This document shows positions 1-64,000 of a stretch of DNA of 64,000 nt, one piece after another. The position numbers were made by a program, and so were the translations under genes. This stretch comes from Medakamo hakoo. Lineage: Eukaryota; Chlorophyta; Trebouxiophyceae; Coccomyxaceae. The stretch spans positions 434,001-498,000 of the forward strand of contig CP089457.1 in the NCBI GenBank assembly GCA_026636295.1, given 5' to 3'. Every line of letters starts with the position of its first letter. Position 1 is the first letter of the stretch. Below the pieces are notes generated by a model, which was not told the DNA's origin, ran no database searches, and saw only the letters and a list, made by a program, of their open reading frames with translations.

Positions 1-191
1 GCTTCCTCAATCTACGGCGTGTGGAAGAGCAAGCAGGGCGATGGTGGGGGGCTGTCATGAGTGAGGGCGGGTGTAAAAGGCGTGGCGTCCGTCCATTTTC
101 CATGTGCCCCTGGCGGAGGGAGATGGGGGGACAGTGGAGCGAGCGCGCACGCACACTCCAGCGTTCTGCGCAGAGCATTCCTCTCGCTCGA
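1..191. other. Upstream region of PSMG2, nothing recognised
   Basis: No reading frame in this left-edge stretch resembles a known protein on either strand. It probably holds the promoter and 5' UTR of the gene that starts at 192. The CGAGCG-rich and TC-rich composition just upstream of that ATG is like the other start regions in this window. Confidence 0.4.
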
Positions 192-1222
192 ATGACGCTG
201 ACCCTGGGCCCGCCCCCACCCGGGGCCACGTCACTGGACCTGGCCGGCAAGCTGCTGGTCGTGGTGAGGGGGTTGAAGAGGGAGGGAGGGGGCGCGCCCG
301 TGCGGCCAGCAACCAGATCGGTTCCCGTCGCATGCTCCTTTGTCGCGGTCTCTCATGCCTTTCCCCCCCACGCACGCAACACACAACAGCCCGCCGTCAC
401 CATCGGCAACGTCGGCCAGCTGGCGGTGAGTGTGCAGTGCACGTGAGGCGGGCGAGCGCAGGAAAGAATTGCCGCGGCGTCGGCGTCGCCTTTTGTCGAC
501 CAATTTGGCCAGGCAAGGGGGGTGGGAAAACACCTCACCAGCCATTCCGTCTCCATCCATCCACTCCCACACATCACCACGGGCAGGCCGACCTCCTCGT
601 CACCACCCTCTCCTTACCTTCCCGCGGCCTCCTCCACGCGCCCGACCTCCTCCCCTGCCTGGGCCTGGACGCCGTGGACGACGGTGCCTTGGCGGGCGCG
701 TGCCAGCTGTACGGAAGGGACGCCGACTTGTTCGCCTTGCTCCACGTCCGGTCGCCCGCCGCTCCCGGGCGGGCAGGCGCGGCCGCGGCTTCTTTAGCGG
801 CCTGGGCCCGGGCCGCGGGCGTGAGGGGACTGCTCATCCTGGGCTCCGTGGACGCGCGGGCGCGCCAGGGCGGCGGCGGCGGGGGCGAGGGTGGCGGGCT
901 CGTCCACCGGTCGGTGCCTGGCGACTCGCCGCTCGCGGCTGCCGCGGCCGCCGCGGGCGCCTCCCTTTTGCCCGACGTGCCAGGCGACCCGCCCTTTGCC
1001 GACGGCCGCCTGCCGCCCTGGCCGCTGCTGCGGGAGTGCGGCGAAGGGAGCCCGAGCTTGCCCGCGCTTGCGCTGCTCGTTTTTGCATCGGACGGAGACA
1101 ACGGCGGGGACGCCCTTCAGCTGGTCAAGGGGGCGGCGAGCGTGTTGGAGTTGGAGGGGCGGGAGTGGAGGGCGCCGAGGAGTTGGGGCGCGGCGTTTGG
1201 GGCGGTGGGGGAAGCGATGTGA
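192..1222 (+). CDS. PSMG2: Proteasome assembly chaperone 2 (PAC2/PSMG2)
   Basis: Predicted 247 aa from three phase-0 exons: 192-263, 390-425 and 587-1222. In the family this protein pairs with PSMG1 and guides assembly of the 20S proteasome alpha ring in the cytosol or nucleus. Seen here: the family signature TIGNVGQLA at about residues 27-36 runs across the exon 2/3 junction into ADLLVTTL, as in animal PSMG2. Near the C-terminus are VFASDGDN and PRSWGAAFG, which match the conserved tail. A Gly-rich insert (about residues 120-130) and an Ala run lie between. The length is close to the usual 240-265 aa. The ATG at 192 is chosen because it gives the short N-terminus ending at a clean GTGAGG donor. 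AKR2 follows in tandem 148 bp downstream. Confidence 0.85.
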
Positions 1223-1370
1223 TGTGAAGAGAGACAGCGGACGAAAGAAAAGAATGGAGCAGGCGGCCAGGTTGGTGCGCGGACACACACGCGAGTTCCC
1301 TCACTCCACCCCTGTTTTTCACGCCCGAGCAAAAAGCACACCCCCACAACAACCCACCAACCCGCTCAGC

Positions 1371-2765
1371 ATGGCTGGTGCCCCACCCTTCGACCTGTCC
1401 GCCCTGAGCAGCGTGCTCAATGACCCCAGGTGAGTGCGTGGGGTGTGAGCGCCGCCCAAAAAACACAACGCCCGCGCTCCGCGTTCGCTGTCCGAATGCG
1501 TCCGCGCACGCCTCCGCCCCGCTCACCCGCGTCCACGCCCCTCCTCCACCCAATCAATCATCACAGCATCCGCGGCATGGCCGAGCAGATCGCCAACAAC
1601 CCGGCGTTTGCGCAAATGACGTCTGCCCTGCAGGAATCGCTGCTGGGCGGCGGCGGCGCCGCGGCTGGCGGCGGCGCACCGGCCGCTGGCGCGGCCGCCG
1701 GCGGCGCGGCTGCCGACCCGGCCCGGTACGCGGACGCCATGTCGTCCGTCCTGGGCAACCCGGAGTTCATGGCCATGGCCGAACGCCTGGGCCAGCAGAT
1801 CATGGCTGTGCGTTCTTTTTGTTTTTTCAGGGAGGGGGGTGGAGAAGAAATGCGCGGCACCAGCACAACCCCACTGGCAACACCTCTCTGCTGTCCGCCC
1901 CCGTGCGTTGCGCGGCACTCACCGAAAGACGCACGCCCACGCCAAAACACGACAGCAAGACCCGGGCATGGCCTCCTTGATGGCGTCCATGCAGTCCCAA
2001 GCCTCCGCCGCCGAGGTGGAACGCCGCCTCGAGGGGCTGAAAGCCGACCCTGACCTGGCGCCGATCATGAAAGAAATCGAGGAGGGCGGCCCCGCCGCGA
2101 TGATGAAGTACTGGGACGACCCCGCGACACTGGAAAAGCTGTCCAAAGCCATGGGGTCGGCATTTGGTCCCGGTGCGCTGGGCGGTGGCGCCGGCGCCGG
2201 CGCGGCCGCCGCGAAGGAAGAAGAGGGCGGCGGCGAGGACGACGCGGCCGACGAAGCGTTCGAAGATACCGTCCACGCCCACGCCTCCAACGGCGATGTG
2301 GACGCCCTGAAGGCGTTGCTGGACGGCAAGCCGGCCGACGAGGTCAAGGCCATGGTCAACGCCCGGGACGAGGAGGACCGGGTCCCCCTCCACTTTTCGT
2401 CGGGCTACGGCGAGCAGGCGGTCGTCGACGTCCTGATCGCCTCGGGCGCGGACGTGGACGCGGCGGACGCCAACGGCAACACGCCGCTGCACTACGCGGC
2501 CGGGTACGGGCAGCCCGCCATTGTGAAGGCGCTGCTGGCGGCGGGCGCCAAGGCGTCCGTCGAAAACGCGGACGGGAAGAGCCCGCCCGTCGTCGCGGCG
2601 CTCAACGGCGCGGACGACGTCGTCGACCTGTTTGGGCCCGAAGCGGCGGCGGCGGCGCGGGCGGCGGCGGCGGAAGTGACGGCGGCGGAAGAGAAAGAGG
2701 AGGGTGGGGACGTCAAGGCCGAGGAGGAGGAGGGCAAGGCGGAGGAGGCGGCGGCGACGGAGTGA
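1371..2765 (+). CDS. AKR2: AKR2-like ankyrin-repeat chaperone for chloroplast outer-membrane proteins
   Basis: Predicted 369 aa, exons 1371-1429, 1567-1807 and 1956-2765. Plant AKR2 is a cytosolic factor that binds nascent chloroplast outer-envelope proteins and delivers them to the plastid. Domains in order: a short N-terminal helix; STI1-like segments (about 25-110) split by Ala/Gly runs; a second STI1-type block (about 125-160) with KADPDLAPI and AAMMKYWDDP, which are highly characteristic of AKR2; an acidic linker; two ankyrin repeats with PLHFSSGYG (about 243) and TPLHYAAGYG (about 276); and a Glu/Lys-rich tail. The third exon starts at 1956 because that gives QDPGMASLM, matching the QDPxM stretch of plant AKR2. 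The gene converges with glucosidase II, with 143 bp between stop codons. Confidence 0.88.
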
Positions 2766-2908
2766 GGCACACAGAGGTGGGAGTGAGCGACCGGGTTGGG
2801 AGGCGGCGCGCGGGGGATGGCGTGGAGAGCGTTTTTTTTTTTGCAAAACAACGATGGGAAGAGTCCGGGCGCGCGCGTCTTTTCTTTGCACTCTCTATCC
2901 GCCCGCCC

Positions 2909-5900
2909 TCAAGCCGTCGCGGCCGGCGCGCCCCCACCACCACTGCCACCACCCTTGCCGGCCTTGCCGGCCCTGACCACGACGCTCCAGTCGCCCGTCG
3001 CTTTCAGGTCGGGCTTGCGCAGGACGAGGGCGACGCCGGGGGGCGAGTCTTCCCGCAAGAACAGCGGGCCGGGCGCCGCGTCGATGGTGGAGGGCGAGCC
3101 CTCACAGCCCGCCGTGCACACGGCGTGCAGGGGTTTGGCAGCCTTGCCCAGCCCGGCGGCCGGGTGGCCGAGGATCACGACCCGCCCGACCACGACGTCC
3201 GAGGTGAAGCGCCCGCCCGGCGGGATGGACCCGACGGCCGCGTCGGCGGGCGGCGGCGCCGCCACGGACGTCAGCACGCCCTCCCCCTCCTTTTTCAGGT
3301 CGAAGCAGATGCGGCGGTGGGCGTACACGCCGCGCGCAAACGCAAACGACCGGCCGTCGTCCAGGTACAGGTCCCCGCACGCCGCCCCGTCCTGGTCCAG
3401 GGCCACGACGAGGGTCAGCGGGTCCTTGGCCGCCGCGGCGGAGGACCGCCGGGCGCGCTCCCGCAAGGGAACGATGAACCCGCCGCGCAGCCAGGCGGGC
3501 GTCTCGCCGTACCCGGCCTTCACGTCCGCCCAGCCGCCGCCGCTGCCGGGAGCCGACACGACGACGCCCGTCGCCGCGTCGTACCAGACGGCCGAGGGCG
3601 GCAGGTACGCCCGGCGGGGCGTGATGCGGGCCTCGACCGGTTTCGACGCCTGGTCGTCCGGGGCCGGCGACAGGATGGGCGCGGCGAGCAGGGCGGGGCC
3701 GAGCAAAAACTGGTCGTCCGCGTCGACCGCCTCCGGCTCGATGCCGGGGAACTCCCACCAGGTGGGGCGCATCACCGGCGCGCCCGTCGCGTTGGCCTCC
3801 CTGAACAGGGTGTAGATGTACGGCAGGAGGCGGTAGCGGGACCGGATGGCGGACCGAATGGCGGCCGTGTGGGGCGCGCCGGCCAGCCAGGGCTCGCGGC
3901 GCGGCGCGTCGAGGTGGGCGTGCCCCCGGAAAAACGGCTGCAGCGCGGCGGCCTGGTACCAGCGCACCAGGAGTTCGGGCGCCGGGTCGCCGAAGAACCC
4001 GCCGACGTCCGCGCCCGAGTTGGGCAGGCCCGCCAAGCCCAGCGACAGCAGCATGGGGATGGACGCGCGCAGGTGGGCCCAGTCGGCGGAGTTGTCGCCC
4101 GTCCACACGGGGCCGACCGTCTGCGTGCCCGCGAAAAACGCGCGGGACAGGACAAACGGCCGGTCGCCGTCGCTGCCAAACGCTTTGCGGCCCCGCTGGA
4201 TGAGGCCCTGCGCCGTGGCGGCGTGGTACCAAAACCCGTACTGGTTGTGCAGGACCCGGTGCTCCCAGTTGCCGGTGTGCAGTGCGTCCTTGGGCATCGT
4301 GATTTCCGGGCCGTTAAAGACGGACGGTTCGTTCATGTCGTTCCAGATGTACAGGTCGGGCGTGGACCCGGCGTACGCGTCCAGCGCGAACCGGCCGGCC
4401 CACCAGTCGCGGACGGGGGTGGAGGTGACGTCCAAGTAGGCCGACGACCCGGGCCAGCACCAGCCGTCGAAGTCGGCGCTCCCGCCCTTCGCCTTGACGA
4501 AGTGGCCGGCCTTGGCCGCGGCCTTGTACAGCGCCCACTCGTCGTCGCGCTTGATGTGCGGGTCGACGATGGCGACGGCCTTGCGCCCGCGGGACGCGAC
4601 GTCGTCCAGCATGGCTTTAGGGGTGGGGAAGTACGTCTTGTCCCAGGTGAAGTAGCGTTTGCCTGCGGGAGGGGGGGGGGGGAGAGGATGCGCGGATGGA
4701 GGGAGAGTGAAGGTTGGGACAGGTGGAGCGCGGCATGGGGTGGAGCACGGCGCGGGCCGCGTTTTTTCCCCCGCCGCTCGCCCTCCCTCCCCCACACCAC
4801 CCCCCAACCCCTCTCTCACCATCCGTGTGCTCGATGTCCAGCCAGATGACGTCGTACGGGATGTCGTGCGCGTCGAAACCGCCGTCCACGGCTTTGACGT
4901 CGTCCTCATCCTTGTAATTCCACCGGCACTGGTGGTAGCCGAGCGAGAACAGTTGGGGCAGGGCGGTCGGGCCGGAGACGCGCGCGAGCTGGCGCGCGAC
5001 GTCGGCGGGCGACGGGCCCGGGAACAGAAAGAGGTCCAGGACGCCTGCTTCCGCGATCCACCGGGTGTGGGGGGGGCCGGCCCGGCCGGACGGGCGCACG
5101 AGGTCCACCCACATCTCCGCCGCGTTCAGCCACAGGGCGCCGACGGTGGTCGGACGGCCGCCCTCCCTGCCGCCGCCGTGGGGCGCGTGCGCGATCACGG
5201 CTGGAATGGAGCCGTACAGACCAAAGTTGGAGTCGGCCTCGTACTCAAAGACGTCCAGGTTGTACAGGCGGTACGGTTCGGCCTCTACCGTCGCGCTCGC
5301 GTTGTTCGGGTCGGGCCCGGCCGTCGGGCGCAGCGACGCCGGCGCGGCGCGTTCGGGCAGGCCAAACAGGGACGCGCCCGGCGCAAAGCCCAGGTCAAAC
5401 GCCACCGCTTGCGGGCCTTTCGACCGGTCGTCCGTGTGCCCTTTCCAGGTCTCGGCCCACGTCTCGTTTTCGGCCGGGGCTGGGCGCAGGGGTTGCACGT
5501 CGAAAAAGCCGCCGCCGTTGAAGGTGATGGCGGCGTCAGGGGCCGACGCGGAGGAGGGCGGGCCACCACTGCCCAAGTGCAGGCTCAGCGCAAAGGGCGC
5601 GTAATCGATGGTCACCCAGCCGGCCGCGCCGGCGGAGGTGGGTGGCAGGGCGAGGACGGCGCGGCTCGCGCCCGGGCGGGCGGTCGAGCCGGGGCCCCAC
5701 GCCGCGCCCCAGGCGGCCTCCAGATCCGGCGGCGTGACGCCGGGCACTTCATACCGCCCCGCCGCCGCGGTTTTCGACAATTCCGTCGCGTGGACGCGCA
5801 CCGCGCCCGCGTAGGCCGTCACAGTCAAGCTCAGCGCGCCGGTCGTGCCGGGCGGCGGCGGCGCGACGGGCGTGAGCGTGGCGGTGAAGGCGTGCTTGGA

Positions 5901-6259
5901 CAGGGATGGCTTGGTTAGGGTGTAGGCCGGGCCGGGGACGCCGCGCTTGGCTGCACAAAAACCGGAGTCGGAGCATTTCTGTTTTGATGGGGGTGGGCGG
6001 GGAGAGTGCGGGGGATGGAGGGAATGGGGGTGAGTTCGAAGGACGGTCCGGAAAAGAATGAATGGCCCTTGCTCCCTGCGAATCCCACGGCCACGCCGGC
6101 CTTCATCCTCCGTGCACACCCCACCCAGCCATGATCCAGGCCATTGAGACCCAGCCCAGACACCGGGCGCACCTTGAAATCTTCTGCTTTGAAGGCGGCG
6201 GCCGGAGGCGCGGCGCAGAGCGCGAGCAGCGCCACGAGCGCGGCAGCCGACAGGCGCAT
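2909..6259 (-). CDS. GANAB: Glucosidase II catalytic alpha subunit (GH31)
   Basis: Predicted 999 aa, minus-strand exons 6259-6173, 5978-4820 and 4662-2909. The enzyme trims the two inner glucoses from N-glycans in the ER lumen and so drives calnexin-type quality control. Seen here: an N-terminal hydrophobic signal peptide (about 1-22); the Cys-containing segment KCSDSGFC at the start of exon 2; DVIWLDIEHTDG running across the intron into KRYFTWD; the GH31 nucleophile motif WNDMNEPSVF (about 520); the region TGDNSADWAHL that carries the acid/base Asp (about 605); and GGFFGDP followed by a His-rich active-site segment. There is no ER-retention signal on the alpha subunit; the family is retained by its beta subunit. 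It starts head-to-head with CAND1, 263 bp away. Confidence 0.93.
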
Positions 6260-6414
6260 GGCGGGATGTGGGCACTGTCCTCCGCTCGCAGCGGGCTGGT
6301 CGATGTCCCTGGGGCGGGTCAGGGACCACGGCGCGCGTGTGTGTGCGTGTGTGGGTCCCGCGGGCGCGCCCCCCTGCTTCGTCGCGAAGAGAGAGAAAAA
6401 TTCGCTTGTGCTTT

Positions 6415-6436
6415 CGCGAGCGCGCGCGCGCTCGCG
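6415..6436. promoter_or_regulatory. 22-bp perfect palindrome in shared GANAB/CAND1 spacer
   Basis: A perfect inverted repeat made of CGCGAG, alternating CG, and CTCGCG lies near the middle of the 263-bp spacer between two divergent start codons (6259 and 6523). It could be a binding site for a dimeric regulator or simply a CG-rich low-complexity run. The flanks are TC-rich, like the other shared start regions here. Function is inference only. Confidence 0.3.
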
Positions 6437-6522
6437 TCCCTCTCACTGTCTCCTTTTCTCTTTCTTTCTCCACGGCGCGCCCAGGCGCGCCCTGCGAACG
6501 AAAACCACCCATTGCCTCCATC

Positions 6523-9500
6523 ATGGCCGCCGCCACAACCCGCCCCACCGTGCAGGGCTGCCTGGAAAAGCTGCGCAACCCGGACAAGGTGCGGTTTGCG
6601 TTTTGTTTTGCTTCGGCCAGGCGCGCTCGTCTTTTCCCATGCGCTCACGCGTCAGTCCCTCCCCACCCTTCAACAGGACTACCGCTACATGGCCCTGTCC
6701 GACCTGGAAGGCCTGTTGGACCCGGAGTCTGCTGCGGCCGCGTTGCCGGGCGGCGCGGCTGCTGCGGCGGCCGCTGCGGCCGCTGCGGTGCACGCGCCCG
6801 CGCCGGGCTCGCAGGGCTCCCAACAACAGCCCGGCGGCAACAAAGCGCTGGACGACGCGGCCCAGGCCGCGCTGGCGGCCGCTGTCGTGGAGCGCCTGGG
6901 AGACGCGTCCGCGGACGTGGCGGCGCAGGCGGTGAAATGGTAGGAGCATCGGTTTTTTTTTTCCACGACGAATGCCTCTTCGCGGGTTGACCCGCGCCCG
7001 GCCCTTTCTCACCCTCAACCCAACCCACACTCACACCCCAGCCTGCGCGTCGTCATCCGTCACCTGGCCGCCCCACGCGCGGGTGCCGCGCTCGCCGCCC
7101 TAGCCGACCTGCTGGGCGGCCGCGACGAGAAGCAGCGCGAGGTCGCCGCGCTGGCCATCCAGGCCGTCGCGGCGGACGACCGGCCGGGACCCGGCCGCGC
7201 GGTCGTGGACGAGGCCCTGGTGTCTGAACTGCTGCCCCGCATGGTGGCGATTGCCGAGAAAAAGGTGAGGCCAGGGAGAGAGGGTCGGAAAACACCGATC
7301 GGGTCGACGCGCGCGCCTCGCGCGGTGCCTCCTCCCTTCGCGCAACCCCCTCCATCCGCGTCTGTCAATCACACACCATCATCCACGCACAGGACCCCGT
7401 CGACTCGGTCACCGCCGCCCTGGACGCCGTCCACGAAGTCATCGCCCGCCACGGCCACTTAGCCTCCGCCCAGCACGCGTCCTTGACGGCGTGCCTGCTG
7501 GACGCGCTGGCGGACCCGCGCGCGGGCCCCCGCCGCCGCGCGACCGCCGGCCTCGCCGCGCTCTCGGCCTCCCTGGACGACGCGGCCCTCGGCGCGGCCG
7601 TCGACGCGCTGCTGGGCCGCGTCGAGGCGGCGTTGACCTCGGCCGGTGGAGCGGCCGTCCACACGGACGTGACGCGCGGCCAGGTGTCGGCGTTGAGCGC
7701 GCTGGCCCGCGCGGCCGGGTGGCGGTGGGGCGGCGCGCGCGTCGGCCGCGCGGTGCCCGCCCTCCTCTCCGTCCTGGCCGCGCCAGGGGAAGACCCGCCC
7801 GACGACGACCGGCGCGAGGCAGCCTTGCACGCCCTGGAAGCCTTGGCCCTGCGCGTCCCCGCCGCCCTGGCCTCCCCACCGCACGCGGCGCCCGTCCTGG
7901 AAGCGGCCGGGGCCGCGCTGAAGCACGACCCGAATTTCTGCGACGACGACGAGGGTGAGGATGACGAGGGCATGTCCGGCGACGACGGCGGCCTCGACGG
8001 AGGCGGCGGCGACGACGACGACGGCCTGCTCGACGAGGACGAAGACGACGCCTACTCCATCGACGACGCGGACACGGCCTGGAAAGTCCGGCGCGCGGGC
8101 GCGCGCCTGCTCGCCGCGCTCGCCGGCGCGGCCGCGCACGAGGGCCGCCTGGGCGAGGCGTACCCGGCCATCGCGCCCCGCCTGGTCTCCCGCTTCAACG
8201 AGCGGGAGGAAGCCGTCAAGGCAGACGTGTTTGGAGCGTACGCGGACGTTGTGCGGCTGGTGGGCGCGGAAGTGGCCGCGACCGCCGCCGCCAGCGCGGC
8301 CGCGGCCGCGGCCGCGGGCGGGAGCCAGGCGCAGGCCGCGGCCGCCACGCCCTCCACCGCCTCTGCCCTCGCGTCCGACGTGCCCTCCGTCGCCCGGGCC
8401 GCCGCCCGCCAGCTGAAAGCCCGGTCCCCGCTCGCGCGCCAGGGCGCGCTGGGCGTGGCTGCCTCCCTCATCCCCGTCGTCCCCGACGCCGTCGCCGCCG
8501 TCGCGCCCGGGTCGTTGCTGCCGGGTATGCTGGCGGCCCTGCGCGACGGCGCGGGCGGTGGCGCGGCGGCGGCGGCGGCGAGCGCGGGCGGCGTGCAAGT
8601 CGCGGCGGCGGCGGCGCTCCGCGCTGCCCTCTCCTCGCCGTCCCCCGCCGCGCCCGACGCCTGGCGCCCGCACGCCGCTTCGATCGCGGCCGCCTTGGCC
8701 GCCGCGGCGGGCGAGCGGTACTACAAACTGGCCGCGGAAGCCCTGCGGGCGGGCGAAGCCCTGGCGCGCGTGCTGCGCCCGGACGCGGCGGTGGCCGCTG
8801 TCGGGTCGGGCGCCGCTCCCCCGCCCGGCACGGACGCTGCGTCCATCGCGCCCGCCGCCCGTCCTTTGCTGGCCGCCGCGGCGGCCCGCCTGGCGTCGCC
8901 GGACGTGGACGCAGAAGTCCGCGAAGCCGCCATCGGGACGGCGGCGGCCCTGCTGTCGCGGGCGGGGAAGGACGCCCTCGCGCCCGACGCGCCGCCCGTC
9001 CTGGCCTCGCTCGTCGCCGCCTTGGGCTCCGAAGCCACGCGCGCGCCCGCCGCCCGGGCGCTGGGCGCGTTGGCGCGTTCCCCTGCCGGTCCCCCCCTGG
9101 ACCCGGCCGCCCTGGCGCCCGCGGCCGAGGCGCTGACGGGGTTCCTGAGACTCGAGTCGCGGCCGCTGCGCGTCGCGGCGCTGGGCGCGCTGCGCGCTCT
9201 GGCCGGCGGCCACGCCGACGGCGCGCCGCCCGCCTTGACGCCCGCCGCGGCGGCGGCCGCTGCTGAAGCCGCCGCCCCACTCATCGGCGGCGGCGACCTG
9301 GGCCTGGCCGCGCCCGCCTTGGTCCTGGCCAGCGCGCTGTTGGCCTTGCCCGGCGCCGCCCCGGCCGTCGCGGCGGCTGCCTCTCCGCCCGCCCTCGCCC
9401 TGGCCACGCACCCGCTGCTGCAGGGCCCCGCCCTCGCGGCGTTGCGTTCTTACTTGGCGTCCCTGTTACGTGCCAAAGCGGCGGGCGGCCCGGAGCTGGT

Positions 9501-11172
9501 GGCGTCCCTGCTGGCGGCCGGGCGCTCGCCGGGCGTCAGCCGCGCGGGCCAAGCCGCTGTCGCCAAGTGCGTCGCGACTTTGTGCGTCACCGGCGGCCCG
9601 GGCCTGCTGGACCCGACGGTGAACGCTCTGCTGGGTGAAGCTGCGGGCCGTGGGAGTGGGAATGGCGGCGGTGGGGCCGCGTCGGCCGGCGAACTGGCGG
9701 GCCGCGGCCCGCGCAAGGCCGGCAAAGCGTCGGCGTCGGCGACCGCGCCGGCGTCTGCGACCGCGGCCGCGGCGTCCGCCTCGCCCGCCGACCCGGCGTC
9801 CGCCCGCCTGGCCCTGCTGTGCATCGGCGAGGTCGGCAAGGCCGCCGACCTGTCTGGAGTGCCCGCCCTGGCCCCCACGCTCATGGGCGCGCTGGGCGAC
9901 GCGGCCGAGGACGTGGCAGCCGCGGCGGCCTCGGCCCTGGGCGGCGCGGCCGTCCGCGCGCCGTCCGCCCTGCTGCCGGGCCTGCTGGCCTCTGTCCGGG
10001 CCGGCGCCGGCGGCGCCCGCGGCCAGTACCTGCTGCTGACCGCGGTCAACGGCGCCATCTCCGGCCTGGACGCCGCGGGCGGTGGGGTGGACGGGTCGGC
10101 GACGGCCGACGCGGCCGACCCGAGCGCCGCGCGCCCGCTGCCTCCCCCCCTCCCGCCCGCCCTCCTGGACGATGTGCGGGCGCTGCTGCTGTCCTCCGCC
10201 GAAACCGCGTCCGACGGCGAAGTCCGCGCCGCCGCCGCCGAAGGCCTGGGCCACCTCGCCCGCCTGGACCCGGCCTCGGTGCTGCCGGCGTTGCTCTCCG
10301 CGGCCGACGCGCCCGCGCCCGCGCTGCGCGCCGCCGCCGTCACCGCCGCCCGCCACGCCGTCCCCGCCGCGCCGGGCCACCACGCCGTCGAAGCCGCCCT
10401 GGCCGGTGGCCCCCTCGTCCGCCTGCTGCGCCTGGCCGGCGACCCGGACCACACCGTCCGCCAGGCGGCTGTGTCCGCCCTGGCCGCGGCCGCGCACCAC
10501 CGCCCGGCCCTGGTCGCCCGCCACTTGCGTGAGGCGGGGCCCGGCGGCGCGCCCTCCCTCATGGACTTGTTGCTGGCCGCGACGACCGTCGACCCAACCC
10601 TGATCCGGGAAGTGGATTTGGGCCCGTTCAAGCACCGCATCGACGACGGCCTGGACTTGCGGAAAGCCGCGTACGAGTGCCTCGACGGCTTGCTGGACCG
10701 CCCGGCGACGCGGGCGGCCCTGGACGCGCCCGCGGCCCTCGCCCGCCTGGAAGCGGGCCTGGCCGACCACCCGGACGTCAAGCTGCCGTGCCAGCTGCTG
10801 CTGGTCAAGCTGGCGGCGGCCGCGCCGGCCGCGACGCGCGAAGCGGTGGAGCGTTTACTGCCGCCGTTGGACGCCGCCGTCACGGCCCGCCCGCCGCCTT
10901 CCGCCGTCCAGCAAGAAGTCGACCGGGCAGACGACCTAGCCCGCGCGGCCCTGCGCGCCGTCGACGCCCTGGGCCGCGTCCCCGGCGTGGCGGCCACGCC
11001 CGCCTACCGCTCGTACGTGGCCGGCCTGGCCGCCGGCCCTGCCGCTGCCAAGTGGGCGGCCGTGCGGGAGGAAGGGCGGACGGCCGACCTGGGCGGTGCG
11101 TACGGCGGTGGTGGGGCGGGCGGCGGGGCGGCTGGCGGTGGCGGCGGCGCCGAGGCCATGGATACGACCTGA
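6523..11172 (+). CDS. CAND1: CAND1/TIP120, cullin-associated exchange factor
   Basis: Predicted 1443 aa, exons 6523-6588, 6677-6939, 7042-7264 and 7393-11172. The four exons are joined by three introns, all in the first 0.9 kb. CAND1 is a HEAT-repeat solenoid that binds un-neddylated cullin-RBX1 and swaps substrate receptors on SCF-type ligases. Seen here: N-terminal KDYRYMALSDLEGLL and AVKCLRVVIRHL; DPNF followed by an acidic loop (about 365-405); TAWKVRRAGARLL (about 412); FNEREEAVKADVFGAY (about 453); and the C-terminal LGPFKHRIDDGLDLRKAAYE (about 1257). The last residues are MDTT, close to MDTS in animal CAND1. It is about 200 aa longer than the usual 1230 aa because of Ala/Gly-rich loops between HEAT repeats. 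Confidence 0.94.
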
Positions 11173-11382
11173 GAGATTTTTTTGGGTGGCTCCACTGGAT
11201 GGATGGGTGTTTCTTCTTTCGGGTGCGTTTTGCTTTCTTTTTCCTCTCATCTTCCTTTCCCCCTGCCTGAGTGAGCGTGGAGTGCGATTTGTGCTGTGTT
11301 CAGTTTCTTCTTTGATCCGTGCGTTCGCGTGGAGAGGAGCGTGTGCAACAAAAAATCTGGTTTTCGGACAACAACAAAAAAT

Positions 11383-12606
11383 CTAAGCCAGCAACGCCGC
11401 CCGGCGCCGCCCACCACCGCGGACGGCGCTCGCCTTGCGCCGCCGCCCATCCACGCGCTGTGGCTCGGCCACCGTCATGTTCATGTCCCCAAACTGCAAG
11501 GCGAGGAGTGGGCGACCGCGCAAGAGGCGGTGCAAGCATTCCTGCGACCCGCCGTGTCCGCCTCCGTCCTCGCTGCCCTCCGGCCACAGGACGCGCGCGG
11601 GCGGCAGTGGCCGCACCCGCGTCGCCAGGGCGCACGCGTACTGGAGCAGGGCCGGGCAGGCGGGCGTGCCACCGGAAAAGCTGGGGAGGGAGAGGGACAG
11701 GCGCGGGCCGGGCCAGGAGCGTGGGGGTGGGGCGGGCGGCAGGGCGAGGCCGCACACGGGGCGCGTGGTCGGGGAGGAGGGCGAGCCGCCGTCTTCGGCG
11801 GAGATGAGGACGACGCCGGTTGGAGATGGTCCGGGACCGGCTGGGTCCGACGCTTCCCACCAGGTCGGGCGGGAGGGTGGGGGAGGGCGCGGAGGCGTGC
11901 GCGCCGCCTTGGGCCGGGCAAAGGGCGCGCGCGGCAGCGGGCGGGTGCGCGGCGCCGCGGCGGGAGGCGCTTCTTCTTCGACCGCCGGCGGGAAGGGGCT
12001 GAAGCTGGCGACCCGGGACGGCAGCCCTACTGACCGGATGCCGTGGTCCCGGGCTTCCTTGTTGGACACGTACACGCGCGCGGCCCAGGCGCAGGACGTC
12101 GGGAAATTCCAGACCAGGCCGGCCATCGCGACGAGCTGTGTGGGTGGGAGGGGGTGGTGGCGGGTGAGAGCTTTTGCGTTGGAGGAGGCGGTGAGCGTGG
12201 AAGCATGGATGGAACCTCTCCTTGCGTCTTACCTCGTCAAAGGCGCCCACAGGACTGTCGGTGTAGCGGGCCAGGTAGAAGCCGCCGAGGGTGTGGCTGT
12301 TTTGGAGGGGGGGGGGGGTGAGAAAAAGGGGATGGAAAAGAACAAAAACAGCCGCCCACCCAACACAAAACTCACCCAAACAGGCTGACGATCTTGAATT
12401 CGGGCGGGATGTACTTGCGCGCCTCCTCCGTGGGGACGAGCTGGAGCTGGTAGAAAGCACTGGTTTTGGTGCGGGGGGATGGGATGGGGCGTGGAGAGAG
12501 AGGGTGAGGGAGGGGTTCAGTCGTCGTGTCGCCGCTCGCTCGCCGTCGCACCCACAAAAACGACGCACCTGCCCTTGAAGGTCCAGGGCGCCCGGCCGTA
12601 ACCCAT
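11383..12606 (-). CDS. NXD1: NXD1-like protein (NEOXANTHIN-DEFICIENT 1 homologue)
   Basis: Predicted 312 aa, minus-strand exons 12606-12569, 12459-12376, 12296-12233 and 12135-11383. In plants NXD1 is required for neoxanthin accumulation; its biochemical activity is not known, although the fold resembles the acetoacetate-decarboxylase superfamily. Seen here: MGYGRAPWTFKGS, LVPTEEARKYIPPEFKIV, HTLGGFYLARYTDSP, AFDELVAMAGLVWN and PTSCAWAARVYVS, an unbroken set of NXD1 signatures that dictates each exon junction. The C-terminal half is richer in Pro/Ala/Gly, and a basic tail follows FGDMNMTVAEP. No transit peptide is visible. It is divergent to the EamA transporter (189-bp spacer) and convergent with CAND1. 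Confidence 0.83.
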
Positions 12607-12695
12607 GGCGGCTGCGTGTTCACCGCACGCGTACGGTGATGACGCGCCGGGGACGAGAGGGGAGGGGCGTGCGTGAGCGCCGTCGCCCGGCGACG

Positions 12696-12704
12696 TTTTC
12701 GCGC
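12696..12704 (+). promoter_or_regulatory. E2F-like site in NXD1/transporter shared promoter
   Basis: TTTTCGCGC fits the E2F/DP consensus TTTSSCGC and lies in the 189-bp spacer between divergent start codons. Chance matches are frequent in DNA this GC-rich, so this is only a candidate. Confidence 0.25.
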
Positions 12705-12795
12705 GTGCGCGAGCGCCTAGCCGCGAAAGACCGAGTGTCCGAGTGCTCAGTTCGCTGTTTCGCAAGAAGCGGCGGTTGAAAAAAAAAAGCCGGGG

Positions 12796-14175
12796 ATGGC
12801 CGCCTTCGCCCTGCGGCCGTCCGGCCCGCCGCCGGCAGCGGGCGAGGCGTCCACGTCCGGCAGGAGGTCCACGGCAGCTTGCCTGCCGGTCCGCGCGTCC
12901 TGCCCGCGCGTTCCACGACCGCGAATCGTGAGCGTCGCCGCCGCGCCACCCAAACGCGCCGCCGCCACGGCGGCGCGGCCGCTCTCCCCACCTCCGGCCC
13001 TCCAGTCCTTGGAAGAGAGTGATCCGCAGGCGACTGTGATCAAGGGGAAGCGGTTCTGGGATTGGGACAGGTGCGTGTCGAGCGGCGTGCATGCAAAGGC
13101 GGCGCGGGCCGGGGAGACACCCGCGCGCTCGACCCTCCCTCTCCCGCTCTCTCCAGGCACGCCCTCCTCCCACCTCATCTCTCATCCGCCACTCCCCCTC
13201 GAAAAAACTCTCAACAGTTGGACCCCTCGCGGCCGGGGCCTCCTCCTGCTCAACCTCCTCGTCCTGTTGTGCGCGTCAAACTGGGTCATCATCAAAGAAG
13301 CCGAGGCGTCCAGCCCAGTCGACCCGGAAGCGTTCACGGCCCTGCGCTTTTTCGTCGCCGCGCTCGCGTTTGCGCCCTGGCTGCCGAAAGGCCTGCGAGA
13401 CAGAAACACGGCGGTGGCGGGCTTGGAACTTGGCCTGTGGTCGGCGCTGGGCTACCTGACCCAGGCCGAAGGCTTGCTCACCACCGACGCGTCCAGGGCC
13501 TCCTTCCTGTCCACGTTCTCCGTCGTCACGGTGCCGATGCTCGCGGGCCTGGACGGCAACCCGGTCTCGCTGACGACCTGGGCGTGCGCGGGCTCGGCCA
13601 TTTTGGGAGTCTTCTTCCTGGAAAACGGCGGCGCTCCGCCCTCCTGGGGCGACGCCTGGTCGCTGGCCTCCGCCGTCTTTTTCGCCGTCCAGATTTATCG
13701 GACGGAAGCCCGGACGAAGAGCGTGCCCGAAGACAGCGTCCTGCCGCTGCTGGCCGTCATCGTCGCCGTCGTCGCGGTCATCACCACCGGCGCCGCCGCC
13801 GCGCGCGACCCGACCTCCGTCGGCCACCTGGTCGGCGTGGGCCCGGGCGCCATGCGCGACGCGCTGGCCGCCGTCGCGTGGGGGCCGATCCTGTGGACGG
13901 GCTTGATGAGCACGGACGCGGTGTTGCTGCTGGAACTCGTGGCCCTGCGCTGGGTGTCGTCGGTCGACGCCGCCATTGTGTACACGACCGAGCCCGTGCT
14001 GGGCGCCATCATCGCGTGGGTGGTGTTGGGCGAGAGGTTTGGGCCCAAAGGCTTCCTGGGCGCGGCGATCATCCTGGTGTCGGCCCTGACGACGCAGCTG
14101 GTGGGCGCGAGTGGCGGCGGGGGTGGAGGGAAGGACGAGGTGGTGGAGAACAAGACGACCAAGCGGAGGGGGTGA
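12796..14175 (+). CDS. EamA/DMT-family transporter, probably plastid envelope
   Basis: Predicted 410 aa, exons 12796-13070 and 13218-14175. The 147-bp intron stays open in the same frame, but its GTGCGT donor, the TC-rich end with CAACAG, and the poor intron-encoded peptide argue that it is removed. The first about 90 residues are basic and Ser/Pro/Ala-rich, as in a transit peptide. They are followed by about ten hydrophobic helices in two EamA halves. Typical positions seen are LLLLNLLVLLCASNWVIIK, the first-half end near LGVFFLENG, and the second-half AAIVYTTEPVLGAIIAWVVLGE with GAAIILVSAL. The substrate cannot be read from sequence; plastid EamA proteins carry varied small metabolites. Confidence 0.8.
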   Translation: MAAFALRPSGPPPAAGEASTSGRRSTAACLPVRASCPRVPRPRIVSVAAAPPKRAAATAARPLSPPPALQSLEESDPQATVIKGKRFWDWDRCVSSGVHAKAARAGETPARSTLPLPLSPGTPSSHLISHPPLPLEKTLNSWTPRGRGLLLLNLLVLLCASNWVIIKEAEASSPVDPEAFTALRFFVAALAFAPWLPKGLRDRNTAVAGLELGLWSALGYLTQAEGLLTTDASRASFLSTFSVVTVPMLAGLDGNPVSLTTWACAGSAILGVFFLENGGAPPSWGDAWSLASAVFFAVQIYRTEARTKSVPEDSVLPLLAVIVAVVAVITTGAAAARDPTSVGHLVGVGPGAMRDALAAVAWGPILWTGLMSTDAVLLLELVALRWVSSVDAAIVYTTEPVLGAIIAWVVLGERFGPKGFLGAAIILVSALTTQLVGASGGGGGGKDEVVENKTTKRRG

Positions 14176-14824
14176 GTTTTGTGACGGCGGTTGCTCGTTG
14201 TTTTTTAGGGCGAGGGCGCGAAGAGAGGTGGAATGGAGGGAGCGGGCCGCCGCGCTCACGCCCGCCGTCAGGCCTCGATCGTTTTTTCCACGCGACCAAC
14301 ATCCGCGCACCCGCGCCTGACCACGCGGGCGCGGACAGGCCGTCGCACTGCCCGGGTGCGTTGAACTCGAAGGAGTTTTTTTGGGCGTGTCTACGCTGAC
14401 GGTGGAACCGAAAGAGTCTTGGCGGGTGGAAGTCGACAGCACAAGCACGCACGTGCACGCAGGTGCCAGGACGGCTCTCTACGCAGGCCGACGCGAACGA
14501 CAAATGCCGCTCACCCCGCCCCACGCGCTTGGCACACGGGAGTTCCGAAGGGCCAGCAGGCGGCACACACCGAAAACAATATTCTCTCCTTGGTCCATCG
14601 ACGGCCGCCTCCCATCTCGGCACTCGACCGCCCACCCCGCGCCCTCGAGGTTTAGGGCTGAGGGAGGTGGCCGCCCAACCGCACGCCCGTCCCCACTCCT
14701 CCCACCTCCTCTTCCCACCCCTCGGACAAAAGCACCAGTGAGACACGCACTCGTTGCACGAAGAAAAGCACATCAAAAAGGCAGCCCCGCCGCACCCGCC
14801 CCCTCCCCTCCCCTCTCCCACCCC
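14176..14824. other. Convergent intergenic region, no gene recognised
   Basis: This is 649 bp between the stops of the EamA transporter (+) and IPMDH (-), unusually wide for this window. I looked for tRNA-like cloverleaf parts, a small conserved protein and repeats and found none. It probably holds two 3' UTRs. Open frames here are antisense extensions of neighbouring genes. Confidence 0.5.
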
Positions 14825-16193
<1,369 letters not shown>

Positions 16194-16383
16194 TTAGTAA
16201 GGCGGTGGGGTGGGTGGTGTGTGGAAAGGAGGACGTGGGCGTGGCGGCGTGCGGCGATTTTGTTTCCGCCCGTCGCGCAAAACCAGAGAGTGGGGAGTGC
16301 CGCGCGGGCAGACCTAGCCACCAAGGCCCGGCCTGGATCGGACAAAAAAAACGGAACTCTCGCCGATGTAAAAAGCTAACACT

Positions 16384-19074
16384 TCACACAGGGACAGACA
16401 CCGCCTCATCCACCACCGCCGCCGGCTCGCCGCCTTTCCCACCGTCCACTTCCCCGACCGCCCTCAGCAACGCCGCCGCTTTCAGCCGCATCTCTTCGTA
16501 TTCACCTTCCGCCGTCGACTGGATCACCACCGCCCCGCCCGCGCCAATGCTCAGCGCGTCGGACGCCCGGTCCAGAATGGCCGTCCGAATGACGATGTTC
16601 AGGTCAAAGGGCGTGCCGGGCAGCACGGAAAACCAGCCGACGGAGCCGGAGTAAGGGCCGCGCGCGGCGCCTTCCAGCCTGTCGAGGATGTCCATGGACC
16701 GGGCTTTCGGCGCGCCCGTCATGGACCCGCCGGGGAAGGCGGCGCGGACGGCGGCCAGGGCGCTGACGCCGGGCGCGCGCTTGCCGACCACGGTCGACAC
16801 CAGCTGGTGGACGGTCGCAAACGATTCCACCTCCATCAGGCCCGGGACGCGGACCGAGCCGGTGCCGCACACGCGGCCCAGGTCATTGCGCAGCAGGTCG
16901 ACAATCATCAGGTTCTCGGCCCGGTCCTTTTCCGAGGACGCCAGGGCGTCCGCCGCCGCCGCGTCCGCGACTGGGTCGTCGTGCACCCTGCGCGCCGTGC
17001 CTTTGATCGGCCGAGCTTCCAAGCTCCCGTCGGTTCCGCCGCGGAGGAAGCGTTCGGGCGAGGAACAGCACAGGGCCGGGCCGGACTGTCCGCCGGCGCC
17101 TTCCACGGCTTGGAAGTCCAGGAAAGCCGCGTACGGCGCCGGGTTGACGCGGCGCAGGGTCCTGTAAAGCGCGGCCGGGTCGGGCAGGGCCGCGGGCGAG
17201 CGCGCGAGTGCGGTCGTGAGGCACAGCTCGTACGAGTCTCCCGCCGCCAGGGCTGCCCGGCAGGCTTCCACGTCGGACAGGTAGGTGGCCCGGCCCCGGC
17301 GCACCGTAAAGGGCGGCGGTGGGGTGGGGAGGGGTGGCAGTGGCGGCGGCGCGGCGGTCGCGGCGGCAGACGCTGGGCCGGCGGCGGCAAGGCCGGCCAC
17401 CGCGCCGGCCATCGCGTCCACCCACGCCCGCGCCGCAGCGCCATCACTCACATCCGCCAGGGCCAGGACGTAGACGTCGCCGGCCACGTGGTCCACTGCC
17501 AGCAGCCGGTCCGCGAAGAAGAAGGCGGCGTCGGGAAGTGGCGAGGGCGGCGGAGGTGGAGCAGCGGTCGAAGCACATCCACCGCCTCCTCCGTCAGCAG
17601 CCACGCCGCACTCCGCCCGCAACTCGTAGCCCAGGTACCCGACCCACCCGCCGACAAAGGTGAAGGGTAAGCTACTTGCAGCGGTTAAGCCTGCGGAGTC
17701 TAGGGCCGCGTCGGCCAGGCCAGCGGCGAGGGCGGACCACAGAGCGTCGCGGGCAGTCGTGGTGGTCGGCGCGCGAGCGAGGGCAGAGGTCGTCAGCCCG
17801 CCGCCACCGCCCAGCCGGTAGCTGATCCGCCGCCACCGCTTCCCACCCGGCCCACCCATGAAGGAGAACCGACCCCTGTCGGGCGCGGATGACGAGTCCA
17901 GCCACCACGTGTCGGCGGACGCGTGGCCGCGGGCAAAGAGCGAGAAGAAGAGGGCCTCCCCCGCGCCGGGGCCGAGCGCGGCCGCCGCGCCCGGCAGGCG
18001 GGCGGTCAGCAGCGTCGTGATTGCTGCCGTTGCTTCCGGCACCGGCGGTGACGCGGGTGGGGATGCTTCAGGCGCCGCGTCAACACCCTCCAGCAACGCC
18101 GCCACCGCCGCGTCGGCGGACGACGCCCACGCGGGAACGGGCGGCCCTGGGCGCGCGCCCACCCCGGCCAGCGTCAAGTCCCGGAAATTCGCGCACAGGC
18201 GCGCGCCGTGCGTCGTCGCCACCGATTCCGGGTGGAACTGGACGCCGTACAGGGGCAGGGAGGAGTGACGCAAGCCCATCAGCACAGGCCGGCCGCCGTC
18301 GAGGGGCACGCCCGCCGTGGCGGGGCGGGCGGGTGCACCACCACCAGCCGCTTCGCCTTCCTTCGCGACGGCGTGCGTCGCGCCCACCGTCCAGGCCGTC
18401 GGCACTAAGCAAGCCGGCAAAGAGGGCTCGTCCACGACGAGCGAGTGGTAGCGCACGACCTCCAAGCCCTCGCCGCCGGCCGCGTCGCCTGCCGACGGGA
18501 TCCCGGCAAAGAGCGGGCACCCGGCGTGGCGCACCGCGCTCAGCCGGCCGTGGACGGGCGCGTCGGCGCGGTCCACGCGGCCGCCCAGTGCCAGGGCCAG
18601 GGCCTGCATGCCCAGGCACACGCCCAGCACCGGAATGGGCGGGGTGAGGGGCGGTCCGCCTTCCTCGACCCCGGCCGCCCAGCGCAGCAGGTCCAAGCAC
18701 ATGCCCACGTCTCCAGGCACGGCGGGCGTGCCCGGTCCGGGCGAAATGACGACGTTATCCCATTCTCGCGCTGCTAGACGAGCCCGCAACGTCGGCCAGG
18801 CAAGCTGGTCGTTGTAAATGACGGTCGGCGGGACTGTGGTGGAGGGAGAGATGGAGAGGGAAGGTTTGAGGGCGTGCAAGTGCGAAGAGGTGTCTCCCAA
18901 TTTGCCGCCGCCGCCGGCACCGTCTCCTCACACCCTCTCATCCCGGATGAGCAGGAGGAGAGACTCACCTCCGTTGACCACGGCCAACACTTGATACAGG
19001 TTGTAGGTGTAGGAGTCGTAGTTGTCGACGAGCAGGGTGCGGACGGCCCTGCCGGCGCTGCCGTCGGCCGGCAT
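16384..19074 (-). CDS. ADCS: Aminodeoxychorismate synthase, fused PabA-PabB
   Basis: Predicted 851 aa, minus-strand exons 19074-18969 and 18833-16384. It makes 4-amino-4-deoxychorismate for the p-aminobenzoate branch of folate. N-terminal glutaminase: [29 protein letters not shown], nucleophile Cys in LGVCLGMQ (about 106), and His/Glu in VQFHPES. C-terminal chorismate domain: [10 protein letters not shown], and the PIKGTARR motif (about 645) whose Lys separates ADC synthase from anthranilate synthase (PIAGT), then [26 protein letters not shown] and [10 protein letters not shown]. Linkers are Ala/Gly-rich. The start gives only about 10 residues before the glutaminase fold, so no transit peptide is visible although plant ADCS is plastidic. 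An upstream exon cannot be excluded. It is divergent to CCT5. Confidence 0.94.
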
Positions 19075-19382
19075 TTTCTCAGGCACGGCTGTGGCGTGGC
19101 CCCAGCTACTTCGTGCACAGGAGGACGGCCTAGATCAGGAGAGGGCAACCATGCAGGCGGGAGGAGGAGAAGACGCGGAGACGTGGGGAGAGGAGCGCCG
19201 TTTTTTGCGCCGAGCGCCGCGAGTCTCTCGCTCGCTCGCTCGCTCGCTCGGCGGTGTGGGCGCGTCGGGCGAGCTGCTTCGCCTTCTCTGAACCTCCCTC
19301 CACACCCGCGTTTCGTGCGAGCGAGGAAACAGAGGGACGCGCACGGCCGCCTCTCTCCTCCCCCCCCCCCCCACACGCAGCC
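19075..19382. other. Shared ADCS/CCT5 start region with (CTCG)6
   Basis: This 308-bp divergent spacer contains no gene. It carries a perfect CTCG tandem repeat at 19227-19250 and, just before the CCT5 ATG, an 11-C run within a TC-rich leader. Both features probably lie in the promoter or 5' UTR of CCT5. Confidence 0.5.
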
Positions 19383-21608
19383 ATGTCGCTCGCCTTTGAC
19401 GAGTATGGCCGGCCCTTTATCATCATCCGGGTAAGAGGGCGAGAGGCGGGCGATGGATGGCTGTTTCCAGGCAGGCTTCGCGAAGCAAAGGGGAGCGAGC
19501 GAGCGCGCAAGCGGCCGAGAAAAACGCGTCGCCGCGACCAGGGCGCCGCCTGCCCACGCTGTCCGCCCACTTGTGCGAGTGCCCTCTTTCTCGTACTCGA
19601 CGCCTGGGCCAAGCGGTACGCCGTCTTGCACCCTCTGCTCTCCCCTGCGCGCCTCACAACCCCACCCCATTGCTTTCGCCGAAAAAAATGACAGGAGCAA
19701 GACGCCAAGTCCCGCATCACGGGCTTGGACGCGGTGAAAGCCAACATCCAGGCGTGCAAGGCCGTCTCTCGCGTCCTGCGCTCGTCGCTGGGGCCAAAAG
19801 GCATGGACAAGATGATGCAGAGCCCGGACGGCGACGTGACCATCAGTGAGTGCGGGCGCGAGGGGGGGGGATTGGGGAGGGCGAGCGCGGAAGGCGCGGC
19901 GGGCGTGTGCTGCTGCACACGCCGCCGCCTGTCTGCGCGGGTGCGGCTGTGTGTGCGCTTGAGGCCTGCAGTGGGCGCTAGGCTGAGTGCGAGCCAAGCA
20001 CGTGCGGGGCGTGCGAAAAAAAGCCAAGGCGCGCGCGGCCAGATCGGTGCTCACGCTCTCCCTCTCTCAACCCCTACCCACTCCACACCCCTCTCCATCC
20101 ACAGCCAACGACGGCGCGACCATCCTGGACCAGATGGACGTCCAGCACCAGGTCGCCCGCCTGCTGGTCGAACTGTCCCGGTCCCAGGACCACGAGATCG
20201 GGGACGGGACGACGGGCGTCGTGGTGCTGGCCGGCGCGCTGCTGGAACAGGCGGAAGGGCTGCTGGACCGGGGCATCCACCCGCTGCGCATCGCGGAAGG
20301 CTACGAACAAGCGTGCAAGGTCGCCATCGCCGAACTGGAGCGGTGCGCGCAAGAGTTTAAGTACTCGGTCAAAGACACGGAGCCATTGGTGCGGACGTGC
20401 ATGACGACGCTGTCCAGTAAGATGTGCGTTTTTTTTTGGTGGTGGATGGATGGGTGGATGAATGGATGGATGGAAAGAACCCTTGCCTCTCACTCTCCTC
20501 CCCGCAAACGAAACACAGCGTCGGCCGGTGCAAGCGGGACCTGGCCCAGATCTGCGTGGACGCCGTCCTAGCCGTCGCTGACCTGGACCGCCGGGACGTC
20601 AACCTGGACCTCATCAAAGTGGACGGCAAGGTTGGCGGCCGGCTGGAGGACACGGCGCTCGTCCGCGGCATCGTCCTGGACAAGGACTTTTCCCACCCGC
20701 AGATGCCCAAATCCCTGACCGACGCCCGCATCGCCATCCTGACGTGCCCCTTCGAGCCGCCGCGCCCTAAGACCAAGCACAAGGTCGACATTGATACTGT
20801 GGCCAAATTTGAGGCGCTGCGGGACGCGGAGCGCGCGTACTTTGAGGAAATGGTGTCGCTGTGCAAGGCCGCGGGCGCGACGCTCGTCCTGTGCCAGTGG
20901 GGGTTCGACGACGAGGCCAACCACCTGTTGTTGGCCCGCGACTTGCCCGCCGTGCGCTGGGTGGGCGGCGTGGAGATTGAACTGATCGCCATGGCCACGG
21001 GCGCGCGCATCGTCCCCCGCTTTTCGGAGCTCTCGCCCGACAAGCTCGGCTCCGCCGCGTCGGTGCGCGAGGTCGCGTACGGCACGACCCGCGACCGCGT
21101 GCTGCTCATCGAGGGCTGCCCCAACACGTCGGCCGTCACCATCTTTGTGCGCGGCGGCAACAAGATGGTGCTGGAGGAAACGAAGCGGTCGCTGCACGAC
21201 GCCCTGTGCGTCGCCCGCAACCTGGTGCGCGACAACCAGGTCGTGTACGGCGGCGGCGCGGCCGAAATCGCGGCGTCCATCGCCGTGGAAGCCGCCGCCG
21301 ACAAGGTGGCGGGCGTGGAAGCGTACGCGTACCGCGCGTTTGCGGAAGCCCTGGAAGCCGTCCCGCTGGCCCTGGCCGAAAACTCGGGCCTGCCCGGCAT
21401 CGAATCCCTGACGGAGGTCAAAGCGGCACAGGTCGCGCAGGCCAACCCGTACCTGGGCATTGATTGCAACCAGGCCGGGACGAACGACATGCGCGAGCAG
21501 GGCGTGTTTGAAACCCTGATTGGGAAACGCCAGCAGCTGACGCTGGCGACGCAGGTGTGCCGCATGATCCTGAAGATTGATGATGTGATTCAGCCGGCCG
21601 AACAGTGA
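19383..21608 (+). CDS. CCT5: Chaperonin TRiC/CCT subunit epsilon
   Basis: Predicted 535 aa, exons 19383-19430, 19695-19845, 20105-20423 and 20519-21608. It is one of eight paralogous subunits of the cytosolic ATP-driven chaperonin that folds actin, tubulin and WD proteins. Seen here: [16 protein letters not shown] and [17 protein letters not shown], typical of epsilon; [20 protein letters not shown]; the ATPase loop [12 protein letters not shown] (about 98); [16 protein letters not shown] and [11 protein letters not shown], diagnostic of CCT5; [23 protein letters not shown]; and a C-terminus ending in [11 protein letters not shown]. The third intron is placed at GTGCGT (20424) because this yields [15 protein letters not shown], parallel to the animal sequence; a GTAAGA seven bases earlier would break the frame. 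Confidence 0.95.
20442..20474 (+). repeat. Imperfect (GGAT)n/(TGGA)n microsatellite in CCT5 intron 3
   Basis: The 95-bp intron is largely a T run after the donor and then this imperfect GGATGGAT tract. Similar short GGAT/ATCC tracts recur at 35852-35873 and 39229-39250, and single GGATGGAAA units occur in several other introns and 3' flanks. Confidence 0.7.
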
Positions 21609-21698
21609 GAGAGTGGGGATGAGAGTGCGTGTGTGTTTTCGAGAGCGCGGTGTTAAAACAAAAACAGTTTCTTCCTTCAAGCTTTTTTTTACAAAGTC

Positions 21699-24044
21699 TC
21701 AATCCGAATCGGACGGGCAGTACTCGGCCAGCATGTCCTCGTCTTCGGGTCCCGTCCAGGTGACGGGCTGTGCGGTAGCGGGGCGGGAGGGAGCGGCGGC
21801 GCCGGCATTTTTCTTTCTAGCCGGGCGTGCGCGGGCTGCGCGCTCCGCTTCCTCGTCGCTGGACGACTCGGCAAAGCCGCCGCCGTCCTCGTCGCTGCTG
21901 GCCTCCTCCTCCTCCCGCTCTCCATCGCCGCCGACCTTGTAGACGTCTGCCGTCTGCATGGACCGCCGATCCCGGGCGCGCTGGGCCAGGACGGCCGCAT
22001 ACCGGGCGAGAGGGGTGGACCCGGCCGCGCGTTGCTCGGCTAAAAACGCACGCACCGCATCGCCGTCCGCGGGCGCGAAGCCCGCCCGCCCACGCTCCGC
22101 CAGGACGAGCGCCGCATTGGACTCAATGGCCGCGACCAAGCCGCTGACTACAGTGCGGTGTTTCTCGGCCGGGCACCGCTTCATGAACGCGCGCAGCCGG
22201 ACGAGCGTGGGGCGGGCAAGTTCGGGAAAGGCCGGGTCAGTCGAGGCGGCGGCGAGGTGGTCGGCCAAGAGTTCGACGACTTGGTCGACCAGGTCCGCCT
22301 GGAAAGCCGGCGACGCCAGGGAAGCTTTGGAAGCGCGTAGGAGAATTGCGTCCGGGTCGGCGGCGTGGCCGGCGACGCCGCCCGAACCGCCACGACCACC
22401 GCCGCGCCCACGTTTCTTTGCGCAAAGATTCTTCCAGTCCAGGATGTCGCAGAGCAAGGGCGCCACCGGCGCGTGCACGCCCGTCGCGGACGCCAGGCCC
22501 ACCAGGGCGCGCAAGCAGCGCAGGCGCAGCGGGAAGTAACGGGGCGTGGGGACCAAGCAGGCGGCGGCCTGGAGCAGGTGGGCGACGGGAAACGCGAGCG
22601 CGCCGAGCGCGGCCGTGCCCGGCGCGGCCGCCAGCTCGCCGACCGCCCGCGCCCACAGTTCCAGGCACGCCACCGTCTGCCAGCAGTAGACGGCCCGGAA
22701 CGCGTCCTTGGCTTTCGAGCCCATGGCCCCGCGGACCACCTGGGCCAGCTGGCGGACGTAGGTGAAGGCGTGGCGGTAGGCCGCTTCCCCACCCACCGCG
22801 CCGTACGTTTCCACGACGCACGCGCCCGCCAGGGCCAGGCGGGCGGCCGTGGACGCGGACATGAATTTGGCGGACGCAACGTATTCCCTGTACAAGCCTT
22901 TCAGCGCGGCGTCCGGCGCGGGGTCGGGCAAGGACAGGGCGGCAGCCCGGACAAAGAGCGCGGCCTGCAACGCCGGGCCTGGGTCGGGCCCGCCAAAGAC
23001 TTTGAGCGCGGCTTGGACCCACTTGCGCTGCAGGCGTTCGGAGCAGACCAGGAAGGGCACGGACGGGCGGGCACACCGCAGGATGAAGGCCGACATGGCC
23101 GGGTCGGTCATGGCGCCGAGCAAGTGGACGGTGTTGCCCAGGTACGATTTGATGAGGGGCTCGGCCTTGCGCCAGCGGGGCGAGGTGCGCGGGTCCAGCC
23201 GGCTGGTGGACGGCGACGGACGGTCGCCACCGCCCTTTTTTCCGTCATCCGCCTCTGCGGACGGCAGGTCCAGCACCCGGCGGAACAGGCCGTCGGCCTC
23301 GCGCAAGACAAAGAGCAGCAGGGCGTTGAAGGCCGCGCCCGACCCGAGCCGCAGCGCCGCCTGCGCACCCGCGCCGCCGTCGTCCTCGTCCGCGCCGACC
23401 TCGCCGTGGTGGCACGCGGCCCGGTACGTCTGCATGAGCGTGCGCAGGGCGCGCAGGGACGGGTCGGCTTTGGTGGCCCGGCACCACTCCAGGATGGCGG
23501 CGGCCTGGCCCGGCTTGGGCGGCGCGGGCTTGGCCGGGCGGTCGGGCGTGGCCGGAGCTGCAGCGGCGGCGGCGGCGGTGGTGGGGCGCCCTTCCTCGTC
23601 GTCGTCGGTGCCGCCTTCCTCCTCATCTTCAGACGTGCCGGGTGAGATGCTCAGCCGGGCGGGCGCGGGCGCGTCCTCCACCTCGCCACCGCTGTCGTCG
23701 TCGTCGTCGTCGTCGTCGGAGGAGGCGGAGCCGCCTTCACCATCCTCGCTGCCGCTGCTTGCCTCGCCGCCCTCTTCCTCAAAGGCCAGCAGCTCCTCGT
23801 CCGCGGCGGCCAGGTACTCGTAAAAGTCCGGGTCCGCGTCTTTCAGGGCGGCCAGGTCGGCTTTGTGCCGGTCGGCCGCGGACAGGCGCGAGTGTTTTTT
23901 AGCGGGCTTGGATGGGGGCGGGTTGCCGGCGGCGGCGCTGCGCTGCGTCGGCTTGCTGCCGCCACGACCACCACTCCCAGCCTCGCCCTCCACCGCCGCC
24001 GCCACGTCATCAAAGCCACCGGCTAAGAAAGCGTCCAGGTCCAT
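21699..24044 (-). CDS. NOC2: Nucleolar complex protein 2 (NOC2 family)
   Basis: Intronless, predicted 781 aa from the ATG at 24044. NOC2 pairs with NOC1 or NOC3 to move pre-60S particles through the nucleolus and nucleoplasm. Seen here: MDLDAFLAGGFDD at the start, parallel to the VDEFLASGFDS of animal NOC2L; HKADLAALKDADPDFYEYL; a long acidic stretch (about 95-150); SGAAFNALLLFVL; a core with YRHAFTYVRQLAQVVRGAM and FRAVYCWQTVACLELW; YFPLRLRCLRAL; and a second acidic C-terminal tail ending DEDMLAEYCPSDSD. An in-frame ATG at 24161 would add 39 Ala/Arg-rich residues; I prefer 24044 for its match to the family. Its stop is 90 bp from the CCT5 stop (convergent). Confidence 0.92.
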   Translation of the reverse strand: MDLDAFLAGGFDDVAAAVEGEAGSGGRGGSKPTQRSAAAGNPPPSKPAKKHSRLSAADRHKADLAALKDADPDFYEYLAAADEELLAFEEEGGEASSGSEDGEGGSASSDDDDDDDDSGGEVEDAPAPARLSISPGTSEDEEEGGTDDDEEGRPTTAAAAAAAPATPDRPAKPAPPKPGQAAAILEWCRATKADPSLRALRTLMQTYRAACHHGEVGADEDDGGAGAQAALRLGSGAAFNALLLFVLREADGLFRRVLDLPSAEADDGKKGGGDRPSPSTSRLDPRTSPRWRKAEPLIKSYLGNTVHLLGAMTDPAMSAFILRCARPSVPFLVCSERLQRKWVQAALKVFGGPDPGPALQAALFVRAAALSLPDPAPDAALKGLYREYVASAKFMSASTAARLALAGACVVETYGAVGGEAAYRHAFTYVRQLAQVVRGAMGSKAKDAFRAVYCWQTVACLELWARAVGELAAAPGTAALGALAFPVAHLLQAAACLVPTPRYFPLRLRCLRALVGLASATGVHAPVAPLLCDILDWKNLCAKKRGRGGGRGGSGGVAGHAADPDAILLRASKASLASPAFQADLVDQVVELLADHLAAASTDPAFPELARPTLVRLRAFMKRCPAEKHRTVVSGLVAAIESNAALVLAERGRAGFAPADGDAVRAFLAEQRAAGSTPLARYAAVLAQRARDRRSMQTADVYKVGGDGEREEEEASSDEDGGGFAESSSDEEAERAARARPARKKNAGAAAPSRPATAQPVTWTGPEDEDMLAEYCPSDSD

Positions 24045-24564
24045 GGCCGCGGCGGTGGCCGCGGCGGTGGAGGGCGGGTGCAAGGGCGTGGCAGCAGCGG
24101 CGGCGGCGGCCGACGGGCCTGCGCGCCGGCTAGCCCGGCCAGCTGTGGGGCGGGGTGGCATCGGGTGCCCAGTCTGGACTGTGGGCTGAGGGGCCTGACA
24201 CTGTAGGCTGCTCGCCTGGTGTGCGACGGGATCAGGGATGCGGCGCCTGCGATGGCAGGGCGCGGCGCGCAAGTGGAGGGAGCCGCCGCCGCCGAAACTA
24301 GAAATGCCTCAACCGGTGTTTCGCTCCATCATCACACGCTTTGTTACAGGGTGTGTTCTTTTCCGTGCGCCGCCGCCGGTCAAGCGGGCCGCCGTCCACC
24401 CAGCCCTCACACCCGGACACACCGCCCGCCAGTGCTTCTTGCAGACGGGGTTAGTGCAGCCCTTGAGCGTGCGTGGCGACGCGTACAAGGCCCCCTCCGT
24501 GTGCGACCCACACGCCGCCGCCGCGTTTTTTTTGTTCCTCCCCCATCATCAAAATCCAGCCGCC
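24045..24564. other. Shared NOC2/P5-ATPase start region
   Basis: This 520-bp spacer between divergent start codons holds no further gene that I recognise. The left part is open in frame with NOC2 (possible longer N-terminus, ATG at 24161). The right part becomes T- and C-rich just before the ATPase ATG, like other leaders in the window. Confidence 0.45.
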
Positions 24565-27500
24565 ATGTCGTCCAGCCAGTCCCACGTCTCCAAATTCCAC
24601 AACGTCTACCCGACGGGCCCAAATGGGGCGACGCAGGTGCGTGAGGGAAAAAGGAGTGAGGAAGGCGCGGTGCGGGCGGAAGAGAGAGGGAAGAGGGCAC
24701 ACACACGTGTCGGGCGCATGCCCTAGCCTGCTGCTCCATCCATCCCCACCGCCACCTCGATCCATCCCGTCACACCGCACAAAGGTCGCCATCGGCTCCT
24801 ACCGCAACGCCTTTTACGTCATCAACCTGTCCTTTTTTCTTGGCGTGCTAGCGCTGTGCGCCGCCTTCCTCATCTGGCGCGCCCGCTGCCTGGTCCGCCG
24901 GCCCGCGCCCTGGTTGACCGACGAAGACAAATCGTCCGGCGCGGGGCGGTCGAGTCGCACTGCCACGCCGCGCTGGCGCGTCTCCGAAACTGACGAACAC
25001 CGGGTGGACGTGTCGGACGAACAGCGCCTGCGTTTCCGTGGCTACAAAGCACACTGGCTCGGGTCGTTGTGTTATGCGCTCTGCTGCGCGGTCTCGCTGC
25101 AGTTCATCGCCCTGTACATCGTCATCCTCATCGATTATTACATGGGCTGCCAGGTCCGGTCCATCGACAACCTGTGCTTCTACGGCAACCATTTCCTGTT
25201 TGGGTCGTACGACGCCAATGGCCTGGCCTTCTTCGTCATCTGGTGCGCGTCCGTCGTCTGGTACACGACCTGGGTCCTGTGCAAAGGCCGCGTCATCAAC
25301 TGGTTCCGCGTGCCGACCGCGGATTTGAGGGCCGCGCGCTGGGTGTCCGTGTGGGCGCCCGACCACGCCGAGGTTCTCACGCAGTACGCGTCCCCGCTGG
25401 TCCTCCTGTTCCGTCGAGTGAAGCGGGCTTTAACGCCCAAGGGTGTGCGCGGGCACTGGAAGACGGTGCCGGTGGAGGACGCGGGCATTCCGGCGAGCGC
25501 CGCGCTCGCAAACGCCGGGTCGGGGCCTTGCACGCCTGACCTTTCGCCGAAAAAAGGAGCGACGGCGGGCGCTCCATCCTCGTCCTCCCCGCTCCGCTTC
25601 TTCACCTTCCAGGGCTTGCGTTTCCTAGTCGACTCCGACCGGGGCGTGCCGCGCCGGGCGCGGTGGACGGTCGCGTCGTCGACGGCCAACATCCACGCGC
25701 TGCGGCCGGGCCTGACCACCGCCGACGTGGCGGTGCGCCGTGCCGTCGTCGGGCCCAACGCCTGCGCGTTCAAACCCTCCACCTTCTCCGAACTCCTCGT
25801 CGACGAAATGTTTACGCTCTTCCACGTCTACCAGCTCGTCCAGTACGTGCTGTGGTACTGGAACTCGTACCTTTTCGTGGCGGCCATCATGACGGTCGTC
25901 GTGCTCCTGTCCGCCGCCTTCTCCATGCTGCTGGTCGCCCGCGCCCAGCGCGCCATCGCGTCCGTCGCGAACGTGTCCTCTACCGTAGACGTGCGCCGGG
26001 ATGGAAGCTGGGTCACGCTGGATTCGACAGCGCTCGTCCCGGGAGACCTGGTCCGCGTCCGCCCGGGCGACACGGTGCCGTGCGACCTGGCCGTCGTCGG
26101 CGGGACGTGCGTCGTCGACGAGTCGGCCCTGACGGGCGAGTCCATGCCCACGCTGAAGACGCCGTGCCCGCGCGGGGCCGTCATGTATGATTGCGCCCAC
26201 CCCACGCCGCGGCACACCCTGTTTGCTGGGACGACGGTCCGCCAGGCGACGGGCGGGTGCGTCGGTGCCGAGAATGGAGGGAACGGCAGTTTAAACGGTG
26301 AGAAGGGCGCCGCCGCGGCCGCCGTGCCCGCCTGCGAGGAAGACGTCGTCGAAGCCGCCGTCGTCGCCACGGGCATGGACACGTCCAAGGGCGACCTCCT
26401 GTCCGTCATCCTCTTCCCGTCCACCATGGTGTTCAAGTACGATGAGGAAATGCCGGTCGTCATCACGCTGCTGATGCTGTACGCGGTCGCATGCTTCATC
26501 CTGTCCATCGACTTCCAGAACAAGAGCGGCGTGTCGTCGACGTGGGTGACCAAGTGGATCTACTGCACGAGCGTCGTCAACCAAATCCTGTCGCCGCTGC
26601 TGCCCGTGGCGCTGGAAGTGGGGCAGATCCAGGTGAGGGTGGGAGTGGGTGGGTGGTGGTGGCGAGAGGGAATGGAGGGGCACGCCGAGGGGTGCTCCCG
26701 TCGCCTTTTACCGGTCCCGCGCTCGACTTTAGGCCTGGCAGGCCCGGCGCATTATTTCAGACACGAGGGCGGGGCATGCGGCGAGCGTCGGAGGGCCCAG
26801 CGCGCGCTGCTGGTCCGCCAAAGGAGAAAGAAAAACTCACGCCCACTCTCTCCCCACGCCTCCCCACGCCTAACCTCAGGCCATGAAGCGCCTGAAAACC
26901 CGGGGCATCGTCAGCCTGCAGCCCAAGCGCATCATGATCTCCGGCAAAGTGCGGGTGTACGCGTTCGACAAGACGGGCACGCTGACGAAGGACGGCCTCG
27001 ACTTTTTAGGCTTCCAACCGGCCGAGAGTGGTGGCGGCAAGGTCCGCCTGGGCGCGCTCGCGGCGCCTGACGCCCTGGCCGCTGGCGACCTGCCCGGCCT
27101 GGCCACCTGCCACACCGCCGAAAAGTGTGGGGACATGGTCATTGCGAACGAGGTTGAGGTGCGTGTGCGGTGGGGGACGGCGGGCGGGGGTGGCGGGCCG
27201 GCGGAGCGTTGGGAGGGAGTGGCACAGGGCCGCTGCGCCCACCGCCCGCGCGCGCGGCCGCCGACACGAAAATCGAGGGAGGCCCTTCCCACCTCCGCGC
27301 GCCCGTTCAAAACGCTGGACCGGACTCGGTGACGGAACTTTGGGGGTCGGGGTGGGGTGGGAGGGCGTGGGAGGGCGTGCGCGCGCGGGCTTCTCTCACA
27401 CGGCCACTCAACCTCCCGCCTCCTCTCTAGTACAAAATGTTTGAGGCGACGCGGTGGGCGTTCGCCTCCGCCGACGGCGTGCTGCCCATCGTCCTGCGGT

Positions 27501-30500
27501 CTCCCACAGGCCAGCTGTACACCATCCTGCAGCGCTTCGACTTTGACCACGCCCGCATGACGCAGTCGGTCGTCGTGCGGGCGCCCGACGGCGGCCAAGC
27601 AGTCTACGTGAAAGGCTCGTTCGAGAAGATCGGGGCCCTGTGCCGCCCGGCCAGCCTGCCGGCCGACTACGCGGCGGTGGCTCAAGCGCACGCCATGAAC
27701 GGGTCTTATGTGCTGGCCCTGGCGACGCGGGAGCTCGGGCCGGCGGGTGCAGAGGTAAGCAGAGGGAGAGTGAGGAAGGGCGCGCGGGCGGGGGAGCGTG
27801 GACGTGTCTCGCTCATTTCCGCCCCCCCCCTCCCTCTCAACACGCACAGGACGCGCCCGAGGCCTGGAAGCCGCTGGCCCGGGACGCCATGGAGGCTGAC
27901 CTCACGTTCCGGGGCCTGATCATCTTCCGCAACGAGCTGCGCCCCGACTCTGCCGACACGATCGCCCAGCTCAAGGTGAGTGGAAGAGAGGGTGCGGAGA
28001 TGGGAGTTGGTCTTAGACGCCGCGCAGGCCGGCGTGCCAGCCGCCTTCGTCCGCGTCTTCGCACCGCAGACATGTGGACGATGTCCGCGCACCGCCCGGT
28101 GAGCGTGCGGAGAAACAGACGGCGCCGCGCCGCCGCGGTGCGGGCTTAAGGCCGGCGGTTGGAGGGTTGGCTTGGTCCACCTGTCTTCCAAAAAACAGAC
28201 GATCTTGGCGCGCCTGGCGTGTGCCTGGCTCCTGCTGTGCGTCGCAGCGCACGCCCGATATGTCCGCACCCTCGTGCGCGGCAGGTGGACCAGTGCGATG
28301 GGCGTGCGGAGCAGCCCAGCGTGATTTTGAGTCGAGCTGTCTGCTTGCCATTTTGCATTAGGTGGCCGCGACGCTGCGTCGCATCGTTCCATTCTCCGCA
28401 CGCTGCCTGCACGTGAGTGCTGACGTGCGTGCGCACCGCTTCGCGCAGGCGTCCGGAGAAACGTGGGGTGTGCGCGGTCGCGCGCACGTCGCAAGAGCGT
28501 GAAAGTTGTTGCCTTGGGCGACACAAAGACCGCACGTCCGCGGTCGTTGGGACGTTTGTTTCAACGCGCGCGTCCAGCCGCGCGGACGAGTAGACATCGT
28601 CGCATGCGGCGGACCTACTTTGGCGGCTGTACGGACCAAACGGCGCCCTGGGCGCCGTGTTTTTGTTGGTTTTGGGACTGGACCGCACTCCTCCTTCTCC
28701 GCAAACAGTGCGTAGAGATAGGTAGCCGTCTGTCTTTCCGCACCGCGCTTTGGCAGTGCGGAGTAAAGATGCGTGCGCATTTGTGTGCGGAGGTGGGGTG
28801 GAGACAGTGGCCGCACACTGGTGCGCGCCGCACCGTAAGCAGACGGGACACCCATCCCACGTGCTCTCCTTACTTGTTTCGTGGCATCCTGGTGCGGCGT
28901 AGCGCCGAATTTCGTCGCACACCCACCTCGCGGATGCGGGAAAGTGCGGAGCAGCAGGGTGTGGGAGATGGCTGCACGCGACGCTCGGGAGCCTGCCCCA
29001 GCTGCCTCTTATTGATTTTTTTTCAAGCTACAAAAAAGCGCGCCCCACCCACCACCCACCTCTCTCACTCCTCCGCCTCCCTCCATCCATCCCTCAACCA
29101 CTCTTCAGGCCGGCAATGTCCGCCCCGTCATGATCACGGGCGACTCGCCGCAGTGCGGCGTGTACATCGCGAAGGAGCTGAGCATGGTCTCGCCGGGCGC
29201 CCGGGTGCTGCTGGGCGATTTCGACCAGTCCGACGCGACAGTGCGGTGGACGCACGCCGCTCCCACCGGCGTGAGTGTCCACGGCGGCTCGGCCGCGGCC
29301 GGCGCTCTGTCCGCTTCCTCCATCCCCAAATACGGCAGCGGGGACCAGGGCCTGACCACCGCCGCGATGCTGGACGAGTACGGGCCCGACCTGGAAAAGG
29401 GCACCGTCGAGCTGGCTGTCACCGGCTCGGCCTTCAAGATGCTGCGCCAGGCTGGGCTGGTGCCCCGCCTCCTCTACTTCATTCGCGTCTTTGGCCGGGT
29501 GAAGCCTGAGGGCAAGATCATGATCATCGACTCGTTTGTGGATTCTGGCGTCGTCGTCGGCATGTGCGGCGACGGCGGCAATGACTGTGGGGCCTTGCGG
29601 ACGGCCCACACGGGCGTTGCTCTGTCGAAAGCCGACGCGTCGATGGTCTCGCCCTTCACCGCAAAGACAAAGACCGTGTCGGCCGTCGTTGAGCTGCTGA
29701 AAGAAGGCCGGGGCGCCCTGCACACGTCCATCGCCGCCTACAAATTCCTCATCACGTACGGCCTGCTCTTTTCTGTCTTGAAACTGTCGTTCTACTATTA
29801 CGGCGTCATCATGTGCCAGATGGCGTACTTTATGACTGAGGGCATTGCGATCATCGCGCTGCCGTATGCCATGACGCTGTCCCTGCCCGCCCGCATCCTG
29901 GGCAAACGCCGCCCGTCGCATGGCCTGCTGTCGCCCGTGACGACAGCATCCACCCTGGGCATCTGGGCCATCAACACCGCGTTCACCGTGGGCGCGCTGT
30001 TCTACATGAAAGCCTCGCCCGACTATGTGCGGTGGCCGGCCAAGCACGCAGTCGGCGCGGCCTGGTGGACGCTGGGCGACAACTGGGAGTCGACCGTCCT
30101 GTTTTTCATGACGTTTGTCCAGTTTATTACGTCTGGCCTGGTCTTTTCCTTCGGCGCGACGTTCAACCGCACCGTCGTCCGAAACTGGCTGCTGTGCCTG
30201 GTGTGGGGCGGGCTGTTTGCGCTCACCGTCTACCTGCTCTTGTCCCCACCCAACATTGCGACTTTCACCTTCCACATCGCGTCCCAGGCCTTCAATGGCA
30301 AGGGCTCGGACAGCCCGGTCTGGATGGCGTACCAGGAAGCGGGTGGGACGCCGACGCCCGGCATGTCCCTGGCGTTCCGTGGCGGGTTGTTGGGGCTGAT
30401 CCTTGCAAACATCGCGACCCAGGCGCTTTGGCAGGCCGCCATCACGGCCGGGCCCGTAGGGGACGCGGTGCGCCGGTTCCGGCCGTCCACGCGGCCCCGG

Positions 30501-30512
30501 TTCCGGTTGTGA
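24565..30512 (+). CDS. P5-type ATPase (ATP13A-like), probably P5B
   Basis: Predicted 1350 aa, six phase-0 exons: 24565-24636, 24785-26632, 26880-27158, 27431-27754, 27850-27975 and 29109-30512. P5 ATPases sit in ER or endolysosomal membranes; P5A extracts mis-inserted helices and P5B moves polyamines or related cations. Seen here: two N-terminal hydrophobic segments; LLVDEMFTLFHVYQLVQYVLWYWNS cut short here as LLVDEMFTLFHVYQL; actuator loop VDESALTGESMP; the M4 motif SPLLPVALEVGQ; phosphorylation Asp in FDKTGTLTKDGLDF (about 670); MITGDSPQCGVY; hinge GDGGNDCGALRTAH (about 1037); and six C-terminal helices. The M4 motif departs from both the PPELP and PPALP types, so the P5A/P5B call is tentative. 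Intron 5 is 1.13 kb, far larger than the others. Confidence 0.88.
27976..29108 (+). repeat. 1133-bp intron of the P5 ATPase with a recurring GTGCGGAG octamer
   Basis: Most introns here are 90-420 bp; this one is 1133 bp and its composition is less G/C-skewed. The octamer GTGCGGAG occurs exactly at 27992, 28105, 28304, 28756, 28785 and 28944, and its complement CTCCGCAC at 28394. Near copies are at 28262, 28697 and 28736. I see no terminal inverted repeats, no target duplication and no convincing protein, so a standard transposon is not supported. A decayed repeat, a nested regulatory region or an intron-encoded small RNA are possible. Confidence 0.6.
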
Positions 30513-30627
30513 GTTTTGTGTTGTTTGCATTGCGTGTGCGTTGCGTGTGGGGTCGTGACGGCCGTGAAGCAAAAAAAAGTAAGACATGGATGGAAAAAAG
30601 AACCTGCGGTTTTTCGCCACAAAAAAA

Positions 30628-32708
30628 TCACTCGCCGCCCTCGTCCGCTTTGCCCAGGTGCCGCAGCACATCCCCGACCAAATACAGCGATCCCGTCACC
30701 AGGACGCGCAGGCGCACCCCCGGCCGGGCCCGGCTGGCCGAGCGCAGCCACTCGATGGCCGACCGCACCGACGGCGCGACCGCGCCTCCAGCTGCGTCCT
30801 GGGCGGCGGCTGGGACAGCGGCACCTTTGGTCGGGCTGGACGGCGGCAGGGCCGGCAAGGGCGGCAGGCGGGGGCCTGGTGCGGGTGCTCCCGCTGCGCG
30901 TCCCACTCCACTAGCGCCACCGCCCGCCAAGTCCGCCCACACGGCCTGGAGCGAGTGCTGCCAGGACAGGTCGATTTTGGCCTCCTCGGCCGGCCCCAGC
31001 GACGCGTAACTCGAGTCTGGCGGCACAAAGACGGCGCCCGCCAGTGGCGCGCCACGGGCGCGCAGCGTTTCCGTCAACGGCGTCAACAGCCGGCGCGGGT
31101 CGCGCTCGTGCATGCAGTTGAACAGGAGCAGGCGGACGTCCTGGTCCCCGGGCGGGGACGAGGATGGACAGGGCGGCGTCGCTGGAGGCGCGGCGACGCT
31201 TTTCCCTCCGCCGCCTCCACCGCCGCCGCCACCGCCGCCACCCAGCTCGGACGCAAACCAGTGTGCGCACGTCTCCATGGATTCGGGCGTGTGCGCGCCG
31301 TCCAGGTAAAAGGACAGGGCGGGCGCGGACGAGTGTTCGCCGCCGCCGTCGTGGACGACTTCCGCGCGGCCGTGCCAGGCCGTGGCGGCCAGGCCGGCCG
31401 CATAGGGTGGCGGCAGCTCTCCCCTCGCCAAGGCCGCCGCCCGGTCGGCCGCGCCTGCAGGCGGGCACGCCTTGCCAGACGTCAAGGCCTCCGTCCGCGC
31501 CGCCGCCCACGCGTCGTACGCGCCCGCCAGGGCGACGGCCAGGGCCGCGTTGGTCTCCTGGTGCGCGCCGCGCAGGCCAAGGTGGAGGGCCGACCCCGGC
31601 GCGCCGCCACCGGCCGTTTTGTAGTCGGACAGGGCCGGGACGAGGCCGAGCGGGATGCCCACGGCCGCGGCGCGTTCCTGTGTGTTGATTGAGGGGGCGG
31701 GGCGGGGTGAGGGAGGGACGGGCGGAGAGGGCTCCCGCTCCCGCCGCGGAAAGAACATGCAAAACAAAAGGACGCACCACCAACGTTTCCATCGCGTCGG
31801 GCCGCTGCGGCACCGTGAACGCCCGGCTGCCCGGCTTGAAAATGCCGGCCTTTTGCGTCGCAATGGCCGGCAGCGTGTCGCCCAGCAGGTCCATGTGGTC
31901 GAAGCCCAGGGACGCGACGCCGGCGGCCACGGGCGGCGGGCACGCGTTGGTCGCGTCCAGGCGCCCGCCGATGCCGACTTCCAGGATGGCGACGTCCACG
32001 CCCGCGTCCAAGAAGCAGCGCAGGCCGAGGAGCGTGAGGAATTTGAAGTAGGCGGGCACGCCCACCCGGTCGTCGGCTTTGGCCGCCAGCGTGTCGAATG
32101 TCGCGTCAAAGGCGCGGATAAAGTCCGGCCGCGGGACGGGGCGCCTAGTGGACAGGGTGGATGGAGATGGACGGGGTGAGTGAAAACCGGCCTTTTTGTA
32201 AGGCTCGAAAATGCCGCCGAGCCACACTCCCATCCTCTACTACTCACCCATCAATGCGGATGCGTTCGCGGACGTCCCACAGGTGCGGCGACGTGAACAG
32301 GCCCGTCTTGTAGCCCGCGGACCGGAGGATGGATTCTACAAACGCGCAGGTGGAGCCTTTGCCTTTGGTGCCGGTGACGTGGATGACGTGCAAGCCTTTG
32401 ACAGGCTCCACCATGTCCAGGCGCTGTGTGTGTATGTGTGTGTTTCGGGTGTGGGAAGACGTCGCCGGACGGGATGAGAACATGACTGGATGGAAGCACA
32501 GGTCGGGTTGGTCGCCCGCGTTTTTCCTCCCGCCCGCCCGCCCGCCACTCACCTCCAGGCACAGCTGCATGACTTCCATGGCGTGGTTCCACTCCCATGA
32601 GTGGCCGTCTTTGCGAGACCGGCCAGTGATGAGGGTGCCCAGCCGGTCCAGGGCGCGGGCGTAGGCCGCGTCGAGGCCAATGGCCGCACTGCCGCCGCTC
32701 TCGGCCAT
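30628..32708 (-). CDS. FPGS: Folylpolyglutamate synthase
   Basis: Predicted 582 aa, minus-strand exons 32708-32553, 32423-32248, 32144-31778 and 31677-30628. It adds glutamate residues to tetrahydrofolates. Seen here: [35 protein letters not shown] with the P-loop (about 72); [19 protein letters not shown]; the Mur-ligase-type block [47 protein letters not shown]; and [15 protein letters not shown]. The intron 3 donor is taken as GTGCGT at 31777 rather than GTGGTG three bases earlier, because GTGCGT is the common donor here; both keep the frame. A Gly run and a Pro/Ala insert lie in the C-terminal domain. No organelle presequence is visible. Divergent to the lipase gene (251 bp). Confidence 0.92.
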
Positions 32709-32959
32709 TGAGTCTTTTTGATCGCAGGCGCTTTGGTTGCAGGTAGGGCAGGGCAGCAGGTACAGGGCGGGAGCGACCTGCCACAGCTATGCGCGAATTG
32801 GGCGGGCTGCCCCTGTCCGGCCCCGGCTTTTCTTTCTTTGGTTTGTGGTCGTCGCGCTCGCGTTCCCACTTCTCTCTTCGTCGACGCGCCGCGCCGCTGG
32901 AAAGTGGCAGGGAGGACGCGTTCACCAGTGAAAACTATGCCCGGCCACCACACCCCTCC

Positions 32960-35731
32960 ATGGAGCTGCTGACCAGCCTCCGCACACACCTGGCTTCCTG
33001 GCTGGGCGCGGCGGCCGGTGGGCCGGGCGGCGATGGCGGGAGAGGCGGCAGTGCACCACCATCCACGCCGCCGCCTGCCTTCCCAGACAGCCTCCCACCC
33101 ACGCCGGCGGCGGCTGGCTGGTCGCCGACAGCAGAGAGGGCGCTGCTGGACACGCTGCGCGTGCCGTCCTTTGCGGCGGCGCAGGTGAGTCGTTGCCGTG
33201 GGAGGGCGCCTTTCTTCCCGCGAGGCATGCGGGTTTCGCTCGACCTGTCCTGTCGCCATCCCACCCCCGCCTCCGCCCCTCTCTCTCTCTCTTTTCCTTA
33301 GGACGTCGTCAACGCGCTGGCCATGTCGGAAATCGCGTACACCATGGCCGAGGCCGGCCCGGCAGCCGCGCTGGTGTCCCTGCGGGCCGCCCGGTCGTCC
33401 TTCCCGCCGGGCCTCATGACCGTCGGCGCCGTGCAGGCCACGCGCCGCCACGTCCCGCACTCGTACGTGCTGGGGTCCGCGCCCGGGGCCTTGCTCGTCG
33501 CGTTCGCCGGCACGCACGCGGCCCGGGACCTGCTCGTGGACGCAGACATCCGCCAGACGGAGGTGTGGCTGGGCGACGGCGGCGGCGGGGGGCCGGCCAC
33601 CGCCGCCGTCCACCGCGGCTTCCTCGCCCGCGCGCGGGGCGTGCCCGTCGACCTGCTGGCCGCGCACGCGGCCGCGCACGGCCGGCGCCTGGTCCTGTGC
33701 GGTCACAGCCTGGGCGGGGCGGTCGCCATCATGTGCACGCTCAACCTGTTGCGGCGGGAAACGGCTGAAGAGGCCGGGAATGCGCCCGTCTCGTGCGTCT
33801 CCTTCGCCGCGCCGGCCCTGGGCAACGCGGGCTTGGCGGCGCTCGTCGCCTCCCGCCCGGGCTGGTCCGACCGTTTTTACAATCTGGCGTTCCCGGATGA
33901 CGCGGTGCCGCGCCTGCTGGCCGCGACGCCGGCGGCCCTGGCGGCGGCGGACGCCGCGGCAGGGGCGGGTGGTGGTGCGAGTGGAGGAGGGGGGGCGGAC
34001 CACCCCCCGGCGGCCACCATCTCGCACCAGCCCTTTGTCCCGCCGTCGGCCGACGCGGTGCCTGTTGATGACAAGGGTGGTGGCAACGGCAGCAGCAGGT
34101 GGGCGGCCTGGGTGCCGGCCGTTCCTGCGGCGGCCGTCCCACCCGCCGTCACCCGGGCGGCCACCGCTGTGAGCGACGCTGCGGCGCGCGCGCTCCCCGC
34201 GTCCGTCGCGGCCGCCTGGTCGACCGCGGCGGGGAGGGCGACCGTCGCGCTGCCCGATTACGCGCATTTCGGCCAGCACCACTCCCCGCCCGTGCCGGCA
34301 GTCGAGATCGAGGAAGGGTGGGGCGACGGCGAGAGAGAGTCGACGCTCCCACAACCCGCCGCCGCCTCGACCTCTGCCCCCACCACCTCGCTCGCGGCGG
34401 ACGTGCAAGCCCGCCTGGCTTCTTTGGCGGCCGCGCTGCCCGCCGCGGCGGCGGCCCTGCCGGACGCCATCACGCGTGTCCCGGGCCTGGCCGCACACCG
34501 CGTCGCGACGTACCGGGACCGGGTGCGGACGTTGACGCGGGCTGTGCCGGACGCGCCCCGGGCGTGGCCAGACGGGGCGGAGCCCCCGCCCCTGCCCACC
34601 CTCTCGCTGGACGTCGCACCGCCGCTGGAGCCGCAGTGCGCCCGCGCCCTGCTGCCACCGCTCCCACCGCCCAGTCTGACGACCGCCGGCCCTGCAGACG
34701 CAGCGTCCGGCGGCTTGGGCAGTTACTGGGCGTCCGTGCGCCGGACGGCGGCCGACCTGGCCGGCCGCGCCGGCGGCGGCGGGAACGCGTCTGCTGCGAC
34801 GGCTGCCACCGCGGCGGCGGCGGCCGCAGCAGCCGCCGCCCAGGTCAGCCTGACCATCCTGGTGCGCGGCCGTGGCTTGGCCAGCGCGTCCGGCGCGCGG
34901 GTGGGCGCCGTGGCTGCCGGCGCCGCCAGGGCGGCGCCGTCCTCGTGGTTTCCGGCCGCCATTCGGCGCCGCCCGCCGCCCGCTTCGATCGGGCGTGCCG
35001 GCGGCGGCGACGCGGCCACCATGACGGTCGTCGCCCGCGTGCCTGCGGCTGTGCTGCGCTCTGCGGCCGTCGAGGACGGCCGCCCTGGGCGTCTCTCCCT
35101 GGGCCTGCGCTCCGACTGCGCCGCTTCGACCGTCCCGGTGTCCCTCTGTCCGCGCACGGCCTGGCTGGTGTGGGCGGGCAGGCCGGGCGGTGGTCTCCCA
35201 CCGCCCTTGGCGGCGCTGGAGCCGAGCATCCACAACGGCGTGCGGTACGTCGCGTTTGACGGACCCGCGGCCGCGTGGGCGGCGCTGCGGGCGCTGGACC
35301 GGGCCGGGGACGGCGGAGGCAGCGGCTTCCTGTCTGGCCTGCGGCGGTGGCTGGCCGGAGGCGGGCGGGGCGCGGGCCCTTCGTCGTCCGCGCCGCCGCC
35401 ACCTCCCTTCCCGGACGTCGTGCTCGCCCTCCACGAGCCGGGCTGGCTGCCGGGCCCCCGCACGGCTGCGTCGCTGCGCGACCTGGCCGGGCGGGTGCGC
35501 CTCGCGCCAGTCTGTTGCGTGGGAGCAGGGGGGCCAAGCGCGAGTGACGAAGCCGCCGCCGCCGTCGCGTCCGTCTCTGCCCTGTACGCGGACGGCTGGC
35601 TGGATCGGGCGCCGGCCGTGGTGGCGTGGGGTGGTGAGGGCGGCGCCGCTGCGCTGGCGGGTGCGCTGGAGGGCCTGGTGTTCAGGGAGTTGCTCGCGAG
35701 CAGTGGTGCGGGCGCGGCGCCCAGGCTGTAG
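32960..35731 (+). CDS. Class 3 lipase-like alpha/beta hydrolase with large C-terminal extension
   Basis: Predicted 884 aa, exons 32960-33184 and 33302-35731. The N-terminal half is a fungal-type (class 3) lipase: LLVAFAGTHAARDLL, AVHRGFLARARG, the nucleophile elbow CGHSLGGAVA (Ser about 212), SFAAPALGN, a candidate Asp in LAFPDDAVPRLL, and a candidate His in YAHFGQHH (about 400). The substrate, probably a glycerolipid, is inference. The C-terminal 450 residues are Ala/Gly/Pro-rich but contain ordered-looking blocks such as VSLTILVRGRG, NGVRYVAFDGPAAAWAALR, DVVLALHEPGWLPGPRT and VSALYADGWLDRAPAVVAW, which I cannot assign. The ATG at 32960 is preferred over one at 32937, which is out of frame. 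Confidence 0.8.
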
Positions 35732-35851
35732 TAGCTTTTGATTCTGTGTGCTTGGTGGTGTTGTCTCCTGCCTCTCTACGTCGTTTTCGAAGCTACAAAA
35801 AGGGCGGGGAGGGGGGGATCTGAGCGGCGAGTGAAAGAAACACACGGCCTC

Positions 35852-35873
35852 TCCATCCATCCATCCATCCATG
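35852..35873. repeat. (CCAT)n microsatellite between convergent genes
   Basis: CCATCCAT repeated about five times in the 167-bp gap between the lipase stop and the Hakai-like stop. It is the complement of the GGAT tracts seen at 20442 and 39229. Confidence 0.75.
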
Positions 35874-35898
35874 ATGGAGTGGATCCGCTCTCGCCCCT

Positions 35899-36599
35899 TC
35901 ATCCCCACCCGAACGGCGCGGGCGGCAGGGCCAGGACGGGCGGCCCGCCCGCCGGCAGAGGGGGCGCCTGTCCAGGGGGACGCATAGCGGCCGGGTGGAA
36001 CTGCTGCTGTTGCCCGGGCATGGCGGCGGCCAGGGGCGGTGGCGCGGGCGCCACGACGCGGATGGGGCCCAGGCGCGAACGTGCGCCGGCCAGGTGGGCC
36101 TCGAATTCGGACGCGGCTGTGTGTGTGTGCGGGTGTGAGACAAAGACAGCATGTGTGAGAGAGAGGCGGCGACGGGGCTCATCCCAGGGGTGCGAGGGCG
36201 AGGGGAGCAGCGCCGTCCCCTCCAGCCCGTGGCTGGGCCGGCGGAGAGGGAGGGAAGGGGCGCGAGCAGGAGGGGAGCGGGGGTTGGGGTTGGGCTTTCC
36301 AGGCAACCTTCAGTTGCCCCTGAAAAAAACAAAACGCAACAGGTGAACGACTCCAGCGTGATGGGCGAGATGTACAGCCCATCCGGCTCCACCCGATCCA
36401 CCCGCGCGATCGTGGACTGGCACAGGAAGCAGAGCGGGTGGCCCGTCGCGCAGGACGTGCAAAAGGCATGGCGGCACGGGCTGAGGCGGCCAAACGCGGC
36501 GACGGGCGTGGAACAGGCCGGGCACAGCTTCACACGGCGCGGCGGCGGTGCGCCGGCGCCCGCATCCATAGCCTCGGGGCCTGCACCTCCGTCGGCCAT
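35899..36599 (-). CDS. Hakai-like C3HC4 RING protein
   Basis: Predicted 158 aa, minus-strand exons 36599-36341 and 36116-35899 (junction less certain). Hakai is a RING E3 that is also part of the m6A writer complex. Seen here: RING signature LCPACSTPVAAFGRLSPCRH then FCTSCATGHPLCFLCQ (about 24-60), whose GRLSPCRHxFC block resembles Hakai GRMIPCKHVFC; then RVEPDGLYIS, like the segment after the Hakai RING; then ASEFEAHLAGAR, a possible remnant of the QAHxxxxH part; and a Pro/Gln-rich tail. The second zinc-finger Cys before it is not evident. The donor used is the unusual GTTGCG; using GTTGCC at 36308 instead keeps frame and adds 11 codons. Its start is 122 bp from the KH/J-protein start. Confidence 0.55.
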
Positions 36600-36642
36600 G
36601 GTCTGACCTGCGTGCGCGTGAGTGTGTGCGAAGGCTTCGCAC

Positions 36643-36653
36643 GGCGCGGGAAA
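36643..36653 (-). promoter_or_regulatory. E2F-like site in very short bidirectional promoter
   Basis: GGCGCGGGAAA (complement TTTCCCGCGCC) matches the E2F consensus and sits in the 122-bp spacer between the two divergent start codons at 36599 and 36722. Regulation by E2F is inference from one match. Confidence 0.3.
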
Positions 36654-36721
36654 GAGAAAAGCAGAGTGAAGGGAGACGTCGCTGGCCATGCGTCTCAGAA
36701 ACGCGAACAAAAAAAACTCGG

Positions 36722-37909
36722 ATGAGCGACCGCCGGCGGTCCGCGTCGCCGGCCGGGCGGGGCAGCAGCGAGGGCGTGATGGACGCCCCCCGCGCTCGCA
36801 GCCGGTCGCGGTCCCCGGGGCGCGACGGGCGAGGCGGCGCAGCCCCGTCCCACGTGGCCGGCGTCGCGCCGGCCAACCCGCCGCCCGCTGCAGACGGAGA
36901 CGCGGGCGTGAGCGAGGCCGCCAAGCGGGCCGCCCGCCTAGCCCGCCTGGCCGCCTGGCGCGTCGGCCAGCAGCGCGAGCAGGCGACTGAGCCTGCGCCC
37001 ACCGCTCCAGCCCCTCCTCCATCCGCGCCCGACCCAGCTGCCGTTGCTGCTGCCGCCGCGCGCGCCGCGGCAGCCGCCCTGGCCGCCGCGCCACGCCCAC
37101 CGCCTCCACCTCCACAAGAAGACGAAGACGACGATGTTGACCCCCTGGACGCGTTCATGGCCACCGAAGTCGCGCCCGAAGCGGCGGCGGCGGTAGCGGC
37201 GGCGGCCGAGCAGTCGGCTGCCGAGACAGCTGCGGCTGCCGCGGCCGCCGCTGCAAACGGCGGCGCCGCCGCCGCCGCCGCAGACGACGAGGACGCCGAA
37301 CCCGAACCCGACGCGGTGTTGACCCTCACCGCAGCGGAAGCCAAGCGAGTCATCGGGCCCGGCGGCGCGACGATCAAAGGCATCACGGCGCGGGCGCGGG
37401 CGCGGGTCCAGGTCGTCAAGTCCACGGTGGCGGCCGCCAAAGCCGCCAAAGCCGCCGCCGCCGCCGCGGGCGCGGGCGCGGGGGCTTCGGCGGCGGACGA
37501 CAAGCCGCGCGTCACCATCCACATCTTTGGCGCTCCGGGCGCGTGCGAAAAAGCGACCCGGCTGATCCTTGAAGCGGCCGACAACTCTGAGCAAAAGGCG
37601 CGCGCGCGCGCGGCCGCGGCCGACAAACGCAAAGAAGCCCGGTGGGCGGCCCGCCACGTGTACGTCCTGCGCCACACCCGGGACTATGAAGCCCTGGGCG
37701 TGAAGCCGGGCGCGCCCAAGGCCGAGTGCACGGCGGCGTACCGGGCGCTGGCCAAGGTGTGGCACCCGGACAAGCAGGGAGGCAAGAGCGAGGCTGAGAA
37801 AGCGGCGGCGGCCGCCAAGTTCCAGGCGATCGCGGCGGCGTACGAAGCGCTCATGAGCACGGATGAAGAGGCGGACGTCGCGGCGCTGGAAGGGGCGAAG
37901 AGAGGATGA
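36722..37909 (+). CDS. RS-rich protein with KH domain and C-terminal J-domain
   Basis: Intronless, predicted 395 aa. Order of parts: an N-terminal Arg/Ser-rich segment (SDRRRSASP, PRARSRSRSPGRD, about 1-45); Ala-rich helices; VDPLDAFMA (about 140), a motif known from Prp5/DDX46 splicing helicases, here without any helicase; another Ala/Glu region; a type-I KH-like domain with VIGPGGATIKGI (about 210) and ATRLILEA; a basic helical linker; and a J-domain YEALGVKPG (about 321) with an intact HPD tripeptide in KVWHPDKQGG (about 347). The sequence suggests a nuclear RNA-binding HSP70 co-chaperone linked to splicing. I know no named family with this order. Confident as a gene, not as a function. 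Confidence 0.8.
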   Translation: MSDRRRSASPAGRGSSEGVMDAPRARSRSRSPGRDGRGGAAPSHVAGVAPANPPPAADGDAGVSEAAKRAARLARLAAWRVGQQREQATEPAPTAPAPPPSAPDPAAVAAAAARAAAAALAAAPRPPPPPPQEDEDDDVDPLDAFMATEVAPEAAAAVAAAAEQSAAETAAAAAAAAANGGAAAAAADDEDAEPEPDAVLTLTAAEAKRVIGPGGATIKGITARARARVQVVKSTVAAAKAAKAAAAAAGAGAGASAADDKPRVTIHIFGAPGACEKATRLILEAADNSEQKARARAAAADKRKEARWAARHVYVLRHTRDYEALGVKPGAPKAECTAAYRALAKVWHPDKQGGKSEAEKAAAAAKFQAIAAAYEALMSTDEEADVAALEGAKRG

Positions 37910-38043
37910 AGGGAGGGAGGCGGTTTTGTAGAGAGCGACCCCGCGGACTAGCTGTTTTTTCCATGCTTCTCCACCCCCACCCCCCTGCTCCCGCCACCCT
38001 CCCTTCTCGCTCGGCGCCGGGCGAGACGCCCGCCGCTCCTTCA

Positions 38044-39348
<1,305 letters not shown>

Positions 39349-40403
39349 TCACACCACGCCCGCCGCCACAATCTTCACCTCCTTGGCCGGCCGGTCCATG
39401 GGGCCCGTCGGCGTGTTTTCGATCGCCGTCACGACGTCCATGCCCTCCAGGACCCGCCCAAAGATGACGTGCTTGCCGTCCAGCCAGGGCGTGGGGACGG
39501 TCGTGATGAAGAATTGCGACCCGTTGGTGTTGGGGCCCGCGTTGGCCATGGAGAGCAGGCCCGGCCCCGTGTGGGCAAACGTGAAGTTTTCGTCCGGGAA
39601 GGTGCGGCCGTAGATGGACTTGCCTCCCGTGCCGTTGCCCGCCGTGAAGTCGCCGCCCTGCAGCATGAACTGGGGGATGACACTGTTTGGGTGGGCGTGT
39701 GGCGGGCGGGGCGTGTGAGAAAGGAGAGCGGGTGGATGGAAAAAAAACCAGTGGCGGGGTTGGTTGGCCGCCGCCGTCGAGTCGTGCGGGGGACGCGCCT
39801 CCCCGTCCCCTCCCAACCCTCTCAACTCACCGGTGGAACGCCGACCCGGCATAGCCAAAGCCCATGGACCCGGAGCACAACTCCTTGAAGTTGGCGGCGG
39901 TTTTGGGGACGTCGTCGCCGTACAGGCCCATGACGATGCGACCCGCGGGCGAGCCGCCGATCTCGATGTCGAAGAAGACTTTGTCGGTGACGTTGCCGGA
40001 GTCGCCTAGAGGGACGGGTGCGCGTGTGTTGGTGGGTGAGGGAAAAAAGGGCGGCGTGAAAAACGATGGCGGGGGAAGAGGGGATGAGCGGGTTCGAGGC
40101 ATGCGAAGAAGCCTCAGCTAGCCGTCGCGGTTTGCTCTTTCACGGCCTCACAGCCCCGCCTCCCTCTACCCCATTCCTCACCCCACCCACGTCACACTCA
40201 CCGGGCGTGGCCCGCGCCGCCAGCGTGCGGCGCGTGGCCATGAGGGAGGCGGGCGAACGGAGCGGGGCGAGGCCGGCGTTGGCGCGGCCGGCCGGGGTCG
40301 CGGCCGTCGCGACCGACAGGGACCGGTGGCTGCGAGGGGATGCGACGGTCGCGGCGCGGCGCACGACAGTAGCGCGGGACGCACAGCGCAGGGCGGCAGC
40401 CAT
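39349..40403 (-). CDS. Cyclophilin-type peptidyl-prolyl isomerase, organellar
   Basis: Predicted 236 aa, minus-strand exons 40403-40202, 40005-39831 and 39682-39349. It catalyses cis-trans isomerisation of X-Pro bonds. The first about 65 residues are rich in Ala/Arg/Ser without acidic residues, as in a plastid or mitochondrial presequence. The cyclophilin fold follows: [47 protein letters not shown] with the catalytic Arg at the exon 2/3 junction, [20 protein letters not shown] with the cyclosporin-binding Trp, and [13 protein letters not shown]. All active-site residues that I can check are present. Closest by memory to stromal CYP20-3/ROC4. Upstream lies the Jagunal-like gene, divergent, 262 bp away. 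Confidence 0.92.
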
Positions 40404-40665
40404 TGAGAGAGAGAGAGGGGAGAGGGAGGGCTGGTCTGGACGCGTGGGAGGAAGTTTTTTGTTGTTGTCGAAAGCGAGTTGTGGCGTCGCAATTGGTTTC
40501 CTCCGCAGACCCGAGTTCGATCTACGAGGCTCCCGCGGCAAAATCATGCCGCCCCGCTCTTACGCACACCGGCCGGTACGCTGTAACACACCCACACCTA
40601 CTCAGCACTCTGCACCGCCAAAAAAGGGGAGGCGAGCGAGGCAGGTCACTCGTCGTTTTGTTCTG

Positions 40666-41392
40666 ATGCCCCTTCCACAAAAAACTCCCTCTCGCAAAAA
40701 CGCACACCAGGCCGGCACGGACGGCACGGACTTTGCCTTCCGTGAGACTGTGGAACACAGTGCGTGTTGCGGGAATGGACAGGAGGCGGCCGCACGGGAT
40801 GTTCCATCGTGTTCCGTCCCACATTTTTGGCTCATCAAACCACTCCCCCCTCCCCCCCACCTCGCCTCCATGTTCCGTCCTCCCAGGGTACCGGGCCCTC
40901 CCCGTCGCGCGCGCACGGCTGAAGCGGGCCGTCTCGGCCCTGGCGGGCGTCGCTGCTTTGCGCACAGCCTGGGCGGGTGGGGTGGCGCTGCTGGCGGGCG
41001 CCAGCCCGGCCCAGGCGCTCGCGGTCGCGGCCGGGGCGACGGCCGTCGCTCTGCTGCACGGCGCCGGGTCCGCCGGGGGCGCCCCGCACAAGGAGCGGGC
41101 GGGCCTGCTGGCCCTGCTGCCGCTTGCCGGCGCTGGCCTGGCCCTCGCCGTCACGGCCACGGCGGGGCTGGAGCACACGGCCGTGCCGCGGCACGACCGC
41201 CGGCCCGCGCGCGCGGCGGAGTTGCTGGAAGCGCGGGCGGGCGTGCCTCCCGGCGTGGCGGGGGTCGGGGCGCGCGCGGTGGACGGGCTGTTGGACGGTG
41301 GCGTCGTGGTGCTGGCCCTGTGCGCAGCGGCCGCGGCGCGGAGTTACAACGCTCTTGCGACCAACAAGGGCGCCGCCGCGCGGAGGGGTTAA
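40666..41392 (+). CDS. Jagunal-like ER membrane protein (tentative)
   Basis: Predicted 199 aa, exons 40666-40759 (GTGCGT donor) and 40887-41392. Jagunal is a four-helix ER protein needed for ER organisation and secretion in animals. Seen here: basic PQKTPSRKNAHQ, then AGTDGTDFAFRETVEHRY across the junction. This closely parallels the AGTDGSDFQHRERVAMHY hallmark of Jagunal. Four hydrophobic segments follow (about 45-65, 70-90, 105-125, 165-185) with short polar loops, and a basic tail, matching family length (180-200) and topology. The N-terminal motif is the main evidence; the helices are Ala/Gly/Leu-rich and align poorly by eye. An alternative donor at 40742 keeps frame but loses the RETVEH part. 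Confidence 0.62.
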
Positions 41393-41555
41393 GAGAGGGA
41401 GGTGTGAGGGTGTGTGTGTGGGTGGTTGGCTGGGAGGGGGTCTTTAAAAACCCCCTCCGGGAGGGGCGCGCGTGCCCGCGCATGTTGCGAATGACACCTA
41501 GGCAGGAAACGGGGGGGGGGTTCTACAAGGCACACACACTCCCGCCTCTTCATCC

Positions 41556-42289
41556 TCACCCCCCACCCGCGGCCAGGCGGGCTTCCCGGGCCATGACGGC
41601 CGGCTCGAACTTTATGAGGATGGTCGTTTTCGCGGGCGGGCGGGCCGCGGCCGCCGGCCCGCCGCCCGGCCCGCCGCCCTCCCCTCCACCACCACCACCC
41701 GCGGGCGGCGTGGGCGGCGGCGCCGCCTCCACCCAGTGCGCCGTGACCCGGGCCGGGAAGCCGGCGGCGGCCAGCGCGCCGGCCACGACGCCCGCCGCAA
41801 ACGCGCCGCCCGCGTTGAGGCCGCCAAAGTCGCGGGGCACGGAGATGGCCCGGTTCAAGGGCAGGTCCGGGTCTGAAATCATGAACTCGTCGTCGCACGC
41901 GTTGGACTGCTCCAGGTCCCGGGCCGGGTGGCCGGCGAGCGCCTTCCACAGGGAGGAGTGCACAAACTTCAGGGCGTCCAGGAGGCGGACGTCCCGGCGC
42001 CCCGCCCGCTCCCGCCAGGCGAGGAGTTCGAGCAGGGCGCCGCCGACGGGCCGGCCCAGGTCGGCCAGGCGGGCTTCCAAGTCGGCCAGCGACGCCGCGC
42101 CGGCCTGGGCGTGCTGGACGACCTCGGAGAAGAGGAAGGCAAAGGTCGAGAGCGGGAGCTGTGTGGATGGGATGGAGAGAGCGGGAGGTTGAGCGCGCGT
42201 GGAGCCGAGCGAGCGTAAAAAAACGTCGCCGCACACCCACTGACCCACACACGCACCTCAGCCTTCCCCTTGGGCAGGGGCCTGTCCAT
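41556..42289 (-). CDS. TRAPPC5: TRAPP complex subunit TRAPPC5/Trs31
   Basis: Predicted 211 aa, minus-strand exons 42289-42257 and 42158-41556. It is a core subunit of the TRAPP complexes that activate RAB1/YPT1 in ER-Golgi traffic. Seen here: LPLSTFAFLFSEVVQHAQ, LEARLADLGRPVGGALLELL, ALKFVHSSLWKALAGHPARD, DLEQSNACDDEFMISD, the NRAISVPRDFGGLNAGGAFA stretch and ARVTAHW. A Pro/Gly insert of about 30 residues then interrupts the C-terminal TAHW...ILIKFEPAVMARE strand pair. The first exon encodes only MDRPLPKGKAE. The short intron begins GTGCGTGTGTGGG and ends CCATCCACACAG, so its ends are nearly complementary. TRAPPC3 is also in this window. Confidence 0.93.
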
Positions 42290-42543
42290 GATGGACGGCC
42301 CTGTGGAGGCGGGCGGTGCGGTGGAGGCGGTGGGAGCGGATGCGTGGGGCGCGCCTTTTTGTGAGGGAGGCCGGCGAAAAAACGATGCCCCGCTCTGCGG
42401 AGTGAGGCCAAGCGCCCGCCCCCGCTTTCAAAGCCGCGTCTCGCTTCTTTCCGAGGGGCCTCCCCCACGCACACACGCCCGTCTTCCCGCCCTGTCCACG
42501 CGGACGAACACACGCACACACGCACGCACACACGCGCGCCACC

Positions 42544-43939
42544 ATGGCCACCCTGGGCGCCCAAACCGCGCCCCCACCCCCTCCACCCTCCCGCGTCACG
42601 CTCGCGTCGCGCGCCGACGTCGCCAAGCTGCACCAGCTGCTCGTCACGTCCGCCCGCCGGGCGCTGCGGGTGAGTCGTTCTTTGGGGACGTGGCCTCTCC
42701 CTCCGACAAGAGGAGGGACCCGCCTCTCTTCCCGCGCGTGGAGGAGTGCCAAAGTCGTCGTCGCAGGGCGGCGGCTTCTGCAAAAGAAACTCGCGGAGGG
42801 GGGCGTGCATGCGCGCCGCTTTGGAAAATTGCGTGTACTCACGCGCGTCGCTGCCCTCCCCTTCCCCCCCACCACATCCAATCACAGTCCTCCCTCCAGG
42901 ATGCGCCGGAGGCGGATCGTAAAGCGGCGGAACAGACGCTGCAGTCGAGCGTGGTGAGTTTTGGGCGTTGTGCCCGACGAATAAACGCACACGCACCCTC
43001 CCCGCCCTCCCTCCTCCCTCTCAACCCCTCTCCGCCTTCATCACGACCCCAAAACGCCAGGACGCCATCATGGCCCGCCTCCTCCAGTGCACCAGCTTTG
43101 ACGGGTGCGTTGTTGGCTATGTGTGTGTGCGTGTGTGTGTGTGTGCGCGCGCGCGCACACGTCCCACCCTCCCGCACGGGCACGCAGCTCCCCTCAGAAC
43201 AACAACTCACTCCCTCCCCTCCCTCCCTCCCTCCTCACAACCCACACCATCCAGTGCCGCCGCCGACTCGGACGCGGCCGCTGCCCTGGCTGCCGCCACC
43301 GCCGCGGGCGCGTGGGGCGGCGCGTTCCAAGCCGACGCCGAACTGGCGGCTCTGGAGGCGGAGGTCGAGTCGGCGTCGGCGCGCGTGGGCGAGCTGCGCT
43401 CCACCGCGCCGTCCGTCATCGGCGACCACCTGGCCGCCCACATGCGGGCGTGCGCCGCCGCGGATGAGGCGGCCGCCGCCGCGGACGCGGCCGCGGCCGC
43501 CGCTGGCGTGGAGGAGGAGGAGGGCGGCGACGAGGACGACGGGGAGGGCGGGACCGACCCGCCGCCGCCCGCCGAACTCCAAGCCCGCTTCGCCGCCGCC
43601 GTCGGCCGCATGCCCGCCGTCCGGGCTCGGTTAGAAGCGGCGGCTGAGCGGGTGGAGCGCGCCGTGGCGGCGCTGGACGCGGAATGCGCAGAGGAGGAGG
43701 AGGGCGGCGGCGGCAGCGGCGGGCTGGGCGGCGGCGGCGGCCCCGGCAGCTTGACAGCCCTGCTGCCGCCGACGGTCGCCCGCGCGCTGAGGGGCGAGGC
43801 GGCCGGGCTGGCGACGCCCGGTCAGGCTGAGGAAGGCGCGACCGTGCATGCTGTGGAGGAGGAGGAGGGCGCGGCCGCCCGGCGGCGGCTGGCGGCGGGG
43901 TTGCGGGCGGGGCTGCCGCTCGCGGGGAGGGGTGGGTGA
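42544..43939 (+). CDS. Unknown acidic coiled-coil protein
   Basis: Predicted 306 aa, exons 42544-42669, 42888-42953, 43061-43104 and 43255-43939. Exon 2 could instead begin at 42900 (same frame, four codons shorter). I do not recognise the family. Visible features: a Pro-rich start; an amphipathic helical part with VAKLHQLLVTSARRAL, EADRKAAEQTLQS and DAIMARLLQCTSFDG; a long Ala/Glu heptad-like region (AELAALEAEVESASARVGEL and RFAAAVGRMPAVRARLEAAA); and two acidic Glu/Asp-rich loops. The helical layout recalls subunits of kinetochore or tethering complexes, but nothing specific supports that. Introns cluster in the first half. The U-box/rhomboid gene starts 95 bp downstream on the same strand. 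Confidence 0.6.
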
Positions 43940-44034
43940 GAACGTTTTGCTCTGTGAAAAAAAAAACCCCTCCTAGAAAAAAAAACGGTGGGGAAGCCCG
44001 CTCACTCTCTCGTTTGGAGGGGGAATTCGCGCAG

Positions 44035-46418
44035 ATGCCGCCACGCGACGCGCCGTCCGCGCCGCCCCTGGGCTCGCGGGACGTGGGCAGGTCCTCACCG
44101 ACGGCTCCGTCGCCCCGGTCGGCCGCGGCCGACGCGCTGATGAGCCGGCCCCTCAGCGGGCGCAGCGAGGAAGGTGCGGTTGTGTGCTTTTTTGCTTTTT
44201 TTTTCGGCACGCGGGCGTGCGGGATGCTGCGAGGCGCTTGTCCCGCTCCTCGCCACGCTGGGCGAGGACACAGGCGTCTACCCATGCGCGTGGCCAGGTT
44301 AGGCGTGGAGCGAGCGCAGCCGCCCCAGAGAGGAGTTGGCACGCGCCGTCAACCCTGCGCGCGCGCGCTCGGCGGCTCCAACCTTCGCCCGCCTTCCCTC
44401 CTCCTCACCCCACCCCCCACAAAAAAAACAACGCGACAGACGAGTCCCTCTACCGCGACTTGCTGCGCAAGGCGAAAGGCAACACGGCGCTGGCCGACAG
44501 ATGGCTAGCCGCCCTGTCCGGCACGGCGGGCGGCGGTGGCGCCGTCCCGGCGTCCGCGCCTCCACTCCCGCCCGGCGAGGGCGGCGCGCCCCTTGCGACC
44601 GCGTCCGCCACCATCCCTCCGCACTCCGACTTGGACGCCGCCGCCGCCGACGCGGGCGCCCCCCCCACCTTTTTCTGCCCCATCGGCCTGTCTCTGTTCC
44701 GCGACCCCGTCATGCTGCCGACGGGGCAGTCGTACGAGCGGGCGGCCATCCAGCGGTGGTTGGCGGCCGGGAATGCGACGTGCCCCGCGACCGGCCAGCG
44801 CCTGGGCCGGCCCGTGCCTTTGACGCCCAACGTTGCCCTGCGCCGGTCTGTGGAGGACTGGTGTGAAGCGCACGCGCCCTGGGCGCTGGGGGCCGACGGG
44901 CATGTCGTCCCCCTGCCGGCCGTGGCGGAGGAGCGGGACGGCGGAGGGGACGGCGCGGCCGGCCTGGCGGCCTCGACCGCCGGCGCCGCGTGCGGCGCGC
45001 CGCCGCCGCCGCCGCCCGCCCCAGCCGACCCGGCCCTGGCCGAAGCCCTGCGCCGCCAGGAAGCCGAGTGGGCGGCCCTGCAAGCCGCGTCCCGCGGTGT
45101 CCCACCACCACCCCAGCCAGCCCTCCACCCGCGGCCGCCGCCGCTGCCGGCGTGGCACGGCGCGGCGCCCGCGTTTTACCCGCAGCCACGCCCCCCAACC
45201 CTCGCCGCCCGCGCGTCCTCCACCGCGTCCTCCCTGGCCCTGTACGCCATGGAGGGCGGCCTCCTGGCGGCCTTCATCATCTCCCTGTGGCGCAACGGGT
45301 GGGGCATCGCCCCGCTGTCCGTCAACCCGTGCGTCGGCGCCGCCCCCGCCACGCTGTATGGCATGGGCGCGAAAGACACGCCCGCCCTGCTGGCCGGCCA
45401 GTGGTGGCGCCTGGCCGCGTCGGCCGGGCTGAGCGCGGGCGCCATCGACCTCCTCGCCACCGCCGCCCTGACCGTGTCCCTGGGCCGCCTGGTCGGCCGG
45501 TCGGTCGTCGCGCCCTGGCTGACCGTCCCGGCCCTGTTTGTGGGCGGGTCGGCGCTCGGCGGCCTGGCGTCCGCCAACCTGCTGCCCCGGTCCGACGCGG
45601 TCGGCGCGCCCGCCGGCGCCGCCGCCCTGTGGGGCGCGGCCGTCGCGTTCCAGGCCCTGCACTGGCGGGCGTACGCCCACCGCGCCCTCTCGGCCGTCGT
45701 TCTGGTCCTGGTCGGCGCCGCGCTCGCCGCGGTCGGCCTCACCCCGCTGCACGACAACTGGTACACCCTGGGCGCGGCGGGCGCGGGTGTGCTGGCTGCG
45801 GGCGCCCTCGGCCGCCCGGGCGGGCCGGGAGGGGGCGGGTGGGACCGGCGCCCCGTGTCCGTGGCGGACGCGGCGGCGGCGGGCGAGGGCGGCCGGGCGC
45901 CGCCGCGCGGCCGCCGCCCGGCCGGCCGCATCTTCGGCTCCCTCCTCTTCCGCCTGCTGTGCGCGGCGGGGCTGGCGGCGGGCGCGTCGGCGGGCGTCCT
46001 GGGCCTGACCCGGGGGGCGGGCGCGGCGGGCGACGCGTGCGGCTGGTGCCCGCGCCTGGGCTGCCTAGAAACGCGGTGGTGGGCGTGCGCGGGTGGCGGC
46101 GGCGGCGGCGGCGGGGGTGGAGGCGCCAGCGGCGGTGGCGGTGGAGGCGCCGAAGGCACGACGCCCGCCGGCACGCCGTCCTGTTCCTTCTCCGCCGACG
46201 GCGACCAGACCCGGGTGACGTGCCCGTCGGGCGCGTTTGGCTTTATCAAAGGCCCCCCGCCCGCCGAGGGCGGCGCGCAGGTCAGCGCGTGCGACAAGGT
46301 CTGCCAGCCCTGGCGGCCGGTCGACCCTCCGAAAGACAAAAAACAGGGGCCGGCGCCGCCGCCGCCCGCGCCCGCGCAGGGGGGCAAGTACGACCCGGCG
46401 CAGGGAGTGCTGGTGTAG
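44035..46418 (+). CDS. U-box domain fused to catalytically dead rhomboid
   Basis: Predicted 705 aa, exons 44035-44173 and 44440-46418. Domains: a short UBA-like or adaptor segment SLYRDLLRKAKGNTALADRW (about 48-68); a U-box with FFCPIGLSLFRDPVMLPTGQ, YERAAIQRWL and CPATGQRL (about 124-170); a Pro/Ala linker with a charged helix; and a rhomboid-like membrane domain (about 315-560) with NPCVGAAPATLYGMGAKD and QWWRLAASAGLSAGAIDLL. The usual HAxxxH becomes SAGAID and the catalytic GxSG becomes GAPAG (about 436), so it should be proteolytically inactive. The C-terminal Cys-rich block CGWCPRLGCLETRWWAC (about 580) resembles the tail of plant rhomboids. The likely role is a membrane-bound E3 in ER or Golgi quality control (inference). 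Confidence 0.8.
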
Positions 46419-46574
46419 AGAGGGAGCACTTGTTGAAACGCAGGCATAGAAAGAAAATGCGAAGAAAAACAAACACAACACAACACGACCACACCACACT
46501 CTGCTCTAGTGCAGGAGGAAAAAACAAAAAACACGCACGCACGCAGTCCCTCCGCAGACCCCCCAGCCCCCCCA

Positions 46575-48937
46575 TCACTCCTTCAGTTGGGCGTACATAG
46601 CCGCGATCGCGCCCGCAAACGCCTTTTCCGCCGCCGCCCTCTTCACCTTGAACGTCGGCGTCAACAGGCCGTTGTCCACAGAAAAGGGCTCGGGCGTCAG
46701 CGCGACGGCCGCCACCTGCTCGAAGCCGCGCAGCTTGGCCGCCCGCCCTTCGGCCACCATGGCCGCGTGCACGGCGGCCGCGGCGGCCGGCGACGCGCAC
46801 ACGGCTTTGAGGGCGTCGTCGGGCGGCGTGCCGGGCGGGATCAAGCCGCGCTCCCTCGCCCACGGCAGGATGGCGTCCGGGTCGGGCACGACCACGCCGA
46901 CCAGCTCCGCCCGCAGCGAGTCCCCGTACACAAAGGCTTGGGCGACGAGCCCGCACCGGCCGTACACGCCCTCGATCTTTTCGGGGGCAATGTACTCGCC
47001 CTGCGCCAGCTTGAAAATGTTTTTCTTGCGGTCGATGATGCGCAGCCGCCCGCCCGGCAACCACTCCCCGACGTCGCCCGTGTGCAGCCAGCCGTCGGGC
47101 CCCAGGACTTCGTCCGTCTGGACGGGGTCCTTGTAATACCCGGAGAAGACGGACGGCCCGCGGACGCACACCTCTCCACGGGGGTGTGGGGTGTCGGTGG
47201 CCAGGTAGGACATTTCAGGGATGTCGACGAGCTTGACCTCGCAGCAGGGGATGGGGCCGCCCACATGCCCGGCCGTTTTTTCAGACGGCCACGTCAGTGT
47301 GATGGTGCACCCCGTCTCCGTCATGCCGTACCCCTCCAGCACGGTCGCGCCGAAGGCGATGCGCAGGAAGTCCAGGACTTCGGCCGCAATGGGCGCGGAC
47401 CCCGTCGTCATGAGCCGCACCCGCCCGCCAATCTTGGCCCGGATTTTGGAAAAGACGAGGCGGTCCCAGAACGCGCCGGTCAGGCCGCCGTCCCGCCCGG
47501 CCGCCAGCGCGGCTTTTTTGTGGGCGTACGCCGACTCGAACAGCCGCCGCGCAAGCGGGCCGGACTCCCGCACGCCGGCGAGGACGCGGTCGTAGATGCG
47601 GTTCCACAGGCGGGGGACGGACGCGAAGATGGTCGGCCGCAGAGCCAGGACGTCGTCCAGGAGCAGCGCCACGTCGCCCGAATAAAACCCGACGGCCACG
47701 CCGGCGTAGGTCGCGCCGACGAAGTTGACGCGCTCGTAGATGTGGGCGAGGGGGAGGTAGGAGACGTGGACGTCGCCGGGCCCGCCCAGGTTGGCGACGA
47801 GGCGGGAGCCGGCCGCGTTTGCCACGAGCGCGCCGTGCGTGAGGACGGCGCCCTTGGGGACGCCGGTCGTGCCGGACGTGTAGCACAGCAGCGCGGTGTC
47901 GCCCGGCGCCGGCGCCCGCGTCGAGCCGGCGCGGGCCCCGCCCCTGCCCGCGGCGCGGACCTCGTCCAGGGTCAGGACTTTGCCCGGCCAGCCCGGCGGA
48001 CCGGGCGGCGGGGGCGACCCGGGCGGCAGGTCAAAGACGACGACCAGGCGGACGGTCCGCGGCGCGTCGGGCCCGCCCAGCGTCGCGAGCAGGGTCGGCG
48101 CGGTTTCAGCCGAGCACGCGACCGCCACCAGGCCGGCGTGGTCGGCGATGTACCGCACCGCGTCCTCGCCCAGCGTGTCGTACAGCGGGACGGCGACCAG
48201 GGCGTGCGCGTGCAGGGCGGCGTCGACAAGGGCCCAGTCCCGGCAGTTGACAGAGTAGAGGCCGACGGCGTCGCCGCTGGCCAGGCCGCCGGCGGTGACT
48301 AGCCCCGCCCCGATGGCGTCGCGCTGGGCGCCCGCTTCCGCGTAGGTCATCCAGTGGTAGGGGCCGAGCGCGCCCCGGCCGTCGCGCTGGCGCTGGCCGA
48401 GGTACGGTTGCTGGGCGAAGGGGGTTGGGTGGGGGGAGAGGACGGGGGAAGGGGAGGTGGGCGGGTTCGGAGAGGCGGCGGAGGCTGGGTGGCCAGGTCA
48501 CCCCCCCTTTTTCGCTTTTTTCTCCATCCAACCATCCACTCACGTTTGGGTATTTGGCAATGGCCGACTCCAGCACGGCCGCCAGGGTGTCCACGCCATC
48601 GTCCGGTGCGGGGAAACGGGAGACCAGGTGTTGTGGGGACAGGACGGAGCTGTGTTGTTGGGGATGGCGGGGGGGGGGAGTGAGGCCGGCGCGAATGCTT
48701 TCCCTTTTCCGTTCCGTCCAGCCCCCAGCCTCCGTCCAAAAGCACTCACCGCCGCACGGGCCAGGGCCCAGGTGCGTCCAGGCTCTCGGGCAGGATGACT
48801 GCGTACTCCAGGTCGGTCTGTTCAGAGGAGGGCGACGACGTGGGCGACGGCGCGGCGAGGTGGGATGGGCCACCGACGCGTCCGTCATTGCCGAGGTGGG
48901 CCGCCAGGACGGCCGCCCGGCCCGCGGTCGGAGACAT
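46575..48937 (-). CDS. LACS: Long-chain acyl-CoA synthetase
   Basis: Predicted 709 aa, minus-strand exons 48937-48750, 48649-48544 and 48410-46575. It activates fatty acids to acyl-CoA through an acyl-adenylate. Seen here: QPYLGQRQRDGRGALGPYHW and MTYAEAGAQRDAIGAGL; the AMP-binding P-loop YTSGTTGVPKGAVLTH (about 274); LPLAHIYERV; VPRLWNRIYDRVLAG; GYGMTETGC; GWLHTGDVGEWLPGGRL with the adenine-binding Asp; IIDRKKNIFKLAQGEYIAPE; and the catalytic Lys in LTPTFKVKRA. The length is normal. The first exon has a modest non-conserved N-terminus, and no peroxisomal SKL-type tail is present (it ends AQLKE), so an ER or plastid-envelope enzyme is more likely than a peroxisomal one. The CAO-like gene lies upstream on the same strand. 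Confidence 0.94.
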
Positions 48938-49086
48938 GGTCTGTGAGGGGAAAGGACCTGCTCTCTCGCAGAGGAGGGCGAGGGCGGCGGGGACGGGCAA
49001 AGGGACGGGGAAACGACGAAATGAAAGCGCGAGCGCTGGCCGCGTCCTTGTCTACTCTCAACCTCTCCCTCACTCTCTCTGCGCGG

Positions 49087-49107
49087 CCCCCCCCCCCCCC
49101 CCCCCCC
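49087..49107. repeat. C21 homopolymer between CAO-like stop and LACS start
   Basis: Twenty-one consecutive C (G21 in the sense of both flanking minus-strand genes), starting a few bases past the CAO-like stop codon. The run length may be subject to assembly error. Confidence 0.85.
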
Positions 49108-49113
49108 TTCCCT

Positions 49114-51133
49114 TCACGTGCCCGCACTCCGCGCCGCGCCCGCCTCTGGCACCCCACTCGGCGCCGGCGGCCCGGCGTCCGCCCGCACCCCGACCCCCGC
49201 CAGCACCGCCCACCCCTGCCGCGCGCCCGGACCGGCCCGGGCCAGCCAGGGGGAGCGGGACTCGGAGAGCGCGACGCGCATCAGCACGCGCGACCCGGCC
49301 GGGTTGGTGGGGCCGCCCGCGGGCGACACCGCGTGGAGGAGGCGCACCGCCCGTCCCGCCCCGGCGTGCGTGACTACAATGCCGCATCCGGCCTGGGTGG
49401 ACGACGGCGGGGGCGCGCCCCTCCCAAGCGCGGACGCGAGCAAGGCGAGCGCGGCCGGGTGCGGGCCGTCGCTCTCGCCCGTCACGCCGCCGCCTGCCGC
49501 CGCGGCCGCGACCGCCGCCTCCCCGCAAGCCAGGGCCGCGCCGCCCGCCGCGAGGCGGGCCAGGACAACGGCGGGCGCGTCCGTGGTCGTCGCACTCGCT
49601 TCGGCCACCGTCACATACCCGGGCGGGCTGGCCGCGGCGGCCGGCGGCGGGCCGGGCGGCGACAAGGGCAGCGGGCAGGCGGCGGCCGCCGCGGCCGCCA
49701 GCCTCAGCGCGGCCGCCCCACCGGGCGGCCGCCACGCCCACACCAGGCCGTCCGCTTCGACGACGGGCAGGGCGGGGACGCGGACGCCCCGCGGCCGCGC
49801 GCGCGTGGACGGCGCGTCGACCAGGGACCCGCACCCGGCAAAGGTCCAGCCGTGGTAGGGGCACTCGGCGTGGCCGGCCGCAGACACGCGGCCCAGGGAC
49901 AGGGGGCACGCCCGGTGCGCGCACTCGTCCAAGATGCAGGCCGGCGGCGCGGCGCCCGGGCCGTGCGGGCGGAACAGGACCCAGGGGTCGCCCGCCAGGT
50001 CGAAGGCCGTCAGGGCGCCCGGGCGGAGGGACGCCGAAAAGGCGACGGGCCACCACAGCGAGGTGGGGGTGGGTAGCGCGGGCGCGGGGTGTGTGTGGTC
50101 TGGAGGGGTGACGGCCGTGGCGGCCGCCGCCGCCGGCGCGCCTTCGCCCGCGCCTGCCCACGCCGCACCGCGCGCTAACGCAGCTTCCAAGGCTTCAGCT
50201 TCCGCACGTAAATCCGCTAGGCGCGCCGCGTTGGTGGCGAGCGCGGCGGACGACGCGGCGAGGCGCGCGCGGGCGGCGCCCACGTCGGCCCGCAGCCCTT
50301 CCAACCTCTCCGCCAGCTCGCGCACGCCCACCCGGCCGTCCGCCCGGTCGCCCAGCGCGGACCCGACTTCTGCGGTGGCGGCTTCAATCACCGCCAGCGT
50401 CGCGGCGACGTCCCGGCGGGTGACGGCCTCGTACACCCGCGTCCAGAGGGCGCGGCGCGTGCGCAAAAATTCCAGGCGCTTGCGCACTTCGGTGGGGTCG
50501 GGCGCGCCCGGGGTGCGGTCGGACTCGGCCAGGCGGGCGTTGAGGACGGCTAAATCCGCCAGTTGGTCGATCTGGCGTTGTTTTTTGGGGACGCGTGTGA
50601 GTGTGCGCGTCGCACGGCTGGGTGGGAGGGGAACACACGCCCTCGCTCTCCCCCCCCCATCCACCCCACCCCACCCCACCCCACTCTCTCTCTCTTACCT
50701 TGCGGTCGCCCGCCGTCCGCGTCCGCACCCGGGGCGCGTTATCCAGCATGTCCTCCACGATGCGGTAAACGGAGGCTGGGGCGGTGCGGGAGCGCGGGCC
50801 GAGCAGGGCGCGCCACCAGGGAAAGGAACGCAGCGCGGACTCTGGGTCGGCGGTCGGGAGCGGAGGTGGTGAGGGTGGGCGCGTCGGACGTGAAGAATTG
50901 GGCGACGACGCAGAAGAGCTCGCCACGTCTGTCGACGCCCTGTCTTCTCCCTCTGGCGCGGCACGACAGACCGGGCCTCGCCTGGTTGGCGGCATGGGTG
51001 CATGGAGGGATGGGAGTGCGGCGGCGGCGGCTGCGTGTCTAGGCGTTGGCGCGGCGCACGCACAAGTGCGGCTTGCGCCGCCCATGCCGCCGCTCGAGGC
51101 GGCCGGCCGGCCGGCCGGGACGGCAGGCCGCAT
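49114..51133 (-). CDS. CAO1: Chlorophyllide a oxygenase-like protein, Rieske half only
   Basis: Predicted 630 aa, minus-strand exons 51133-50699 and 50571-49114. CAO converts chlorophyllide a to b in plastids. Seen here: a transit-peptide-like start (about 1-50); an A-domain-like region with FPWWRALLG, VYRIVEDMLDNAPRV and IDQLADLAVLNARLAE; a coiled-coil B-like linker; a complete Rieske domain starting LWWPVAFSASL, with CAHRACPLSLG (about 361) and CPYHGWTFAGCG (about 380) supplying both Cys and both His. The remaining about 200 residues show no E/D-x3-D-x2-H-x4-H mononuclear-iron motif; that region reads YVTVAEASATTTDAPAVV and is Ala/Gly-rich. In Micromonas and Ostreococcus CAO is known to be split, with CAO1 (Rieske) partnering CAO2 (iron). 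This fits CAO1; the symbol is by analogy. Confidence 0.78.
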
Positions 51134-51521
51134 GCCAGAGGGCCTTGAGCGTCGAACCGGCGGGGTGGGGACGCCAGGCAGTCTGGCCCGCCCGCGCGGC
51201 GAGACGCGATAAGGATAAGAGAGCGCGAGTCGCGCGAGCAGCGACGGCGGTGTGACCCGAAAGGGTCGGGGGGGGGGGGGGCAGACCCATCAACGCGGAG
51301 CGAGCATTCGCCCGGGCGGGACGAAAACGCCGCGGCGGCGCGGCACGGGCGCGGCCGCCTACCGTCCAAATTCCGCCCACCCTTAGGCCAGGTACCAAGG
51401 CTCTTAGCCAGAGCGGCAGCGACGCGAGGATCGAAAGGCCTGGCCGTCGTGTGTTTGCGTTTGTTGTGTTTCCCGCGCCCCTGGCGCCCTCTCCGACCTG
51501 CAACCACCCGCTGGAAAAACA
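51134..51521. other. Shared CAO-like/transporter start region
   Basis: 388 bp between divergent starts, no gene seen. It contains a 12-G run near 51270 and mixed CG-rich sequence. It probably holds promoters for both genes; no motif stands out. Confidence 0.45.
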
Positions 51522-53507
51522 ATGCTCGTCCGCATAGCCCTTTTTGCCTGCCTGTCCGGCTTCCTGTACGGCTACGACGAGGGCTTGATCGGCGGGGCGG
51601 CTCTGTATTTCACCAGCGACCTCCGCCTCTCCCAAAAAGCCGTGGGTGGCGTCGTCGCGGCCGCGAAAGTCGGCGCGCTGGCGGGCGCGTGGGTGGGCGG
51701 TGCGGCCATGTCCGCGTGGGGCAGGCGGAGAGCCATCGCCCTGTCCGGTGCTGCTTTCACCCTAGGCCCAGCCATCATGGCCGGCGCGCGTGGCCTGGGC
51801 ACGCTCGTGTGTGGTCGTCTGGTGGTGGGCGTCGGGATCGGGGCAGCCGCCGTGGCCGTCCCTCAGTATTTGGGCGAAGTCGCGCCGGCGCGCGTGCGTG
51901 GGCGGGTAGTGGAGGGGTTTGAAGCGGCGTTGGCGGCGGGCATGCTGGCGTCCACGCTCGTGGACGCGGCGATCGGCAGGGCGGCCGACAGAGGCGGCGG
52001 CGGGGGCGGCGGCGGCGGCGGCGGTGCCGGTGGCCCCTGGCGGGCGATGGTCGGCCTGCCCCTTCTCCCCGGCGCCGCCCTCCTCCTCGCGTCGGCCCTC
52101 CTGCCCGAATCCCCGCGCTGGCTGGTGTCTGCGGGGCGGCTGGACGAGGCGCTGGCCGTGGTGCGCCGCCTGCTGGGCGGCGGACGGTCGGCGGCCGCCG
52201 TCGCCGCGGCAGAGGACGAGCTCCTCCAACTCTGGTCGGCCGTGGAGAAGGAGGGCGCGGCCGCGGCCGAGTCGCGGGCGGCCCTGCTGGCGGGCGGCGG
52301 TGGTGGCCGGAGGCGAGGCGGCGGCGGCCTGCAGGCGTTGGAACTGGCCGTGCCGCCGCCGGCTGCCTTGCCGGCTCCACCCCCGCCGGCGCCCCTGCCG
52401 CCGCCGCCGCCGTCACCCCTCCTGCCGCCCCCGCCCCAGCCCGCCAGCCCGCCGCCCTTCCCGGACGTGGCGGACGTGCGCCCGCCCGGCCTGCCACCCA
52501 TTCGAACCATCACGCCGCGGGATGGAGGAGGAGGAGGAGGCGTGGAGGGCGGCGGCCCGCCCGCAGGCGCCGCGGAGGCAGGCGCCGCGGCCGGCGCGGC
52601 CGCCGTCGCGGCGCTCTCGTCGCTCGCGCTCGACACCGCGCCCGGCGGCTCGACGGGCGGGGCGGCGCCGCCACCCCCACCCCCACCCCCACCGCCGGCC
52701 GCTGCAGAAGCGCCGCCGACCTCCCTCGTGACCCAGCCCGAAGCGCCGCCGACCTCCCTCGCGACCCAGGCCGCCCCCGCCCACCACCGCCGCCCGGGAT
52801 TTTGGGCGGTGCTCGGCCTGATGGTGCTGGACACGCGCGCCGCGGCGTCGGAGCCCGGCACCCGGGCCGCCCTGGCCACGGCCCTCGTCCTCGCGGCCTC
52901 CAACCAGCTCATGGCCAGTTCGGCGGTGCTCAACTACGCGCCGTCCCTCCTGGAGGCCGCGGGCGCGCCCAGCCACGCGGCCGCCACGTCCCTGACTGCT
53001 TTCGTCACGGCGTCCAAGTGCGTGGGCGTGGCGGCGTCCTTCGTCCTCATCGATTCGGCGGGGCGCCGGCCCCTGGCGGTGGCGGGCGCGGCCGCGTGCG
53101 TGGCGGGCTTGGTGGGCGTGGGCGCGGCGGTCGGCGCGGGCTCCGCGGGCGCCCTGACCGCCGCACTGTCGCTGTTCATCCTCGCCTTCTCCGCCTCGCA
53201 CGCGGGCCTGGTGTGGGTGCTCATGTCCGAACTGTTCGACATGCGGCACAAGGCGGCGGCGGCCGCGCTGTCGACGTCCGCGCTCTTTGCGTCTGGCGCC
53301 GCGATCAACGGCGCGTTTCCACTGCTCAACGCTGCGCTCGGTGGGTGGGCGTTTGCTTTGTACGCGTCCGTCGCCGCTGCTGCAGGCCTGTACTGCTGGG
53401 CCCGCCTGCCGGAGACAAAGGGCAAGACGCTGGACGAGGTCGGGGAGTTGATGGCAGAGCAGGGTGGTGTTGGAAGGGGCGGGTGCTGTGGCCGCGGGCG
53501 GGTGTAG
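51522..53507 (+). CDS. MFS sugar-porter family transporter with long central loop
   Basis: Intronless, predicted 661 aa, twelve hydrophobic segments in two bundles. It probably moves a monosaccharide or polyol with protons across a membrane. Seen here: ACLSGFLYGYDEGLIGGA (helix 1); GRRRAIALSG after helix 2; RLVVGVGIGAAAVAVPQYLGE; LPESPRWLVSAGR after helix 6; DSAGRRPLAVAG after helix 8; MSELFDMRHKA; and LPETKGKTLDEV after helix 12, all sugar-porter signatures. Between helices 6 and 7 lies an unusually long loop (about residues 235-425), rich in Ala, Pro and Gly. Long central loops are known in tonoplast monosaccharide transporters, but the sequence of this loop is not recognisable. It includes a 33-bp tandem duplication. 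Confidence 0.87.
   Translation: MLVRIALFACLSGFLYGYDEGLIGGAALYFTSDLRLSQKAVGGVVAAAKVGALAGAWVGGAAMSAWGRRRAIALSGAAFTLGPAIMAGARGLGTLVCGRLVVGVGIGAAAVAVPQYLGEVAPARVRGRVVEGFEAALAAGMLASTLVDAAIGRAADRGGGGGGGGGGGAGGPWRAMVGLPLLPGAALLLASALLPESPRWLVSAGRLDEALAVVRRLLGGGRSAAAVAAAEDELLQLWSAVEKEGAAAAESRAALLAGGGGGRRRGGGGLQALELAVPPPAALPAPPPPAPLPPPPPSPLLPPPPQPASPPPFPDVADVRPPGLPPIRTITPRDGGGGGGVEGGGPPAGAAEAGAAAGAAAVAALSSLALDTAPGGSTGGAAPPPPPPPPPPAAAEAPPTSLVTQPEAPPTSLATQAAPAHHRRPGFWAVLGLMVLDTRAAASEPGTRAALATALVLAASNQLMASSAVLNYAPSLLEAAGAPSHAAATSLTAFVTASKCVGVAASFVLIDSAGRRPLAVAGAAACVAGLVGVGAAVGAGSAGALTAALSLFILAFSASHAGLVWVLMSELFDMRHKAAAAALSTSALFASGAAINGAFPLLNAALGGWAFALYASVAAAAGLYCWARLPETKGKTLDEVGELMAEQGGVGRGGCCGRGRV
52707..52772 (+). 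repeat. 33-bp tandem duplication inside the MFS loop
   Basis: Two adjoining 33-bp copies (52707-52739 and 52740-52772) differing at very few bases encode EAPPTSLVTQP and EAPPTSLATQA. The frame is kept, so this is a recent in-frame duplication in a disordered loop. Confidence 0.9.
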
Positions 53508-53878
53508 AAAAAAAACAGGATGGAAAAGAAAAAAACACGCGCGCGGGGGGGCGGTTTCTTACACACGCACACCCTGGGCGCGGGCGCTCTCACACACATC
53601 TCTCTCACACCGGCTCGCACAGAAAAGGGGGGGGGGGAGTAGGGGGTAAAACAAGCGGGAAAGTGTCTTCAAAAGGGCCACCAGGCGCGCGAGGGAAAGG
53701 GTGGATGGAAAAAACGGGCGGGTGGGGCGTGCCGCCCGGTTCCCTCCCCCGCACGCCCCCGCCTCTCTCTCTGGGAAGGGGGGGGGGCTTGCTTCGAAAA
53801 TTGCTGCAGGTACAGAAAGAAGAACAAGGGAATCGGAAAAAACAGCAGTACTAGGGCAGAAAAAAAAGGGGGGGCTCC
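53508..53878. other. Convergent 3' region with several G runs
   Basis: 371 bp between the MFS transporter stop and the MAPK stop. No gene is visible. It contains A-rich patches (GGATGGAAAA near 53519 and again near 53703) and several runs of 7-12 G, which could form G-quadruplexes on the plus strand. Confidence 0.5.
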
Positions 53879-53930
53879 TCACTGGAACGAGCTCGACCGG
53901 GCGAGCGCCTGCTGGTGCTGGGCGGCCGCG

Positions 53931-53965
<35 letters not shown>

Positions 53966-55868
53966 GGCCGCCGCCGCCGCCGCCGTCGCGTCAGCTGCCG
54001 GCGCGAACGCGGGCGGCGCGGCGGGCGCGTAGCCGCCGTACTTGCCCGGGCCGCCCAGGCCGCCCGGCTCCGCGCCCAGCTGCGTGGCGGGCGCGGGCGC
54101 CCACGACGCCGCGGTCGGCAGCGGGTGGTGGTGGCCGGGGGCGGCGGCCCCGCCGCCCACCACCCGGGCCGCCTCGGACTGGAAGTCGCGCACCCGTTCC
54201 CGGGGCAGCGACGTGGCCTGGCCCAGGCCGTTGTTGTTGGCGGGCCCGGCGCCGTACGCCCCGCCGCCGCCGTGGTGGTGGGACGGCGCGGCCGCGCCCC
54301 CGCCGCCGCCCGCCCCGCCGGCCTCCAGGTGCGCAAACTGGCGCCGGAAGTTGTCCAGGGCGGACGGGTACAGGAAGCCGGGCGCGCGGCCGTCGCCCAC
54401 GCCCGCGCCCGGCCCCCCCGCCGCCGCGCTCAGGTATTGGGCCAGGACGGCCGGGTGGTACTCCAGGATCTCGCGGTAGATCAGGTCGCGCACCTCGTCC
54501 GCCGTCAGCTTGCGCCGCTCAAACTCAAAGGCCAGCTTGGAGACGGGCTGGGCGGCCGGCTCGCGGGCGGGCGTGGCCAGGCCCGCAAAGTACGGGTCGG
54601 CCAGGGCTTCCTCGGCCGTCGGGCGGTCGGCCGGGTCAAAGGCGAGCAGCCGTTTCAGCAGCGCGCGCGCGCCCGGCTCCGCCTTGGGGAAGGCCACCTC
54701 CCACGGCACGCCAGCCTTGGGCTTCATGTTGGCCAGGAACCGGCGGGCCTTGTCGTTGCGCACCTTGGCCACCACCTCCGGCGGCGGCGTGCCCAGCAAG
54801 TCGGTGATCAGTTCCAACTGGTGGACGACGTTGCGGCCCGGGAAGAGCGGCTTGCCCAGCAGGATCTCCGCAAAGATGCAGCCGATGGACCAGACGTCGA
54901 TGGCGGGCGAGTACCGGGCGAAGAAGGAGCCGCACAGCTCGGGCGCCCGGTACCAGCGCGTCGCCACGTAGTCCGTCCAGAAGATGGTGGTCGGCATGTC
55001 CGTGAAGGCCGGGCGGGCCAGGCCGAAATCGCACACCTTCAGCTTGCAGTCGGAATTGGCCAGAATGTTTTTGGGCTTCAAGTCCCGGTGGAAGACTTTG
55101 GCGGTGTGGATGTACTTGAGGCCGCGCAGCAGCTGGTACAGGAAGAACTGGTGGTGTTCGGGCGTCAGGTCGTCGTTGGCCTTGATGACCTAAGAGAGGA
55201 GAGAGAGAGGGAGAGGGGGGGGGGGTAGAGAATGGATGGGGTGGAGTGGAGTGGTGAGTGGTTGCGTGTGGGTGAGGCGCGCCGCTAGTGTCGCTCCCCA
55301 CAGAGCACGGCGGGCGAATCCAGGCCCGGGGCGCGCAGACCCCCCCTCCCCTCCCCCTCACCTGGTGCAAGTCCGTCTCCATCAGTTCAAACACGACGTA
55401 AATGTCCTTGAAGTCCCGGGGCGAGGGCGGCAGCATGATGTGGCGCACCTCCACGATGTCCGGGTGGCGCAGCAGGCGCAGCAGCTTGATCTCCCGCAGG
55501 ATGCGCGTCGCGTCGGACACGTGGTCGAAGACGTTGTTGATTTTCTTGATGGCGACCTTGGTGCCCGTCAGCGTGTCGACGGCGGAGCAGACGATGCCGT
55601 AGGAGCCTTTGCCTGTTGTGTGGCGGTGTGGGGTGGGTGGGGGTGAGAGGGTGGGGTGTGGGTGGGGGGATGAGAGGCCTGGAGGGCGAGTTTTTTTTTT
55701 CTTCTTCCGGCGCCGCGGGCGCGCCGCCCTGTCTTCCCCCGACACGCCCTGGCCCGTCGCGGCGGCGCGCCTGCACTCCATCGCCCTCGCTTCCAACTTA
55801 CCAATAATCTCCTTGATCTGGTACCGATTCGCCTCCCCGTACTCAGTGAAAAAGTCCTTGGCTTCCAT
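53879..55868 (-). CDS. MAP kinase, plant TDY class
   Basis: Predicted 542 aa, minus-strand exons 55868-55802, 55612-55362 and 55189-53879. Seen here: [71 protein letters not shown], catalytic [10 protein letters not shown] (about 139), DFGLA, and activation loop [15 protein letters not shown] with a TDY rather than TEY motif (about 176). [20 protein letters not shown] and the post-kinase [25 protein letters not shown] region follow. This set is typical of group D plant MAPKs. The C-terminal extension (about 390-542) is Ala/Gly/His-rich and contains a poly-Ala tract. Divergent to the amino-acid transporter, with a 924-bp spacer. Confidence 0.94.
53923..53986 (-). repeat. GCC/GGC trinucleotide tract encoding poly-Ala in MAPK tail
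   Basis: A run of about twenty GCG/GCC-type codons near the C-terminus of the MAPK gives an almost pure alanine stretch. A polymorphic length is likely. Confidence 0.9.
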
Positions 55869-56172
55869 GGCGCGCTGTTTTTTTTTTTGCGAGCGGTGAG
55901 TTATCGTCAGAGAGTCGAGACGGCGCAGCGCAGCGAGCGGTCATTTCACGGCCTGCCCACACATCCCAGGGCGTGCGCACACAAGTTGGATGCCCGACCG
56001 ACGTGGTGCGGAGGGTGTGGGAAAAGGCCAGACGGCCGCAAAAGGCAAACAGGCGACCGCGGCCGCGCGCCCGGCGCCGCGAGAAGGCGCGAGAGGCCAT
56101 CGTCGAAGGGGCCGCACTTTCCGCCACCAACCGCGGCTGTCCACGGCGCGCCAGGGTCCACCCTTGCTTGCG

Positions 56173-56571
56173 TCAGGAGGCCCAGACTTCTGGCTCCTTG
56201 CAGCTGCGCGGCATGGGGAGGAAGGATGCCGCCAACCGTCCCTCCTGGTCGCCGGTCTCCGAGTCGAGGCGGCGGCGCGCGTCTCCCAGCCTTGGCCCGA
56301 CGGGCGACTGTGGGCCGCCCCTCGAATCGCCCGCGGCGGCGCCCTTCCCTCGCGCTCCGCTACCATTTTCCCGCGCCCGATGGCTGGCCCGCACCTTGGA
56401 CACCTTCGACCGGGAGGCTTTAGACTTCTGGGCGCCGGCGGGCGGCGCGGCGGTGGACGCGACGAGCGCGACGGGCGCGGCAGTCTGCGCGTGCGGTGCC
56501 TTTTCACTGCCGGAGGCGGCGTCCTTGGCGGGCGAACGCTTTTTTTTGAAGAGAGCTAAGAAACCAGGCAT
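56173..56571 (-). CDS. Small basic hypothetical protein
   Basis: Open frame of 132 codons on the minus strand. It begins MPGFLALFKKKRSPAKDAAS and continues Lys/Ser/Ala-rich (AQKSKASRSKVSKVRASH), then turns Arg/Gly-rich. No family is recognised. A GTGCGG donor-like site follows SKVSK, so the true protein may be shorter or spliced. A competing plus-strand frame over the same bases is also open; neither has conserved motifs. Included as a candidate only. Confidence 0.3.
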   Translation of the reverse strand: MPGFLALFKKKRSPAKDAASGSEKAPHAQTAAPVALVASTAAPPAGAQKSKASRSKVSKVRASHRARENGSGARGKGAAAGDSRGGPQSPVGPRLGDARRRLDSETGDQEGRLAASFLPMPRSCKEPEVWAS

Positions 56572-56586
56572 GCTAGGCGCCTAGCA
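56571..56586. repeat. 16-bp perfect palindrome
   Basis: TGCTAGGCGCCTAGCA is a perfect inverted repeat that overlaps the start codon of the small hypothetical frame. CTAG is otherwise sparse in this GC-rich sequence, so the match is less likely to be background than CG palindromes. It could be an operator-like site. Confidence 0.5.
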
Positions 56587-56792
56587 CGCCATGGCCTGCT
56601 GGCGTGCGGCGTCCTTTTCGAGGGGGGTGGCGGAGTCTTCGCCCGATAAGTCAGAGTGAAGCGCGCGGCCGGCCGGCTGCGCTCCACTTCTTTTTTTTCA
56701 CTGCCCGGGGCCCAGACAGAGAGAGAGAGAGGGGAGCCGGGCGAGGGAGGAGCGCTGCCCTCCCTCCCCTCCCTCCTTTTCCACAGGCAGCC

Positions 56793-59283
56793 ATGACGGC
56801 GGACGCACGCGCGCCTGGCGTTCCGCCGCGGGACCGCGCCCTCTTCCTGGACGGTGCGTTTTTTCCCCGGCGACCAAAAAAAAGGTTCGGCCGGCTGTCG
56901 CGCGAATTGAAGCGCTCTCACACACGGCCCGCCCTTCGTCTCCCCCTCCCTCCCCCTCTCTCCACCAGGCTCCAAGTCCGCCCTGCTCGCGGCAGCAGCC
57001 CGCCGCGACGGCCTCCTCGGCGGTGGCGGCGGCTCAAGCAAGGGCGCCTCTGCCTCTTCCCGCACCGCCGCGCCCGCCCACCGCCGCGCGGCCGCGGCCG
57101 AGGCCGACGCGGTCGTCCGCCTCATCAACTGCACGCTGGGCGCAGGTACTGAGGTGGATGGGACCGGGGGCACGCCAATTCCGGGCGCCGCCACGCACGA
57201 AAAGCTCCAATCTTTTTCTATTCAACGCGGGGTCGACCACCCGCGTTTTTTTTTCTTCCACCCTCCCCCCCCTCTCCCATCCTCCCTCGACGCAGGCATC
57301 CTCGGCTTCCCGCACGCCTACCGCCAGACGGGCGTCGCCTTGGCCTCCATCCTCGTCATCGTCGCGGCGCTAGCCTCTAGAGCGGGTTTGCGCCTTTTGC
57401 TACTGTGCGCGGCCCGCGTGGGTGGCCAGGGCGCGGCTCTGTCGTATCGGTCGCTCGCGACGGCCGCGCTGGGCCCGGCCGGCGGCGCGGCCGTCACCGC
57501 GTCCGCGGCCGCCTTGCACCTAGGCTGCCTGGTCGCCTGCTTGAACGCCCTCGCCGACGTGGGCTCCTCCGTCGCGGGCGGCCTCGTCCCGCCCGGCGCG
57601 GAGCCCGCGCGCGGCGCGCTCCTGGCCGTCGCCGCGGCCGGCGCGGCGCTGCCCGCCGCTTTCCTCTTGGGCGGCCGCCCGGGCGGGGGTGGGGGTGTGC
57701 CGCCCGCGTCTGCCGCCGTCGGCCGTTTCTCCGTCGCGGCTGTGGCGGCGTTGGCCGGGTGCTTGGCACTCTTCGCGGCGGATGACGCCGTGGCACGGCG
57801 GGCGGGTGGCAGCCTCCACCCGCCGCCACCCCCGCCGACCGCCGAGCCGTTGCGCTTGTGGCGCCCGGCCGGCGTGCCGACGGCGGCCCCGCTCATGGCG
57901 TACGCTTTCGCGGCGCACCCCTTTTTGTTCGGCGCGCTGTCCGGGAGTGCTGGAGCCTCCACAGCCGCCCAGCCCCCGCCTTCGACGGCCGCCCTGCGCC
58001 GCGCCGTGTCCGTCGTCCGCGCCGCGACGGCCGCCGCCGCCGCCGCGTACGTCGGCGTCGGCCTGGCGGGCTACGCCGCCTTCCGCGGACGCACGGCGGG
58101 CGACATCCTGCGCAATTTGAGCGGCGGCGGCGTGCGTGCTGGGTCGGGCGACCGGCCCGTCGTCGTCGGCTTCTTGGCGCCCCCAGCGCGGCGGGCGATC
58201 GCGGCGGCCGTCAAGGCCGCCGTCGCCCTGTCCCTGCTGGGCACGGTGCCCCTGTTGCTGGCACCCGTGCGCGCGGCGGCAGTGGGCGCGGTCGGGCGGT
58301 CGTCCGAAGACGAAGGCCGGCCGGGCTCGGGGGACGTGGAGGCGGTCGGCGGCGCGCTGCGCGCGCGCGCGCCCGCGCCCACCGCCGCCTGGAAGGGCGG
58401 GAAGCCGCGGCCGAGCGCCGCCGCCTCCCTGGCGGATGCGGCCGCCACGACGACCGCCCTGGCCGCCGCCACGGCCGCGGCCGCCCTGCTGCCGTCCGTG
58501 GACCTGGTCCTGGGCCTGGCGGGCGGCAGCGCGGCCGCGGCGCTCGGCCACGTCTTGCCCGCCGCGTGCTTCCTGCGCCTGCACGCCGCCTCCCCGTCGC
58601 CGTCCGTGTTCGGCGCCGCCGCCGCCGGCCCCGCGGTCCCGACTGCTGTGCCGGGTCCTGCCCTGCCTCCGCTGGCCCCGCACGCGGCGTCGGCGGCGCT
58701 CCGACTGAGTGGCGGCGAGGCCCTGAAATCCCCGACCCGGCCGCCGGGCGCGGCGGCCGGCCGGGCGGCGCTGCTCTTCCGCGTCTCCGGCAGCGGCGAC
58801 GCCGGGCCGGGGGCGCGGTGGGCGCTGCCACCCCCTCCGCCCGCGGCGCCCGCCCCGCGCCGCCGCCCCGCGTGCGCCGCCGCCCCCCCCGCCGGCCACC
58901 GCGGCGACCGCGCCCGCTCCTGGGCCCTCCTCTTCCTTGGCCTCGCCCTCGCCGTCAGCGGCACGGCCGCCACCGCGCGCGCGGCTGCGAGCGCTGCTGA
59001 CGTGGCAGCGGCAGCGACGGCGCTGGCCAAGGCCCGGTCGGGCGTGGCGGCCGCGGCGGCGGCGGTCGGGGCGATGGCTGGCGGGGGCGGGCGCGCGTCG
59101 GCGTCTGCGCCCGTTGCGCCAACCGCGGCCGTCGCTGCCGCCGCTGCCGCCAACGAGGCCGTGGACGCGGCGGCGCGCGTGTTGGAAAAAGCAGATCCAG
59201 CAGTTGTGGAGGAGGCGGGGCCCATCGCGGCGGAGCTTGAGAGAGAGGCGGCGGCCGGCGTGACGGGGGCGCGCGCGGGTTGA
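56793..59283 (+). CDS. Amino-acid/auxin permease family transporter (SLC38/AVT-like)
   Basis: Predicted 741 aa, exons 56793-56853, 56969-57145 and 57296-59283. Probably a proton- or sodium-coupled neutral amino-acid carrier, vacuolar or plasma membrane. Seen here: VVRLINCTLGAG joined to ILGFPHAYRQTGVALA across intron 2, the helix-1 signature of the family; then helices with HLGCLVACLNALADVGS, PLMAYAFAAHPFLFGAL and YVGVGLAGYAAFRG, the last two strongly family-like; RRAIAAAVKAAVALSLLGTV; and later hydrophobic blocks. It is longer than the usual 450-550 aa because of Ala/Gly/Pro-rich inserts in loops and a C-terminal region with an extra hydrophobic segment (about 605-625) and an Ala-rich coiled tail. 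FIS1 starts 77 bp downstream. Confidence 0.85.
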
Positions 59284-59360
59284 GAGGTGCGGTGAGGGTT
59301 GAGGCACGGTGTGTGTTGTGTGGGCAGTCCAAAACCGAATTGTTTTCTCGTCTCCCCAGC

Positions 59361-59946
59361 ATGGCCGCCGCCGGTCGCGCCACCGCACCCATCCTGTTCC
59401 CTGACCTGCCGACGACGGACCATGAATTCGTGCTGACGTGCAGGCGGGAGGCGGAAGCCGCGGCCGGCACCGCCCGCGCGCCCGCGCTGACCTTCCAGTT
59501 GAGTTTGCTGTCCGCCGCACACAAAAAAAAACAACCCGCCGGGCTGTTTTTGTTCGGCGAGCCCCCCCACTCTCACACTCCGCACCCCACCCACCCACCC
59601 CCCCTTCAGGCTCGCCTGGGCCTTGGTCCACTCCACCTGGGCGTCCGACGTCCGGTCGGGCCGGGACCTGGCCCGCACCCTGGCCACCGACCCCGGCGCC
59701 GACCCGGCCGCGGTGCGCGACGCGCGCTATTTGGAGGCCGTCGGCGCGGCGAAGGCGGGCGACTTGATTGCCGCGCGCCGGACCCTGGCGGACCTCCTGG
59801 CCCAAGTCCCCGAGTGGCGCCAGGCCGCGACCCTGAAAGCGGCCGTGGACGACGCCGTCATTCGCGAGGGGTTGACGGGCTTGGGCGTGGCCGCGGGCGC
59901 GCTGGGGCTGGTGGGGCTGGCCATCGCCGCGTTCACGCGGCGGTGA
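59361..59946 (+). CDS. FIS1: Mitochondrial/peroxisomal fission protein FIS1
   Basis: Predicted 157 aa, exons 59361-59497 and 59610-59946. FIS1 is a tail-anchored TPR adaptor on the mitochondrial and peroxisomal outer membrane that helps recruit the division machinery. Seen here: FQLAWALVHSTWASDVRSG at the junction, equal to the FxxAWxLVxS helix of FIS1; AARYLEAVG-like RDARYLEAVGAAKAGDLIAA; ADLLAQVPEWRQAATLKAAV, the second TPR; and a C-terminal helix GVAAGALGLVGLAIAAF followed by TRR, the basic tail needed for mitochondrial sorting. The intron uses the less common donor GTTGAG; it is the choice that keeps frame and motif. The N-terminal arm is longer than average. Confidence 0.85.
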
Positions 59947-60055
59947 TGGAATGTATGAGGCGCAGATGAGGGCGTGTGCCCCCCCGGGGGGGGGACGGAG
60001 AGTTTAGAAAAAAAAAGAGTCCGGAGCGTTTTTCTTGTTTGGGTTTTTTTTTCTT

Positions 60056-61686
60056 TCACTGCACAACTTTCCGCCGCACCAGGCCCTGCATGAAATCGAG
60101 CGAGTTCCCGTCCGGGTGGAGTTCGTACGCCACGCCGCTCGCCTCATCCACGGCCAGCAAGTAACCAGAGGGCGCGAGGCCCGTGATGCGGACGACGGCG
60201 CCCGGCGGCGGGCGGCGCTCCCCGCCGGGCGGCGCCGACGCCGATGGCGGCGGCCCGCCGCGCCGGTCCACCGCCCCCGCCGCCGCCGCGCCGTCCGGCG
60301 GGTCCACGACCGTCACGGCCTGGCCCGTGTGCAGCCAGGCGGCCAAGTACGCGGTCGAATCCGGGCCGCCCGGGCCCCAGGCGGCGCCGGCGTCGCCCCC
60401 GCCGGGCGCCGCCAGGCGGTCCAGCCCCGCCTCCACCTCGCCCAGGATGGCCGCCAGCAGGGCGGGCCGGCCGCCCGCCGCTTCCACGGCGGCCGCCCGC
60501 CCCACGCCCGGGTCCGTGCGCTCGGCCTCCCTCCCGGGCGGCGGCCAGGGCACCAAGTCGGCCACGCGCGCCCAGTCCAGGGCGGCCGGAGATGCTGACG
60601 TGGCGGTCCCGGGCGCTTCATTCGTCACGTTCAGCCCAAACCCCGCCACGACGCGGAAGGAGCCGCCCCCGCCTGGGCCGCTCCCGCCCGGCCCGGAGAC
60701 GTAGGTGGAGTGGCACAGCACGCCCGCCAGTTTTTTGCGGGCGGGGCGGGGGCCGCCGCCGGCTCCGGAGGCCGGAGAGGCCGGAGGAGGAGGGGCGGCG
60801 AGCACGTCGTTCGGCCACTTTATGCGCACGTCGCACGCCTCGCCCGCGGCCGACGACGCGGCGGCGCCCCACCCCGCCGCCGCCGCCGACGCCGCCACCA
60901 TGGCTTTGACGCCGCGCACCAGCCCCAGCGCGACGGCGTATTGCACGTACGGCAGGCGCGTCCCCGGGATGGCGGCGCTGACCGACAGGGAGGCCATGAG
61001 GCACCCGGGGGGGCTGGCCCACACATTGCCGGCCCGGCCCCGCCCCGCGAGCTGGGTGTCCGCCACGGCGACGGTGCCGGACGGGATGGCCGGCCCGGCG
61101 TTCTGGAGCAGGGTCTGCGTGGAGGGCAGGGCGCGGGCGGCCAGCATGATGTGGCCGAGGGACCCCGTGCCCAGGCGGGCCAGCGCGGCGCCCGGGTCGA
61201 AGGGGGGCGGGGGGTACGGGTGCGGGTGCGGCGGCGGCGCGGCGGGCGTCGGCGGGCCTGGCTCGGGCGCGGGCGGGAGGGTGAACGCCGCGACGGCGGC
61301 CGGGCCGGCGGGGAGGGAGCCCTGGGGTGAGGTGGGGTGGGGCGGGGCGGGGTCGGGGATGATGAGAAAAAAAACGCATGTCCGCGGCACGAAAAGTCCG
61401 CCCGCCCGCCCCACTCAAGCCTCACCTTGGCAAAGGCTGTCCGTGCCGTCTCCAAGGCCGCTTCCGTCTTGACGTGGATGGACACAGGGTAGGACGTCGT
61501 GGGCTCGTCGCCTGGCGCCGGCGTGTCGGCCGGGCTGGCCGCAGCGGGCGGCGGCATTGGCCTTGATGCAAGCACGCGGCGGCCGGCGCCCGCACGGCGG
61601 GCGGCCGCCTCACACCGCCGGGCTGGGTGTTGAGGTGCGGGCGGGCGCAAGCACAAGCAGCGTCTGGCCCGGCCCAGCCGGAGCAT
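60056..61686 (-). CDS. HCS: Biotin-protein ligase (holocarboxylase synthetase)
   Basis: Predicted 508 aa, minus-strand exons 61686-61426 and 61321-60056. It attaches biotin to acetyl-CoA carboxylase and other carboxylases through biotinyl-AMP. Seen here: an Arg/Ala-rich presequence (about 1-40) with a second Met (MPPPAAASP, about 44), which could give an alternative cytosolic form; SLGHIMLAARALPSTQTLL; the ligase P-loop ADTQLAGRGRAGNVWASPPG (about 173-192); LPYVQYAVALGLVRG; IKWPNDVLA (about 252); KKLAGVLCHST; FRVVAGFGLNV; and a C-terminal beta domain GAVVRITGLAPSGYLLAVDE. Loops are Gly/Ala/Pro-rich. It converges with FIS1 (109 bp), and the GNAT gene lies 83 bp upstream on the same strand. Confidence 0.92.
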
Positions 61687-61769
61687 CAAGCCCGGGTGGA
61701 CGGCGGAGGAGGGAGGAGGGGGGACAGGCTGGAGTGTGGTGGTGTGTTACACGCACCCTCGCCCCTCAC

Positions 61770-62507
61770 TCACTCCCCGCCGACGTAGAACATGCCACGA
61801 ATGCCTTCCGGGTCCGCCTCGTAGCCCAGCCCCCCGTAAAACGGCAGCGCGCCCGGGCTGGAGAAGAGCGTGACGTTGCCCAACCCCGCCTCCAGCAGCG
61901 ACGCCGTCACCCGCTCCACGAGCGCGGCGCCCAGCCCCCGCCCGCGCAGCGCCGGGTGGACGACGACATCCCACAGCGTCGCGTTGAAGGCCGCGTCTGA
62001 CGTCGCGCGCGCGGACGCGACGAGGATGGGCGGCGGCCCGCCGCCGCCGCTGCCGCGTCCGTTGTCCAGCGGGGTGAGCAGTGCGCCCGCGCACAGGTAG
62101 GACCCGGCCAGCGCGGCCGCCAGCCGGTCGGCCGGCCGGGGCGGCCAGCCCGCGGCGGCTGTGAGGGCGGCCATGGACGCCGGGTCGAGCGCGGCCGGGC
62201 CGAGGACGAGGGAGAGGGTGTGGGTGGGTGCGGCCCCCCCGTCCTCGGCCAGCACCAGGGGGTCCGCGCTGACGACCGCCACGCCCGGCAAGCCCAGCGG
62301 GAACGTGCCCGCTGGCGGTGGGGGCAGCGACCCGTCCGGGGCGGGGGTGGGGGGCGGGAAGCGTGGCGGGGGCGTGGATGGCGTGGAAGCGGAGGAGGTG
62401 GGCGGTGGTGGCGCGGGCGCGGCGTCGGGTTTGCTGTGCGAGGGAGGGAATCGGAGGTCGCATGTTTTTCGTGAGACCACAGCGCTCGCGTGCAGGCCTC
62501 TAGACAT
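61770..62507 (-). CDS. GNAT-family N-acetyltransferase, plastid-type
   Basis: Intronless, predicted 245 aa. The first ATG in frame (62507) gives MSRGLHASAVVSRKTCDLRF, which may be a transit peptide, followed by a Pro-rich spacer. The acetyltransferase core is compact and C-terminal: ATLWDVVVHPALRGRGLGAA with the acetyl-CoA R-x-x-G-x-G/A loop (about 185), LVERVTASLLEAGLGNVTLF and ALPFYGGLGYEADPEGIRGM. This layout resembles plastid GNATs (SNAT/NSI group) of plants. Acceptor could be protein N-termini, lysines or amines; sequence does not decide. TRAPPC3 starts divergently 412 bp away. Confidence 0.82.
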   Translation of the reverse strand: MSRGLHASAVVSRKTCDLRFPPSHSKPDAAPAPPPPTSSASTPSTPPPRFPPPTPAPDGSLPPPPAGTFPLGLPGVAVVSADPLVLAEDGGAAPTHTLSLVLGPAALDPASMAALTAAAGWPPRPADRLAAALAGSYLCAGALLTPLDNGRGSGGGGPPPILVASARATSDAAFNATLWDVVVHPALRGRGLGAALVERVTASLLEAGLGNVTLFSSPGALPFYGGLGYEADPEGIRGMFYVGGE

Positions 62508-62919
62508 AGACAACCGGCCATCCAGCCGACTCAACACACGCACCGGCCGAAGAGGCCTTCCAGGAACGAGGCCGCGGAGACGGTCCGCGAGTGGTGAGGC
62601 TTTACTAGGCCGCCGGCGCGCGGTTGTTGAGGGAGGAGGCTACTAGGCCGCGGGCCGGCAGGCCCGCCGCGGGCTAGGGCAGGTGGGGTGGTCATGGATG
62701 TCTGCTAGCCGTGCGTGTGGGGCGGAGGACGCGGCGGGCGTGTCCCCGGCTCACACGCGCGCGAAAATGGAATTCGTCACAGAGTAAGCCGGTCGGAGTG
62801 AGAGCGCGCGTGTTTTCACTTTTTCGTTTCGACGAGCGCGTGCTCCTCTCCATCGCGTCCAAGGTCTCGCTCCCTCTCTCCTCGCCCCGCCACTGCTCGC
62901 AGCACACGACCCGACAGCC
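62508..62919. other. Shared GNAT/TRAPPC3 start region with short direct repeat and hairpin
   Basis: No gene. TACTAGGCCGC occurs twice (62603-62613 and 62641-62651). The second copy runs into a hairpin with arms CGGGCC (62651-62656) and GGCCCG (62661-62666). TC-rich leader precedes the TRAPPC3 ATG. Confidence 0.5.
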
Positions 62920-63699
62920 ATGGCGTCCGCTCTGGGCGGCGACACCATTGTGCGTGAGGCTGCTGGCATCGTTTTTCTCCTTCCCATCTCGCGCGCTCTT
63001 TTCTCATGCCTCCACCCCCCCCCCCCAAAAAAAACAGTCCGCCGAAGTCCTGGTCCTGACCTACGGCTCCCTCGTCCGCCAGCTCGTCGCCGACCTGGAC
63101 GACGTGGCCGCCGTCAACAAGCAACTGGACACGATGTGAGTTTCGGGGGAGCGGGAGTTTTTTCGTTTTCTTTTTTTTTCGCGCGCCGCGCTGCTTCGAC
63201 CACCCCCACCCACCCCCCTGCCCCACCCACCACGCACCCCCCCTCCATCCTCAGGGGCTACAACATCGGCACCCGCCTGGTGGATGAGTACCTGGCTAAA
63301 ACGCGCACCACCCGGTGTGGCGGCTTTGCGGACGCCATGGCGGCCGCGGCGCGTGGCGCGTGCCGGGCTTTCCTGGGAGTGGGCGGCACGCTCTCAGACT
63401 GGTCGCCCGACGGCACGGAGGTTACGCTCTCCCTCCCCGACAACCCGCTGTCCGACGGCGTGGAGCTCCCGCCCGAGCTGGCGGCGGGCGGGCTGTGGTA
63501 CAGCAACCTGCTGGCGGGCGCCCTGCGCGGGGCGCTGGCGTCCGTCAACCTCGCCGTGGAGACGGCGTTCATCGCCGACCCGCTCCGCGCGAGGAGTGGT
63601 GGGGGTGGGGGTGAGGGCGGCGCCCCGCCGTGCGCCGCCATCCGGGTGCGGTTGGTGGGGGCGGGGACGGAGGCGTACCCCTTCAAAGACGAGGACTAG
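62920..63699 (+). CDS. TRAPPC3: TRAPP complex subunit TRAPPC3/Bet3
   Basis: Predicted 190 aa, exons 62920-62949, 63038-63135 and 63255-63699. Bet3 is a core TRAPP subunit that joins the two halves of the complex and takes part in RAB1 activation. Seen here: SAEVLVLTYGSLVRQLVADL; NKQLDTMGYNIGTRLVDEYL across intron 2; RTTRCGGFADAM, with the Cys that carries a buried acyl chain in known Bet3; FLGVGGTLSDWSPDGTEVTL; DNPLSDGVELP; and LWYSNLLAGALRGALASVNL. A short Gly run precedes the last strand. Length fits the family (180-195). The first exon has only ten codons. Confidence 0.95.
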   Translation: MASALGGDTIVREAAGIVFLLPISRALFSCLHPPPPKKTVRRSPGPDLRLPRPPARRRPGRRGRRQQATGHDVSFGGAGVFSFSFFFARRAASTTPTHPPAPPTTHPPSILRGYNIGTRLVDEYLAKTRTTRCGGFADAMAAAARGACRAFLGVGGTLSDWSPDGTEVTLSLPDNPLSDGVELPPELAAGGLWYSNLLAGALRGALASVNLAVETAFIADPLRARSGGGGGEGGAPPCAAIRVRLVGAGTEAYPFKDED

Positions 63700-63851
63700 G
63701 GGCGTGGAGGGGGGGGGGGACGTGTTGTTTTTGTGTCGGAAGACTGAAAACAGACTGCTGACAGGGGCCTCGCCCGCCTGGAGGGGGGGGGGGCGGAAAA
63801 AAAAGTTCGCACGCTACAGCTAACCCCACCGCCACACCGCCCATTCCCATC

Positions 63852-64000
63852 TCACGCTCCCGCGGGTGGCGCCGCACCCGCACCAGCCGCGGGCGCCCGC
63901 ACCGCCGCCGCCGCCGCCGCCGGCCAAAACGCCGACGCCCCTCCCCTGGCCGGCCGCAGCTCGCCCGGGCGGTCCACGAACTCGACGACCGCCAGGCGCG
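63852..64000 (-). CDS. 3' end of a minus-strand gene (partial)
   Basis: The right edge reads in minus sense as an open frame of 49 codons ending at TGA 63854-63852: RLAVVEFVDRPGELRPARGG then Ala-rich to the C-terminus. The AVVEFVDRPGE stretch could be the last strand of an RRM-like fold, but that is a guess. It converges with TRAPPC3 (152 bp), in keeping with the alternating layout. Confidence 0.5.
   Translation of the reverse strand, partial: RLAVVEFVDRPGELRPARGGASAFWPAAAAAAVRAPAAGAGAAPPAGA

What the first reader, a model, noticed from the sequence alone, without database searches (positions are those of the whole stretch)
49114..51133. CAO homologue with an intact Rieske centre but no mononuclear-iron site
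Both Rieske Cys-His pairs are present, together with A- and B-like regulatory regions, yet the catalytic-iron motif expected about 100-150 residues later is absent and the region is degenerate. There is no room for a missing exon before the stop or before the next gene. In Micromonas and Ostreococcus CAO works as two proteins, one Rieske and one iron. This gene looks like the Rieske partner, so chlorophyll b synthesis here would need a second gene elsewhere. It also suggests where the alga sits in the tree.
Basis: partly seen in the sequence, partly recalled or inferred. Interest (0 to 1): 0.78.

Follow-up and report, generated by a model that had tools for sequence, protein, structure and literature searches.

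The report
Two-gene chlorophyll b enzyme, Rieske half
In a tiny green alga the enzyme that makes chlorophyll b appears to be divided between two genes, one carrying the electron-relay cluster and one the catalytic iron, and the iron half lacks two amino acids recently proposed to be the enzyme's catalytic core.

Summary
The window gene (minus strand, 51133-49114, two exons) is a chlorophyllide a oxygenase (CAO) homologue with both Rieske Cys/His pairs and no iron-binding His pair. The genome fits Medakamo hakoo, a trebouxiophyte. The predicted partner exists (contig C7, 741448-739842, minus): full mononuclear-iron motif, Rieske cluster loops deleted. Genome searches found no other CAO, though other Rieske oxygenases are present. 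Metagenome relatives repeat the pattern: 7 of 7 Rieske-type proteins keep all four Rieske ligands and lack both iron His; 11 of 11 iron-type proteins show the reverse. The Rieske half retains a shrunken, metal-less remnant of the iron domain. M. hakoo is reported to contain chlorophyll b (spectrophotometry), so the two proteins probably form one enzyme, as published for Micromonas. The alga is no prasinophyte, so the split gives no evidence for such a place in the tree; it probably arose here independently, but no Micromonas sequence was obtained to test that. Unexpectedly, 11 of 11 iron-type proteins of this clade lack the His (H355) and Tyr (Y518) proposed in 2026 as CAO's catalytic site, near-invariant elsewhere. 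Joint function is inferred, not shown.

The parts
49114..51133 (-). CAO homologue of Rieske type (two exons, 630 aa): proposed Rieske subunit of a two-protein CAO
   Evidence: gene model; Pfam; whole-genome match to Chlamydomonas CAO; relatives
50699..51133 (-). exon 1: N-terminal leader and start of the N-terminal region (ends ...LDNAPRVRTRTAGDRK)
   Evidence: the database relative P0001 carries LDNAPRVRTRTAGDRK too; start codon not proven
50572..50698 (-). intron, GT...AG, 127 bases
   Evidence: inferred from frame and splice dinucleotides; no transcript data
49114..50571 (-). exon 2 with the Rieske domain, the iron-domain remnant and the stop codon
   Evidence: G+C by codon position
50179..50589 (-). 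N-terminal regulatory-like region (class with motif QLADLAV), 45% identical to Chlamydomonas CAO residues 78-208; predicted long helices. The match runs slightly past the exon edge
   Evidence: C10:484179-484589; motif; helices
49732..50058 (-). Rieske domain
49906..49923 (-). first Rieske ligand pair, CAHRAC
   Evidence: both ligands present in 7 of 7 Rieske-type proteins
49846..49863 (-). second Rieske ligand pair, CPYHGW
   Evidence: both ligands present in 7 of 7 Rieske-type proteins
49117..49620 (-). shrunken remnant of the mononuclear-iron domain: both His ligands and the C-terminal RYRxWR region gone, third-ligand Asp column kept
   Evidence: hhalign P 3.1e-5 against CAO iron domains, reversed control 0.4; columns; no RxRxWR in the 7 proteins; fold match

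Best explanation
The window gene encodes the Rieske subunit, and the gene at C7:741448-739842 the mononuclear-iron subunit, of one two-protein chlorophyllide a oxygenase in the plastid of Medakamo hakoo. Electrons would enter the [2Fe-2S] cluster of the first protein and pass across a subunit interface to the iron of the second, where O2 oxidises the C7 methyl group of chlorophyllide a to formyl. In Rieske oxygenases the cluster of one protomer generally serves the iron of its neighbour (general knowledge of the family), so two proteins, each of which keeps one working site, can share the job if they alternate in the oligomer. Shown: the complementary loss of metal ligands, its repetition in relatives, the absence of another recognisable CAO in the assembly, and the retained Rieske-oxygenase fold prediction for both. 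Inferred: plastid location, physical association, electron transfer and product.
Against: No expression, interaction or activity data. Chlorophyll b was measured by methanol absorbance, not HPLC. BUSCO completeness of the assembly is given as 89.5%, so a complete CAO could be missing, and the organelle contigs are not in the searched genome. A complete Rieske oxygenase of another kind lies at C9 (39% to Chlamydomonas CAO; iron motif ENAIDMAH continued in a next exon; no RYRxWR seen) and is not excluded by experiment. The iron subunit lacks H355 and Y518, and Y518A is reported to abolish Arabidopsis CAO in vitro (PMC13363849, section 2), which could mean that this protein no longer makes chlorophyll b. 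The Foldseek TM-scores of the Rieske model are modest (0.37/0.55), and its alignment contained complete CAOs, which may have pulled the model towards the full fold.
Confidence: 0.85

Rival explanations
1. The iron protein works alone or with another electron donor, and the window protein is a regulator (for example a chlorophyll b sensor or stability factor) that has kept its cluster for another purpose.
For: It keeps the N-terminal regulatory-like region, and its iron domain is gone. Other organisms show iron-type CAOs for which no Rieske-only partner was found here (Auxenochlorella P0029, P0044, P0075, P0087, P0076, P0078).
Against: An iron protein without its own Rieske cluster needs an electron source at the same place, and the window protein keeps exactly that part of the same enzyme; both types recur as clades in relatives. 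Not finding a partner in the other lineages is weak: the searches were capped and listed 120 of 304 and 120 of 150 proteins.
Confidence: 0.07
2. The pair has changed its reaction, and chlorophyll b is made by a complete CAO missing from the assembly or by another Rieske oxygenase such as the one at C9:758568-756199.
For: Two residues proposed as the catalytic core, H355 and Y518, are gone in 11 of 11 iron-type proteins of the clade. BUSCO is 89.5%. C9 holds a complete Rieske oxygenase.
Against: The rest of the CAO iron domain is strongly conserved: of 98 columns near-invariant in other CAOs only 3 are lost in the clade. The C9 protein has ENAIDMAH in place of ENLLDLAH and no RYRxWR was seen in it.
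Confidence: 0.06
3. The missing iron motif is an annotation or assembly artefact: a downstream exon was overlooked.
For: The gene model rests on sequence alone.
Against: The C-terminal part is already occupied by a homologous remnant of the iron domain; relatives P0001 and P0002 end with a similar tail; no PaO match lies near the window gene.
Confidence: 0.02

Closest known systems
Two-protein CAO of Micromonas (MpCAO1 and MpCAO2; Kunugi et al. 2013, recalled, paper not held; PMC9615114 passages)
   Same: One chain with the Rieske centre, another with the mononuclear iron; from memory of the 2013 abstract, both were needed to restore chlorophyll b in an Arabidopsis mutant.
   Different: Here in a trebouxiophyte. 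The halves belong to two N-terminal classes of CAO; the iron chain lacks H355 and Y518. Whether Micromonas shows these features was not tested: no Micromonas or Ostreococcus sequence was recognised among the proteins listed by the searches.
Ordinary single-chain green-algal CAO (Chlamydomonas P0051, Chlorella vulgaris P0017)
   Same: Homologous over the N-terminal region (window gene), Rieske domain and iron domain.
   Different: Both centres in one chain; H355 and Y518 present.
Auxenochlorella CAO1A (P0029, P0043)
   Same: A CAO with the iron motif intact and the Rieske loops removed (34 residues against 72).
   Different: Carries the N-terminal motif class of the window's Rieske protein, not that of the M. 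hakoo iron clade; groups with Myrmecia P0033 (92/83); keeps H355 and Y518; no Rieske partner found here.
Dicamba monooxygenase DdmC (PDB 3gke) and other three-centre Rieske oxygenases
   Same: Overall fold of both predicted models.
   Different: Both metal sites in one chain; other substrates.

Membership tests
Chlorophyllide a oxygenase, single chain (window protein) | Rieske ligands C-x-H and C-x2-H | tested here: met
Chlorophyllide a oxygenase, single chain (window protein) | mononuclear-iron ligands: Asn, two His, Asp | tested here: not met
   both His columns without His in 7 of 7 Rieske-type proteins; third-ligand Asp column kept 7 of 7. So not filed as a complete CAO
Two-protein CAO (kind known from Micromonas) | a second gene with the iron site and without Rieske ligands in the same genome | tested here: met
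   C7:741448-739842
Two-protein CAO (kind known from Micromonas) | no complete CAO in the genome | tested here: met
   in an assembly with 89.5% complete BUSCOs; nuclear contigs only
Two-protein CAO (kind known from Micromonas) | both proteins needed together for chlorophyll b | not testable with these tools
   needs a bench test
Two-protein CAO (kind known from Micromonas) | common origin of the split with Micromonas/Ostreococcus | not tested
   no Mamiellales CAO was recognised among the listed hits; all three protein searches are used
CAO with proposed tyrosyl-radical site | Tyr of RYRxWR (Y518 in Arabidopsis) and H355 | tested here: not met
   0 of 11 in the M. hakoo iron clade for each; Tyr 98 of 98 and His 95 of 98 in other aligned CAOs, 9 of 9 for both in other iron-only or decaying CAOs
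Rieske oxygenase fold | Rieske domain followed by a helix-grip iron domain | tested here: met
   predicted models; model of the window protein built on an alignment with complete CAOs

The most novel reading that the evidence does not exclude
CAO has been taken apart into a Rieske and an iron protein more than once in green algae; in the Medakamo lineage two old CAO paralogues each gave up one metal site, and the resulting iron protein also gave up His355 and Tyr518 together. Since the alga still accumulates chlorophyll b, chlorophyll b can be made without the tyrosyl radical and without the proposed magnesium-binding His, by ordinary Rieske-oxygenase chemistry at the iron.
Probability: 0.55. 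Interest if true: 0.87.

Novelty: new variant of a known kind. Interest (0 to 1): 0.78.

Why it matters
How CAO oxidises a methyl group to a formyl group is disputed: two ordinary hydroxylations at the iron, or a radical route that starts at Tyr518 with His355 holding the substrate (PMC13363849, section 2). A clade that has lost both residues while its reported member makes chlorophyll b is a natural experiment on that dispute, and reconstituting the pair would settle it. The case also suggests that splitting CAO is a repeatable evolutionary path: intermediate proteins with one damaged Rieske ligand pair are visible in relatives, so the order of events can be studied. For the alga, it corrects any reading of a split CAO as a mark of prasinophytes.

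Tried and rejected
Tried without result: a scan of viral contigs with the iron-CAO alignment found no relative (22 stretches matched a pattern, none confirmed). The third protein search (P0017 residues 60-335) was meant to find the Auxenochlorella or Micromonas Rieske partner; among the 120 of 150 proteins listed none was recognised as such. P0128 and P0143 there look like truncated gene predictions, and P0155 keeps the iron motif. A sequence search of the PDB with Chlamydomonas CAO found no chain named CAO. My first degenerate DNA pattern for the iron motif encoded the wrong first residue, so its zero means nothing. A first alignment run timed out and a script had a syntax error; both were replaced. 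An NCBIfam scan of the C9 oxygenase failed because the stretch given held a stop codon and was not repeated.

Considered and rejected or left open: the split as a prasinophyte marker (the assembly matches Medakamo hakoo: 16 nuclear contigs, C1 of 1,473,234 bases equal to the published longest contig). One single origin of all iron-only CAOs together with the decaying ones: rejected by the AU test (p 0.0018), while joining the M. hakoo clade with Auxenochlorella (0.17), with P0044 (0.27) or with the P0075 group (0.26) alone was not rejected; parsimony counts 5 changes on that tree. The place of the Rieske-type clade among CAOs is unresolved: 113 columns, long branches, several long-branch warnings. 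Literature: searches of open PubMed Central text listed no paper that I recognised as describing a split CAO outside Micromonas/Ostreococcus; bioRxiv and most subscription papers are not held, so it may be in print. The Auxenochlorella name CAO1A suggests that its authors may have noticed something there.

Full report
What is there. The finding's gene runs on the minus strand from 51133 to 49114: exon 1 51133-50699, a 127-base intron, exon 2 50571-49114, 630 residues. Exon 2 carries a Rieske domain (PF00355, 5.4e-15) and no PaO or VanA_C domain. Both Rieske ligand pairs are intact. The reading frame shows the codon-position G+C signature of coding sequence (80/69/90%). The N-terminal part matches residues 78-208 of Chlamydomonas CAO at 45% identity.

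Which organism. The assembly has 16 contigs and 15,638,232 bases; its contig C1 is 1,473,234 bases long. The Medakamo hakoo genome paper (PMC9871001, passages) gives 18 contigs of which 2 are organellar, a longest contig of 1,473,234 bases, 72.7% G+C and a place in Trebouxiophyceae; the window has 71.7% G+C. The paper does not contain the word CAO.

The partner. A whole-genome scan with PF08417 gave 6 matches; the best is at C7:740019-740309, a gene not among the 13 Rieske matches of the genome. Its reading frame (model of 446 residues, C7:741448-739842, minus) contains ENLLDLAHAPFTH and the EDL motif, but 37 residues stand where Chlamydomonas CAO has 72, and the missing stretch is the one with the Rieske ligands. 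Its first exon is rich in Arg, Ala, Ser and Thr and could be a transit peptide (inference). Searching the genome with Chlamydomonas CAO gave 8 matches: the C7 gene (323.5 bits, 58%; plus a 36.7-bit piece), the window gene (99.8 and 78.6 bits), and others at 79.1 bits or less. The other 12 Rieske loci gave at most 98.6 bits to Chlamydomonas CAO in a local comparison against 245 for the C7 gene and 114 for the window gene. The 98.6-bit one, at C9, is a complete Rieske oxygenase with ENAIDMAH and no RYRxWR in the frames examined; I read it as another family, but that is not tested by experiment or tree.

The same pattern in relatives. The window protein found 9 database proteins, six of them (P0001-P0006) with the Rieske domain alone and 38-64% local identity. 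The iron protein found 304, of which 120 were listed; P0010-P0015, P0023, P0026, P0030 and P0034 are iron-only and form one clade with it (11 rows, SH-aLRT 100; 10 rows, 100/100). Column counts on one alignment: Rieske-type, 7 of 7 with all four Rieske ligands, none with His at either iron position, 7 of 7 with Asp at the third-ligand column; iron-type, 11 of 11 with Asn, Asp, both His and the EDL Asp, none with a Rieske ligand. Of the complete CAOs used in that alignment (52, about half of those held from the first two searches) all have all ligands, which is partly by construction because they were chosen by motif. The rows are related and the 11 are one clade, so these are few independent events.

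How it probably works. In Rieske oxygenases the cluster of one protomer passes electrons to the iron of its neighbour across an interface (general knowledge). Each M. hakoo protein keeps the body of the enzyme and one metal site, so a mixed oligomer can complete the electron path. PMC9615114 (passages) reports that the Micromonas pusilla CAO is in two chains, is active in vitro with the reductase VanB, and may be a trimer of dimers. M. hakoo wild type is reported to hold 1.1 ng chlorophyll a and 0.26 ng chlorophyll b per 100,000 cells (PMC12868012, passage), measured by absorbance in methanol at 652 and 665 nm. The genome has 23 matches to the light-harvesting protein family. With no other recognisable CAO, the pair is the best candidate for the enzyme. 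Association and activity are inferred.

Where the split came from. Many CAOs carry one of two N-terminal motifs: QLADLAV-like (window gene; P0001, P0003, P0004, P0005; Micractinium P0082; Picochlorum; Auxenochlorella P0029) or LNP-like (relatives P0014, P0026 and P0030 of the iron clade; Chlorella P0017; Micractinium P0022; Marchantia and other land plants) (a simple motif test, and the M. hakoo iron protein itself shows neither). Micractinium tetrahymenae has one of each. In the iron-domain tree the M. hakoo iron clade falls with LNP-type proteins (96; 86/90), and Auxenochlorella's iron-only protein falls with Myrmecia P0033 instead (92/83). So the Medakamo lineage probably split an old pair of paralogues, one losing the iron site and the other the Rieske site. 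Iron-only CAOs also occur as P0029/P0043 (Auxenochlorella), P0044, P0075/P0087 and P0076/P0078, and P0074, P0086 and P0124 have lost one Rieske ligand or more. All iron-only and decaying rows as one clade is rejected (AU p 0.0018); three pairwise unions with the M. hakoo clade are not (p 0.17-0.27). Repeated loss is therefore likely, its number uncertain. Whether the other lineages have Rieske partners is unknown. Independence from Micromonas is inferred from the organism's class and the presence of complete CAOs in other trebouxiophytes (for example Chlorella vulgaris, Coccomyxa viridis, Botryococcus), not from a tree with Micromonas sequences.

An unexpected point. A 2026 article (PMC13363849, passages and section 2) proposes that CAO works by a tyrosyl radical at the Tyr of the C-terminal RYRxWR motif (Tyr518 in Arabidopsis), with His355 binding the magnesium of the substrate, and states that Tyr518 to Ala abolishes activity in vitro. 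In the M. hakoo iron protein the motif reads RCRRWR. In the clade the Tyr is Cys in 7 and Ala in 4 of 11; in the other CAOs of the alignment it is Tyr in 98 of 98, and in 9 of 9 other iron-only or decaying ones. A motif search over all held proteins outside those groups found Tyr in 180 of 180 that match the motif pattern; 9 with the iron motif did not match the pattern, of which P0021 shows Tyr and the others look truncated or mispredicted at that end. His355 (placed by its distance from Asn361) is lost in 11 of 11, kept in 95 of 98 and 9 of 9. Of 98 near-invariant columns of the iron domain just 3 are lost in the clade: His355, Tyr518 and a Phe. If 3 of 98 columns were lost at random, the chance that both named ones are among them is 0.0006; I had seen the Tyr change before I ran this scan, and columns are not equally free to change. 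The Rieske-type proteins have no RxRxWR motif either. The joint loss fits the article's idea that the two residues act together, but if the pair makes chlorophyll b they cannot be indispensable. The counter-reading is that the pair no longer makes chlorophyll b.

Verdict.

Noticed in passing
G000:C7:739985-739968 (L015:2986-2969): RYRxWR motif of CAO changed to RCRRWR in the iron partner; Cys or Ala in 11 of 11 proteins of its clade, together with loss of H355.
   Followed up: partly
P0074, P0086, P0124 (database proteins): CAOs with iron site intact and one or more Rieske ligands replaced, sister to iron-only P0075 and P0087: apparent intermediate stages of Rieske loss.
   Followed up: partly
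P0029, P0043 (Auxenochlorella): CAO named CAO1A lacks the Rieske loops; no Rieske partner was found in the searches made.
   Followed up: partly
P0134 (Chlorella variabilis, database protein): Gene model begins like an LNP-type CAO and continues as a papain-type protease: looks like a mispredicted fusion.
   Followed up: no
P0006 (metagenome protein): The first part of this Rieske-type CAO prediction does not resemble its relatives and looks like a mispredicted fusion.
   Followed up: no
G000:C9:758568-756199 (L021): Complete Rieske oxygenase with ENAIDMAH iron motif, 39% to Chlamydomonas CAO over part of its length; family not determined.
   Followed up: partly
window 46575-48942 minus and 51523-53507 plus: Neighbours look like a long-chain acyl-CoA synthetase and a sugar transporter (by eye from the reading frames), with no evident link to pigment synthesis.
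   Followed up: no
PMC12584671 (passage): Reports a possible CAO in the Micromonas virus McV-KB2 at 17.89% identity to the host; the authors themselves doubt orthology.
   Followed up: no
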